Positions 1-49,717 of a DNA stretch of 49,717 nt are shown here, piece by piece (the first letter of the stretch is position 1; each line of letters begins with the position of its first letter). This stretch comes from Vicinamibacteraceae bacterium (GTDB taxonomy: Bacteria > Acidobacteriota > Vicinamibacteria > Vicinamibacterales > JAFNAJ01): positions 13,339 through 63,055 of the forward strand of contig JAHDVQ010000006.1 of assembly GCA_023384595.1 (NCBI GenBank), written 5' to 3'. A model generated the notes under the pieces. The model ran no database searches. It had not been told where the DNA came from and saw only the letters and a list, made by a program, of their open reading frames with translations. The position numbers were made by a program, and so were the translations under genes.

Positions 1-435
1 CGCGTTGGTCCCGCCGATGGCGTTGGCCGAGCCGTGCATGGTGTGCACGGTCGTGACGCCGCCGGCCAGCGCCCGATAGATCGCCTCGTCGGTGGGGTCG
101 ATGACGTCCTCGACGGCGACCATCGACGACACGGAGATCGATCCCTCGTTGACGCTGCCCTCGACGGCAATGTGGGAGTGGGCGTCGATGAGGCCCGGCA
201 TCAGGAACTGGCCCGTGGCGTCGATGACCGTCGCCCCGGCGGGTGCGTCGAGGTCGCGTCCGACCGCGGCAATCCGGCCATCGCGGATGAGCACCGAACC
301 GCGCTCGATCGTGCCGTTGGTGATCGTCAGCACCGTCGCGTGGCGAATGAGGACGGGCGCCGGAGCCTGGGCCCCCGCCGGGAGGACACCGGCCGTCAGC
401 AGGGCCAGCGTGAGAACAAGGCGTCCCGGGTTCAT
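1..435 (-). CDS. Amidohydrolase family protein, secreted, 3' part missing
   Basis: The first 145 residues of a secreted metal-dependent amidohydrolase (imidazolonepropionase-like type); the rest lies beyond the left edge. Residues 1-23 look like a Sec signal peptide ending in AGAQA. A beta-sandwich segment follows, then the metal-binding motif GLIDAHSHI with His86 and His88, and later a GGVTT segment typical of the family. The start ATG overlaps the stop of the upstream amidohydrolase gene (ATGA, 432-435), so the two are probably translated together. Such enzymes hydrolyse cyclic amides or peptide-like bonds in the periplasm; the substrate cannot be told from the sequence. The motif and signal peptide are seen directly; the reaction is a family-level inference. 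Confidence 0.9.
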   Translation of the reverse strand, partial: MNPGRLVLTLALLTAGVLPAGAQAPAPVLIRHATVLTITNGTIERGSVLIRDGRIAAVGRDLDAPAGATVIDATGQFLMPGLIDAHSHIAVEGSVNEGSISVSSMVAVEDVIDPTDEAIYRALAGGVTTVHTMHGSANAIGGTNA

Positions 436-1838
436 CGTGCTCCTCCTTCCGTCGCGCCCTCGGCCGGGGTCGTGCGCGTCGGCCGGCGGTCGGGCCGCGC
501 GTCGCGACCCTTTTGTCCGGCGCGCGCCTTCACCTCGTGCACCAGCCCGTCGACGAAGACGTGCGTGACGGTGGCGTCCTTGTCGAGCAGGTCGCCCCGG
601 ACGACCACGAGGTTGGCGATCTTGCCGGGCTCGATGGAGCCGAGCCGATCGTCGATGCCGAAGATCTCGGCCGGCGTGAGGGTGAGCGCCCGGACGGCCG
701 TCTCGCGGGACAGCCCGGCCTCGATCGCCCGCCGCACGCCCGCGAGCATGTCGGCGGGCCCGCCGAGTCCGTCCGAGTAGAACGCAAACCGGACGCCAGC
801 CGCGGCCAGTGCGGCCGGCGTCGAGGGGGCCTTGTCGCGCAGGCGGAGGACGCGCAGCGGCTGGTCGGCCTCGGGGTCGGCGTCCCGCCCCGGCTCGGGC
901 CACTTCGCGCTCACGAGCACCGGCACGTCCGCTCGCTCGAGCAGGGGAGCCGCGGCGTAGCCCTCGTGCGCACCGTAGACGCCGACCGAGACCTGCATCT
1001 CGCGTCCGAGCCTCACGGCTCGCGCCACCTGCGCGGCGGTCACCGCCGGCACGAGCGTCAGCCGGCGTGCCGCGCGCGACTCGTGCACGGCGCGCACCGT
1101 GCGGTCGTACTCGGGCCGCGCGCGTCCGCGCGCCCCCTGGGCGTAGGCCTCTTCCGCGGCGGCGGCGTGGTCGGCGTCGAGGTGCACTTGACGGAGGTAC
1201 GAGATGGCGCCCATCAACGACCCGGGGAAGCTCCTGAACCCGCCCCCGGCATCGAAGGTCATGAGGAAGGCGGCCGGCGTGCGCACCACCATTTCGCCCG
1301 CGCGTTCACCCGCGAGGTTGATGACGGCACCCTGTCCCGGGAGCAGGCCTCGCCGGGGCGCCACCATCGCCGTGGTGAACCCGCCGCTGCGCCACGTCTC
1401 GATGCGGGGGTCGTCCGGGCGGAGCGCGTCGGCCGCGTGCTCCCAGGGCGTCGAGGCCGGGCGATCTCCGGGGCCCCGCGCGACGGGCGCCGACGGCGGC
1501 TGAGCGCCGCCGCCAGCGGCGCGCGGCGCGGCGGCGGTCGACGAGGCCGACGCGGGAAGCGCAACCTCGCTGAGCGCGTCGAAGAGTCCCGGGTAGACGG
1601 TCGCGCCGTCTCCGTCGAGACGCCACACGCCCGCGGGGACGGCGACCGACGGACCCACGGCGGAGATGAGGCCGTCGACGACGACCACGGTGCCGCGTTC
1701 GATGACGGGAGCCGACACCGGCACGATGCGAACGTTGGTGAGCGCGAAGCTTCGGGGCGCCTCGGCCGAGGGACGGCTGGTGGCGGTCAGCGCCAGCACG
1801 CCGGCAACCAGGCACACCCGGCGCACGAACGGCAGCAT
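432..1838 (-). CDS. Amidohydrolase-like secreted protein lacking the HxH metal motif
   Basis: A 468-residue protein with the amidohydrolase fold pattern. It has a signal peptide (about residues 1-27), an N-terminal beta-sandwich strand set, a TIM-barrel region, and a C-terminal segment with FYSDGL, a TLTPAEIFG helix, and GSIEPGKIANLVV, all hallmarks of this family. Where the active family reads GLIDAHxH, this protein reads GLFDALSE at about residues 84-91, so both first metal-binding histidines are lost (Leu89, Glu91). The start at 1838 is preceded by AAGGAG at good distance; an upstream ATG at 1877 has no such site. The gene is followed by an intact paralogue in overlap. It may be an inactive partner subunit or may bind metal differently. 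The tail after residue 445 is basic and low in complexity. Confidence 0.88.
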   Translation of the reverse strand: MLPFVRRVCLVAGVLALTATSRPSAEAPRSFALTNVRIVPVSAPVIERGTVVVVDGLISAVGPSVAVPAGVWRLDGDGATVYPGLFDALSEVALPASASSTAAAPRAAGGGAQPPSAPVARGPGDRPASTPWEHAADALRPDDPRIETWRSGGFTTAMVAPRRGLLPGQGAVINLAGERAGEMVVRTPAAFLMTFDAGGGFRSFPGSLMGAISYLRQVHLDADHAAAAEEAYAQGARGRARPEYDRTVRAVHESRAARRLTLVPAVTAAQVARAVRLGREMQVSVGVYGAHEGYAAAPLLERADVPVLVSAKWPEPGRDADPEADQPLRVLRLRDKAPSTPAALAAAGVRFAFYSDGLGGPADMLAGVRRAIEAGLSRETAVRALTLTPAEIFGIDDRLGSIEPGKIANLVVVRGDLLDKDATVTHVFVDGLVHEVKARAGQKGRDARPDRRPTRTTPAEGATEGGAR

Positions 1839-1922
1839 GGGCGGCTCCTTCTGACGGGAGAGGGTCGGAGAGAACACCAGGATCCGGAAGTCCCAGATGC
1901 TAGTGCGGCGTGAAAACGGGTG

Positions 1923-2393
1923 TCAAGGACGCGTCGTGGTTCGCGCAGCCGTGCGCGCGGGCGCCCCCGGGACTCGAAGCCGGAAGAGATAAATGATCCA
2001 CCACCCGTACCAGAGGATGGCGCCGAGCACGGCGAGCCGCTTCCCGTCAGGCGTGCGGTTGCCGGGGAAGTACGGGGTCGCGATGGTGAGGAGAGCCATC
2101 GCGCACGCGAGAAAGGCCCACACCATCGCCGGGCGGCGTGCCTCGGCCTCGCCGTTCCACAAACGCCGTCCGATGACGATGCCCAGCGCGGCGATGCCGC
2201 CCCGCGCCGCGAGGAGCAGGTAGGCCGGGACGCCGAACTGCGGCAGCCTCGCGAGCGCGCCCGAGGCCGCGAGCCCGAGCAGCAGCGGCTCGACGACGAC
2301 CATCGCGGTGGCGAGGACACGGACGAGGAGCGGCGGCGGCGGGGCTGCCGCGGGCGAGAGAATCGACCCGGGCGCCGGCGGAGGGTCAGGCAC
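1923..2393 (-). CDS. Small four-helix membrane protein of unknown function
   Basis: A protein of about 156 residues with a proline/alanine-rich N-terminus and four likely membrane helices, near residues 22-44, 50-70, 80-100 and 114-133, ending in a short basic tail rich in Arg and Thr. I do not recognise the family. The GTG start at 2393 is a choice: it overlaps the stop of the DUF362 gene by a few bases, which fits coupled translation, but no clear ribosome binding site is present. A longer frame reaching 2474 would run deep into the DUF362 gene and its extra residues look like a shadow. It sits between DUF362 and amidohydrolase genes on the same strand. Confidence 0.65.
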   Translation of the reverse strand: MPDPPPAPGSILSPAAAPPPPLLVRVLATAMVVVEPLLLGLAASGALARLPQFGVPAYLLLAARGGIAALGIVIGRRLWNGEAEARRPAMVWAFLACAMALLTIATPYFPGNRTPDGKRLAVLGAILWYGWWIIYLFRLRVPGAPARTAARTTTRP

Positions 2394-3675
2394 GCGGGTT
2401 GGAGGGGCTCGCGACTTTCCGGTGCCGGTTGGCGAACTCCGGCGCCTCGCGCACGCAGGTGCCGAGAATGCCAATCGACTTCCGCAGCGCCCTCATTCCG
2501 GCCAGCTGCAGTTCCGCGGCCTGGTCGCCGACCTCGGCAAAGCCGTCGTCGGTGGGCGAGAGGTGCTCCCAGTTGCGGAACAGGCGTCCCCACTCGCTGT
2601 CGAGCGCCTGCTGCATCATCCGCTTCGCCTTCACGGGATACCAGAAGCTGTCGTGGTAGACGACGCTCGCCATGTACGCCCAGGGGGCGAGCACCGTCTT
2701 GAGCGACCACTCGATCGGCTTCTTGAGCGGGCCCCAATAGATCTTGTGCTGCATGCGCGAGGCGAACGTCATCTCGCGGAACGGCCCGACGAAGTTCCAG
2801 TTCTCGCTGGCGGCCGAGTGATCGCCCACGATCTCGATCTGGCGCGGATCGCCGCAACCGAGGCCCATGTCGTGGGCGAGGCGGATGAACCTGATCGACA
2901 GCGGATCGAAGCCCATGAGCTTGGCGGCCACCGCATCGATGGCCACTTGGTCGGCCGACGCGAGGATGACGTTCTTCACGTGCGGCATCATGCAGCGCGG
3001 CCCCGGTCCGTCACCGGCGAAGGTGCCGTCCATCACGGCGAAGACCCCCCGGTGGATCTTCTTCTGGATCATCAGCAGGTCCACGAGCGTTTCGTGGATG
3101 ACCGGATGCGTCCAGTGGCGGTGCTCGTTGAGCAGCCCCCCGAAGGCGTTCTTCATCGCGCCGGTCGTCGTCGTGAAGACGTGGGTCTTCACCGTCGGCA
3201 GGTGGATGATGTTCTCGCCCACGAAGCGCCGGGGGATCATGAAGCCCTTGGGATAGACCTCGTTGAGGCAGAGGAACTGCTTCGCGAGATCGCCTACCGC
3301 GTCGCGGATGGGCAGCCACTCCTCGCCCTCGTAGATGTGCACGTTGCGCAGGCCGTGCGCCTCCACGACGTGCACCTGCTTGTTCTCGCGCTCGCCCAGA
3401 CGCGCGTCGATGACCACCGTGCGGTTGTGACAGGCGTGCAGCAGGTCCGGCGAGTAGCCGTCGCGCTTCATCGCCCGGATCACCCCCTCGAGCTGCCATG
3501 GCGTCGTGGAACTGCTCGGGAAGAAGAAATGCCAGGAGATGTTGACCTTGAGGGCCGTATCGGCGTCCTTCGCGATGACGTCCTGGTAGCCGGCCAGGTT
3601 CATCAGCGTGTGGTAATCGCGCAGGACGGTCTGCGGGCTGGTCCGCAGGATGGCGACGGTGGACTTGTTGGACAT
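2386..3675 (-). CDS. DUF362 domain-containing protein
   Basis: A 429-residue protein matching the DUF362 pattern. The diagnostic segment reads NIIHLPTVKTHVFTTTTGAMKN followed by FGG at about residues 155-180, where a VKTH motif precedes the TGAMKN block. Further on, ILASADQVAIDAVAAKLMGF matches the second conserved block of this family. No signal peptide or membrane helix is evident. I see no ferredoxin-type CxxCxxC cluster, which some family members carry. The biochemical role of DUF362 is not settled, so no reaction is assigned. The C-terminus overlaps the start of a small membrane protein, which suggests co-expression. A hairpin at 3705-3722 separates it from the M28 peptidase gene upstream. 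Confidence 0.85.
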   Translation of the reverse strand: MSNKSTVAILRTSPQTVLRDYHTLMNLAGYQDVIAKDADTALKVNISWHFFFPSSSTTPWQLEGVIRAMKRDGYSPDLLHACHNRTVVIDARLGERENKQVHVVEAHGLRNVHIYEGEEWLPIRDAVGDLAKQFLCLNEVYPKGFMIPRRFVGENIIHLPTVKTHVFTTTTGAMKNAFGGLLNEHRHWTHPVIHETLVDLLMIQKKIHRGVFAVMDGTFAGDGPGPRCMMPHVKNVILASADQVAIDAVAAKLMGFDPLSIRFIRLAHDMGLGCGDPRQIEIVGDHSAASENWNFVGPFREMTFASRMQHKIYWGPLKKPIEWSLKTVLAPWAYMASVVYHDSFWYPVKAKRMMQQALDSEWGRLFRNWEHLSPTDDGFAEVGDQAAELQLAGMRALRKSIGILGTCVREAPEFANRHRKVASPSNPRA

Positions 3676-3704
3676 GGGGGCTCTGAATCGGTCCTCTCTG
3701 AGAA

Positions 3705-3722
3705 GCCGGCCCGAAGGCCGGC
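3705..3722 (-). terminator. Short GC hairpin after the M28 peptidase gene
   Basis: A perfect 7-bp inverted repeat (GCCGGCC and GGCCGGC) closes a four-base loop that reads TTCG on the minus strand, a very stable tetraloop. It sits 20 bases past the stop of the M28 peptidase gene in a 66-base gap before the DUF362 gene. On the minus strand it is followed by TTCTC rather than a full T-run, so it may be a weak terminator or an RNA-stabilising hairpin. Confidence 0.45.
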
Positions 3723-3741
3723 GTCGTTGGCCCTGCCGCGA

Positions 3742-5400
3742 TCAGCGGCGCGGCGCCGGCGTGGGGGCCGGCGTGGTCGGCGCCGCCGGCGTCGGAGCTG
3801 GTTGTTCCGGCGTGCCGGCCGGCTTCGGCATGGTCTCGCTCGTGAAGCGCGGGAGCCGCTCCTCGCGCGAGGCCAGGTGATGCACGGCCGCCGCGACGAC
3901 GATCGTGGACTTCACCGTGTCCTCGGGCACGATGCGTTCGTAGGTGTCGAGGTTGGTGTGCCAGGTATGGCTCCCGTACTCGATGGGATCGACGCTGATG
4001 CCGATGCCCGCGAGTCCGGCCGCGTTGAACGACGAGTGGTCGGAGCCGCCGTGCCGGCGGCTGGTCGTCGCCATCGCGCCCGCCACGCCGAGGTCCGCGA
4101 AGGGCGCCGTGGCCTCGCGCACGACGGCGGCCGCCTCGGGCGGACCGAACACCGAGAACCCGCGGATACGGCCGGTCCCGGTGTCGAGGTTGAAATAGGC
4201 CACGAACGTCTCGAACCCGGGTTCCGGCTTCTCGAAGCTGCCGAGGTGCTGCTGCACGTAGGCCTTGGAGCCGAGCAGACCCTGCTCCTCGCCGCCCCAC
4301 AGCGCCAGCCTGATGGTGCGGCGCGGCGTCACGCCGAGCGCCTTGAGCACCCGCACGGCCTCGATCATCACCGCGACGCCGATGGCGTTGTCCGTGGCGC
4401 CGGTCGCGGCATGCCACGAGTCGAGGTGCCCGCCGAGCATCACGATCTCGTCGGCCTTGTCGGTGCCCTTCCAGTCGGCGATCACGTTGTACTGCGTGGC
4501 GCCCTCGGGGTGCGTCCGGTTGGCGATGTCGACGGTGAGCGAGACCGGCGTGCCGCGCAGCCCGAGCCGCCAGATGCGGCCGTAGTCCTCGTTGCGCAGG
4601 ACCACGGTGGGCGGCGCCTTGGCGAGGTCGAAGGTCCGGTTGTTGAAGGCGCGAACCTGCCCGTGCTCGCGGCCGGCGTCGTTGACCCGCGCCAGCGCGC
4701 GCTCGGCGACGAGCAGCGCGTCGATGGCCTCGTTCAGTTGCTGCGGCGTGAGCACGCCTTCGGGCGCCTGCGCCTGAGCCGCGCGTCGGGCCATGGCCGC
4801 AAACGGCGAGGGCGCGGGGTTCACGGGGTCGTACTGGGCCCGCAGCTCGGTGTCGTCGCGCCGCTTGGTCGGCACGGCGAATGAGACGGCGACCGTGGCG
4901 GGCTCGCCCACGAAGACGATGCGCCCGGCCAGCCGGCCTCGCTGCCCGGCCGCCCAGGCGTCGAATTCCGCCTGCGTGGGCTTCGCCGGCGGCGTGAGCC
5001 GCACCACTTCGCCGCTCGCCGGCCCGTTGGTGCCAGGCGTCCAGGCGAGCACCTCGCCCACGAGGGCGTCGGCGACCGGCGCGGTCATGTGCATCGAGAA
5101 CCGCTCGTTCGTCCAGCCGGGGTGCCCGAAGTCCCAGGGCTCGAGGCGCGCGTCGAGCCCCATCGCGCGCAGTTCGTCCGCCGCCCACTCGGCGGCCGCC
5201 TTGAAGTTGGGCGAGCCGGTCAGGCGGGGACCGAAGCGGTCGGTCAGGACGTGCAGCGTCTCCATGACCGTCGACTGTTCGGTCGCATACTGCCGGATCT
5301 TCCACTGGAGGTCGGCGTCGACCCGCTCGTCGGCCGCGGCCGGCACGGCCAGCAGCATCAGGAGCGGAAGGGCGGAGCACAACGAGGACGGAAGGCGCAT
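3742..5400 (-). CDS. Secreted M28 family metallopeptidase
   Basis: A 552-residue zinc aminopeptidase or carboxypeptidase Q-like enzyme. A signal peptide covers about residues 1-23 (ending PAAADE). A PA-like insert occupies roughly 110-290 between the N-terminal part and the catalytic core. The M28 metal and catalytic residues are all visible: His325 in GGHLDSW, Asp337 in GATDN, Glu371/Glu372 in WGGEEQG, Asp406 in FNLDTG, and His481 in SHTWHT. The C-terminus (from about 525) is a Pro/Ala/Thr-rich tail. The start at 5400 has GAGGAG just upstream; the open frame extends further but into the neighbouring gene. It is divergent from a metallo-beta-lactamase gene. Function is likely peptide scavenging in the periplasm or outside the cell. 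Confidence 0.93.
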   Translation of the reverse strand: MRLPSSLCSALPLLMLLAVPAAADERVDADLQWKIRQYATEQSTVMETLHVLTDRFGPRLTGSPNFKAAAEWAADELRAMGLDARLEPWDFGHPGWTNERFSMHMTAPVADALVGEVLAWTPGTNGPASGEVVRLTPPAKPTQAEFDAWAAGQRGRLAGRIVFVGEPATVAVSFAVPTKRRDDTELRAQYDPVNPAPSPFAAMARRAAQAQAPEGVLTPQQLNEAIDALLVAERALARVNDAGREHGQVRAFNNRTFDLAKAPPTVVLRNEDYGRIWRLGLRGTPVSLTVDIANRTHPEGATQYNVIADWKGTDKADEIVMLGGHLDSWHAATGATDNAIGVAVMIEAVRVLKALGVTPRRTIRLALWGGEEQGLLGSKAYVQQHLGSFEKPEPGFETFVAYFNLDTGTGRIRGFSVFGPPEAAAVVREATAPFADLGVAGAMATTSRRHGGSDHSSFNAAGLAGIGISVDPIEYGSHTWHTNLDTYERIVPEDTVKSTIVVAAAVHHLASREERLPRFTSETMPKPAGTPEQPAPTPAAPTTPAPTPAPRR

Positions 5401-5442
5401 AGGACTCCTCGGCGCGGGGGCCGGCGGGGACGGACTTTTCAT

Positions 5443-5448
5443 TATACT
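5443..5448 (+). promoter_or_regulatory. Possible -10 box (TATACT) upstream of the MBL-fold gene
   Basis: TATACT stands out in an otherwise very GC-rich 97-base divergent gap. Transcription would begin near 5455 and leave a leader of about 43 bases before the ATG at 5498. I see no good -35 match 16-18 bases upstream, so this is a tentative call. Confidence 0.35.
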
Positions 5449-5497
5449 GACCGCGATGGGCCGGGCAGCCCGTCCTGGACCCTGGAAAGGAGTCACC

Positions 5498-6409
5498 ATG
5501 GTTTCGCGTCGGGATTTCCTGGAGGTCGTGTCGGTTGCTGGAGTGGGGCTCGTTCTCGTGCCCAGGCTCGGCTGGTCGCAGGCGGCCACGGCACCGGCCA
5601 CGACCTTCACCGACATCCGCGGAGGCGTCGGCCTGTTCGAGGGGCGCGGGGGCACCATCGGCTGGTACGCCAGCAAGGATGCGCTGGTGGTCGTCGACTC
5701 ACAGTTCCCCGACACGGCGCGAATCTGCCTCGACGGGCTGCGCCAGAAGTCCGGGCGAGGCGTCGACCTGCTGGTCAACACGCACCATCATGGCGATCAC
5801 ACGGCCGGCAACAAGACGCTGAAGGAGGCGGCCACACGCGTCCTCGCCCACGCGAACGTGCCAGGCCTCCAGCGCCGCGCCGCCGAGGAGGCGAAGACGC
5901 TCGACGCGCAGGTCTACGCCGATCGCACCTTCACCGACGTCTGGCGCGAGGACATCGGCGGCGAGACCCTGCGCGCCCAGTACTACGGGCCGGCACACAC
6001 CAGCGGCGACGCGGTGGTGACCTTCGAGAAGGCGAACGTCGCGCACATGGGCGACCTCGTCTTCAACCGGGTCTTTCCCTTCATCGACCGCAAGAGCGGG
6101 GCGTCGATCGCCAACTGGATCGTCGTGCTCGAGAAGACCGTCGCGGCGCACGTTCAGGACACGCAGTACATCTTCGGCCACGGCGCGAGCATCAGGGGCG
6201 GGCGCGCCGACGTGCTCGCGCAGCGCGACTTCATGACGGCCCTGCTCGAGACCGTGCGCAAGGCCCACTCCGCCGGCGAGTCGAAGGCCGAGGTGCAGAA
6301 GCGGAGCGCCGTCCCCGGGTTCGACACCTGGAAGCCGCTCGGCACCTTCGTCAACGCGGCGAGCCTCTTCGGTACCGCGTATGACGAGGTGGCGGGCGCC
6401 CCGCGCTGA
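5498..6409 (+). CDS. MBL-fold metallo-hydrolase, Tat-exported
   Basis: A 303-residue metallo-beta-lactamase-fold protein. The N-terminus MVSRRDFLEVVSVAGVGL is a twin-arginine (Tat) signal, so the folded protein is probably exported with its metals. The fold's metal ligands are visible: His96, His98, Asp100 and His101 in THHHGDH, His167 in GPAHTSGD, Asp186 in HMGDLVF, and His228 in IFGHG. This is the pattern of a two-zinc hydrolase. Substrates in this family range from beta-lactams to lactones, thioesters and sulfate esters, and sequence alone does not choose among them. The start is supported by AAAGGAG at 5486-5492. It is transcribed away from the M28 peptidase and ends at a strong hairpin shared with the MATE gene. 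Confidence 0.92.
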   Translation: MVSRRDFLEVVSVAGVGLVLVPRLGWSQAATAPATTFTDIRGGVGLFEGRGGTIGWYASKDALVVVDSQFPDTARICLDGLRQKSGRGVDLLVNTHHHGDHTAGNKTLKEAATRVLAHANVPGLQRRAAEEAKTLDAQVYADRTFTDVWREDIGGETLRAQYYGPAHTSGDAVVTFEKANVAHMGDLVFNRVFPFIDRKSGASIANWIVVLEKTVAAHVQDTQYIFGHGASIRGGRADVLAQRDFMTALLETVRKAHSAGESKAEVQKRSAVPGFDTWKPLGTFVNAASLFGTAYDEVAGAPR

Positions 6410-6426
6410 AGCCGCACTTGACGTGC

Positions 6427-6460
6427 AGGGCGGGCGCGTGCGGAGTGCACGCCCCGCCCT
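6427..6460. terminator. Bidirectional hairpin between convergent MBL and MATE genes
   Basis: An inverted repeat of about 14 bp with a single bulge (arms at 6427-6441 and 6447-6460, AGGGCGGG matched by CCCGCCCT) closes a five-base loop. It lies in the 76-base gap between two convergent genes, where a shared terminator is expected. No T-run follows on either strand. Confidence 0.55.
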
Positions 6461-6485
6461 CGGTCCTATCGTTCGGGGCCCGCGG

Positions 6486-7901
6486 TCACGCGACGAAGGC
6501 CTCGACGGCCCCGCCGCGCAGCACTCTGCCGCGCCGCGCCCAGGTGGCCACGAGCACCGCGCCCACGAGAATCAGCCCGATCGACAGGCCGATCCACAGC
6601 CCCAGGACGCCGAATCCAAGCGGAAAACACAGCAGGTAGCCGACCGGGAAGCCCACGGCCCAGTGCGCGACGAGATTCCACCGCATGGGCGTCTGGGTGT
6701 CGCCGATTCCGCGGAGCACCCCCGTGGCGACGCCCTGCAGGCCGTCGAAGAGCTGGAACACGGCGGCCACGGCCAGCAGACGCGCGCCGAGCCAGATCAG
6801 GGCGCCGTCGTCGGTGAAGACGCCCAGGAGGAGCCGGGGCGCCGCGACGAAGATGACGGCGACGCCCAGCATGAAGGCCGCGATGGTGCCGAGCGCCACC
6901 CAGCCGGCGCGGGCCGCCGCCTCGCCGGATCGCGCGCCGACGGCCTGACCCACGAGCACCGCGCCGGCCGACGCCATCCCGAGCGGCACCATGAAGGTGA
7001 AGGCCGCGATGTTGAGGGCGATCTGGTGCGCGGCGAGCGACACGGCATCGAGATACCCCGCGAGCGCGGTCGCCGCGGCGAAGACGCCGACCTCGAGCGT
7101 GATCTGAGTCGCGGCGGGCAGGCCGATGGCGAAGAGCCGACGGAGGCGTGCCCACTCGATGCGCCACGACACCTCGGCCAGCGACGGCCGCTCGCGCCGG
7201 TTGACGTGCCAGACGGCTGCCGCCAGCACGGCGGCCATGTAGGCCCGCGAGATGAGGGTGGCCCACGCCGCGCCGGCGACGCCGAGCGGCGGCAGCCCGA
7301 AGTGCCCGTAGATGAGCGCGTAGTTGGCAGCCGCGTTCACCAGGTTCGCCGAGACGAGCGCGAAGGTCACCGGGCGCACGAGCGACATGCCCTGCAGATA
7401 ACGCCGCTCGGCCGCGTACGCGATGAGCGGGACGAGGCTCCACTGCAGCACGGCGAGGTACGGCACGACGAGCACCCTGACCTCGGGGGTCAGTCCGGAA
7501 TGCGGCAGCCAGGCGACCAGCAGCCAGACCAGGCCCGCGAGTGGAAGCGCGACCAGCCCGCCGAGCACGAGGCCGTGCAGCAGCCAGCGGTGGCACTCGC
7601 CGCGCTGGCCCGCACCGAAGTGTTGCGAGACCAGCGTGTCGAGTCCGAGCAGCAGGCCCATGGCGAAGATCGCCACCGCCATGAACGCGCTGCTCCCCAG
7701 GCCCACCGCCCCGATGGCTGCGGGTCCGAGAGGGCCGACCATCACCGTGTCGACGAGCCCCATCGACATCCAGCCGAGCTCCGCCACGACGACCGGCAGC
7801 GCCAGGCGGATCAGCCGCCGGAAGGTCTCACGATAGTCGGCGCGGCTGCCGCCCGCCCGGACTCGCGATCGCCACGTCGCCCACCACCCCGAGACGGTCA
7901 T
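6486..7901 (-). CDS. MATE family multidrug/metabolite antiporter
   Basis: A 471-residue inner-membrane protein with about twelve hydrophobic segments arranged as two similar halves, the standard length and layout for the MATE (NorM/DinF-like) family. The first half begins with LIRLALPVVVAELGWMSMG and a VDTVMVGPLGPAAIGAVGLG block, a typical MATE N-lobe motif. The second half has a matching ALPAATQITLEVGVFAAATA block. These proteins export cationic drugs or metabolites in exchange for sodium or protons; the substrate is not predictable. The gene faces the MBL-fold gene and is divergent from the dienelactone hydrolase gene with only 62 bases between starts. Confidence 0.92.
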   Translation of the reverse strand: MTVSGWWATWRSRVRAGGSRADYRETFRRLIRLALPVVVAELGWMSMGLVDTVMVGPLGPAAIGAVGLGSSAFMAVAIFAMGLLLGLDTLVSQHFGAGQRGECHRWLLHGLVLGGLVALPLAGLVWLLVAWLPHSGLTPEVRVLVVPYLAVLQWSLVPLIAYAAERRYLQGMSLVRPVTFALVSANLVNAAANYALIYGHFGLPPLGVAGAAWATLISRAYMAAVLAAAVWHVNRRERPSLAEVSWRIEWARLRRLFAIGLPAATQITLEVGVFAAATALAGYLDAVSLAAHQIALNIAAFTFMVPLGMASAGAVLVGQAVGARSGEAAARAGWVALGTIAAFMLGVAVIFVAAPRLLLGVFTDDGALIWLGARLLAVAAVFQLFDGLQGVATGVLRGIGDTQTPMRWNLVAHWAVGFPVGYLLCFPLGFGVLGLWIGLSIGLILVGAVLVATWARRGRVLRGGAVEAFVA

Positions 7902-7963
7902 CCGGTCATCCTAACTCTGGCCGGGTTTGATAGCATGCGGCCATCACGAAGAAGGAGAGACGC

Positions 7964-8644
7964 GTGGCGACGAGCGCAGCAGTGTCCATCGAATCGGCGG
8001 CCGGCGTGTCGGAAGGCTACCTGGTGCGGCCCGGCGGCGGGCGGCCGGGCATCGTCGTCGTCCAGGAGTGGTGGGGCATCGTGCCGCACGTAAAGGACGT
8101 CGCGGCGCGGTTCGCGGCGCAGGGGTACGTGGCGCTGGCGCCGGATCTGTATCACGGCACGTCCACGGTCGATGCCGAGGAGGCCTCGCACCTGATGGAG
8201 GGACTCGACTGGGGCCGTGCCGTCGACGAGATCGCCGGCGCGGCCCGGTACCTGCGCGACACCGAAGGGTGCGATCGCGTCGGGATCGTCGGGTTCTGCA
8301 TGGGCGGCGCCCTGGCCGTCCTCGCGGCGGCCCGTCAGGGATGCGACGCCTTCGTCTCGTTCTACGGGTTTCCGCCGGCGGCCGCGGGAGACCTGGCCGG
8401 CATCACCGCGCCTGGGCTCATCTTCTTCGGCGAGCACGAGGAGTACTTCTCCGTGCCGGAGACCGAGGCCTTCGTGGCCCGCCAGCGCGCCGCGGGCCGG
8501 GAGGCGGATCTCGTGCTGTATCCCGATGCGGGTCACGCGTTCTTCAACGACGATCGGCCAGAAGTCTTCACGCCTCATGCGGCCAACGACGCGTGGCGCC
8601 GGACGCTGGCCCACTTCGGGCGGCATCTTCGGACCGAAGCATGA
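7964..8644 (+). CDS. Dienelactone hydrolase family protein
   Basis: A 226-residue cytosolic alpha/beta hydrolase of the dienelactone hydrolase type. Conserved marks are QEWWGI at residues 34-39 (Glu35, which gates the nucleophile), GFCMGG with nucleophile Cys112, and AGHAFFND with catalytic His191. The acid position, aspartate in classic members (GxxD), reads GEHEEY here, so Glu159 probably takes that role. The GTG start at 7964 is fixed by a strong GAAGGAGA ribosome binding site at 7951-7958. The stop overlaps the ATG of the aconitase-family gene (ATGA). Classic members open dienelactones in chloroaromatic breakdown, but many have other ester or lactone substrates, and no aromatic pathway gene is nearby. 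Confidence 0.92.
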   Translation: MATSAAVSIESAAGVSEGYLVRPGGGRPGIVVVQEWWGIVPHVKDVAARFAAQGYVALAPDLYHGTSTVDAEEASHLMEGLDWGRAVDEIAGAARYLRDTEGCDRVGIVGFCMGGALAVLAAARQGCDAFVSFYGFPPAAAGDLAGITAPGLIFFGEHEEYFSVPETEAFVARQRAAGREADLVLYPDAGHAFFNDDRPEVFTPHAANDAWRRTLAHFGRHLRTEA

Positions 8645-10683
8645 CGCGCCGCCTCGAGCCCGCGCGCCTGCTGCCGGGCGTGGCCGACGCCGACGCGGGT
8701 GCCCGCACGCAAACGCAGACGCCGGTCGAGGCCGGCGCCGGCACCCCCGTGCGCGGCCGCGCGCTCATCTTCTGGGACCCGGCCGCGCCGGGGCGGAAAC
8801 GCGACGCCATCGACACCGATCAGATCACGCCTGCCGAAGACTGTGTCTCGGAGAGCCTCGACACGCTGGACGAGCGGTGGAAGGCGGGGGCGTTCCGCCA
8901 CGTGATGCCCGACTTCCGCGCGCGGGTCCACGCGGGCGAGACGTTCCTCGTCGCCGGCGATCGGTTCGCCATCGGCTCGTCGCGCGAGATGAGTCCGGCG
9001 GGGCTCAAGGCCATCGCCGAGGAGGCCGGCCGCACGCTGGTCGTCGTCTGCGGCCACGGTCTGGGGGACATCTTCCGCCGCAATGCCCTCAACCTCGGTC
9101 TCGACGTTGTCCAGTCGCCCGAGGCGGTCGCCGACGCGCGGGACGGTGACTGGCTGGAGTTCGACCCGGCGACGCGGCGGCTGCGCAACGAGACGCAGGG
9201 CCGCGAGTACGAGCCCATGCCGCTCTCGCCGACCGAGGAGGGCATCAGGCGGGTGGGGGGGATCATCGCGCTCGGCCGGCGTGACTTCGGCGAGTCGATC
9301 CGGCGCGTCCCCGAGGTCGAGTGGCCCGACGCGGAGACGGCCCGCGCACTGACCTCGACCGAGCAGATTCTGTGGGCGCACCGCGTCGATCGTGACGCCG
9401 CCGTGACGCCAGGGGCGACCATCAGGGTCTTTGCGGATCTGCTCCCGGCCTCCGACGGTACGGCGCCCTTCGCGATTCACACCTTCGCGCAGATCACGGG
9501 TGGGAACACCATCTATCCGCGGCAGGCGGCCATCGCCAACGACCACTTCGTCTTCACCGGGCGGCCGGCCGACGACCGCCAGACGGCACTCGGTGCGGCG
9601 TTTGCCGCCCGATACGGCATCGCCCCTCCGCGCTATGCGGCGCCGGGCGACGGCATCTTTCACTTCTACTTTCCGGAGCAGGGTCTGATCCAGCCGGGGC
9701 AGGTCGTCCCCGGTGCCGATTCGCACTCGAGGGCCTACGGCGCCTACGGCGCACTGGGGTTCGGCGTGGGGTCGACGACGCTCGGATTCGGGTGGGCCCT
9801 CGGCTACGTCTACGTGACCGTGCCCCGGCAGCGCCGCGTGCGCTTCACCGGGAGGCTGCGTCCGTGGGTCGCGGGCAAGGACATCGTGCTCGAGGTGCTT
9901 CGCCGATGGGGCACCGCGCAAGCGCAGGGCATGTCGGTGGAGCTCGTCGACGAGGATCTGCAGCTGCCCATCGCCTATCGGAACACCATCGCGAACATGA
10001 TGGCCGAGGCCGAAGCCTTCAACGGCGTCTTCGCCCCCGACGCGCTCACGGCGGCCTGGTATGCCTCGCGTGGCATCGACCCGGGCCCCTGCGCGCGATT
10101 CGCGGCGGGTGACGACGCGCGCTACGCGATTGACGAGGTCGTCGATCTCGAGGCGATCGAGCCGCTCATCGCGAAGCCGTTCAGCCCGGGGAACGCGCAT
10201 CCAGCGGGCGACATCGCGCGGACCCGGCTCGCGTTCGACAAGGCGCTCATCGGCTCCTGCACCAACGGCAGCTACGCCGACCTGCTGCAGGCGGCGCTCG
10301 TCCTGCACGCGGGACGGCAGGCCGGCGCCGCGCGCGCCGTCACACCGCTACTGGTGTTCCCTGGCTCGGGTGGCGTCGCCCGCCAGATCGAGCAGCCCGA
10401 GCCGCGGCTGGGAGGGCTGTCGGTGGCCGGGGTCCTGCGCGAGGCCGGCGCCGAGATCCGGCCCTCGTGGTGCGGTCCGTGCTTCGGCCAGGGTCCCGAC
10501 GCGCTGCGGCCAGGCGAGCGTGCCATCACCACCTTCAACAGAAACTGGCAGAATCGCATGGGCGTTGGCGGCGAGGGTTACCTCGCCAGCCCCGCCATCG
10601 TGGCGGCGTCGGCGCTGCTGGGGTACATGGGCCCGCCCGAGGACCTGGGTCTCGAGTGGGATGCGGAGCGTTTCGGGGTATGA
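8641..10683 (+). CDS. Aconitase-family hydratase, swivel domain fused at N-terminus
   Basis: A 680-residue aconitase/isopropylmalate isomerase family enzyme. The small swivel (LeuD-like) domain comes first: DTDQITPAED near residue 58 and the substrate-binding loop GDRFAIGSSRE at 106-116. The large iron-sulfur (LeuC-like) part follows, with HTFAQITGGN near 280, PGADSHSRAYGAYG near 357, GSCTNGS with Cys540, and WCGPC with Cys611 and Cys614. These three cysteines should hold a 4Fe-4S cluster. Ordinary aconitase A has the swivel last; this order recalls aconitase B or a LeuD-LeuC fusion. The exact substrate (isopropylmalate, homoaconitate, methylcitrate or citrate) is not clear. The gene overlaps its neighbours at both ends by ATGA, and the first 35 residues are a poorly conserved extension. 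Confidence 0.85.
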   Translation: MTRRLEPARLLPGVADADAGARTQTQTPVEAGAGTPVRGRALIFWDPAAPGRKRDAIDTDQITPAEDCVSESLDTLDERWKAGAFRHVMPDFRARVHAGETFLVAGDRFAIGSSREMSPAGLKAIAEEAGRTLVVVCGHGLGDIFRRNALNLGLDVVQSPEAVADARDGDWLEFDPATRRLRNETQGREYEPMPLSPTEEGIRRVGGIIALGRRDFGESIRRVPEVEWPDAETARALTSTEQILWAHRVDRDAAVTPGATIRVFADLLPASDGTAPFAIHTFAQITGGNTIYPRQAAIANDHFVFTGRPADDRQTALGAAFAARYGIAPPRYAAPGDGIFHFYFPEQGLIQPGQVVPGADSHSRAYGAYGALGFGVGSTTLGFGWALGYVYVTVPRQRRVRFTGRLRPWVAGKDIVLEVLRRWGTAQAQGMSVELVDEDLQLPIAYRNTIANMMAEAEAFNGVFAPDALTAAWYASRGIDPGPCARFAAGDDARYAIDEVVDLEAIEPLIAKPFSPGNAHPAGDIARTRLAFDKALIGSCTNGSYADLLQAALVLHAGRQAGAARAVTPLLVFPGSGGVARQIEQPEPRLGGLSVAGVLREAGAEIRPSWCGPCFGQGPDALRPGERAITTFNRNWQNRMGVGGEGYLASPAIVAASALLGYMGPPEDLGLEWDAERFGV

Positions 10684-11285
10684 CGGCACCGTCCGGTCGG
10701 CTGAGCGCGGAACTGCAGCGCCACATCGTCGAGCGGATCGCCGAGGGGGATCCCTCGGGCGAGCACGATCTGGCCGCGATCTTCGAGCGCCGCATTCGTT
10801 TGATGCTGGCGGCGCGGCTGCGCGACCACGACGCGGCCCTCGAGGTGACGCAGGACACGCTGCTCGCCGTCATCACGGCCCTCCGCAAGGGCCAGCTTCG
10901 CAACGCCGAGAGTCTCGCCGCCTTCGTGCACGGCATCGCGCGGAACCTGGCCAACAACTTCCTCCGGACGCGCCAGGAGTCGCCGCGCTTCGTCGAGGTC
11001 ACACCCGAGCTGCCCCTGGCCGCGCCTGCCCACGACTTCGAGGGGCAGGAACGCCTCGCGCTGGTCAGGAAGGCGATGGGCCGGCTGGACCCGACAGACC
11101 GCACCATCCTCCTCCGGACATTGCTGGAAGGACTGAAACCGGGGGAAATTGCTCGCGATCTGGGCGTCAGTTCAGAGGTCGTGCGGACCAGGAAGTCGCG
11201 GGCGCTCAAGAAGGTCATCGAGCACGTCGAGCGGTTGTCACAAATTGGCATCGTCCGCCACTCTGTTGTGGAGGAGGAAGGATGA
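10680..11285 (+). CDS. ECF-type sigma-70 family RNA polymerase sigma factor
   Basis: A 201-residue sigma factor of extracytoplasmic-function type. Region 2, which binds core polymerase and the -10 element, spans about residues 25-100 and includes ALEVTQDTLLAV and AFVHGIARNLANNFLRT. Region 4, which reads the -35 element, spans about 130-185 and includes LDPTDRTILLRT and the helix-turn-helix GEIARDLGVSSEVVRTRKSR. It starts inside the stop of the aconitase-family gene and ends inside the start of an anti-sigma gene (ATGA both times). The pairing with a downstream zinc-finger membrane protein fits a sigma/anti-sigma pair. Its regulon is unknown. Confidence 0.88.
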   Translation: MTAPSGRLSAELQRHIVERIAEGDPSGEHDLAAIFERRIRLMLAARLRDHDAALEVTQDTLLAVITALRKGQLRNAESLAAFVHGIARNLANNFLRTRQESPRFVEVTPELPLAAPAHDFEGQERLALVRKAMGRLDPTDRTILLRTLLEGLKPGEIARDLGVSSEVVRTRKSRALKKVIEHVERLSQIGIVRHSVVEEEG

Positions 11286-12175
11286 CCTGCCAGCGTTCCC
11301 GCAAAACCGAGCAGTTCGAGGACTACCTGCTCGGGCGGATGCCCGAAGAAGAGCAGGCTGCGTTCGAGCTGCACTACTTCGCATGCGACGAGTGCCTCGC
11401 CCTCCTCGAGACGATGCGGGCTGTCCAGGCCGAACTGGCGAGCGGTCTCGCGCCTGCCGCCACGGTGCCGTCAAGTCAGGTGCGGCCGTCGAGCTGGCGC
11501 GTCAGGCCGCTGGCGATCGCGGCCGGCATCGGGGCCATCGTCGTGGCGGGCGGGCTCTTCCTGTGGGAGGGCGGACGACGATCCGATCAGCTTCCGGCCG
11601 GCGGTTCGCCTCCGCTGGTCGCCGACGCGGGAGACGAGGCCGCTCCGACCATGGTGCCGCCCGGTGACGCGTCCGGAGAAACGCCGGCCGCCGGCGAGAA
11701 GCCGGAGGCGGACGAGGCCCCACGGGTGGCGCCGCGCCGCCGTTCGCTGGCGCAGCTGGCCCAGTTCACGCCGCCGCCCTACCTGGCGCTGACGCTGCGC
11801 GGCGGAGAGGCGGCCTCGGTCGACGATGCCTTCACGGCCGGGATGCAGCGCTACATGGGGCGCGATTATGCTGGCGCGCGCGAGGCCCTCACGCGGGCGG
11901 TGGCGGCCGATCCAGGGCGCCCCGCGGCGCAGTTCTACCTGGGCATCTGTCAGCTCCACGCCGGCGAGGCCGAGGCGGCCGCGGCGAGCTTTGCCCGCAC
12001 GGTCTCGCTCGGAGACTCGATCTACTACGAGGACGCCCACTTCTTCCTGGCCAAGGCGCGCCTTGCGCAGGGCCGTGTGGCCGATGCGCGCGCGGCGCTC
12101 CAGACGGTGGCGACGCTGGCGGGCGACCGGGAGGCCGACGCGCGCGCGCTGCTGCGTGAGCTGGCGGGTCGCTGA
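11282..12175 (+). CDS. Zinc-finger anti-sigma-like membrane protein with C-terminal TPR region
   Basis: A 297-residue protein in three parts. Residues 1-50 resemble a ZAS anti-sigma domain with the zinc motif HYFACDEC (His31, Cys35, Cys38). Residues 76-95 form one membrane helix. The part outside the cytoplasm has a Pro/Glu/Ala-rich linker (about 100-155) and then TPR-like helical repeats (about 185-295, for example YMGRDYAGAREALTRAVAAD and AAQFYLGICQLHAGEAEAA). The zinc domain would hold the sigma factor encoded just upstream at the membrane, and the TPR region could sense a periplasmic partner. The ATG overlaps the sigma factor stop. The sigma-binding role is inferred from family and position. 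Confidence 0.82.
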   Translation: MTCQRSRKTEQFEDYLLGRMPEEEQAAFELHYFACDECLALLETMRAVQAELASGLAPAATVPSSQVRPSSWRVRPLAIAAGIGAIVVAGGLFLWEGGRRSDQLPAGGSPPLVADAGDEAAPTMVPPGDASGETPAAGEKPEADEAPRVAPRRRSLAQLAQFTPPPYLALTLRGGEAASVDDAFTAGMQRYMGRDYAGAREALTRAVAADPGRPAAQFYLGICQLHAGEAEAAAASFARTVSLGDSIYYEDAHFFLAKARLAQGRVADARAALQTVATLAGDREADARALLRELAGR

Positions 12176-12208
12176 CGCGGCCTTCGCGTCCGGGGCGGGC
12201 CGCCTGTC

Positions 12209-14293
12209 TCAGCGTGCGCGGCTCGCTCGCAATTCCTCGATCGTGTTCGGATAGCTGCCCGTCGTGGCTCTCAACATCCAGAAGAAGATGGCCGTGTTCT
12301 CGTGCGCGCCCGTGAACTGGAGCGCACCAGGCCCCGACGCCGAGAGCACGACGTCGGTCGCGGTGTGGCCCGACGTGTTCAGCGCGAGCGATGACGTATC
12401 GCCGCACTGTTCCTGCGGCGCGCAGGCGTACTCGCCGTTCTCGATGACGCCCTCCACGAGGAATCCTGGAATGGCCTCGCCGCTGACCGACTTGTTGTCG
12501 GCCTGGGGCAGTCCGCTGTCGCGCTGCGGGTTGGCCACGGCGATGGGCCGGCTCACGTCGTTCTCGACCTTGCGCGTGATCGCCGTCGCCGAGCGGTAGT
12601 AGCGGTTCGAGAGCCAGTTCTCGTAGCGATCGGGGGCGGCCGCCCAGCCGAGCAGCAGCTTCCGCGACGGATCGGGGTTCACCGGATATCCATCGGGGCC
12701 GATCTCGTAGTTGGTGGTGAAATCGAGGCGCTGCTCCGGCTCGAAGCGGAAGACCGCGGCGTAGTCCCTGACCGCGCGCCCGAGCGACTGCGGCGCGTAG
12801 CGCTCGTTGCCGACGCCGATGAGCGCCAGCCCTCCGCACTCGTGATCGGCCGTCACGATGACGAGCGTGTCGTTGGTGGCATCGGCGTCGCTGTTGGTTC
12901 GGGCGGCGAAGGCGAGGGCCACCTCCACGGCGCCATCCAGTTCGAGCGTGTCCCAGATGGCGCGCTCGGCGTCGGCGTTGTGGGCGGCCTTGTCGATCGA
13001 GGCGGCCTCGACCATCAGGTAGAACCCCGCAGGCGAGTGCGCCTCGAGGGTGCGCAAGGCGGCGGCGGCCATGTCGCGAAGCATCGGGGCATCGCGCCTC
13101 GCGGCATTGGCCTCGCGCGCGAGTTCGTCGCTGTAGCGGCCGGCGCCCACCTTGTCGAAGGCCACGGGCATGGTCCCGGGCGAGAACAGGCCCAGCAGTC
13201 GGCGTGGCGGCGCACCGGCCGAGAGCGCCGCGAGTGCCGGGGCCGTGTCCACGCGCGTAAAGCCAGCCGCGGTGAACTCCGCGCCAAGGTCGCGGCCGTC
13301 GGTCCGGGCCCCGCGGCTGCCGTCGGCCACGAAGTGGCTGCTCCCGCCTCCCATCAAAACCGTCACGCCGTTCCGATCACGCTCGTCGAAGAAGCGCGCC
13401 GCGATGCCATCGGACGCCAACCGGTCGGACGTATGCACGGCGTTCGCGCCCGGCGTCGCATCGGTCACGTCGCCCGTCGTGACGATGCCCACGTTGAAGC
13501 CCCGCCCCCGCAGGCGCCGCAGGAACTCGCCGAGGTACTCCACCTTCGGGTTGTCGAACGGATCGTCGAGGGTGTTGTCCGGGAAGACGCCCTCCTGGTT
13601 GTTGTTGCTCTTGGCGCCCGTGACGTAGCTCGACATGCCCGGGGCCGAGTCGGTGATGACCGCGTTGAGCGCCGACGTGCTCACGGTGCCGCTCACCTCG
13701 AGGGTGTCCATGGCCAGGGGACGGCGGGCCTTGCCGTTCACGAGGCCGCGCCCGACGATGCGGGCGGCCGTGCGGTGGGCGATGCCCATGCCATCGCCGA
13801 CCAGGAAGATGATGTTGCGCGCTCTTGCGCGCCCCCGGCGCGGCGCGTCCCAGGCCACGACCTGGAGCGTCACGCGGGCCGTGGCGCCGTCGGCCGTGCG
13901 GACCTCCACGATCCGGTCGCCGGGCGTGTCGAACGCGAGATCGCGGACGAGGAAGTTGCTGGTGTGCGGCGGCGCCTGCCCGGCGCGGTGGGAGATGGGC
14001 AGGTTCGTCGCGGCGGCTCCCGTACCGCCGTAGCCGCGTTCGCCGTTGCTCCCGGCATCGAGCGTGTTGCGATCGGTGATGTCCACTCCGTCGAGCATCA
14101 CCCGCAGCCCCGCGGGCGCGGCGCTGCCGGCGGGCGCCGAGGCTTCGACGCGCAGGTCGAATCGCTGTCCGACGGCGACAGTCGTGCCCTCGGGGGGCAT
14201 CACGCGCAGGCTCGTCGCGGCTGCGGCCGGTACCGGCGCCGCGGCGACCACGATGAGAGCGATCGAAGCCAGGAACGGGCTGCGGGTGTACAT
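12209..14293 (-). CDS. Alkaline phosphatase (PhoA superfamily), secreted
   Basis: A 694-residue periplasmic phosphomonoesterase. A signal peptide spans about residues 1-26 (VVAAAPVPAAAA). Residues 27-150 form an added beta-rich domain, followed by the catalytic domain: metal-binding Asp167 in FLVGDGMG, nucleophile Ser216 in TDSAPG, VTTGDVTDATPGA near 272-284, EAASIDKAAH near 429-438, and His484 in VTADHECGG. It is longer than E. coli PhoA (about 470) because of the N-terminal domain and loops. The start at 14293 has GGGGGA upstream at about eight bases; an earlier ATG lacks a signal peptide. It is the last gene of a minus-strand series and probably frees phosphate from organic esters. Confidence 0.9.
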   Translation of the reverse strand: MYTRSPFLASIALIVVAAAPVPAAAATSLRVMPPEGTTVAVGQRFDLRVEASAPAGSAAPAGLRVMLDGVDITDRNTLDAGSNGERGYGGTGAAATNLPISHRAGQAPPHTSNFLVRDLAFDTPGDRIVEVRTADGATARVTLQVVAWDAPRRGRARARNIIFLVGDGMGIAHRTAARIVGRGLVNGKARRPLAMDTLEVSGTVSTSALNAVITDSAPGMSSYVTGAKSNNNQEGVFPDNTLDDPFDNPKVEYLGEFLRRLRGRGFNVGIVTTGDVTDATPGANAVHTSDRLASDGIAARFFDERDRNGVTVLMGGGSSHFVADGSRGARTDGRDLGAEFTAAGFTRVDTAPALAALSAGAPPRRLLGLFSPGTMPVAFDKVGAGRYSDELAREANAARRDAPMLRDMAAAALRTLEAHSPAGFYLMVEAASIDKAAHNADAERAIWDTLELDGAVEVALAFAARTNSDADATNDTLVIVTADHECGGLALIGVGNERYAPQSLGRAVRDYAAVFRFEPEQRLDFTTNYEIGPDGYPVNPDPSRKLLLGWAAAPDRYENWLSNRYYRSATAITRKVENDVSRPIAVANPQRDSGLPQADNKSVSGEAIPGFLVEGVIENGEYACAPQEQCGDTSSLALNTSGHTATDVVLSASGPGALQFTGAHENTAIFFWMLRATTGSYPNTIEELRASRAR

Positions 14294-14330
14294 GTCCCAT
14301 TGTCCCCCAGGGGCACGGCGGGGGACCAGC

Positions 14331-14353
14331 ACGGCCCGGAGGCCGGCGGCCGT
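14331..14353 (-). terminator. Weak hairpin after the SpoIIE-phosphatase gene
   Basis: Inverted repeat ACGGCC (14331-14336) and GGCCGT (14348-14353) with a GC-rich interior sits in the 91-base gap between the SpoIIE-type phosphatase stop and the alkaline phosphatase start. It could end the longer transcript. No T-run is seen and the call rests on position. Confidence 0.3.
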
Positions 14354-14384
14354 ACTCCCGCGCGCCGACCGGGATCGCCCAGGG

Positions 14385-17063
14385 TCAGCGGCGTCGCAGC
14401 ACGAGCACCGTGGCGTCGTCCTGGGCGGGCTCGTCGCCCAGCCAGCGGTCGACGAGCGCGAAGATCCCGGCCACCACGGCGCCGAGATCGCTGCCGCGGC
14501 TCGCGCCCGCCAGGTGCTCCTCGAGGCGCGCCTCGCCCAGTTCCTCGTATCGCACGTTCATCGCCTCGGTGATGCCGTCGCTGAAGACGACGAGCAGGTC
14601 GCCCGGATCGAGCGACAGCCGGCGGGCGTCGTACGGGCGTTGCGCCATCAGGCCCAGAGCCATGCCCGTGGGGGGCAGGCGCTCGACGCGGCCCGTGGCG
14701 CGCCGCACCAGCATCGGCGGGTTGTGCCCGGCGTTGACGTACTCCAGGGTGCAGGTCTCGTCGTCGAAGACGCCATAGAACAGGGTGGCGAACTTGCTCG
14801 ACGCCGTTGACGCCACGAGCTGGTCGTTGAGCGCGCTGGCGAAACCCGCGGGGTCGTCCACCATCAGCGGGGCCCGGCTGCGGAGCATGGCCTGGAGGCT
14901 GGCCATCAGCAGGGCCGCCGACATCCCCTTGCCCGAGATGTCGCCGAGTGCGAAGCCGACCTTGCCCGGTGCGAGGGCGAGGAAGTCGAAGTAGTCGCCG
15001 CCCACGCCCCGCGCCATGCGACAGGCGCCTTCGTACTCGAGGTGTGTCAGCGGCGGGCGGGTCTGCGGGTAGAGTCCCTCCTGCACCTGCCTGGCGAACT
15101 CGAGCTCACGGCGTAGCGCTTCCTGGTCGGCGACGCTGGCGACGAGATTCGCATAGTCGAGCGCCGTGGCCATCTGCTTCGCCACCGCGGCCAGCAGCTG
15201 TCTGTCCTCGCGCGTGAAGGCCTCCTCCGAGAGCTTGTCACCCACGAGAATCCACCCCATGAGGCCGCGGCCGGTGGAGAGCGGCACCACGAGTGCCGGA
15301 TCGAACGCCTCGAGCACGGCGTGGTCGTGGCGCTCGGCTTCGGAGGTGGGCGCCGCGAGCGGCCGCAGCCACGACCTCGGATCCGTCCAGTCCACGGCCA
15401 GGACGTCCTGGCCCTGCGCGCTCCGCCGCTCGACCTCCGTGGCCAGCGGACCATCGGCCGGCACCATCACGACGCAGGCACGCTCCCGCACGGTCCGCGC
15501 CACCGAGTCCGTTTCGAGGTGCGCGCGGCAGCGCAGCGGCCCGGCGGTCCCGGCTGGTGCCGCGGCCTCGCCCTGGTCGACATCGCCCAGGAAGACGGCG
15601 GCGCGCACCGGGTGAAGCGCCCTGATGATGATCCGCAGGGCGTCGCGAATGAGGGCGTCGGTATCGGCGGCGTGCGCACGCGAGAGCCCGGCGAACTCGG
15701 CGAGAACCTCGCTCGTGACGTACGGCTCGCGGAAGAACCGCCGATCGATCCAGGGCTGCAGCCGCTTGTTCAGGTGCCGCGAGGCGTAGAGCAGCAGGCC
15801 TGCCCCCACGGCCACCACGAGGATGAGCGCGCGCTGATCGCCGGGCGGCACGAACCGGCGCACCAGCGGTCCGACGATGAAGAAGAGCCCGAGCAGGATG
15901 AGCAGCGTCTCGAGCAGGAGGAATCCCTTGGAGACGAGCGCGTAGCGCACGCCCCGCCGCACGATGAGTTGGACGCCCAGCACGCGGTGGCGCACGACCG
16001 CGTAGATGAACGACAGCGGGAAGAAGGGCAGTCCGACCAACAGGACGATGACGAGCCAGACCGGCGGGCTGGAGTCGGCGCCCGCGGACGTCCACAGTAC
16101 GAGCACGAGCAGCGGCACGAGGCCGACGAGGGCCCCGGCCAGCAACACGCGCATCCGCCGTCGGTCGCTGCGCGTCTCGGCCCGCACCGTGTGCCAGATG
16201 AGGGACACGAACCCGACGACCATCATCACGACGAGCGACCAGCCCACGAAGGGGTCGATCGATGGGGCGAGCCACTGCAGGGTTTCGACCCACGAGGGCG
16301 GCGCGAACTCGGCCACGACGAGCGAGACGACGGCGACGGCCACGGCCGCGAGCGTCACCGCGCGGCCGAGCGGCTTCACCCAGGGGACGAGCCGATCGAG
16401 GCCGGCGCTGGTCGGAAAGACCAGGAAGAAGTGCATGAAGGCATACACGCCGACAATGGTCACCAGCGTGTGCACGGCCTGGGACGCGAGGCGCAGCCAT
16501 TGGGGGAACCGCGAGAAGTCGGCCCCCGAGACCGCGGAGAACCCCAGGAACAGCAGACCGCCGTAGAACGAACGCTCGTCGTCGGGCCGCAACACTCCGA
16601 TGAGCAGCGCCGTCGACACGGCCAGCAGCGGCAGGAACCCCGCGGCGACCACGTGCGTCGCGATGGCCGCCTTCGAGGGAAGGCGCGGTTCGACGTGCAG
16701 GCGCACGAGGTCCGGCACGCCTTCGCGGCGGACCTCGATCGCCCACGAGCGGGTCCGGTCGACGCCGCGCAGCGCGGCGGCGAGGGATTCGAGGCTGCGC
16801 ACAGGCTCGGCACGCCCATCGCCCACCCTGACACCGACGATGACGTCGTCGCGCCGCAGCCCGGCCTTCCAGAGGGGCAGTTCGTCGCCCAGGGCGTCGG
16901 CGCGCTGGATCTGCACGACGCGCAGGCCTTCGACGGCCGGCGCCAGGGCGACGGCAGCAAACGACACGCCTCGCGGCGCGACGAGCGCGTGGTACAGGTC
17001 GTAGCCGCGATAGCCGAGCACGCAGAGCCCGAGGACGATGAGCAGCCAGAGACGGCGGGTCAT
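14385..17063 (-). CDS. Membrane PDZ-GAF-SpoIIE (RsbU-like) serine phosphatase
   Basis: An 892-residue membrane-bound signalling phosphatase. Order: one membrane helix (5-25), a PDZ-like domain (about 45-125, with ELPLWKAGLRRDDVIVGV), seven or eight membrane helices (135-430), a GAF-like domain (about 455-640), then a PP2C/SpoIIE catalytic domain (655-892). The catalytic domain carries the metal-binding aspartates Asp690 in GGDYFDF, Asp708 in GDISGKGMSAA, Asp829 in FSDGITEA and Asp882/883 in QDDATVL, so it looks active. RsbU-type enzymes dephosphorylate an anti-sigma antagonist; no such partner is encoded nearby. No ribosome binding site is visible, but TAGAAT lies at 17074-17079 just before the start. 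It follows YIP1-like and DUF2752 genes on the same strand. Confidence 0.9.
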   Translation of the reverse strand: MTRRLWLLIVLGLCVLGYRGYDLYHALVAPRGVSFAAVALAPAVEGLRVVQIQRADALGDELPLWKAGLRRDDVIVGVRVGDGRAEPVRSLESLAAALRGVDRTRSWAIEVRREGVPDLVRLHVEPRLPSKAAIATHVVAAGFLPLLAVSTALLIGVLRPDDERSFYGGLLFLGFSAVSGADFSRFPQWLRLASQAVHTLVTIVGVYAFMHFFLVFPTSAGLDRLVPWVKPLGRAVTLAAVAVAVVSLVVAEFAPPSWVETLQWLAPSIDPFVGWSLVVMMVVGFVSLIWHTVRAETRSDRRRMRVLLAGALVGLVPLLVLVLWTSAGADSSPPVWLVIVLLVGLPFFPLSFIYAVVRHRVLGVQLIVRRGVRYALVSKGFLLLETLLILLGLFFIVGPLVRRFVPPGDQRALILVVAVGAGLLLYASRHLNKRLQPWIDRRFFREPYVTSEVLAEFAGLSRAHAADTDALIRDALRIIIRALHPVRAAVFLGDVDQGEAAAPAGTAGPLRCRAHLETDSVARTVRERACVVMVPADGPLATEVERRSAQGQDVLAVDWTDPRSWLRPLAAPTSEAERHDHAVLEAFDPALVVPLSTGRGLMGWILVGDKLSEEAFTREDRQLLAAVAKQMATALDYANLVASVADQEALRRELEFARQVQEGLYPQTRPPLTHLEYEGACRMARGVGGDYFDFLALAPGKVGFALGDISGKGMSAALLMASLQAMLRSRAPLMVDDPAGFASALNDQLVASTASSKFATLFYGVFDDETCTLEYVNAGHNPPMLVRRATGRVERLPPTGMALGLMAQRPYDARRLSLDPGDLLVVFSDGITEAMNVRYEELGEARLEEHLAGASRGSDLGAVVAGIFALVDRWLGDEPAQDDATVLVLRRR

Positions 17064-17108
17064 GCCGTCGTGAATTCTATGCCGTCGAGGCGGGAGCCGC
17101 AGCCCGCG

Positions 17109-17528
17109 TCAGCGGCCGGCGGCGACGAGATACGCCCAGGTGCCCAGCGTGGCGAGCCCGATCGTCCAGCGTGCGGGAAGGAGGAGCCCTTGACCCGAGG
17201 CGATTCGGAGGCGGGGGAGGTCGCAGGCGAGCGTGACCGCCGCGTACATGGCAAAGGCGACGTAGGCGAGAGCGGCGACCACGGCGGCCGGATTCCAACC
17301 GAGGGCCGCTGCGAGATCGCCGCGCAGCAGCGCGAACAGCGCCCGTGTCGTGCCGCACGTCGGACAGGGCCACCCCGTAACCTCCTTCAGCGGACACACG
17401 AGGTGCGGCCACTCGAAGAGGCCCCAGGCCGCGCCGGCGGCGAGCGCGGCGGCCGCGAGGCCGACCGACAGCCAGAGGACCTCGTGATCGGTCTCCTGTG
17501 CTGTCAGCCGGCGTCGCTCGAGGCGCAT
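17109..17528 (-). CDS. DUF2752 domain-containing membrane protein
   Basis: A 139-residue membrane protein with three likely helices, around residues 17-40, 78-102 and 118-136. Between the first two lies the diagnostic DUF2752 block: HLVCPLKEVTGWPCPTCGTT near residues 46-65, where CP...TG.PCPTCG.TR holds three cysteines. The family is small and its function is unknown. It lies 9 bases after the YIP1-family gene and 45 bases before the SpoIIE phosphatase, all on one strand. DUF2752 genes are often found next to YIP1-like or CD225-like membrane genes, which fits here. The cysteine cluster suggests metal binding or redox chemistry, but nothing in the sequence proves that. Confidence 0.88.
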   Translation of the reverse strand: MRLERRRLTAQETDHEVLWLSVGLAAAALAAGAAWGLFEWPHLVCPLKEVTGWPCPTCGTTRALFALLRGDLAAALGWNPAAVVAALAYVAFAMYAAVTLACDLPRLRIASGQGLLLPARWTIGLATLGTWAYLVAAGR

Positions 17529-17537
17529 CGGGGGTGT

Positions 17538-18200
17538 TCAGTTGGCGGCGGCGGCAGCCATCCCGAGCATGGCGACCATGGCGGCGCCGAACATCATCGC
17601 CGCGCCGCAGCAGATGACGACGGGAATGAGCACGGCCGCGGCGGCCTTGCCCATCGTCGTGTCGTGGACGATCTGCAGGCCCAGAATCGAGTACGCGACG
17701 GCGGCGATGCCGGCGATGATGCCACCGCAGATCGGGATGATCTGGCCCAGCCACGCGGTGCCCATCACGTAGGCGACCGTGCGGAAGGTGGCCTCGAAGC
17801 TCGCCTTCGCCCCGCCGAGCAGCGACAGCAGCCCGTGGTAGATGGCGGCGCCGATGAACAGCCCGATGGTGCCGATGATGGGCATCATGATGATCGACAT
17901 GACGCCGCCGCTCATCATGCCCGGGTAGTCGCCCATGCCCGGCATGCCGGCACCGAGCCCCCCGAGACCCAGACTGTAGATGTAGCTGGCGACCGCGCCA
18001 ATCAGCATCCCGATGATGGCGAACACGAGCGGGTTCCCCAGACCCCCCTCGCGCCGCATCGTCGAGAAGAACCGGCGTGGTTCGGTGAGCAGCTCGCGCA
18101 CCGTGCCGATGAAGCGCTGGACGAAATCGCCGGGCTGTTCCCAGGGCGGGCCCGACAGGGACGTGCCGGGCGTCGGGGGCAGGGGAGGAATCGTGGCCAT
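17538..18200 (-). CDS. YIP1 family membrane protein
   Basis: A 220-residue protein with a proline-rich N-terminus (about 1-20), an amphipathic segment (VQRFIGTVRELLTEPRRFF near 27-45) and about five membrane helices between residues 57 and 218. Helix borders are rich in Gly and Met (GAGMPGMGDYPGMM near 80-95). The TEPRRFFSTM element followed by PLVFAIIGMLIGA is typical of bacterial YIP1-family proteins, whose role is not known. The start at 18200 is preceded by AAGGAG, which makes it secure although the open frame continues far upstream. It is the first gene of the minus-strand group with DUF2752 and the SpoIIE phosphatase. Confidence 0.85.
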   Translation of the reverse strand: MATIPPLPPTPGTSLSGPPWEQPGDFVQRFIGTVRELLTEPRRFFSTMRREGGLGNPLVFAIIGMLIGAVASYIYSLGLGGLGAGMPGMGDYPGMMSGGVMSIIMMPIIGTIGLFIGAAIYHGLLSLLGGAKASFEATFRTVAYVMGTAWLGQIIPICGGIIAGIAAVAYSILGLQIVHDTTMGKAAAAVLIPVVICCGAAMMFGAAMVAMLGMAAAAAN

Positions 18201-18251
18201 GAACGCTCCTTGAACGCACGCCACTCGGCGTGCCGGTTTCGAATGCCAGAG

Positions 18252-18280
18252 GTTATCGCATACCCTGATCGGAACTGCAA
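18252..18280 (-). promoter_or_regulatory. Possible promoter for the YIP1-DUF2752-SpoIIE group
   Basis: On the minus strand TTGCAG (18275-18280) and GATAAC (18252-18257) are separated by exactly 17 bases, followed by a leader of about 45 bases to the ATG at 18200. Matches to the sigma-70 consensus are 3 of 6 and 4 of 6, so this is plausible but weak. It lies in the 120-base divergent gap; I see no clear promoter for the plus-strand hydrolase. Confidence 0.35.
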
Positions 18281-18320
18281 ACGCGCATCGCGGGGGCACC
18301 CGCGACGCCCGGGGTGACCG

Positions 18321-19124
18321 ATGGAGACACTCGCCTTCGCGTCGGTGCCCGAGGCCGCGACACCCTCCCGGCTCCTCGGCCTGCACGGCATCTACGGACG
18401 CGGCCGCAACTGGACGACCATGGCGCGCGAACTGCACGCGCGTCGGCCCGAGTGGTCCACGCTGCTCATCGACCTTCGCCTGCACGGCGATTCGCCGGCC
18501 TTCGAGCCGCCGCACACCGTTGACGCGGCGGCGGGCGACCTCGCGCGGCTCGAGGAGGCCACGGGCCTGCACGGCCGTGCGGTCCTCGGGCACTCCTTTG
18601 GCGGCAAGGTCGCGCTGGCGCACGCCCTCTCGGGCCTCGACCACCTGGAGCAGGCGTGGATCATCGACTCGACGCCCGAGGTGAAGGCGCCGGCAGGCAC
18701 GGCCTGGCGGATGCTCGATCAGATTCGGTCGCTGCCGGCGGCGTTCCCCGGCCGGAAGGACGCCGTGGCGGCGCTCACGGCCGGCGGGCTCTCGAGGGGC
18801 GTGGCGCGGTGGATGGCCTCGAACCTGGTCTTCGACGAGGGCCGCTACGTGTGGCGCCTCGACTTCGACGCGATGGAGGCCCTGCTGCGCGACTTCTTCG
18901 CGCGCGACCTGTGGCAGGTCGTCGAGTCGCCGCCCGAGGGGCTCGACCTCCATTTCGTCCGGGCGACGGCCTCGCACGTCCTGAGCGACGAGGCCCAGGA
19001 CCGGATCCGCGCGGCGGGCCGGCGGCACGGCCGTGCCCACCTGCACGATGTCGAGGGCGGACACTGGCTGCACGTCGACAACCCGCACGCCATCCTCGAG
19101 CTGCTCTCGACGCACCTGCCCTGA
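18321..19124 (+). CDS. Alpha/beta hydrolase (esterase-like, YbfF type)
   Basis: A 267-residue cytosolic alpha/beta hydrolase. The oxyanion-hole loop is LLGLHGIYGRGRNW near residues 18-31, where HG follows the first strand. DLRLHGDS at 51-58 matches the DxRxHGxS block of YbfF/ABHD11-type esterases. The nucleophile is Ser92 in LGHSFGGK, and the catalytic histidine is in EGGHWLHVDNP near residue 247. The acid is probably in the HFVRATASHVLSD segment around 213-225. These esterases act on short acyl or acyl-CoA esters; the natural substrate is unknown. It stands alone between divergent and convergent neighbours and ends at a perfect palindrome shared with mutS. Confidence 0.88.
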   Translation: METLAFASVPEAATPSRLLGLHGIYGRGRNWTTMARELHARRPEWSTLLIDLRLHGDSPAFEPPHTVDAAAGDLARLEEATGLHGRAVLGHSFGGKVALAHALSGLDHLEQAWIIDSTPEVKAPAGTAWRMLDQIRSLPAAFPGRKDAVAALTAGGLSRGVARWMASNLVFDEGRYVWRLDFDAMEALLRDFFARDLWQVVESPPEGLDLHFVRATASHVLSDEAQDRIRAAGRRHGRAHLHDVEGGHWLHVDNPHAILELLSTHLP

Positions 19125-19162
19125 GCGCGGGGCCGCGTGGGGGCGCGTAGGGGCGCGGGGGC

Positions 19163-19190
19163 GTAGGGGCCGGCTTAAGCCGGCCCCTAC
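19163..19190. terminator. Perfect 28-base palindrome shared by hydrolase and mutS ends
   Basis: Two 14-base arms, GTAGGGGCCGGCTT and its exact complement, meet with no spacer. The palindrome lies between the convergent alpha/beta hydrolase and mutS genes, and its right arm contains the mutS stop codon (19187-19189). It can fold on either transcript as a bidirectional terminator. The preceding 30 bases repeat a GCGTAGGGGC-like unit, so it may also be a copy of a dispersed intergenic repeat. Confidence 0.6.
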
Positions 19191-21847
19191 GTGATGTCGA
19201 GATCCTTCTTCAGTTCCGCGAGCAGCGCGAGCGCGGCCAGCGGGGTCATCGTGTCGGTGTCGACGGCACGCAGCCGGTCGGCGACGTGCTCCACGGGCGA
19301 GGCCACCTGGAACAGCCCCAGCTGCTGCTGCGGTTCGCGCGGCGCGCGCGTGAGCGACGGCCGGCCGCCGCGCGCGAGCTCGTCCTGTTCGAGGCCCGCG
19401 AGAATCTCCCGCGCGCGGGTGATGACGGTCGAGGGCAGCCCGGCGAGACGCGCCACCTGAATGCCGTACGACCGGTCGGACCGCCCGGGCACGACCTTCC
19501 GCAGGAACACGATGTGGTCCTGCCACTCGCGCACCGCCACGTGCGAGTTGACGATCCCGGGGAGCGCATCGGCGAGATCCGTCAGCTCGTGGTAGTGCGT
19601 CGCGAAGAGGGTCTTCGGGCGGTGGCGCGGGTGCGTCGCGAGGTACTCGGCCACGGCCCAGGCGATGCTGAGGCCGTCGAAGGTGGCCGTGCCGCGTCCG
19701 ATCTCGTCGAGCACGACGAAACTGCGCGAGGTGGCGGTGTGCAGGATGCGTGCGGTCTCCTGCATCTCCACCATGAAGGTCGACTGGCCCCGCGCGATGT
19801 TGTCGGACGCGCCGACGCGCGCGAACACGCGATCGACGACCGGCAGCTTCGCCGAGCGGGCGGGCACGAACGATCCAATCTGCGCCATCACGATCATGAG
19901 GGCCGACTGGCGCAGGTACGTCGACTTGCCGCCCATGTTCGGCCCCGTCAGCACGACGAGCTGCTCGGTGGTGCCGTTGAGCGTCAGGTCGTTGGGCACG
20001 AACGGCTCGCGCGTGCGGTGCTCGACCACCGGATGGCGCCCGTCGACGATGGCGAACTCGTCGCCTTCGTGCAGGAGCGGCTTCGTGTAGTTGAAGAGCG
20101 TGGCCGCGTCGGCGAGGGCGGCGAGCACGTCGAGCGCCGCCAGGCGGCGCGCCGCCTCCTGGACTCGGGGCGCTTCGACGGCGACACGGGCGCGCAGGGC
20201 GTCGAAGGCGGCGATCTCGCGCTCGAGGATTCGCTCGTCGGCGCCGAGCACCTTCTCCTCGTGCTCCTTGAGGGCCGGGGTGATGTAGCGCTCGCCTCCC
20301 GCGATGGTCTGCTTCCGATGGTAGTCGTCCGGCACGTGCGGCAGGTTCGACTTCGACACCTCGATGTAGAAGCCGAACACGCGGTTGAAGCGAATCTTGA
20401 GCGAGGAGATGCCGGTGCGTTCGCGCTCGGCCGCTTCCATGGCCGCGATCCGCTCGCGTCCGGTCCGGCTCACGTCGCGCAGCTCGTCCAGCTCGACATC
20501 CACGCCGTCGCGCACGAAGCCGCCGTCGCGCGCGAGGACCGGAGGCTCGTCGACGAGCGTCGTGGCAATCAGCGTGCGGACGTCCGCCAGCTCGTCGAGG
20601 CCCGAGACAACCGATTGCAGCAGGGGCGCCTGCAGGGCGCCGAGGATCTGGCGCACGCGCGGAATCGCGCCCAGCGACTGGCCGAGGCCGACGAGATCGC
20701 GCGGCCCCGCCGTGCCCAGGGCCACCCGCGAGACGAGGCGCTCCACGTCCTGAACGGCGCGCAGCGTCTCGCGCAGTCTTCCGCGCTCGCTCGTGCGGAA
20801 GGCGAGCTCCTCGACCGCGTCGAGCCGATCCTGAATGGGCTCGAGCTGGGCGAGCGGGCGGATGAGCCACTGACGCAGCAGCCGGGCGCCCATCGAGGTC
20901 TTCGTGCGGTCGAGCTGTGCGAGCAGCGAGCCGTCGCGTCCTCCCTCGGTGCCCTCGATCACCTCGAGGTGCTTGAGTGTCGTGGCGTCGACGAGCAGCC
21001 CGTCGCGACGTTCGCGGAACCCGACCGCGCGCACGTGCTCCAGGTCGACGCGCTGGGTGTCGCGCAGGTAACGCACGAGCCCGCCCGCCGCGGCGATCGA
21101 GGCCGGGTGGCCCTCGAGGCCGAACCCGGCGAGCGTCGACGCCTGGAGCTGGTCGAGCAGCGTGGACCGTGCCGCATCGAGCCCGAAGGTGAACTCGTCG
21201 ACACGCGTGATCGAGGTGGCCGCGAGCGTGCCCTCGGGCAGCCACGCCGGATCGAACGACTCCGCGAGCAGGACCTCGCGCGGGCGCAGGACGGCGATCT
21301 CTTCGGCGAGGGCCAGCCACCCGTCCTCGCCCTGGTAGTCGGCCGCCGTGAAGGCGCCCGTCGACAGATCGATGAGGGCGGTGCCGAGCCCTGGCGGGCG
21401 CGGCGCACCCCGGGCCGGCGAGCCAGACGCGACGAGCGCAAGCGTGAAGGCCGGTTCTCCCGACTCGAGGTAGGAGTCGTCGACCAGCGTGCCGGGCGAG
21501 ACGACGCGCACGACCTCGCGCCGCACCACCCCCTTGGCCCTCTTCGGGTCTTCGACCTGCTCGCAGATGGCGACGCGGAACCCCTTCCTGACGAGGCGCG
21601 CGATGTAGGTGTCGGCCGCGTGGAAGGGCACCCCGCACATGGGAATCGCGTTGCCGTTGGCGTCCTTCGAGCGGGAGGTCAGGGTGAGGTCGAGGGCGCG
21701 GGCCGCGGTGAGCGCGTCCTCGTAGAACATCTCGAAGAAATCGCCCATGCGGAAGAAGAGCAACGCGTCGCGAACCTGGCGCTTCGCGTCGAAGTACTGG
21801 CGCATGGCCGGCGTCAGCGACGCCGTCGGGGGACCTGCGTGCGGCAT
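19187..21847 (-). CDS. mutS: DNA mismatch repair protein MutS
   Basis: An 886-residue MutS, close to the usual 850-880. The mismatch-reading domain at the N-terminus contains RMGDFFEMFYEDA (about residues 36-48) with the Phe-x-Glu motif. Connector, core and clamp domains follow. The ATPase domain has Walker A GPNMGGKST with Lys641, a Walker B region reading SFVVLDEIGRGT, and ATHYHEL further on. The C-terminal residues (about 800-886) form the helix-turn-helix dimer region and a linker. It binds mismatches and starts methyl-directed or nick-directed repair with MutL, which is not in this window. The start at 21847 gives the normal family N-terminus; no strong ribosome binding site is visible. 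Divergent from tsaB. Confidence 0.97.
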   Translation of the reverse strand: MPHAGPPTASLTPAMRQYFDAKRQVRDALLFFRMGDFFEMFYEDALTAARALDLTLTSRSKDANGNAIPMCGVPFHAADTYIARLVRKGFRVAICEQVEDPKRAKGVVRREVVRVVSPGTLVDDSYLESGEPAFTLALVASGSPARGAPRPPGLGTALIDLSTGAFTAADYQGEDGWLALAEEIAVLRPREVLLAESFDPAWLPEGTLAATSITRVDEFTFGLDAARSTLLDQLQASTLAGFGLEGHPASIAAAGGLVRYLRDTQRVDLEHVRAVGFRERRDGLLVDATTLKHLEVIEGTEGGRDGSLLAQLDRTKTSMGARLLRQWLIRPLAQLEPIQDRLDAVEELAFRTSERGRLRETLRAVQDVERLVSRVALGTAGPRDLVGLGQSLGAIPRVRQILGALQAPLLQSVVSGLDELADVRTLIATTLVDEPPVLARDGGFVRDGVDVELDELRDVSRTGRERIAAMEAAERERTGISSLKIRFNRVFGFYIEVSKSNLPHVPDDYHRKQTIAGGERYITPALKEHEEKVLGADERILEREIAAFDALRARVAVEAPRVQEAARRLAALDVLAALADAATLFNYTKPLLHEGDEFAIVDGRHPVVEHRTREPFVPNDLTLNGTTEQLVVLTGPNMGGKSTYLRQSALMIVMAQIGSFVPARSAKLPVVDRVFARVGASDNIARGQSTFMVEMQETARILHTATSRSFVVLDEIGRGTATFDGLSIAWAVAEYLATHPRHRPKTLFATHYHELTDLADALPGIVNSHVAVREWQDHIVFLRKVVPGRSDRSYGIQVARLAGLPSTVITRAREILAGLEQDELARGGRPSLTRAPREPQQQLGLFQVASPVEHVADRLRAVDTDTMTPLAALALLAELKKDLDIT

Positions 21848-21902
21848 GGAGTCGGTGCGGCGGTTCCCGGAAGAGGGCGTGCCCCGCGGCACGGGCCGGG
21901 CG

Positions 21903-21908
21903 AGTATA
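21903..21908 (-). promoter_or_regulatory. Possible -10 box (TATACT) for mutS
   Basis: TATACT on the minus strand lies 55 bases upstream of the mutS ATG in the 110-base divergent gap. No good -35 is evident. On the plus strand, TACACT at 21932-21937 could serve tsaB, with a leader of about 14 bases. Confidence 0.35.
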
Positions 21909-21957
21909 CCGGAGCCCGGCGCCGGTCGGGGTACACTGCTGCGGGAACGGCCGACAG

Positions 21958-22704
21958 ATGATTGTACTGGCTCTCGACTCGACGACGCGCGACGGCAGCG
22001 TGGCCGTGTGGCGCGACGGCGCGCTACGGCGGGTGGAGTCCGGCGACGCCGCGCGCGGGTTCTCTGAACGGCTGCCCGGCCACGTGTTGTCGCTGCTGGC
22101 TGCGGAGGGGCTCGCGCCGGCCGACGTGGACGTCTTCGCCGTCTCGGCCGGCCCTGGCTCACTCACCGGCCTGCGCGTGGGGCTGGCCACCATCCAGGGA
22201 CTGGCGTTCGCGGCGGGGCGCCCCGTCGTTGCCGTCCCGACGCTCGAACTGGTGGCGCGAGGCGCGGCCGCCGCCGCCATCGCCGGCGGGGCCGGCGACA
22301 TCGGAGCCTGCCGCGACGCCGCACGGGGTGAGGTGTTCTGGGCACGGTGGCGCCTCGATCGGTCGCACGGCGACGATGCGGGCCGCATCGCTCTCGATCC
22401 GGTGGACAACGCCATGGTGCTCGCGCCCGCCGATCTCGTGGGGCGATGGCGGGCGCTCTCGCCACCGCAGGCGGTGGCCGGCGATGGCTGGCCGCTGTGC
22501 CAGGAGGCCGCTGCGTCGCACGGCGTCGCCCCGCTCTTGGTCGAGACTCCGCCCCTCGCGGCGCCACTTGCCGAGCGCGCGGCGGTGCTCGCCCTGGCGA
22601 AACAGACGGTGTCGCCGCATGCGGTGCACCCGGTGTACGTGCGTCGTCCCGACGCGGAGCTCGCGCGGGATCGGCGGGCCGGCACGGCCAGTCCGGCCCG
22701 ATGA
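21958..22704 (+). CDS. tsaB: tRNA threonylcarbamoyladenosine biosynthesis protein TsaB
   Basis: A 248-residue TsaB (YeaZ). The N-terminus MIVLALDSTTRDGSVAV and the signature SAGPGSLTGLRVGLATIQG (about residues 63-81) are typical. TsaB is the inactive ASKHA-fold partner that dimerises with TsaD and, with TsaE and TsaC, places threonylcarbamoyl on A37 of tRNAs reading ANN codons. TsaD and TsaE are not in the window. The gene precedes rimI by four bases, a common pairing in bacteria. Expected length is 220-240, so this copy is normal, with a slightly longer basic tail. Confidence 0.94.
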   Translation: MIVLALDSTTRDGSVAVWRDGALRRVESGDAARGFSERLPGHVLSLLAAEGLAPADVDVFAVSAGPGSLTGLRVGLATIQGLAFAAGRPVVAVPTLELVARGAAAAAIAGGAGDIGACRDAARGEVFWARWRLDRSHGDDAGRIALDPVDNAMVLAPADLVGRWRALSPPQAVAGDGWPLCQEAAASHGVAPLLVETPPLAAPLAERAAVLALAKQTVSPHAVHPVYVRRPDAELARDRRAGTASPAR

Positions 22705-22708
22705 GGCG

Positions 22709-23236
22709 ATGACCGCACCGCTGGCCGACCTGCGCCCGCTCCCCCCGGGGTGGATCGTGGAGCCGCTCGACTACGCGCGCGACCTCGACGGAGTGCTCGC
22801 CGTCGACGCGGCCTCGTTTGCCAACCACTGGACTCGCGAGATGTTCGAGTGGGAGGCGCGCCATTCCGATGTCGCGCGGCTCTCGGTGCTCCGCGCGCCC
22901 GACGGGCACGTGGCGGGGTACTGTGCGGCGTGGGTCATCTTCGATGAGGTCCACATCAACAACATGGCCGTGCTGCCCGCGCATCGCCGGCAGGGCCTCG
23001 GAGCGGCGCTGCTCGCGCGCGTGCTCGACGCGGCCGCCCACGAGGGCGCGGACCGTGCCACCCTCGAAGTGCGGGCCTCGAACGAGGCCGCCCGCCGCCT
23101 CTACGAGGGGTTCGGGTTCCAGCCGGCGGGCGTGCGACCGCGCTACTACACCAACCCCATCGAGGACGCCATTGTGATGTGGCGTGTCCCTGACGGGCGC
23201 GCCGCACCGCGTCCTGTCTTGCTTGAAACCCCGTGA
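22709..23236 (+). CDS. rimI: Ribosomal protein S18 N-acetyltransferase RimI-like
   Basis: A 175-residue GNAT acetyltransferase. The acetyl-CoA loop reads VLPAHRRQGLGAALL at about residues 91-105, the R/Q-x-x-G-x-G/A motif. The end segment EVRASNEAARRLYEGFGFQPAG (about 127-148) is the RimI-type signature with the tyrosine that acts as general acid, followed by RPRYYTNPIEDAIVM. RimI acetylates the N-terminal alanine of ribosomal protein S18; related copies may act on other N-termini. Its place directly after tsaB supports the assignment. Confidence 0.9.
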   Translation: MTAPLADLRPLPPGWIVEPLDYARDLDGVLAVDAASFANHWTREMFEWEARHSDVARLSVLRAPDGHVAGYCAAWVIFDEVHINNMAVLPAHRRQGLGAALLARVLDAAAHEGADRATLEVRASNEAARRLYEGFGFQPAGVRPRYYTNPIEDAIVMWRVPDGRAAPRPVLLETP

Positions 23237-23251
23237 CACGAGTGGTATCGT
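23223..23251 (+). promoter_or_regulatory. Sigma-70-type promoter for the YdcH-like gene
   Basis: TTGAAA (23223-23228) and TATCGT (23246-23251) are spaced by exactly 17 bases; matches to consensus are 5 of 6 and 4 of 6. The box overlaps the end of rimI and leaves a leader of about 53 bases before the ATG at 23310. This is the best-formed -35/-10 pair I found in the window. Confidence 0.5.
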
Positions 23252-23309
23252 CGGCTCAACGGCACGGCGTCCTGCCGTGTCGACGACACCCGCACCACGG
23301 AGGTCGGAT

Positions 23310-23558
23310 ATGCCCACAAACGAGCAGGCTCTGAAGGAGCACCTGCTGCAGACGGACGTCGAGTACCGCGAACTGGCACACACTCACCGCGATCTCGATC
23401 GCCGCCTCCACGAACTTGCGCACAAGTCGTATCTCTCCGAGCAGGAGCAGACCGAGGAAATCACGCTGAAGAAGCGGAAGCTGCAATTGAAGGACCGGAT
23501 GGCCGATATCCTTCGACGCCATCGCGAGGGCTCGCCGGCAACGGCAGCCCATCACTAA
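23310..23558 (+). CDS. YdcH family (DUF465) small coiled-coil protein
   Basis: An 82-residue, highly charged and almost fully helical protein. The heptad-rich segment from residue 12 to 70 (HLLQTDVEYRELAHTHRDLD, then ITLKKRKLQLKDRMADILRR) matches the DUF465/YdcH pattern, including the conserved LKKRKLQLKD block. Function is unknown in general. The start is fixed by GGAGG at 23299-23303, six bases ahead of ATG; a longer upstream frame is a read-through of the rimI end. It has its own promoter-like site and is followed by a strong hairpin, so it may be a single-gene transcript. Confidence 0.88.
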   Translation: MPTNEQALKEHLLQTDVEYRELAHTHRDLDRRLHELAHKSYLSEQEQTEEITLKKRKLQLKDRMADILRRHREGSPATAAHH

Positions 23559-23579
23559 CCGGGGCGCCTGGTTCACGGG

Positions 23580-23611
23580 GGCGCGCCGCTGACCCACGTG
23601 CACGGCGCGCC
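23580..23611 (+). terminator. Nine-base-pair hairpin after the YdcH-like gene
   Basis: Arms GGCGCGCCG (23580-23588) and CGGCGCGCC (23603-23611) are exact complements around a 14-base loop. It lies 22 bases past the YdcH stop in the 103-base gap before psd. No T-run follows, so it could be an intrinsic-like terminator or a leader structure for psd. Confidence 0.45.
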
Positions 23612-23661
23612 ACCGGCACTCGCGCCCGCCTCGTTCACCCAGTTCGTCATCATCCCCTCAC

Positions 23662-24306
23662 ATGAAACTCGATCGCGCCGGCCTGCCGTTCATCACCGGG
23701 GCCCTGGTTCCGGCTGCCGCGCTGGTCCTCGCCCGCCGGTGGGGCTGGGCCGTGCCGTTTGCGGCGGCCGCGGGAGCGTTGGCGTTCTTCTTTCGCGACC
23801 CGGACCGCGTCACGCCCGAGGGCGACGATCTCGTCGTCTCGCCCGCCGACGGAGAGGTGGTCGTGGCCGGGGAACCGGACCCGGCCGCGGTGCCACCGGG
23901 GTCGTGGCTGCAGGTGAGCATCTTCCTGTCGCCGCTCGACGTCCACGTCAACCGCATTCCCTTCACGGGCCGGGTGACGCGCGTGGCCTACACCCCGGGG
24001 CAGTTCCTGCCCGCCTACCGCGGCGAGGCGGCGAGCCAGAACGAGCGGAACGAAATCTGGATCGAGCGGGATGGCGTCACCGTCGTCGCGCGACAGGTCG
24101 TGGGGATCCTCGCGCGGCGCCTGGTGTGCCGCACGCACGCGGGGGCCGAGGTCGCGGCCGGCGAGCGCTTCGGGGTCATGAAGTTCGGCAGCCGCATGGA
24201 CGTGTTCGTGCCGCCCGACAGCACACTGGGCGTCGCGGTCGGCGACCGCGTCCGCGCAGGCGAAACCATCCTGGCGCGCCTCGCGCCGCGCCCGGAGGGC
24301 GTGTAG
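23662..24306 (+). CDS. psd: Phosphatidylserine decarboxylase family protein, short form
   Basis: A 214-residue proenzyme of the short phosphatidylserine decarboxylase type. One or two membrane-associated helices span about residues 9-45. Conserved blocks are FFRDPDR (42-48), VVSPADGEVV (58-67), SIFLSPLDVHVNRIP (85-99), and the self-cleavage site FGSRMDVF with Gly176-Ser177, where the new N-terminal serine becomes the pyruvoyl group. It turns phosphatidylserine into phosphatidylethanolamine at the inner membrane. The gene lies three bases upstream of pssA, which makes the substrate. No clear ribosome binding site is seen before the ATG. Confidence 0.94.
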   Translation: MKLDRAGLPFITGALVPAAALVLARRWGWAVPFAAAAGALAFFFRDPDRVTPEGDDLVVSPADGEVVVAGEPDPAAVPPGSWLQVSIFLSPLDVHVNRIPFTGRVTRVAYTPGQFLPAYRGEAASQNERNEIWIERDGVTVVARQVVGILARRLVCRTHAGAEVAAGERFGVMKFGSRMDVFVPPDSTLGVAVGDRVRAGETILARLAPRPEGV

Positions 24307-24309
24307 ACC

Positions 24310-25143
24310 ATGTCGACGCCCAGCCGGATGCTGACCGCCCTGCGCGATCGCTCGAGCGGACGTCCCGCGATGCGGCGGGGAGTCTTCCTGCTCCCCAGCC
24401 TGTTCACCATGGCGAACATGTTCTGCGGCTATTGCTGCATCGTGTTCGCCATGCGCGGCGAGTACGCGACGGCGGCCCCGTTCATCGGCATCGCGGTGGT
24501 GCTCGACATGCTCGACGGGCGCATCGCCCGGCTCACCGGCGCGACGAGCGCCTTCGGTGTGGAGTTCGATTCGCTCGCCGACGTCATCTCGTTTGGCGTC
24601 GCGCCCGCCATCCTCGCCTTCGCGTGGGGGCTCACCTCGTTCGGCCGCCTCGGCTGGGCCTCGGGCTTCATCTTCGTGTCGGCCGCGGCCATCAGGCTGG
24701 CGCGCTTCAACATCCAGACGTCGGCGAATCTCGACAAGCGCTACTTCGTGGGGCTGCCCAGTCCGGCCGCCGCGGGCGTGCCGGCCGCCACCGTGTTCGC
24801 CTACCCGTACGGCCTGCACGACTGGTACGCGGCGCTCGCCTTCGCCGTCGTGCTCGTGCCGGCGTTCCTGATGATCAGCACGATCAAGTACCGCAGCTTC
24901 AAGACCTTCAACCTGCAGTCGCCCCGATCGGCGCGCAACCTCTTCCTCGTGGCGCTCGTCATCGCAGCCGTGGCGACGCACCCGCAGATCACGCTCGTGG
25001 TGATCGCCTATGCGTATCTGCTCTCCGGATTCGTCGGTCTCGTCTGGTCGCGCGGGCATCGCCGTGCCGCGCCCGAGGCCGCGCCCGAGACCACGCCGCG
25101 CGACGTGATGGCCGACGACGACGCCGGACCCGGCCGCTTCTGA
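24310..25143 (+). CDS. pssA: CDP-diacylglycerol-serine O-phosphatidyltransferase
   Basis: A 277-residue membrane protein of the CDP-alcohol phosphatidyltransferase family. The family signature D-x2-DG-x2-AR-x8-G-x3-D-x3-D is seen in LDMLDGRIARLTG and EFDSLADVISFG (about residues 64-95). About seven or eight membrane helices fill residues 25-250; LPSLFTMANMFCGY near 28-41 is typical of bacterial PssA. It joins CDP-diacylglycerol and serine to form phosphatidylserine, which the upstream Psd then decarboxylates. The C-terminal 30 residues are hydrophilic. It is convergent with the sensor kinase gene, with 9 bases between stops. Confidence 0.95.
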   Translation: MSTPSRMLTALRDRSSGRPAMRRGVFLLPSLFTMANMFCGYCCIVFAMRGEYATAAPFIGIAVVLDMLDGRIARLTGATSAFGVEFDSLADVISFGVAPAILAFAWGLTSFGRLGWASGFIFVSAAAIRLARFNIQTSANLDKRYFVGLPSPAAAGVPAATVFAYPYGLHDWYAALAFAVVLVPAFLMISTIKYRSFKTFNLQSPRSARNLFLVALVIAAVATHPQITLVVIAYAYLLSGFVGLVWSRGHRRAAPEAAPETTPRDVMADDDAGPGRF

Positions 25144-25152
25144 CCGATTGCG

Positions 25153-28100
25153 TCAGCCCCCGTTGCCGGCGAGCGGGAGCCAGAGCGTGACGGTGGTGCC
25201 CACGTCGCGCGCGCTCTCGACTGCAATCGTCCCGCCGTGCAGTTCGATGTTGCGCTTGGCGATGCTCAGCCCGAGGCCCGTGCCCGTGGCCTTCGTCGAG
25301 AAGTGCACCTCGAAGAGTCGCGAGAGCGCGTCCGCGTCCATGCCGACGCCGGTGTCCCTCACGCGGACGGCGACGCCGTCGCCGTCGCGTGCCGCTTCGA
25401 GCGTGAGCCGCCCGCGATCGGGCATCGCGTGGATGGCGTTCTCGATGACGTTGGTGATCGCGCGGCCGACGAGCATGCGGTCGATGAAGAGCCGGGGGAG
25501 GCCGGGCGAGGCCGACACCTCGATGTCGATGCGTTCCGCGAGTCCGGTGCGGTAGGCGGCGGCCACTTCCTCGAGGATGCCCGCGATCTCGGTCTCGACC
25601 GGGTGCGGTTGCGGCGTCGACGCGAAGCTCGAGAACTCCCCGGCGATCTGGCGCAACAGCCGCACCTGCGTCAGGATCGTGTCGACGCAGCCGTCGAGCA
25701 CCGGGGAGAGCGGCTCGCCCCGATCGCGGTGCACGCGGCGAAGATGCTCGGCCGACAACTGGATGGGCGTGAGCGGGTTCTTGATGTCGTGCGCGACCTG
25801 GCGGGCCATCTCGGCCCACGCCTCGAGCCGGTTGGTGCGTTCGAGCCTGGCGCGCTGGCGCTGGAGTTCGAACGCCATGGTGTTGAACGACTCGACCAGG
25901 CGCCGCAGCTCGTCGGCCGACCTCACGAAGACGCGGGCGTCGAGGTCGCCCGAGGCGATGCGCCGCGAGGCGCGCGTGAGGCGCTGCACGGGGTCGGCGA
26001 TCCGTTCGGCCATCCAGAGCCCGATGCCGGCGCCCAGCAGGATGAAGAGCAACGCTCCCAGTTGCACGCCGCGGTCGAGATCGTCGATCTCGCGTTCGAT
26101 CTCCTGCTGTCGCGACGCCATCGGCACGGTGACCATGGCGTCGCCGGCCGTCACGCGGATCGGCGCGGCCGCCATCAGGTAGCGCAGGGTCCCGAGCGTC
26201 TCCTCGACGACGACGCTCGACTGCCGCTCGAGCACGATGGCCTGATAGGCCGCCGCCGGCGCGCGCGCGGGGAGCATGCCCGAGGCGAACAGGTCGCGCT
26301 CGCTCGTGGCCACCAGCGCCGACCCCAGATACAGGTTCACGTCCTGGGCGATGAGGCGGCTGATCCACACCATCGTGTCGTCGCTCACGGGGCCCGCCGC
26401 GCTCTCGCCGACCTGGAGCGCCGTCACCGCTTCCTCGATGACGCGCTGGGCCACGGCGGCCGTGCGGGCGGCTTCGCCCTCGGCGTCGGCCCGCATGCGC
26501 CCCGCGACGAAGGTCCGGATGGCCAGCGCAAGGATGAGGACAGGGATGATCGACGAGGCGACGAAGGCGAGGAAGAGCTTCCGGTAGAAGCTGGTGCGGA
26601 ACTCACGGACGAGGGCCGTCCCCGCGTCGAGCCGGCGCCACGAGAGCCACTGTAGCAGCGCGGCCGCGGCGAGCGCCGTCGCGAGACCCAGCGCGGTGAA
26701 GGTGACCAGTTCGGCCAGCCGCATCATGTGGTCGAACCACGAGGGCACGGGGTAGTCGAGCGCGTAGATGCCGAACCGATCGTTGGCGAAGTACACCTCG
26801 TGCGTGCGGCCGCCGCGATCGAGCCTCGTCCAGAAGGGCGTGCGCGAGGCGTAGACGCGCGAGAAGAGCGGTTCGTCGAGCACCCAGGCCTGCCCCGACG
26901 AGGTGAACAGCGGCGTCCGTCCCCACCCGTAGATGACGAGCCCCACGTCGCGGCCAGGGTCGGCCTCGCGTTCGCGCGCCGCCGCCGGGCGGAAGAAGTC
27001 CGCGTAGGGCGCGCGCGACGACAGGAAGGGGAGGGCGTTGTAGTCGGGCATGACGTGCACGACGAGCGCGCCGATGACCCGGTCGCCGTCGGCGCAGACG
27101 TTGCGCTCGGCGTGCAGCATCCGCCGTTCCTCGGAACCGAACGGCGCGGCCTCGCCGAAGGTGTCCCACGTGCAGCTCGAGGCCTGCCACTCGACCACGC
27201 GGCCCTCGTACTCCGGGAAGTTCAGCGAGAAGCGGCTGCGCAGCCGCCGGTCGGGTCCGTAAACCTCGAGGGCCGACGTCAGGCGGTAGCGCGCCAGATC
27301 GGTCTGCTGCCACAGGCTGAATGCGAGATCGGTCGTGGGAGGCGCGTCCGGCGTCGCACCGCTGGCCGATGCCAGCAGGTCGGCGAGCGCCGGAATCGCA
27401 TCGAGCTGCCGTCGCGAGTCGTCGAGCCGCCGCAACAGATCTTCCGGGTGCGTGATGGCCTGCTGCGCGAACTCGCGCTCGACGAGGGCCCGCCGCGCGG
27501 CGTCGGCGGCGAAGACGAGCGACGGATAGAGGAGCAGCGCGGGAACCATGGCCGCCGTCGCCCAGGCCACGAGCCGCACCGCCTGCGAGCCGTGTCGATA
27601 CCAGGCGGTGCTGCGGGAGACGAGCCTCGTGGCCAGCGCGGCGGCCGCCAGCGTGACGACGATCGTCTCCTGCGGCACGACGCGATCGCCGAAGGCCGCC
27701 GTCACGACCATCGCGGGCGCCAGCCAGGAGGCGAGCCGGACGAACCAGGGTCCCGGACCCCGTCGCGGCACGCGTGTGCCCGCCAGGAAGAACAGGGCCG
27801 CGATGCCGAGCAGCAGGGCCGCGTGGAGCACGACGAGGCCGGCCAGCAGCGCCAGCCGATTGGGTGGCCAGGGTTGGAGCGTGAGCTGCAGCAGGTCCAC
27901 CCGGCCCGCCTCCACGCCCGCGCCGAGCACCGCTTCGAAGGCGAGCAGCGCCGCCGTCGCGACCAGACCCGCCAGGGCATGCCCGACGACGAGCCGGCTC
28001 CAGCCCGATCGCGAGCCGGCCGGACGCCGGGTCCACGTGCGGCGCACCAGGACCCACTCGGCGATCAGCACGGCCAGGGCCAGCGCGAAGCACGCCGAGA

Positions 28101-29070
28101 CGAAGAAGTCGACAGGGGATCTCAGCGCGAGCGGCGTCCAGAACGCCGTCGCATCGGGTGGCCCGGGGCGCCAGGACGAGGGCACCGCGAACCAGGCGAC
28201 CATGCGCACGAGCGCGAGCAGCCCCATCACGACCAGGGTGACGCGGCGCCAACGCCCGGGTTCGCGACCGGGCCGGCCCCGCGCGTCGAGCAGGGGACCG
28301 AGCAGCAGCAGCAGCGTCAGCGCGATCACGCCGAGGGCGGCCGCCCGGACGGCCTCGACTCCGGCGGTCTCGCGACGCGCGAGCGCCTCGGCGGTGAGCG
28401 CGGCCTCGAAGAGCGGCTCGCCCTGCTCGCTTCGCACGACGACGCCGGTACCTGGCGGCGCTCCCGCGCCGCCCGCAAACCGCGGGCGAAGCGTCACCTC
28501 GCCATAGGACGTGATGATCGTGTATTCGCGTTCTCCCCGGACTTCCCCCGGCGTGAGCAGCGTCTCGGCCGCCAACGTGCCCACCCGGCGGCCGCTCTGG
28601 ACCGACTCGATCGGCTCGATGCGGACGTAGCGCAGCCCCGTCGGCCCGGGCGCGACGAACCCCGCGGGGGGGCCGTCGATGCGGTCGACGGGCAGTGTCG
28701 AGGCCCGGCCCTGCCAGGCAATCGGCGCCCCGCCCACGGCATAGACGGTGAGGGCGTCGTCAGTGGTCAGATGCCGATCGGCGGCGGCCGCCAGCGCCTC
28801 GAAGAGATCGTGCGCCCGGCCGGCGGCGACCGCGGCCCCGAGATCGACGTTCCGGCGAAGCGCGGTGCCGGCGGCCCGGAGGCGGCGCGCCCGGGCGTCG
28901 AGCGTGGCCTCCACCTCGCTGGCGACGGCCCGCTGCAGGGCCTCGGGCGTCGACGGGTAGCGGCTCTGACGCCAGACGCCCACGAGCGCCACGGCGGCCG
29001 CAATCGAGAGCCCCGCCAGCAGCAGATGGACCCACGCGAGCTGGCCGCGCTTGGGAAGCCTGGACGCCAC
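25153..29070 (-). CDS. Large NtrY-like membrane sensor histidine kinase
   Basis: A 1305-residue sensor kinase, about twice the usual NtrY length. After an N-terminal helix (about 13-33), a likely periplasmic domain (35-240) is followed by a bundle of about seven helices (245-530), a second outside domain (about 540-780), helices near 787-808 and 830-852, a third sensor domain (860-995), a helix at about 1000-1018, and HAMP (1017-1070). The kinase core has phosphoacceptor His1094 in HDIKNPLTPIQ, the N box in VIENAIHAM, G1 DTGVGMD and G2 GTGLGLSI. All catalytic motifs look intact. No response regulator gene lies beside it. The GTG start at 29070 is uncertain because no strong ribosome binding site is present. 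Confidence 0.9.
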   Translation of the reverse strand: MASRLPKRGQLAWVHLLLAGLSIAAAVALVGVWRQSRYPSTPEALQRAVASEVEATLDARARRLRAAGTALRRNVDLGAAVAAGRAHDLFEALAAAADRHLTTDDALTVYAVGGAPIAWQGRASTLPVDRIDGPPAGFVAPGPTGLRYVRIEPIESVQSGRRVGTLAAETLLTPGEVRGEREYTIITSYGEVTLRPRFAGGAGAPPGTGVVVRSEQGEPLFEAALTAEALARRETAGVEAVRAAALGVIALTLLLLLGPLLDARGRPGREPGRWRRVTLVVMGLLALVRMVAWFAVPSSWRPGPPDATAFWTPLALRSPVDFFVSACFALALAVLIAEWVLVRRTWTRRPAGSRSGWSRLVVGHALAGLVATAALLAFEAVLGAGVEAGRVDLLQLTLQPWPPNRLALLAGLVVLHAALLLGIAALFFLAGTRVPRRGPGPWFVRLASWLAPAMVVTAAFGDRVVPQETIVVTLAAAALATRLVSRSTAWYRHGSQAVRLVAWATAAMVPALLLYPSLVFAADAARRALVEREFAQQAITHPEDLLRRLDDSRRQLDAIPALADLLASASGATPDAPPTTDLAFSLWQQTDLARYRLTSALEVYGPDRRLRSRFSLNFPEYEGRVVEWQASSCTWDTFGEAAPFGSEERRMLHAERNVCADGDRVIGALVVHVMPDYNALPFLSSRAPYADFFRPAAAREREADPGRDVGLVIYGWGRTPLFTSSGQAWVLDEPLFSRVYASRTPFWTRLDRGGRTHEVYFANDRFGIYALDYPVPSWFDHMMRLAELVTFTALGLATALAAAALLQWLSWRRLDAGTALVREFRTSFYRKLFLAFVASSIIPVLILALAIRTFVAGRMRADAEGEAARTAAVAQRVIEEAVTALQVGESAAGPVSDDTMVWISRLIAQDVNLYLGSALVATSERDLFASGMLPARAPAAAYQAIVLERQSSVVVEETLGTLRYLMAAAPIRVTAGDAMVTVPMASRQQEIEREIDDLDRGVQLGALLFILLGAGIGLWMAERIADPVQRLTRASRRIASGDLDARVFVRSADELRRLVESFNTMAFELQRQRARLERTNRLEAWAEMARQVAHDIKNPLTPIQLSAEHLRRVHRDRGEPLSPVLDGCVDTILTQVRLLRQIAGEFSSFASTPQPHPVETEIAGILEEVAAAYRTGLAERIDIEVSASPGLPRLFIDRMLVGRAITNVIENAIHAMPDRGRLTLEAARDGDGVAVRVRDTGVGMDADALSRLFEVHFSTKATGTGLGLSIAKRNIELHGGTIAVESARDVGTTVTLWLPLAGNGG

Positions 29071-29129
29071 GTCTTCCGCAGTGTAGCCGACACGGTCGCC
29101 CGCGGGGCGGCCGTCCGCGATCGGCCGTG

Positions 29130-29135
29130 TATACT
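29130..29135 (+). promoter_or_regulatory. Possible -10 box (TATACT) for the membrane protein/aminotransferase pair
   Basis: TATACT lies in the 87-base divergent gap next to the sensor kinase start. Transcription would begin near 29142, leaving a 5' leader of about 16 bases before ATG 29158. No -35 match is visible. Confidence 0.35.
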
Positions 29136-29157
29136 CGACGTGGCCCCCGGCGACGGC

Positions 29158-30153
29158 ATGTTGCGCACCATCAAACCGACGCTCAAACGCGGGACCTTCG
29201 TGACGGCCGCCAACTGGCCCGTCGTCGCCGTGCAGTTCGTCGCCGAATCCACCTTCAAGATTCTCCTCGGCGTGCCCATTGTGGGCGGCGTGCTCCTGGT
29301 GTCGCTCGGCATGGGCCAGGACGTGACGGGCGCCCTTGGCGCCGGCCCCCGGCAGATTGTCACGACCGTGGGGGCGCGGCTGGCCGAGCACCCGCTGGCC
29401 CTGACCTGGTTCGTCCTGTCCTGCCTGGCCGTGATCCTGGGCGGATCGGCGCTCGTCTTCCTCGTCAAGGGCGGCACGATGACCGTACTCGCGCGGGGCG
29501 AAGCGGCTGCGGGGCCCATCGAGCGGGGGGCGCTGCGCCTGCGCGACTTCCGGCGCGCCGAGGCGTACTCGATTGCGGCCTTCACGGCCGGGAGCCAGCA
29601 CCTCTTCCGCCGATACCTCAGGCTCGGCGCGGTCCTTCTGCTCCTGTACCTGGTCTCGGGGGCCTTCTATCTCGGCGCCATCCTCGGAGGCTACAGCCTG
29701 CTCGAGTCCTCGGGATGGGTGGTCGGCTGGACGCTCGTGGCGGCCCTCGGCTCGGCCGGCCTGTTCATGTGGATTGCGCTCGTGAACCTGGTCTACCTGC
29801 TCGTGCAGATGGTCGTGGCCGTCGAGGATTGCTCGGTGCGGACGGCCGCCCGGATCGTCGTCGAGTTCTTGCGCGCGCGTGGCAGCAATGTCATGCTCGT
29901 CTTCGCCGTGGTGCTCGTGCTCGTCGTGGCGGCCACGGCGGCGTCGCTGCTGGCGACGGCCGGACTCGGTCTCATCTCGTTCGTGCCGCTCATTGGCCTG
30001 GCGGTGTTCCCGCTGCAGGCCGCGGCGTGGTTGGTGCGGGGCCTGGTCTTCCAGTTCCTCGGGTTGACCGCCCTGACCGCATATCTCTCCCTGTATCGCG
30101 AGCACCGTGCGTGGCAGGCGCGCGGCTCTTCGCTCGTCAGGACGGCATCATGA
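29158..30153 (+). CDS. Multi-pass membrane protein of unknown function
   Basis: A 331-residue protein with about six hydrophobic segments, near residues 22-55, 80-106, 155-180, 190-222, 245-275 and 278-310. I do not recognise the family. Between the second and third helices is a soluble stretch (110-150) with many Arg and Ala. ATG at 29158 is preferred; an in-frame GTG six codons upstream (29140) sits at the predicted transcription start and is possible. The stop overlaps the aminotransferase ATG (ATGA), so the two are probably co-translated. Confidence 0.7.
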   Translation: MLRTIKPTLKRGTFVTAANWPVVAVQFVAESTFKILLGVPIVGGVLLVSLGMGQDVTGALGAGPRQIVTTVGARLAEHPLALTWFVLSCLAVILGGSALVFLVKGGTMTVLARGEAAAGPIERGALRLRDFRRAEAYSIAAFTAGSQHLFRRYLRLGAVLLLLYLVSGAFYLGAILGGYSLLESSGWVVGWTLVAALGSAGLFMWIALVNLVYLLVQMVVAVEDCSVRTAARIVVEFLRARGSNVMLVFAVVLVLVVAATAASLLATAGLGLISFVPLIGLAVFPLQAAAWLVRGLVFQFLGLTALTAYLSLYREHRAWQARGSSLVRTAS

Positions 30154-31400
30154 GCTTCGAACACCTTCTTTCGCGCGCCGGCGAACGGATGCAGCAGTCG
30201 GCGATCCGCCAGATGGGCACCGTGGCCGCGTCGCTCCCCGACGTCATCTCGTTCGCCCCCGGATATCCCGCCCCCGAAACCTTCGCCTGGGACGACTACC
30301 GGACCATCGCCGACGACGTCCTCTCGGGCGCCGACGGCACGGCCCTGCAGTACGGCCCCACGCGCGGCTTCGGCCCACTGCTCGACACGCTCGTCTCGCT
30401 ACTCGCGGCCCGCGGCATCACCTCCACCGTCGAGCAGCTCCAGCTCACCACGGGGTCGCAGCAGGGGCTCGATCTCGTGGCCCGGGTGCTGCTCGACCCG
30501 GGCGACGTGGCACTGGTGGAGCTGCCCAGCTATACCGGGGCCCTCACCGCGTTCCGCAACGTCATGGCGTCGCTCGTCGGCGTGCGGCGCGACGACGAGG
30601 GCATCGATCTCGATCATCTCGAGACGACGGTGGCACGGCTCTCGGCAGAGGGACGCCGCGTCAAGTTCCTGTACCTCGTTCCCAACTTCCAGAACCCGAC
30701 GGGCGCGCTCATGTCGCTCGCACGCCGCCGCGCGGTGCTCGACTGGGCGCTTCGGCGCGACCTCATCATCGTCGAGGACGATCCGTACGGGGCGCTGTAC
30801 TTCGAGGACACGACGTCGCCCGACGAGACGCGGCCGATCAAGGCCGACGACCGTGACGGACGGGTCATCTACTTGAGCAGCTTCTCGAAGACGCTCTCGC
30901 CGGCGTTCCGCGTGGCGTGGGTGACGGCGCATCCCTCGCTCGCCGCCCGGTTCGAGACGGCCAAGCAGGCGCTGGACCTGTGCACGGGCAATTTCGATCA
31001 GCGGATGGTCTACGAGTCGTGCCGCCGCGGCGTCCTCGACAGGCAGGTGCCGAAGCTGCGCGCCTTCTATCAGCGGAACCGCACGGTGATGCAGGAGGCG
31101 CTGCGCGAACGGCTCGGGGATCGCATCACCTGGGCCATCCCGCGCGGCGGCTTCTTCCTGTGGGCGAGCCTGCCCGAGGGCGTCGACACCATGAAGATGC
31201 TCGACCGGGCGATGCGCCACCGCGTGATCTACGTCGCGGGAAGCCCGTTCTTCGTCGACGGCTCCGGGCAGCAGACGCTGCGCCTGGCGTTCTCGTTCGT
31301 CCAGCCGGCCAGGCTCGTCGAGGGTGTCGAGCGGCTCTCGACGGCCATCATGGAAGAGCTGGAGACGATTCCGAAGCTGGCGGCGAAGCAGGAGGGCTAG
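30150..31400 (+). CDS. PLP-dependent class I/II aminotransferase, 2-aminoadipate type
   Basis: A 416-residue fold-type I aminotransferase of the LysN/MocR-like group. Marks are SFAPGYPAPETFAW near residue 31-44 (substrate entry loop), LQYGPTRGFGPLL near 66-78, TTGSQQGLDLVARVLLDPGD (cofactor-binding loop), LYLVPNFQNPTG near 173-184, EDDPYGALYF, and the Schiff-base lysine Lys247 in SSFSKTLSP. There is no N-terminal GntR-type DNA-binding domain, so it is an enzyme rather than a MocR regulator. Enzymes of this group act on 2-aminoadipate, branched-chain or aromatic amino acids, and specificity cannot be told here. Its 3' end overlaps the convergent beta-propeller gene by 53 bases. Confidence 0.93.
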   Translation: MSFEHLLSRAGERMQQSAIRQMGTVAASLPDVISFAPGYPAPETFAWDDYRTIADDVLSGADGTALQYGPTRGFGPLLDTLVSLLAARGITSTVEQLQLTTGSQQGLDLVARVLLDPGDVALVELPSYTGALTAFRNVMASLVGVRRDDEGIDLDHLETTVARLSAEGRRVKFLYLVPNFQNPTGALMSLARRRAVLDWALRRDLIIVEDDPYGALYFEDTTSPDETRPIKADDRDGRVIYLSSFSKTLSPAFRVAWVTAHPSLAARFETAKQALDLCTGNFDQRMVYESCRRGVLDRQVPKLRAFYQRNRTVMQEALRERLGDRITWAIPRGGFFLWASLPEGVDTMKMLDRAMRHRVIYVAGSPFFVDGSGQQTLRLAFSFVQPARLVEGVERLSTAIMEELETIPKLAAKQEG

Positions 31401-32622
31401 GCACCTCGGGGAGGCCCAGGCCGACGCCGGGCAGACTGCGCAGCGGCACCTCGAGCGGCACGATGCGCCGCTCGAGGAGCGTCGCGCGTCCATCACCGAA
31501 GACGACGAGCACTCGCGGCAGGGCCGGAATCCGGCCCGCGACGGGGAGCGGCGGCGAGAACGGCTCCGACGCCAGCGGGACCGTCGCCACGGCCTGTCCG
31601 TCGGCCCGAGAGTAGGCGCGCAGTTCTGCCGCGCGGCTGGGAACAATCAGCGTGTCGCCGACGATCAGCGGACCCGCCATCGCGCGTGACGGCAACTCGA
31701 CGCGCCACTGCTGCGACCCGCTCCCGCGATCGAGCCCGCGCAGCAGGTTGTCGAGCGACGCCACGTAGATGCGATCCGCGTCGACCGCCACCGCGCCCGT
31801 GATGTCCCCCCCGGTGCGCCATCGCCAGTCGGGCCGGCCCGTGGCGAGGTCGAGCACGTGCAGGAAGTTGTCGGCCGACGCCACGTAGAGGTGAGGCTCC
31901 GCGATGGTGAGCCCCGTGATGCGCTCGCGGCCGACCGTGCGCGACCAGGCGGGCTCGCCGTCGCGGATGTCGAGCATCGCCACGCGCCCGTCCTCGAGGC
32001 CGACGACAACGAGGTCGCCCGAGACGAGCGGCTCCAGGCTGGCCGGTCCCGGCAACGGCCTCCGCCAGACGACCTCGCCGCTCGCGGCACTCATCGCGAG
32101 CATCTCGTGGTTCGCGAGCGCCAGAAGGATCCACCCCGAACGCACGAGCGGCGCGGCCGCGGGCTCGGCCGGGAGCGGCACGCGCCAGACGGCCGTCCCG
32201 GTGGCGGCATCGAGCGCCTCCAACTGGTCGCCCCCCGCGACGTACACGCGGACGCCGTCGCTCGCGGGCCGGTGCCGGGTGGTCGAGGGCAAGGTCCACG
32301 CCACGCGCCCGTCCGCCAGGTCGAGGGCGACGACGGCGCCGGTCCGCAGCACGATGAAGGCGCGGACGTCGTCGGCGACCACGGGCGCGGCCGGGGGCGC
32401 GCCGAATTCGGCCATCCAGGTGGCCGCCAGCGGGAAGAGACTGCCGCGCACGGCGTCGAACGAGACGGGCGCAGGCCGGGTCACCGCCGGCGAGGCGGGC
32501 TGGGCAGCGCCCGGTCTCGCGCCAGGAGCGGGCTGCGCCAGCGCCCGGTCGGGCAAAAACCCCAACAGGGAGAGGCACGCGGCCGCGGCCACGCAAGATA
32601 TTGCCGTGCCTCGGGATCCCAC
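31348..32622 (-). CDS. Secreted PQQ-like (BamB-like) beta-propeller protein
   Basis: A 424-residue exported protein. A signal peptide covers residues 1-30 ([21 protein letters not shown] region). The rest holds repeated PQQ-type propeller blades of the form [79 protein letters not shown] and [16 protein letters not shown]. This resembles BamB of the outer-membrane assembly complex, but I see no lipobox cysteine, so it is probably soluble in the periplasm. The GTG at 32622 is chosen because it gives the signal peptide; there is no ribosome binding site, and a -10-like TATTAT ends six bases before it, so the message may be leaderless. Bam membership is an inference. Confidence 0.8.
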
Positions 32623-32627
32623 GTCGC

Positions 32628-32634
32628 TATAATA
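32628..32634. promoter_or_regulatory. Overlapping divergent -10 boxes (TATAAT / TATTAT)
   Basis: On the plus strand TATAAT (32628-32633) is a perfect -10 consensus that would start guaA transcription near 32640, 52 bases before its GTG. On the minus strand the complementary bases read TATTAT (32634-32629), which would start the beta-propeller transcript at about 32622, exactly its GTG. No good -35 is seen for either direction. Confidence 0.5.
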
Positions 32635-32691
32635 CCGGAGACTGCACGGCCGCCGGTTGGGCCCGCGACCGTCTCCCGCTTCCAGAAGTCC

Positions 32692-34233
32692 GTGACACAT
32701 CAGACCATTCTCGTCCTCGATTTCGGCTCGCAGTTCACCCAGCTCATCGCGAGGCGTCTGCGGGAGCTGTCGGTCTACTGCGAGATTCTGCCGTTCAGCA
32801 CGCCGGTCGAGGAGCTTCGGCGCCGCAGCCCGGCCGGGCTCATCCTGTCGGGCGGGCCGCTCAGCGTGAGCGACCCGGGAGCTCCACACAGCGACCCGGC
32901 CCTGCTCGAGCTGGGCGTCCCGGTGCTCGGCATCTGCTACGGGATGCAGCTCCTGACCGAGCAGCTCGGTGGTCGCGTCGGCCCGGCGCGCCACCGGGAG
33001 TACGGCCACGCGCGCGTGGAGGTCAGCCGCCCCGAGGCCGCGCTCTTCGCGCGGTGTCCCGACTCGCTGCGCGTCTGGGCGAGCCACGGGGACTACATCG
33101 AGGCGCCGCCCGCCGGCTTCACGGTGGTCGCCACCTCGGCCAACGCGCCGGTGGCCGCCATCGAGCATCGCGACCGTCGCCTGTTCGGCCTGCTGTTCCA
33201 TCCCGAGGTGCACCACTCCGAGCACGGGACCGACATCCTCCGGAACTTCGCCTATACCGTCTGCGGCTGCCGCGGCGACTGGACGATGTCGTCGTTCGTC
33301 GAGGAGGCCACCGCGAAGATTCGCGACACGGTGGGCGACGGACGCGTCGTCTGCGCGCTGTCGGGCGGGGTCGATTCGACGGTGGTCGCGCTGCTGGTGC
33401 ACCGCGCGGTGGGCGACCGGCTGCGCTGCATCTTCGTCGACAACGGCCTGCTGCGGCATGACGAGGCGGCGCAGGTCATGCAGCGGTTCGTGGACAAGCT
33501 GCACCTGCCCGTGGTGATGGCCGACGCCCGGACGTTGTTCCTCGAGCGGCTGGCGGGGGTGACCGATCCCGAGCGGAAGCGGAAGATCATCGGCGCGACC
33601 TTCATCGACGTCTTCGAGGAGGAGGCGAGGGCGCTGGGCTCGTTCGACTTCCTCGCGCAGGGCACGCTCTATCCGGACGTCATCGAGAGCGTCTCCGTGA
33701 TGGGGCCGTCGGTGACCATCAAGAGCCATCACAACGTGGGCGGCCTCCCCGAGCGCATGCGCTTCACGCTGGTCGAACCGGTGCGGCAGCTGTTCAAGGA
33801 CGAAGTGCGCGTGCTCGGCCTGGAACTGGGCCTCGACGAGGCGTTCGTGTGGCGTCAGCCCTTCCCGGGGCCGGGTCTGGCCGTCCGGGTGCTGGGCGAG
33901 ATCACCGAGGAGCGGCTGGCGCTGGTCCGCGCGGCCGACGTGATCGTCCAGGACGAGGTCAGGCGCGCGGGGTGGTATCGTCGTCTGTGGCAATCCTTCG
34001 CGGTGCTGCTGCCGGTGCAGAGCGTGGGCGTCATGGGCGATGCGCGCACGTACGAGTACACGGTGGCCGTGCGGGCCGTGGAGAGTCGCGACGGCATGAC
34101 GGCCGACTGGGCGCGGCTGCCGCACGAACTGCTCGCGACCATCTCGTCGCGCATCGTCAACGAGGTGAAGGGCATTAACCGCGTGGTCTACGACGTCAGC
34201 TCGAAGCCGCCATCGACCATCGAGTGGGAGTGA
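32692..34233 (+). CDS. guaA: GMP synthase (glutamine-hydrolysing)
   Basis: A 513-residue GMP synthase of full length. The class I glutamine amidotransferase domain is residues 1-190, with catalytic Cys82 in GICYGMQ, His170 and Glu172 in FHPEVHH. The ATP-pyrophosphatase domain starts at about 200 with the PP-loop SGGVDST (Ser224-Ser229 region). The C-terminal dimerisation domain ends PPSTIEWE, the family's usual terminus. It converts XMP, glutamine and ATP into GMP. The GTG start at 32692 gives the normal N-terminus ([17 protein letters not shown]); no ribosome binding site is visible. A consensus TATAAT lies 52 bases upstream of the message start region. It begins a run of plus-strand genes to the right edge. 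Confidence 0.96.
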
Positions 34234-34240
34234 GCCTGGG

Positions 34241-37200
34241 GTGACCGAGTTCGTCCATCTCCACCTGCACACCGAGTTCTCGCTGCTCGACGGCGCGTGC
34301 CGCATCAACGATCTGATGCAGCAGGCGGCGGCCCAGAAGGTGCCGGCGCTGGCCGTGACCGAACACGGCAACATGTTCTCGGCGGTGGCCTTCCACGACG
34401 CGGCGCGCAAGCACGGCGTGAAGCCCATCCTGGGCTGCGAGGTCTACGTCGCGCCCGGCGATCGACGGTCGCGGACCGGCACGCCGGGCGAGACGGCGAA
34501 CCACCTGGTGCTCCTCGCCGAGACGATGCAGGGGTTCCACAACCTGATCAAGCTCGTCTCGGCGGGCTACACGGAGGGCTTCTACTACAAGCCGCGCATC
34601 GACAAGGATCTGCTGGCGCAGCATGCCGAGGGGCTCATCGGCCTGAGCAGCTGCCTGAAGGGCGAGGTCGCCACCGCCCTGCGGACCGAGCAGCCGCGCA
34701 AGGCGCTCGACGCGGCCGCGGCCTACCGCGACATCCTCGGGGCACGGAACTTCTTCCTCGAGATGCAGTACCAGGGCATCGACGAGCAGCTCGTCGTCAA
34801 CCGCGGGCTGCCGTCGATTGCGGGCGAGCTCGGTCTGGCGCTGGTGTGCACCAACGACGTGCACTACCTGCGCTGCGACGATCAGAAGCCGCACGACGTG
34901 CTGCTCTGCATCGGCACCGGGAAGATGGTGCAGGACGTGCAGCGCCTCAAGTATCACGGCGACCAGTTCTACCTGAAGACGCCCGAGGAGATGGCGCGCG
35001 TCTTCGGCGAGTATCCGGAGGCGCTCGCCAACACGGTGCGCATCGCCGAGCGCTGCGACGTCACGCTCGAGAGCGGAACCTACCATCTGCCGAACTTCGA
35101 GGTGCCGGCCGGCTTCGATCTCGACGGCTACTTCGAGCACGTGGTGCGCGAGGGGTTCACGGCGCGGCTGCCCCGGCTGCGGGAGCTGGCCGGCATGGGC
35201 GTGCTCAAGCACCCGCTCTCCGACTACGACGCGCGGCTCGACTACGAGATCCGCATGATCAAGCAGATGGGGTACCCCGGGTACTTCCTGATCGTGTGGG
35301 ACTTCATCCGCTACGCGCGCGAGCAGACGATTCCCGTGGGGCCGGGCCGCGGGTCGGCCGCCGGGAGCCTCGTCGCGTGGTGCCTGCGCATCACCGACGT
35401 CGATCCCCTCGAGTTCGACCTCATCTTCGAGCGCTTCCTGAACCCGGAGCGCGTCTCGCTGCCCGACATCGACATCGACTTCTGCGAACGGCGACGGGGC
35501 GAGGTCATCGAGTACGTCACCCGCAAGTACGGGCGCGAGAACGTGGCGCAGATCATCACGTTCGGGACCATGAAGGCGCGGGCGGCGGTGCGTGACGTCG
35601 GGCGCGTGCTCAACATGCCGTACGGCGAGGTGGACCGCGTCGCCAAGCTCATTCCGGCGACACTCGACATGAAACTCGAGAAGGCGCTCGCGGAGACGCC
35701 GGCGCTGCGCGAGCTCGAGACGGCGGACCCGGCCGTGAAGGAGCTGCTCGCGGTCGCGCAGCGCCTCGAGGGCATGGCGCGCCATCCGTCGGTGCACGCG
35801 GCCGGCGTGGTCATCGCCCCGAAGGCCATCACCGAGTTCGCGCCGCTCTACAAGTCGCCGAAGGACGAAATCACCACGCAGTGGCCCATGAAGGAGGTCG
35901 AGCGCGTCGGTCTGCTCAAGATGGACTTCCTCGGGCTGTCGACGCTCACGCTCATCGACGACTGCCTGAAGGAGATCGCCAGGACGACGGGCGAGACCAT
36001 CGACATCGACACCGTTCCGCTCGACGACCAGAAGACGCTCCAGCTGTTCGCCGACGCGCAGACGCTCGGCGTGTTCCAGTTCGAGAGCGGCGGCATGCGC
36101 GACCAGCTGCGGCGCGCCCGGCCGCAGCGATTCGACGACCTGATCGCGCTCAACGCGCTCTACCGGCCCGGCCCGCTCAAGGGCGGCGTCGTCGACGACT
36201 TCATCGAGCGCCGTCACGGCAAGAAGCAGATCGAGTACGAGGTGCCGCAGCTCGAGCCCATCCTGCGCGACACCTACGGCGTCATCGCCTACCAGGAACA
36301 GGTGATGCGCATTGCGCGCGATCTCGGCGGCTTCACCATGGGCGAGGCCGACGTGCTGCGCAAGGCGATGGGGAAGAAGGACCCCGCCGTGATGCAGGCG
36401 CAGCGCGAGCGCTTCGTGTCGGGGGCCGTCGCCCAGGGCATTCCCGGGAAGAAGGCGACGAAGATCTTCGACTTCATGGAGTTCTTCGCTGGCTACGGCT
36501 TCAACAAGTCGCACTCGACGACCTACGCCTACGTCGCCTACCAGACCGGCTGGCTCAAGGCGCACTACCCGCGGCACTTCATGGCGGCGCTGCTCACCAT
36601 CGAGTCGGGCAACACCGAGAAGCTCGCCATGTACCTCGGCGAGTGCCGCGACCTCGGCGTGCCGGTCCTCGCGCCCGACATCAACCGCAGCGCGCTGGCC
36701 TTCACCGTGGAGGAGGCCGGCGTCCGCTACGGCCTCGGCGCCGTGCGCAACGTCGGCGAGGGGGCCGTCCAGGCGTTGCTCGAAGCGCGCGGCCAGATGG
36801 GCCGCGTCGACTCGCTGTTCACGCTGTGCGAGGCGCTCGACCTGCGCACCGTCAACAAGCGCGTGCTCGAGAGCCTGGTCAAGGCCGGCACCTTCGACGC
36901 GCTCTCGCACGGCACGCCCGGCTGGGAGACGCTGCCCGTCGGCACGAGGCGTGCCCGGCTGATGGCCACGCTCGATCGGGCCATCGAGCAGGGCGCCCGC
37001 ACGCAGCGCGACCGGGCCAAGGGGCAGAGCGCCCTCTTCGGTGGCGACGACGAGCCGGGCATGGTCGTCCGGCTCGCCGAAGCGGAGCCCTGGCCCGAGG
37101 CGCAGCAGCTCGCCTTCGAGAAGGAGGCTCTCGGACTGTACCTGAGCGGCCATCCGCTCTCGCGGTTCGCCGACGATCTTCGCGCGTTCGGCGCCAGGAC

Positions 37201-37729
37201 GACCGCCGACCTGACCGAGTCGATGCCCGACATGAGCCTGGGCGGGATCATCGGCGCGCTGCGGCTCTCCACCACGCGGAAGGGCGACCCGATGGCGTCC
37301 TTCGCCCTCGAGGACGAACTCGGGGCCGTCGACGTGGTCGTCTACCCGGAGACGTTCAGGCAGTCCAGGCAGGTCATTGCGGCCGACGCCATGGTGGTGG
37401 TCCGCGGCAAGTTCGAGCGCGACGACGAGTCGGCGCGGATCGTGGCCGGCGAGGTGCTGGCGCTCTCGACGGTGCGGGAGCGGCTGTCGCGCGAGGTCGC
37501 CATCAGGCTCGCGGCGCCGCCGCACGGGCGCCAGACCTTCGAGGCGCTGGCCGAGGTCCTGACCCGCCACCGCGGCGATCGGCGCGTCCGCGTCGAACTC
37601 GAGGTGGCGCACGACGCGGAGCGGTGGCGGCTCGTCGCCGAAGTGCCGCAGGTGCGCGTGCGGCCGTCGGAGCGGCTGGTCGCCGACGTCGAACAGGTCT
37701 GCGGGCGGGGCAGCGTGACCCTGCGATGA
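34241..37729 (+). CDS. dnaE: DNA polymerase III alpha subunit
   Basis: A 1162-residue replicative polymerase, the usual DnaE length. The PHP domain opens the protein (HLHLHTEFSLLDGA, LAVTEHGNMF, GCEVYVA, CTNDVHYL), and its metal ligands look mostly kept. The catalytic aspartates are Asp409 and Asp411 in LPDIDIDF and Asp562 in KMDFLGL. PGRGSAAGSLV and the FEKEALGLYLSGHPL block mark the palm and tau-binding parts, and an OB-fold region (about 990-1075) follows. A GTG start lies 7 bases after guaA stops. The order guaA-dnaE-accA-recJ suggests a shared transcript, with dnaE-accA being a common neighbour pair. Confidence 0.97.
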   Translation: MTEFVHLHLHTEFSLLDGACRINDLMQQAAAQKVPALAVTEHGNMFSAVAFHDAARKHGVKPILGCEVYVAPGDRRSRTGTPGETANHLVLLAETMQGFHNLIKLVSAGYTEGFYYKPRIDKDLLAQHAEGLIGLSSCLKGEVATALRTEQPRKALDAAAAYRDILGARNFFLEMQYQGIDEQLVVNRGLPSIAGELGLALVCTNDVHYLRCDDQKPHDVLLCIGTGKMVQDVQRLKYHGDQFYLKTPEEMARVFGEYPEALANTVRIAERCDVTLESGTYHLPNFEVPAGFDLDGYFEHVVREGFTARLPRLRELAGMGVLKHPLSDYDARLDYEIRMIKQMGYPGYFLIVWDFIRYAREQTIPVGPGRGSAAGSLVAWCLRITDVDPLEFDLIFERFLNPERVSLPDIDIDFCERRRGEVIEYVTRKYGRENVAQIITFGTMKARAAVRDVGRVLNMPYGEVDRVAKLIPATLDMKLEKALAETPALRELETADPAVKELLAVAQRLEGMARHPSVHAAGVVIAPKAITEFAPLYKSPKDEITTQWPMKEVERVGLLKMDFLGLSTLTLIDDCLKEIARTTGETIDIDTVPLDDQKTLQLFADAQTLGVFQFESGGMRDQLRRARPQRFDDLIALNALYRPGPLKGGVVDDFIERRHGKKQIEYEVPQLEPILRDTYGVIAYQEQVMRIARDLGGFTMGEADVLRKAMGKKDPAVMQAQRERFVSGAVAQGIPGKKATKIFDFMEFFAGYGFNKSHSTTYAYVAYQTGWLKAHYPRHFMAALLTIESGNTEKLAMYLGECRDLGVPVLAPDINRSALAFTVEEAGVRYGLGAVRNVGEGAVQALLEARGQMGRVDSLFTLCEALDLRTVNKRVLESLVKAGTFDALSHGTPGWETLPVGTRRARLMATLDRAIEQGARTQRDRAKGQSALFGGDDEPGMVVRLAEAEPWPEAQQLAFEKEALGLYLSGHPLSRFADDLRAFGARTTADLTESMPDMSLGGIIGALRLSTTRKGDPMASFALEDELGAVDVVVYPETFRQSRQVIAADAMVVVRGKFERDDESARIVAGEVLALSTVRERLSREVAIRLAAPPHGRQTFEALAEVLTRHRGDRRVRVELEVAHDAERWRLVAEVPQVRVRPSERLVADVEQVCGRGSVTLR

Positions 37730-37799
37730 GGCCCGCCGCCTCTCGTCGATGGCCTCCGGATGCCGGACGCCGGACGCCGGTGGCCTGAAAGGAGATCCC

Positions 37800-38768
37800 G
37801 TGGCATCGGAACTGCTCGAGTTCGAAGAGCCCATTGGCGTGCTGCAGAAGGAGATCGAGGCGCTCAGCATGATGCCCTCGACCGAGCAGCGCGCCGCCGA
37901 GATCGCGAGCCTCGAGCGCCGCATCGCGCAGATCCGGCAGGAGCTGTACGCGAACCTGAGCGCGTGGCAGCGCGTGCTCGTGGCGCGCCATCCCAACCGG
38001 CCCTACACGCTCGACTACGTCGATCGACTGTTCTCGGACTTCGACGAGATCCACGGCGACCGGCGGTACGCCGATGACCAGGCCATCGTGTGCGGATTCG
38101 CGCGCTACCGCGACACGCCGGTGCTCGTGTGCGGCCACCAGAAAGGGCGCGACACGAAGAGCAAGGTCGCGCGCAACTTCGGCTACGCGCGGCCCGAGGG
38201 CTACCGGAAGGCCCTGCGCGCGATGCAGCTCGCCGAGAAGTTCCGGCGCCCCGTCATTGTGTTCGTCGACACGCCCGCGGCCTATCCGGGCATCGAGTCC
38301 GAGGAGCGCGGCATCGCCGAGGCCATCGCGTTCAACCTGCGCGAGATGGCGGTGCTGGCCGCGCCCATCGTGGTCGTCATCGCGGGCGAGGGCGGAAGCG
38401 GCGGCGCCCTCGGGCTCGCCGTCGGGGATCGCATCCTGATGCAGGAGTTCGCCGTCTACAGCGTGATCCCGCCGGAGGGCTGCGCCGCCATTCTTTGGCG
38501 TGACGCGGCGCGCAAGGTCGAGGCGGCCGAGGCTCTCAAGATCACCGCGCCCGATCTGCTCGGCCGGGGCATCATCGACGAGATCATCCCCGAGCCCAAC
38601 GGCGGGGCGCACAACGACTGGGACGCCGCCGTGGCCAGCGTGGACCAGGCCCTCTCGCGCGCCCTGGCGGAGGTGGTCGCGCTCGACCCCGACACACGCC
38701 TCGAGCGGCGCTACGAGAAGTTCCGGAGGATGGGCCGGCTGGGCGACGAGATCGCCGGCGGGGCCTGA
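37800..38768 (+). CDS. accA: Acetyl-CoA carboxylase carboxyltransferase subunit alpha
   Basis: A 322-residue AccA of normal length. The helical N-terminus (LLEFEEPIGVLQKEIEAL) is followed by the crotonase-like core, with DIHGDRRYADDQAIVCGFAR-like DEIHGDRRYADDQAI at about 77-91, PEGYRKALRAMQLAEKF, FVDTPAAYPGIESEERG, and GEGGSGGALGLAVGDRI. With AccD, AccB and AccC (not here) it makes malonyl-CoA, the committed step of fatty-acid synthesis. GTG at 37800 is fixed by AAAGGAG at 37788-37794. It lies 70 bases after dnaE; that gap holds only a short CCGGACG repeat. Confidence 0.96.
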   Translation: MASELLEFEEPIGVLQKEIEALSMMPSTEQRAAEIASLERRIAQIRQELYANLSAWQRVLVARHPNRPYTLDYVDRLFSDFDEIHGDRRYADDQAIVCGFARYRDTPVLVCGHQKGRDTKSKVARNFGYARPEGYRKALRAMQLAEKFRRPVIVFVDTPAAYPGIESEERGIAEAIAFNLREMAVLAAPIVVVIAGEGGSGGALGLAVGDRILMQEFAVYSVIPPEGCAAILWRDAARKVEAAEALKITAPDLLGRGIIDEIIPEPNGGAHNDWDAAVASVDQALSRALAEVVALDPDTRLERRYEKFRRMGRLGDEIAGGA

Positions 38769-38771
38769 GGC

Positions 38772-40544
38772 ATGCGCCCCCGCCTCTGGCAGCCCGTGCC
38801 CGCCGACGACGCGGCCGCGGCCCGTCTCGAAGGGGCGCTCGGCCTCGATCCGGTCATCGCGCGGCTGCTCGTCCAGCGGGGGCTCGCCGACCCCGACGCG
38901 GCCCACCGCTTCCTGCATCCGTCGATCGAGCATCTGCACGATCCGTACGCGCTCACCGGCGTTCGCGCGGCCGTGGATCGGCTGCTCACCGCCATCGAGC
39001 GGCAGGAGCTCGTCGCCATCCACGGCGACTACGACGTGGACGGCATCACGTCGACCGTGATGCTGCGCCGCGCCCTCGAGCTGCTCGGCGGACGGGTGTC
39101 GCACTTCATCCCGGAGCGCCTGCGAGACGGCTACGGGCTGCAGGTCGCCGCCATCGATCGGCTGCACGCCGAGGGCGTGCGCCTCGTCGTGTCGGTGGAC
39201 TGCGGCATCCGCAGCCTCGACGCGGGCCGCCGCGCGCGCGAGCTCGGGATGGATCTCATCGTCACGGATCATCACGAGCCCGAGGGCGAGCTGCCGGCGG
39301 CGCTCGCCGTCATCAACCCGAAGCGCCACGATTGCGGGTATCCGGAGAAGATGCTGGCGGGCGTCGGCGTCACGCTGAAGATCGTGCAGGCGCTGTGCCT
39401 CGAGCGGGGCCGCCAGCACTGGCTGCCCGGCTTCCTGAAGCTCGCGGCGCTCGGGACGCTGGCCGACGTCGTGCCGCTCACGGGTGAGAACCGCGTGATC
39501 GCGCACCTCGGGCTGGCCGGGCTCTCGTCGCCACGGCACACGGCGGGCCTGCGGGCGCTGCTCGAGAGTGCCGAGCTCCAGGGACGCCGCGTCGACGCCT
39601 ACCACGTCTCGTTCGTCCTCGCGCCGCGCATCAACGCGGCCGGGCGCATGAGTTCTCCCGACGTGGCCGCGAGGCTCCTGCTCGCGTGCGACGAGGCCCA
39701 GCTGCCCGAGGCCCGCACGCTCGCGCAACAACTGCACGAGGAGAACCGGCGGCGGCAGGAGGAAGAGGCCGCCATCCTGGCCGCGGCCCGGCGCCTCGTC
39801 GACTCCGATCCGGACATCGGCGCGCACAACGTGCTCGTCGTGAGCGGGCAGGGGTGGCACCGGGGCGTCGTGGGCATCGTGGCGTCGAAGCTGGTCGACG
39901 CCTATTGCCGGCCCGCGGTCGTCATCGCCGTCGACGGCGACACGGCGCACGGGTCCTGCCGGAGCATCCCGGGGTTCGACATGCTCGGGGCGCTGGAGCG
40001 GTGCGCGGATCTCTTCGAGCGGTTCGGGGGCCATCGTCAGGCCGCAGGGCTCACGATGGAGGCGGCGCGCGTGCCCGAGCTCAGACGCCGCCTGGCCGCG
40101 TGGGCCAACGAGGTGCTGGGGCCCGACGACCTGCGGCCCCGGCTGCGCATCGACTCGCCGCTGAGGCTCGGTGCCATCGGGCCGGCGTTCGTCCGCGACC
40201 TCGCACGGCTGGCGCCCTTCGGGATGGGCAACGCAAGGCCGGTGTTCGCGACCTACGGCGCCGAGGTGTCCGCGGGACCGACGCTGCTCAAGGAACGTCA
40301 TCTGTGCCTCTCGGTGGCCCAGGACGGCCGGGTGTTCCGCGCCATCGCGTGGCGCGCCGCCGAACACCTCGACCTGGTCGCGGCACACCGCCGCGGCCTC
40401 GACCTGGCCTACACCCTGGAAGAGAACACCTATCGCGGCGAGTCGAGCCTCGAGCTGAGGCTCGAGGACCTGAGGGGCGCGCCCGTCCCGGCGGCCGCCA
40501 CCGCGGCCGACGCCGCATCGCCGGCCGATGCGCGGGTCGAGTAG
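38772..40544 (+). CDS. recJ: Single-stranded-DNA-specific exonuclease RecJ
   Basis: A 590-residue RecJ. The DHH phosphoesterase motifs are visible: motif I IHGDYDVDGITST (about residues 80-92), motif II VSVDCGI near 138-144, and motif III VTDHHEPEGELP near 163-174, which bind two metals. The DHHA1 domain has VVSGQGWHRGVVGIVASKL and an SCRSIPGFD loop near 355-400. The OB-fold tail follows. RecJ digests 5' single-stranded ends in RecF-pathway recombination and mismatch or base-excision repair. Start ATG 38772 lies three bases after accA. Confidence 0.95.
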   Translation: MRPRLWQPVPADDAAAARLEGALGLDPVIARLLVQRGLADPDAAHRFLHPSIEHLHDPYALTGVRAAVDRLLTAIERQELVAIHGDYDVDGITSTVMLRRALELLGGRVSHFIPERLRDGYGLQVAAIDRLHAEGVRLVVSVDCGIRSLDAGRRARELGMDLIVTDHHEPEGELPAALAVINPKRHDCGYPEKMLAGVGVTLKIVQALCLERGRQHWLPGFLKLAALGTLADVVPLTGENRVIAHLGLAGLSSPRHTAGLRALLESAELQGRRVDAYHVSFVLAPRINAAGRMSSPDVAARLLLACDEAQLPEARTLAQQLHEENRRRQEEEAAILAAARRLVDSDPDIGAHNVLVVSGQGWHRGVVGIVASKLVDAYCRPAVVIAVDGDTAHGSCRSIPGFDMLGALERCADLFERFGGHRQAAGLTMEAARVPELRRRLAAWANEVLGPDDLRPRLRIDSPLRLGAIGPAFVRDLARLAPFGMGNARPVFATYGAEVSAGPTLLKERHLCLSVAQDGRVFRAIAWRAAEHLDLVAAHRRGLDLAYTLEENTYRGESSLELRLEDLRGAPVPAAATAADAASPADARVE

Positions 40545-40561
40545 GATCAACAGGATCCGGT

Positions 40562-40590
40562 CCTGCCCGGCGCACGCCTCGTGCGGCAGG
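40562..40590 (+). terminator. Bulged hairpin between recJ and the LptC-LptA gene
   Basis: CCTGCC and GCACG on the left pair with CGTGC and GGCAGG on the right, with a four-base bulge and a three-base loop. It lies in the 69-base gap after recJ. It might weaken read-through; there is no T-run, and the run of co-directional genes continues. Confidence 0.3.
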
Positions 40591-40613
40591 GTGGGCCGAT
40601 CGCACAGGATTCC

Positions 40614-42782
40614 GTGACCCGCTGGCAGCGTCCCCTCCGCCTCGGCCTGGCCGTGTTCGCCGTCGTCTTCGCCGTCGCGGTCTATTTCGCGATCGGGCGC
40701 CGGCCGGCCGCGCCGTCCGGGGCCACGTCACCGAGATCCGACCCCAAGGCAGTACTCGAAAGCGAGGGAGGTGTCACACAGATCGCCTCGAAGACCCGCC
40801 AGGACTTCCAGGTGAAGTACGGGCGCATGGCCGTGTACGAGGACGGCACGACCCGTTTCGAGCAGATCGAAGTCCTCGTGCCGCAACGTGGCGGCCGCGA
40901 CTACACGATCACGGCCTCGAGCGGCGTGGTCGCCGACAACCAGAACGACATCGCCCTCGAAGGCCAGGTGAAGCTCACCACCACCGACGGTCTCGTCGTC
41001 GACACCGAGGCGGCGTCGTTCGAGCGGACCGAGGGCATGCTGCGCATTCCCGGGGCCATGGCGTTCTCGCGGCGGGGCCTGCGCGGACGTTCGGTGGGCG
41101 CCACCTACGATCAGCAGCGTGAGGTGCTGTGGCTGCTCGACCGCGCCGAGGTCGACATGACGGCCGAGAAGGGGGCGCCGGCGACGAAGATCCGGTCGGG
41201 CTCGGCGGGCTTCGCGCAGCGGGATCGGTATTTCCGGTTCGAGCGCGACGTCGTGATGACGCGCGGCGGACAGACGATCACCGCCGACGGGGCCGTCGCC
41301 CACTTGCAGCCCGAGGCCGACGTGCTGCAGATGATCGAACTGCGCGGCCGCTCGCGGGTGACCGGCGCGGCGGCGAGTGCCCTCGAGGCGATGACGGCCA
41401 ACGACATCAACCTCGCGTACGGCGAGGACGGCGCGACGCTCCAGCGGGCCACGCTCGCGGGAGCGGCGAGCCTGCGGCTGGCCGGGGCCGGAGGGCAGGG
41501 CACGCGGCGGCTCGAGGCCGAGTGGATGGACATCGGCCTCAGTCCCGACGGGCGCCTCGCGACGTTCATCGCGGCCCGGGAGCGCGTGGCGCTCGATCTC
41601 CCGGCGGGCGAGGGCGCGCCCGCGCGCCGCATCACCTCGGTCACGCTCGATGCGGCGGGCCCGCCCGACCAGGGCATCACCACGGCCCGCTTCGCTGAGA
41701 ACGTGGAGTTCCGGGAGCGCGTGCCGGCCGCAGCGGGGCGTCCCGCCTCGGAGCGCGTCGCGCGATCGCGCACGCTCGATACGGTGGTGGCCCCGGGCTT
41801 CGGCGCCATCGAGGCCGCGAACTTCGTGGGCGACGTGCGGTTCATCGACGGCGCCCTCGAGGGCCAGGCGCCGGACGCGACGTACAACGTGGCCAAGGGC
41901 GCGCTGCGCCTGCAGGGCGCCGCGCGCAGTGCGGCCGGCGGACAGACCGCGCGGCTGGTGGACGAGCGGGCCGACATCGACGCCGAGCGCATCGACGTCG
42001 CCCTCGAGGGCGGCGATCTCACCGCGACGGGCGGCGTCCGCTCGGTGCTGAAGTCCAGCCGCGACGATGGGGACGCGCGCGACGGCGGGCGAACGGCTCG
42101 CCGGCCGTCGATGCTCAAGGCGGACCAGCCGACCAATGTGACCGCCGATCGTCTCGTCTACGAGAAGGAGACCGGCCGGGCCACCTACACGGGGGATGCG
42201 CGGCTCTGGCAGGGCGAGACAGCCGTGCAGGCACCGACGATCGCGCTCGACGAGGTGCGGGGCAACCTGCGGGCCGAGGGCGGGGTGAAGTCGACGCTGC
42301 GGCTGCAGGACGCCGGTGAGGCGGGCGAGGCTCGGACGTCGGTGCTGACCGCGCAGACGCTGCTCTACGAGGAAGAGGAGCGGCGGGCCACCTACACGAC
42401 CGACGCCAGGATGGTGGGGCCCGAGGGCGACGTGCGCGCCGACCGGATCGAGTTGTACCTCGACGAGTCGGGCGAGGCCCTCGATCGCGCCGAGGCCTAC
42501 GATCGCGTCGTGCTGCGCGCCGACGTCTCGTCGGCGCGCGGCGACGTGCACCAGCGCGTGTCGTGGGGCGAGCGCCTGACGTACTTCGCCCGCGATGGCC
42601 GCTACGTGATGAGCGGACCCGAGGTCGTCATCCAGGAGCAGCGGCCCGCTGAATGCGTGGAAACTAAAGGCAAAACGTTGACTTTCTACAGATCGGCCGA
42701 TACGATTCTCATCGACGGCAACGCACAACGCCGCACCGAATCGACGACCACGGGCAAGTGCCCGGGCCAGCCCACGCGCTGA
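40614..42782 (+). CDS. LptC-LptA fusion, LPS transport periplasmic bridge protein
   Basis: A 722-residue protein anchored by one N-terminal helix (residues 9-29) with the rest periplasmic. The region of about 45-200 has the LptC pattern ([68 protein letters not shown]). Several further LptA/OstA-like beta-jellyroll repeats follow, clearest at about 500-700 ([40 protein letters not shown]). Ordinary LptC and LptA are about 190 and 180 residues and separate. It should carry LPS from the LptBFG transporter toward the outer membrane. The GTG at 40614 gives a proper signal anchor; another GTG at 40581 is in frame. It overlaps lptB by one base. Confidence 0.85.
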
Positions 42783-43507
42783 TGGCGACGCTCCGGACAC
42801 TCGCGCTCACGAAGTCGTACGGCGGGCGGACGGTCGTCCGCGGCGTCAACCTCGACGTCCAGTCCGGTGAAGTCGTGGGGCTGCTCGGTCCGAACGGCGC
42901 CGGGAAGACCACGACGTTCTACATGTGCGTCGGGCTCACGGCGCCCGATGCGGGGCGCGTCGAGCTCGACGGGGCCGACATCACCTCGGATCCCATGTAC
43001 GTGCGGGCCCGGAAAGGGCTCGCGTACCTGCCGCAGGAGCCCTCGGTCTTCCGCGGGCTGACCGTCGAACAGAACATCCTGGCCATCCTCGAGACGCTCG
43101 ACCTCGACGCCGCGGCGCGGCGCGCGCGGCTGCGCGAGCTCGTCGCCGAGCTCGGGCTCTCACAGGTGGCCCGCTCGCGCGGCTACCAGCTCTCGGGAGG
43201 GGAGCGGCGCCGCGTGGAGATCACCCGCGCGCTGGTGCTCTCGCCGAAGTTCATCCTGCTCGACGAGCCGTTTGCCGGCATCGATCCGATTGCCGTGACC
43301 GACATTCAGAAGATCATTTTCCACTTGAAAGAACGGGGCATCGGCGTTCTCATCACCGACCACAACGTGCGGGAGACCTTGCGCATCACGGACCGGGCGT
43401 ATATCGTGCATGACGGTGTCATCTTCCGGAGCGGCACGCCCGTCGAACTCGCCGCCGACGAGGATGTCAAGCGAATTTATCTCGGTGCCGATTTCCGTCT
43501 CGACTAG
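42782..43507 (+). CDS. lptB: LPS export ABC transporter ATP-binding protein LptB
   Basis: A 241-residue ABC ATPase. Walker [11 protein letters not shown] (residues 38-47), the Q-loop [16 protein letters not shown], signature [11 protein letters not shown], Walker [16 protein letters not shown] and switch histidine in [10 protein letters not shown] are all present and match LptB rather than other ABC proteins. It powers the LptFG membrane pair (not in this window) that lifts LPS to the periplasmic bridge. The ATG overlaps the upstream LptC-LptA stop (TGATG), and rpoN follows after 40 bases, the classic lptB-rpoN order. Confidence 0.97.
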
Positions 43508-43547
43508 CGGATAAAGGGGTAGACTTCGGGCAACGTTCCGATTCGAC

Positions 43548-44981
43548 ATGGCCATCTCGCAGAAACTCCACACGAAGCTCGTCCAGAAGCTGATTCTGAC
43601 GCCGTCATTGCAGCAGGCCATCAAGCTGCTGCCGATGTCGACCATCGAGCTCGCCGATCTCCTCAACCAGGAGATGGTGGAGAACCCCATGCTCGAGGAA
43701 GTGCCGGTCGAGGAGCTGCAGGCCACCGAGGCGACGGCGAACACCGACAAGGCCGAGCCCGAGCCCGAGGCCGCGCCCGCCAAGGCCGACACCTGGGACG
43801 ACAGCGACTACGAGTACTTCTTCGGCGATTACCTCGACGACGGCTATCGTCCGAAGGCGCCGACCGAGGTCAAGGAACTGCCGCCGATCGAGAACACGCT
43901 CTCGACCTCGTCGTCGCTCTCCGATCATCTCCTCTGGCAGCTGTCGCTGCAGACCGACGACCCTCTCGTGCGCGAGATCGGACTCGCGGTCATCGGCAAC
44001 ATCGACGACGACGGCTACCTGGTGGCCTCGGTGGACGAGATTGCCGCCATGGGCGACTGGGCGGCGGCCGACGTCGAGCGCGTGCTGGCCCTCGTGCAGC
44101 AGTTCGACCCGGTGGGCGTGGCCGCGCGCGACCTGCAGGAGTGCCTGACGCTGCAGCTGCGGCACCTGGGCCTCGAGGGCACGCCGAGCGAGCGCATCGT
44201 CAGCGATCACCTGCGGCTGCTGCAGAACCACCAGGTGCCCGAGCTGGCGCGGCGGCTGGGCCTGGCGGTCGACGAGCTCAAGACGCACATCGACATCATC
44301 CGCGAGCTCGATCCCAAGCCCGGGAGCAAGTACAACCCCTCGCAGTCGCAGTACGTCATCCCTGACGTCTACGTGGTCAAGGTCGAGGACCAGTACGTCG
44401 CGGTGCTGAACGAGGAGGGGCTCCCGCAGCTGCGCATCAGCCCCGTGTACCGGCGGCTGCTCGACAAGAACAACGAGGCGAGCGACGAGACGCGCGCCTA
44501 CGTGAAGGACAAGTTCCGGTCGGCACTCTGGCTGATCAAGTCGGTCGACCAGCGCCAGAAGACGATCCACAAGGTCGCGACGAGCATCATCAACTTCCAG
44601 CGCGACTTCCTCGACCACGGCATCGAGCACCTGCGGCCGCTGGTCCTGCGCGACGTGGCCAACGACATCGGGATGCACGAGTCGACGGTCAGCCGCGTCG
44701 TGAACAACAAGTACATGCACACGCCCCAGGGCGTGTTCGAGATGAAGTTCTTCTTCCACAGCGGCATCAGCAGCTCGTTCGGCGAGAGCGTCTCGTCGGT
44801 GACGATCAAGCAGCGGATCCGCAAGATCGTCGAGGGCGAGGACCCGCGCAAGCCGCTCTCCGACTCGAAGATCGTCAGCATCCTGCAGAACGAGGGGCTG
44901 ATCCTCGCGCGCCGCACCATCGCGAAGTATCGCGAGGAGCTCAAGATCCCGACCTCGAACCAGCGCAAGGTCCTCTACTGA
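43548..44981 (+). CDS. rpoN: RNA polymerase sigma-54 factor
   Basis: A 477-residue sigma-54. Region I is glutamine/leucine-rich (KLHTKLVQKLILTPSLQQAI, residues 4-23, then LLPMSTIELADLLNQEMVENP). An acidic region II (about 50-100) is followed by the core-binding part, the DNA-binding helix-turn-helix (VLRDVANDIGMHESTVSRVVNNKYM), and the RpoN box ARRTIAKYREEL near the C-terminus, which reads the -24 element. It directs transcription at -24/-12 promoters with AAA+ activators; the NtrY-like kinase in this window may feed such an activator, but none is visible here. It stands in the conserved lptB-rpoN-hpf order. Confidence 0.97.
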   Translation: MAISQKLHTKLVQKLILTPSLQQAIKLLPMSTIELADLLNQEMVENPMLEEVPVEELQATEATANTDKAEPEPEAAPAKADTWDDSDYEYFFGDYLDDGYRPKAPTEVKELPPIENTLSTSSSLSDHLLWQLSLQTDDPLVREIGLAVIGNIDDDGYLVASVDEIAAMGDWAAADVERVLALVQQFDPVGVAARDLQECLTLQLRHLGLEGTPSERIVSDHLRLLQNHQVPELARRLGLAVDELKTHIDIIRELDPKPGSKYNPSQSQYVIPDVYVVKVEDQYVAVLNEEGLPQLRISPVYRRLLDKNNEASDETRAYVKDKFRSALWLIKSVDQRQKTIHKVATSIINFQRDFLDHGIEHLRPLVLRDVANDIGMHESTVSRVVNNKYMHTPQGVFEMKFFFHSGISSSFGESVSSVTIKQRIRKIVEGEDPRKPLSDSKIVSILQNEGLILARRTIAKYREELKIPTSNQRKVLY

Positions 44982-44990
44982 GGAGTCTCC

Positions 44991-45545
44991 ATGCGTCTCT
45001 CGCTCACCGGCCGCAACGTCGAGGTCACTCCGGCGCTGCGCCAGCAGGTCTCCCGCCAGATCCAGAAGCTCGAGCGCGTGGCCGGCGACATGGCCGTCTC
45101 GGCGCAGGTCGTCCTGGCCCGCGAGCGCTTCCGCTGCCTCACCACCGTCACCCTGCATGCGCGCGGCGACCGCGTCCTCACCGGCCTCGGCGATGCGACC
45201 ACCTGGCTCGCGTCGATCAAGGAGGCCTGCGAGAGCCTCGAGAAGCAGACGCGGAAGGTGAAGGAGAAGTGGACCACGCGCAAGCGCCGGGCCACGGGAG
45301 GGAAGCGCCTGCCCGTGCCGCCCGAGGCCGCCGGCGCAGCCCCGCCGCTCGACGCCGCGACGCTCGGTCCGCGCATCATCCGCGCCCGTCACCTCGTGCG
45401 CAGTCTCAGCCTCGACGCCGCGCGCGCCAGGCTCGCGAAGTCGTCCGACGAGTTCCTGGTCTTCCGCAACAGCGAGACCGGCCGGACGGCGGTCCTCGTG
45501 CGGCGGCAGGACGGCAACTTCGGCCTCATCGAACCCGAGGCCTGA
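44991..45545 (+). CDS. hpf: Ribosome hibernation promoting factor, long form
   Basis: A 184-residue protein of the long HPF type. The N-terminal domain (1-95) has the sigma-54 modulation/S30EA fold, starting MRLSLTGRNVEVTPALRQQV, and binds the decoding centre. A flexible linker of about 30 residues follows, then a C-terminal dimer domain (about 130-182) with SSDEFLVFRNSETGRTAVLV. The long form alone can pair ribosomes into 100S particles, unlike the short HPF plus RMF of enterobacteria. AGGAG directly overlaps the rpoN stop and sits five bases before the ATG, so the two are tightly coupled. Confidence 0.95.
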   Translation: MRLSLTGRNVEVTPALRQQVSRQIQKLERVAGDMAVSAQVVLARERFRCLTTVTLHARGDRVLTGLGDATTWLASIKEACESLEKQTRKVKEKWTTRKRRATGGKRLPVPPEAAGAAPPLDAATLGPRIIRARHLVRSLSLDAARARLAKSSDEFLVFRNSETGRTAVLVRRQDGNFGLIEPEA

Positions 45546-45561
45546 GGCCGGCGGCGGTCGC

Positions 45562-46563
45562 ATGGCCTACACGCCGAGCCTGACGATTGGCGCATTGCTC
45601 GCCCGCGGCAGCGGCTTTGCCGGCCTCGAGCTGCGCCTGGTCGCCGGCGAGCACGGGCTCGAACGCCGCGTGTTGCACCCCGCCATTCAGAAGACGGGCC
45701 TGTCGCTCGCGGGCATGGCCGATTTCGTCCACGCCGGACGCGTCCTGATCTTCGGCGACAGCGAGGTGCAGTACCTCTCGAGCCTGCCGCCGAGCGCGCG
45801 CCGTCGCACGCTGGACGCCATCTTCCAGCACGACGTGCCCTGCGTCCTGGTCACCAACGGCCTCGAACCGCCCGCGGAGCTCCTCGACGCCGGCCAGGCG
45901 TCGAACGTGCCCATCCTGCTCACGTCGGCGACCACCGCCGCCGCCATCACGAAGATCACGGCCCTGCTCGACGATCGCCTCGCCCCGCGCGAGGTCGTCC
46001 ACGGCGTCCTGCTCGACATCCTCGGGCTGGGGACGCTGATCGTGGGTGACAGCGGCATCGGGAAGAGCGAGTGCGCGCTCGACCTCGTCGTGAGCGGTCA
46101 CCGGCTCGTGGCCGACGACGCCGTGGAGGTCCGGCGGCGCGCCGAATCGGTCCTCATCGGCTCGTGCCCGGAGCTCACGCGCCACCACATGGAGATTCGC
46201 GGCATCGGGCTCATCAACATCCGCGACATGTTCGGCGTCGCGTCGACGCGCCGATCGAAACGCGTCGAGTTCGTCGTGCAGCTCGAACGCTGGGACCCCG
46301 GACACGATTACGAACGGCTCGGACTCGATGACGCGTTCTACGAGCTGCTGGGCGTGGCCATTCCCATGGTGAGGATGCCCGTGGCGCCGGGGCGGAACCT
46401 GGCCGTCCTCGTGGAGGTCGCGGCGCGCAACCAGCTGCTGCGCGTGCGCGGTCAGCACGCCGCGCGCGCGCTCGTCGCGCGGGCCGATCGGCGGATCCTG
46501 GACGCCGAAGCCGGGCCGCTGCACGAGGACGACGAGGACGACGAGCAGGATCTCGAACGATGA
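45562..46563 (+). CDS. hprK: HPr kinase/phosphorylase
   Basis: A 333-residue bifunctional HprK. Residues 5-125 form the N-terminal domain. The catalytic domain has His147 in VHGVLLD, the P-loop GDSGIGKS (162-169), the paired aspartates Asp185 and Asp186 in LVADD, and the HprK signature EIRGIGLINIRDMFG near 212-226. It phosphorylates or dephosphorylates Ser46 of HPr in response to ATP, fructose bisphosphate and phosphate. The target HPr is encoded three genes downstream and keeps Ser46. The C-terminal 18 residues are very acidic. Overlaps rapZ by ATGA. Confidence 0.96.
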   Translation: MAYTPSLTIGALLARGSGFAGLELRLVAGEHGLERRVLHPAIQKTGLSLAGMADFVHAGRVLIFGDSEVQYLSSLPPSARRRTLDAIFQHDVPCVLVTNGLEPPAELLDAGQASNVPILLTSATTAAAITKITALLDDRLAPREVVHGVLLDILGLGTLIVGDSGIGKSECALDLVVSGHRLVADDAVEVRRRAESVLIGSCPELTRHHMEIRGIGLINIRDMFGVASTRRSKRVEFVVQLERWDPGHDYERLGLDDAFYELLGVAIPMVRMPVAPGRNLAVLVEVAARNQLLRVRGQHAARALVARADRRILDAEAGPLHEDDEDDEQDLER

Positions 46564-47537
46564 CGCGAAAGAAGCCGGCTCAGCGCGCGCGCACAGGGAC
46601 GGCGGGGCGCGGGACCGTCACGCGCGCGGGCGCGCGGGCGGCCCGCCGGAGCGCGGGACCGTCGCCGGCGGCGTCGCGGCTGGTGGTCATCACGGGGCTC
46701 TCGGGCGCGGGGAAGACGCAGGCGATTCGCGCCCTCGAGGACCTCGGGTTCTTCTGCGTCGACAATCTCCCGATCACGCTGCTGCCGACCTTCGCCGAAC
46801 TGACATTGCGGGCGACGCACGAGTTCCCACGCGCGGCCGTGGTCATCGACGCGCGCGAGGGACGGCTCCTCGACGAGTTTCCAGTCACATGGCAGAAGAT
46901 CCGGCGGCAGAAGGAGCTGAACCCGACGCTCATCTTCCTCGAGGCGTCCGACGCCGCGCTGGTGCGCCGCTTCAGCGAGACCCGGAGGCCCCACCCGCTC
47001 GCCCCGGGCAGGTCGGTGGGCGAGGGCATCGAGGCCGAGCGCGAGCGTCTGGCCCCCCTGCGGCGCCTGGCCGACGCCATCATCGACACCTCCGACATGA
47101 CCGTACACGAGCTGAGGCGGGCGTTTCTCGACGACGCGCGCGGTCACCCGGTCCGGCACGGCCCGGTGGTGACGCTCCTCAGCTTCGGCTTCAAGCACGG
47201 GCTGCCGATCGACGCGGATCTCGTCTTCGACGTCCGCTTCCTCCCCAATCCCCACTTCCTTCCCGACCTGCGGCCGAAGACCGGCCGTGACAGGCCGGTG
47301 GTCGCCTACCTCGATCAGTTTCCCGAGACGGAGGCCTTCCTCGAGAAGACCGCCGACCTGCTGCGGTTTCTCCTGCCGCGCTACGCGAGCGAAGGCAAGA
47401 GCTACGTGACCGCGGCGATCGGCTGCACGGGTGGCCGGCATCGGTCGGTGGCGATGGCCGAGGCGCTTCGGACGCGCCTGGCCGACGTCGCCGGCATCCG
47501 ACTGCGCGTGCGGCATCGCGACATGGGGCTCGACTGA
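46560..47537 (+). CDS. rapZ: RNase adapter protein RapZ / nucleotide-binding protein YvcJ-like
   Basis: A 325-residue protein of the RapZ/YvcJ family. A basic, low-complexity stretch of about 38 residues precedes the P-loop GLSGAGKT (46-53), and DNLPITLLP follows. The C-terminal domain carries SFGFKHGLPIDADLVFDVRF, NPHF, and AIGCTGGRHRSVAMAEAL, the conserved block for metabolite or RNA binding. In E. coli RapZ guides RNase E to the GlmZ sRNA and so controls glucosamine-6-phosphate synthesis; the Bacillus homologue affects competence. The basic KRK-type tail of the enterobacterial protein is missing here (the end is RHRDMGLD). The clustered hpf-hprK-rapZ-PTS order is well known in many phyla. 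Confidence 0.94.
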   Translation: MTRKKPAQRARTGTAGRGTVTRAGARAARRSAGPSPAASRLVVITGLSGAGKTQAIRALEDLGFFCVDNLPITLLPTFAELTLRATHEFPRAAVVIDAREGRLLDEFPVTWQKIRRQKELNPTLIFLEASDAALVRRFSETRRPHPLAPGRSVGEGIEAERERLAPLRRLADAIIDTSDMTVHELRRAFLDDARGHPVRHGPVVTLLSFGFKHGLPIDADLVFDVRFLPNPHFLPDLRPKTGRDRPVVAYLDQFPETEAFLEKTADLLRFLLPRYASEGKSYVTAAIGCTGGRHRSVAMAEALRTRLADVAGIRLRVRHRDMGLD

Positions 47538-47562
47538 CAGGGGGGCGAGCCCGGAGAGCGTC

Positions 47563-47997
47563 ATGCCCGTGACTCCACAGTCCCTCATCGGCGTCGTGGT
47601 CGTGACGCACGGCCAGCTCGCGACCGAGCTCGTCAACGCGGCCGAGACGATTGTCGGCGACCTGCCGCGGTTCGCGGCCGTCTCCATCGGTTGGCACGAT
47701 GATGTGGACGCGGCGCGCGAACAGATCGGCGCCGCCATCGAGCGGGTCCGCGGCGAGGCGGGCGTGCTGCTGCTGACCGACATGTTCGGCGGCACGCCAT
47801 CGAACCTCGCGCTCACGTTCCTCACCGAAGGGCGTGTCGAGGTGATGACCGGCGTGAACCTGCCCATGCTCATCAAACTCGCGGGACTCCGCAGTTCGGC
47901 CGATCTGCTCGGCGTCGCGCGCGAGATGCGCGAGCACGGCCGCAACGCCATCTGGGTCGCCTCGGATCTGCTGCGCGCCGAAGGGCCCACCCCGTGA
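47563..47997 (+). CDS. PTS EIIA component, mannose/fructose (EIIA-Man) family
   Basis: A 144-residue EIIA of the mannose family. The phospho-accepting histidine is His16 in VVVTHGQLA. The LTDMFGGTPSNLAL segment (about 71-84) is the family's conserved loop, and a NLPMLIKLA block follows. The ribosome binding site GGAGAG at 47552 supports the ATG at 47563. No EIIB, EIIC or EIID for sugar transport is nearby, so the protein probably works in regulation with the adjacent HPr. Its stop overlaps the GTG of HPr. Confidence 0.92.
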   Translation: MPVTPQSLIGVVVVTHGQLATELVNAAETIVGDLPRFAAVSIGWHDDVDAAREQIGAAIERVRGEAGVLLLTDMFGGTPSNLALTFLTEGRVEVMTGVNLPMLIKLAGLRSSADLLGVAREMREHGRNAIWVASDLLRAEGPTP

Positions 47998-48278
47998 CCA
48001 CGCGGGCGGTGACGATCGTCAACCCGCTCGGCATGCACGCGAGGGCCGCCGCACGGTTCGTCCGGACCGCCGCGGCGTACGCCTCGACGATTCACGTCGC
48101 ACGGGGCCGGCGCCAGATGGACGGCAAGAGCATCATGGGCCTCCTGCTGCTCTCGGCGCCGCGCGGCACCGAGATCGTCATCGTCGCCGAGGGGCCCGAT
48201 GAGGCCGCGGCCGTCGAAGCGCTCGCCCAGCTGGTGGCCAGAGGCTTCGACGAGGAGACGCCTGGCGCCGAAGGTTGA
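47994..48278 (+). CDS. ptsH: Phosphocarrier protein HPr
   Basis: A 94-residue HPr. His15 in GMHARAAARF receives phosphate from Enzyme I, and Ser46 in GKSIMGLLLL is the HprK target; both are intact. The protein thus can take part in both the transport/regulatory chain and the HprK switch. The GTG start overlaps the EIIA stop (GTGA). Enzyme I (ptsI), often the next gene, is absent here: a sulfatase gene follows in place of it. Confidence 0.95.
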   Translation: MTTRAVTIVNPLGMHARAAARFVRTAAAYASTIHVARGRRQMDGKSIMGLLLLSAPRGTEIVIVAEGPDEAAAVEALAQLVARGFDEETPGAEG

Positions 48279-48315
48279 CCGTGCCGGGGCGGCATGGTAA
48301 GACCTGACCATCGCC

Positions 48316-49717
48316 ATGCCGCTGCCGATGTTCCCCGCCGGTCTCCTGCGGAGGCTCGCGGCCGCTGCCCTCTGCGTGGCGGCCTGGGGGGTCCCGTGCC
48401 GCGCCCAGACCCCCGGGGAACCAGGACGCCGCGCGGCTCCGGCGGCACCGCCGCGCAACATCGTCTTCATCCTGAGCGACGATCATCGGTACGACTTCAT
48501 GGGCTTCCATGAGCGGGCGCCGGACTTCCTCGAGACGCCGAGTCTCGACCGGCTGGCCGCCGAGGGGGCGCACGTCCGGAACGCCTTCGTCACCACCGCG
48601 CTGTGCTCGCCGAGCCGCGCCTCGATCCTCACGGGGCAGTACGCGCATCGCCACGGCGTCGTCGACAACACGTCGCCGATTCCCGAAGGGACCGTGTTCT
48701 TTCCGGAGGCGCTGCGCGAAGCCGGCTACAGGACCGCGTACATCGGCAAGTGGCACCTTGGCGAGGTCGACGACTCGCCGCAGCCGGGGTTCGATCACTG
48801 GGTGTCGTTCCGGGGCCAGGGCGTCTACGAGAACCCGGTGCTCAACGTCAACGGGGACAGGCAGGAGTCGCGAGGTTATACGACCGATATCCTCACCGAC
48901 CTCGCCCTCGAGTGGCTCGAGCGTCACCGCACCGAGGCCGGCGATCGTCCGTTCTTCCTGTACTTGTCGCACAAGGCGGTGCACGCGGAGTTCGTGCCCG
49001 CGGCCCGTCATCGCGGACGGTACGCGAAGGTCGCCATCCCGTCTCCCGAGACGATGGCCGACACCGAGACCGCGCGCCGGGAGAAGCCGCGGTGGGTGAG
49101 GGAGCAGCGCTACAGCTGGCACGGCGTCGAGCACATGTATCACGGCGCCATGCAGTTCGACGACTTCTACCGCGCGTATGCGGAAACGCTGCTGGCGCTC
49201 GACGAGAGCATCGGGCGGGTCATGGCGTACCTCGAGCGCGTCGGGCTCTCCGACTCGACGCTCGTCGTCTACATGGGCGACAACGGGTTCCTGCTGGGTG
49301 AGCACGGGCTCATCGACAAGCGCAACGCCTACGAGGAGAGCATGCGGGTCCCCATGCTCGCGTGGGCGCCCGGCCTCATCCCGCGGGGATCGGCGGTGCA
49401 GACCGTCGTCCGCAACATCGACGTCGCGCCGACGCTGCTCGACGTCGCCGGTCTTCCGGCCTCGGCGCGCATGGACGGTCGATCGGTGCTCCCCGCGCTG
49501 CGCGGGGAGCCTCAGGCCGGCGATGGGGAAGTGCTCTACGAGTACTACTGGGAGTACGCCTTTCCGCACACGCCCACGACGCTCGCCCTGCGCACGGATC
49601 GGTACAAGTTCATCTACTACCCAGGCGTGTGGGACCGCCAGGAACTGTACGACCTCGAACGGGATCCGCGCGAAACGCGCAACCTCGTGGACGAACCGGC
49701 CCACCGCGAGCGGGTCA
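48316..49717 (+). CDS. Secreted sulfatase, C-terminus cut by window edge
   Basis: The first 467 residues of a type I sulfatase; the frame is open at the right edge, so the true end is outside. A signal peptide spans about residues 1-31 (ending PCRAQ). The metal site begins with FILSDDHR (Asp55, Asp56). The formylglycine motif CSPSR has Cys97, which a maturase must convert to formylglycine (cysteine type). YIGKWHLG near residue 142 and YMGDNGFLLGEHG near 318-330 complete the active site. An ending block LYDLERDPRETRNLVDEP suggests only a short stretch is missing. It cleaves sulfate esters, probably from polysaccharides. It lies 37 bases after HPr with no strong ribosome binding site. Confidence 0.93.
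   Translation, partial: MPLPMFPAGLLRRLAAAALCVAAWGVPCRAQTPGEPGRRAAPAAPPRNIVFILSDDHRYDFMGFHERAPDFLETPSLDRLAAEGAHVRNAFVTTALCSPSRASILTGQYAHRHGVVDNTSPIPEGTVFFPEALREAGYRTAYIGKWHLGEVDDSPQPGFDHWVSFRGQGVYENPVLNVNGDRQESRGYTTDILTDLALEWLERHRTEAGDRPFFLYLSHKAVHAEFVPAARHRGRYAKVAIPSPETMADTETARREKPRWVREQRYSWHGVEHMYHGAMQFDDFYRAYAETLLALDESIGRVMAYLERVGLSDSTLVVYMGDNGFLLGEHGLIDKRNAYEESMRVPMLAWAPGLIPRGSAVQTVVRNIDVAPTLLDVAGLPASARMDGRSVLPALRGEPQAGDGEVLYEYYWEYAFPHTPTTLALRTDRYKFIYYPGVWDRQELYDLERDPRETRNLVDEPAHRERV

Follow-up and report, generated by a model that had tools for sequence, protein, structure and literature searches.

The rpoN-linked gene cluster found in this Vicinamibacteraceae genome encodes a phosphate relay that is, with moderate probability, a regulatory PTS of the EI-R type whose Enzyme I (EI) was replaced by that of a glucose-PTS fusion protein. 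This reading builds on the gene content, the conserved residues, the loss of the cluster ptsI, the presence of a fused EI and the co-occurrence of the components among genomes, from which we infer phosphorylation in trans, competition with glucose uptake and a target of the relay. The cluster, as located in the window (the whole stretch of 49,717 nucleotides that was analysed), is a derivative of the EI-R type regulatory PTS and not a full member of it, since ptsI is absent from the cluster and the only EI falls in the fusion clade.

EI moves phosphate from PEP to His15 of HPr and on to EIIA, and HprK uses ATP to phosphorylate Ser46 of HPr, which slows that flow. For the present relay, the dedicated ptsI (EI-R) would have been lost in the ancestor of the window's family, and the glucose-PTS fusion EIIA-Glc-HPr-EI, encoded on contig C220, would supply phosphate in trans, passing it from PEP to the fused EI, next to the cluster HPr (at His15) and finally to the histidine of EIIA-Man. 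HprK with ATP would phosphorylate Ser46 and slow the flow. Phosphorylation of EIIA-Man would be the output, reporting PEP/pyruvate and here also competition with glucose uptake, and dephosphorylated EIIA-Man would act on target enzymes. The fusion, which has an HPr domain of its own, may instead serve EIIA-Man without the cluster HPr, or may have no part in the relay. More tentatively, the sigma-54-linked relay could be regarded as rewired, with the fusion of the glucose importer as sole phosphate donor and a PEP/pyruvate sensor turned into a sensor of glucose uptake; in one related genome (G002) the fusion would then have been trimmed to an EI without fused domains, whose only partner is the regulatory HPr.

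Gene content and layout of the rpoN cluster

Six genes (rpoN, HPF, hprK, rapZ, EIIA-Man and HPr) form a single tight run on the forward strand between positions 43548 and 48278, as had been proposed in the preliminary description from the sequence alone and as is now borne out by Pfam and NCBIfam searches and by the spacing of the genes (Table 1). The best Pfam E-values of the six proteins range from 2e-15 to 1e-64, and sigma-54, HPF, HprK and RapZ matched NCBIfam equivalog models above cut-off. Intergenic gaps within the run measure 9-25 nt, with overlaps of 4 nt at hprK/rapZ and EIIA/HPr, and this spacing suggests that the run is one transcript. No sigma-70-like promoter was found inside the run. 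A single terminator-like site was located inside rapZ and none after HPr, which is no more than in shuffled sequence. In most loci of the order examined, lptB precedes rpoN.

Table 1. Features of the rpoN cluster and its flanks, with positions in the window
Feature	Coordinates	Strand	Supporting match	Position relative to the module
lptB, LPS export ATPase	42758..43507	+	TIGR04406 4.7e-107, above cut-off	upstream neighbour, conserved across the order
rpoN, sigma-54	43548..44981	+	Sigma54_DBD 2.6e-64, CBD 1.6e-60	linked gene, outside the co-lost phospho-module
long ribosome hibernation factor (HPF)	44991..45545	+	S30AE 1.9e-15, C-terminal domain 1.6e-10	linked gene
hprK, HPr(Ser) kinase/phosphorylase	45562..46563	+	TIGR00679 6.9e-107, PDB 1ko7 alignment	module core
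rapZ	46560..47537	+	RapZ N 1.6e-46, C 3e-46	within cluster, lost or kept independently of the phospho-module
orphan EIIA-Man, phosphorylatable His = residue 16	47563..47997	+	PF03610 7.5e-25, PDB 3lfh alignment	module core
HPr with His15 and Ser46	47994..48278	+	PF00381 1.5e-28	module core
sulfatase, cut by contig end	48316..49717	+	Sulfatase 2.8e-62	in the place of ptsI, not part of the module

The earlier statements on the individual proteins also held. HprK, first described as complete, gave a 293-residue alignment, covering most of its length, with an HPr kinase/phosphatase of known structure, the cluster HPr could be aligned to solved HPr structures and carries both His15 and Ser46, and the phospho-histidine of EIIA-Man is residue 16 in local numbering. 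With regard to HprK/HPr catabolite repression of the Firmicutes type, HprK and HPr both align to solved homologues and Ser46 is present, and HprK may act on this residue.

Downstream of HPr, the sulfatase gene starts after 37 nt and encodes an N-terminus that is signal-like by eye. The end of the window is the end of contig C29, 1.4 kb past HPr. Up to that point neither EIIB/C/D nor ptsI is present, as was first noted; this does not extend to the organism, which has an EI and a glucose-type permease on contig C220.

Enzyme I elsewhere in the genome and loss of ptsI in the order

The window's genome (G000) comprises 4.83 Mb in 500 contigs, with a completeness of 98.5%. A genome-wide search for ptsI and EII permeases, proposed in the preliminary description, returned one EI, which is fused, and a glucose-type IICB; the absence of Enzyme I and sugar permease is thus correct for the locus and incorrect for the genome. 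With the PEP-utilizer mobile domain three places were found, one of them the EI on C220, while the EI N-domain was found at the C220 place only. The protein encoded there (locus L133) is a chain of 888 residues with the order EIIA-Glc-HPr-EI (PF00358, PF00381, PF05524, PF00391, PF02896). The IICB permease encoded after it exceeded the cut-offs of two glucose models (NF008301, TIGR02002) and stayed below that of the N-acetylglucosamine model TIGR01998. With IIA-Glc, HPr and EI joined in a single chain and a glucose IICB next to it, the C220 protein has the characteristics of a glucose-PTS multiphosphoryl transfer protein. An N-acetylglucosamine-type permease, connected with RapZ in an amino-sugar circuit, was also considered and was dropped based on the same scores. 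Beside the glucose permease, L133:4918-7551 (- strand) encodes a chain of 877 residues in which two tandem 6-phosphofructokinase units can be recognised by eye.

In the only EI of the genome, EIIA_1 and HPr domains are present and a GAF domain is absent. No match to EIIA-Ntr (PF00359) was obtained in this genome, while seven of 14 control genomes matched. An identity as PTS-Ntr was rejected on these two grounds. The mannose permease was searched for through EIID (EIID-AGA), which gave no match in any of 100 genomes, own genome included, and a mannose permease serving EIIA-Man was therefore rejected. The view that EIIA-Man is regulatory rather than involved in moving sugar, for which a complete mannose-type permease elsewhere would have been the counter-evidence, is supported by this result: because no EIID of a mannose permease is found in the genome, the role of EIIA-Man is probably regulatory, as in the rpoN-linked regulatory PTS described in PMC2405797 and PMC2937029.

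Profile searches for EI, HprK, HPr and EIIA-Man were performed on 100 genomes of the order, including the own genome, and matches were obtained in 71, 70 (over cut-off), 71 and 69 genomes, respectively. In 64 genomes ptsI directly follows the cluster HPr, a count that includes G067 with an EI fragment of 45 residues at a contig end. It is missing after HPr in five genomes, namely all four sampled members of the window's family (G000-G003) and G033. Three genomes (G044, G047, G051), whose contigs break at this place, were not judged, and G096 (57% complete), whose HPr-EI pair is of a different type, is in neither count. At the place of ptsI, G000 has the sulfatase, and in G001-G003 the opposite strand carries a gene that resembles ssb by eye.

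All five genomes lacking the cluster ptsI carry an EI of the fusion lineage elsewhere, compared with five of the 64 keepers (G013, G023, G042, G058 and G059; Fisher p 2e-5, relatedness ignored), and on the rpoN tree this association rests on two independent losses. In an EI tree of 96 rows (order EIs with a matched stretch of about 380 residues or more, and the first 25 named loci with a usable EI), the four EIs of the window's family group together as a single clade with full support, well separated from the 61 order EIs encoded after HPr. Of the four, three are fused as EIIA-Glc-HPr-EI, and the EI of G002, a bare protein of 567 residues, is nested among the fused ones. The EI of G033 is part of an HPr-EI-EIIA fusion of the fructose type, with genes for fructose IIB and IIC adjoining by eye. 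No PF02378 permease was found in G001, G002 and G003 by a search that also missed fructose-type IIC such as that of G033, and coupling to glucose uptake is consequently supported for G000 only. G003 and G001 (L139, L135) keep the EIIA-Glc-HPr-EI fusion though no PF02378 permease was found in them. Among the EI loci of the order matched by pattern, such as L216, L192 and L189, three cluster EIs have THH at the active-site stretch, versus TSH in several fusion EIs.

Possible routes of phosphate and loss of the module

A somewhat different route for the phosphate is that the HPr domain of the fusion phosphorylates EIIA-Man directly, so that the cluster HPr would serve only as the Ser46-P signal of HprK. 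We regard this as rather unlikely, though the fused HPr domains retain both His and Ser in all eight proteins examined by eye. Against it, His15 of the cluster HPr is kept, along with Arg17 and Ser46, in 70 of 70 order genomes, those without ptsI included, which speaks against a switch working through Ser46 only. In addition, the EI of G002 has no HPr domain, and apart from the cluster HPr no HPr was found in this genome, so that no other HPr partner for this EI is in view; the genome is 90% complete, and an HPr-bearing part may be missing.

The cluster HPr was further compared between the window's family and the 65 genomes that keep ptsI (here including G044). No alignment column was specific to the family, and hence no sign of an adjustment to the new EI could be seen. 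Residue 24, a candidate for such a family-specific adaptation, was dropped, as eight of the 65 keepers share it. Relative to rpoN, HPr and EIIA of the window's genome evolve at rates ranking 17th and 52nd of 60, and relaxed evolution was not seen there, only in G001. Both proteins of G001 rank first of the 60 in rate, a pattern expected under relaxed constraint. The G001 lineage (L134) appears as if it were changing or relaxing the relay.

Displacement of the EI by the glucose fusion was also weighed against the view first taken of this cluster, that of a system lacking Enzyme I which affects sigma-54 and ribosome hibernation; HprK, HPr and EIIA would then sense ATP through Ser46 alone. The cluster indeed has no ptsI, and rpoN and HPF are adjacent, but the view is improbable in light of the EI encoded in the own genome and of the co-occurrence of HprK and EI. 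HprK is accompanied by EI in all 94 genomes that carry it in a phylum sample of 149 (only HprK matches above 41 bits being counted) and in 68 of 70 order genomes, and EI occurs without HprK in 22 genomes of the phylum sample. A distance of no more than 6 kb separates the two genes in 82 of these 94 genomes and not in the remaining 12, so that an EI encoded apart from the cluster is nothing exceptional for the phylum as a whole. Outside the order, HprK and EI do not lie within 6 kb in G109, G110, G135, G136, G148, G159, G162, G206, G226 and G230, some of which may reflect contig breaks.

The losses within the order point in the same direction. Of the 100 genomes, 29 lack EI, and in 27 of these HprK likewise gave no match above cut-off. 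The other two are G047 and G051, in which hprK is located close to, or right at, the end of a contig. Apart from these two, HPr and EIIA are missing from the EI-less genomes as well. Among the genomes that lost hprK, EIIA, HPr and EI, rpoN is retained in 17 of 17 examined, and it persists without the module. The relay may still control sigma-54 or ribosome hibernation, but rpoN is not dependent on it. In these module-less loci (L228-L244) lptB and rpoN are followed by rapZ in 12 of 17 cases, with hprK excised between them and EIIA, HPr and EI removed from the end. At the loci of G021, G065, G072, G078 and G089 no rapZ was found. Loss of the whole module could be placed five times on an rpoN tree of 80 rows out of 91 genomes with an rpoN match, in which G047 and G044 were counted as full though their contigs break before EI.

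Judged by this pattern of co-loss and by the persistence of rpoN, hprK, EIIA-Man, HPr and EI behave as one unit, of which rpoN and rapZ are independent neighbours. The order presents a natural deletion series, consisting of genomes with the complete cluster, genomes in which ptsI is gone from it, and genomes in which rpoN, in most cases accompanied by rapZ, remains without the phospho-module. This series separates the genes that belong together (hprK, EIIA-Man, HPr and an EI) from their neighbours (rpoN and rapZ). It bears on what rpoN-linked HPr/HprK systems do, and it argues that phosphorylation of the histidine, and hence an EI, is needed for their retention.

That the cluster ptsI is merely absent from fragmented assemblies or lies at an unassembled place is very improbable, as ptsI is missing in four of four family genomes, three of which have readable sequence well past HPr with the ssb-like gene there, and G003 is rated 100% complete, even if the own genome is in 500 contigs and the window contig ends just past the cluster.

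Relation to known regulatory PTS

An rpoN-linked regulatory PTS of the EI-R type, with ptsK, IIA-Man, ptsH and ptsI near rpoN, is described for Proteobacteria in PMC2405797, where displacement of EI-R by EI-Ntr in Proteobacteria is already proposed. The cluster shares with this type the linkage to rpoN, HprK, an HPr with His15 and Ser46, and a IIA-Man that is without IIB/C/D and is not tied to an EIID mannose permease (0 of 100 genomes). It differs in that EI-R would be replaced by a glucose-PTS fusion EI, in its occurrence in an acidobacterial family and in that no EI-Ntr or EIIA-Ntr was found. Listings and opening lines of abstracts in the open-licence literature gave no paper that treats such a system in Acidobacteria or reports that a glucose fusion has taken it over. 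According to PMC2405797, the rpoN-linked regulatory PTS and the displacement of its EI are known from Proteobacteria, and the proposed takeover by a glucose fusion EI would be new here.

For the incomplete PTS of Brucella melitensis, PMC2937029 reports a relay of NPr, HprK and EIIA-Man in vitro, and binding of the EIIA-Man-like protein to SucA in a two-hybrid test. Phosphorylation of NPr by HprK on serine, an EIIA-Man-like acceptor and the lack of a mannose permease, as given there, resemble the present cluster. The Brucella system is described in the same text with a GAF-bearing EI-Ntr and EIIA-Ntr, and its genes are linked to BvrR/S and not to an rpoN run with rapZ.

In Pseudomonas putida, according to PMC3562155, the fructose fusion protein FruB feeds the regulatory branch PtsN, which is likewise a sugar-PTS fusion that feeds a regulatory PTS branch. 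In that case the dedicated EI (PtsP) is kept and the acceptor is PtsN (EIIA-Ntr), while here an EI of the fusion lineage is the only EI found. Finally, the group of multiphosphoryl transfer proteins with N-terminal IIA-Glc, as outlined in PMC2405797, shares the order IIA-Glc, HPr, EI with the C220 protein, which lies here beside a glucose-class transporter. Set against that description the C220 protein itself is not notably different; what would be new is the rpoN cluster as a second client, as proposed here.
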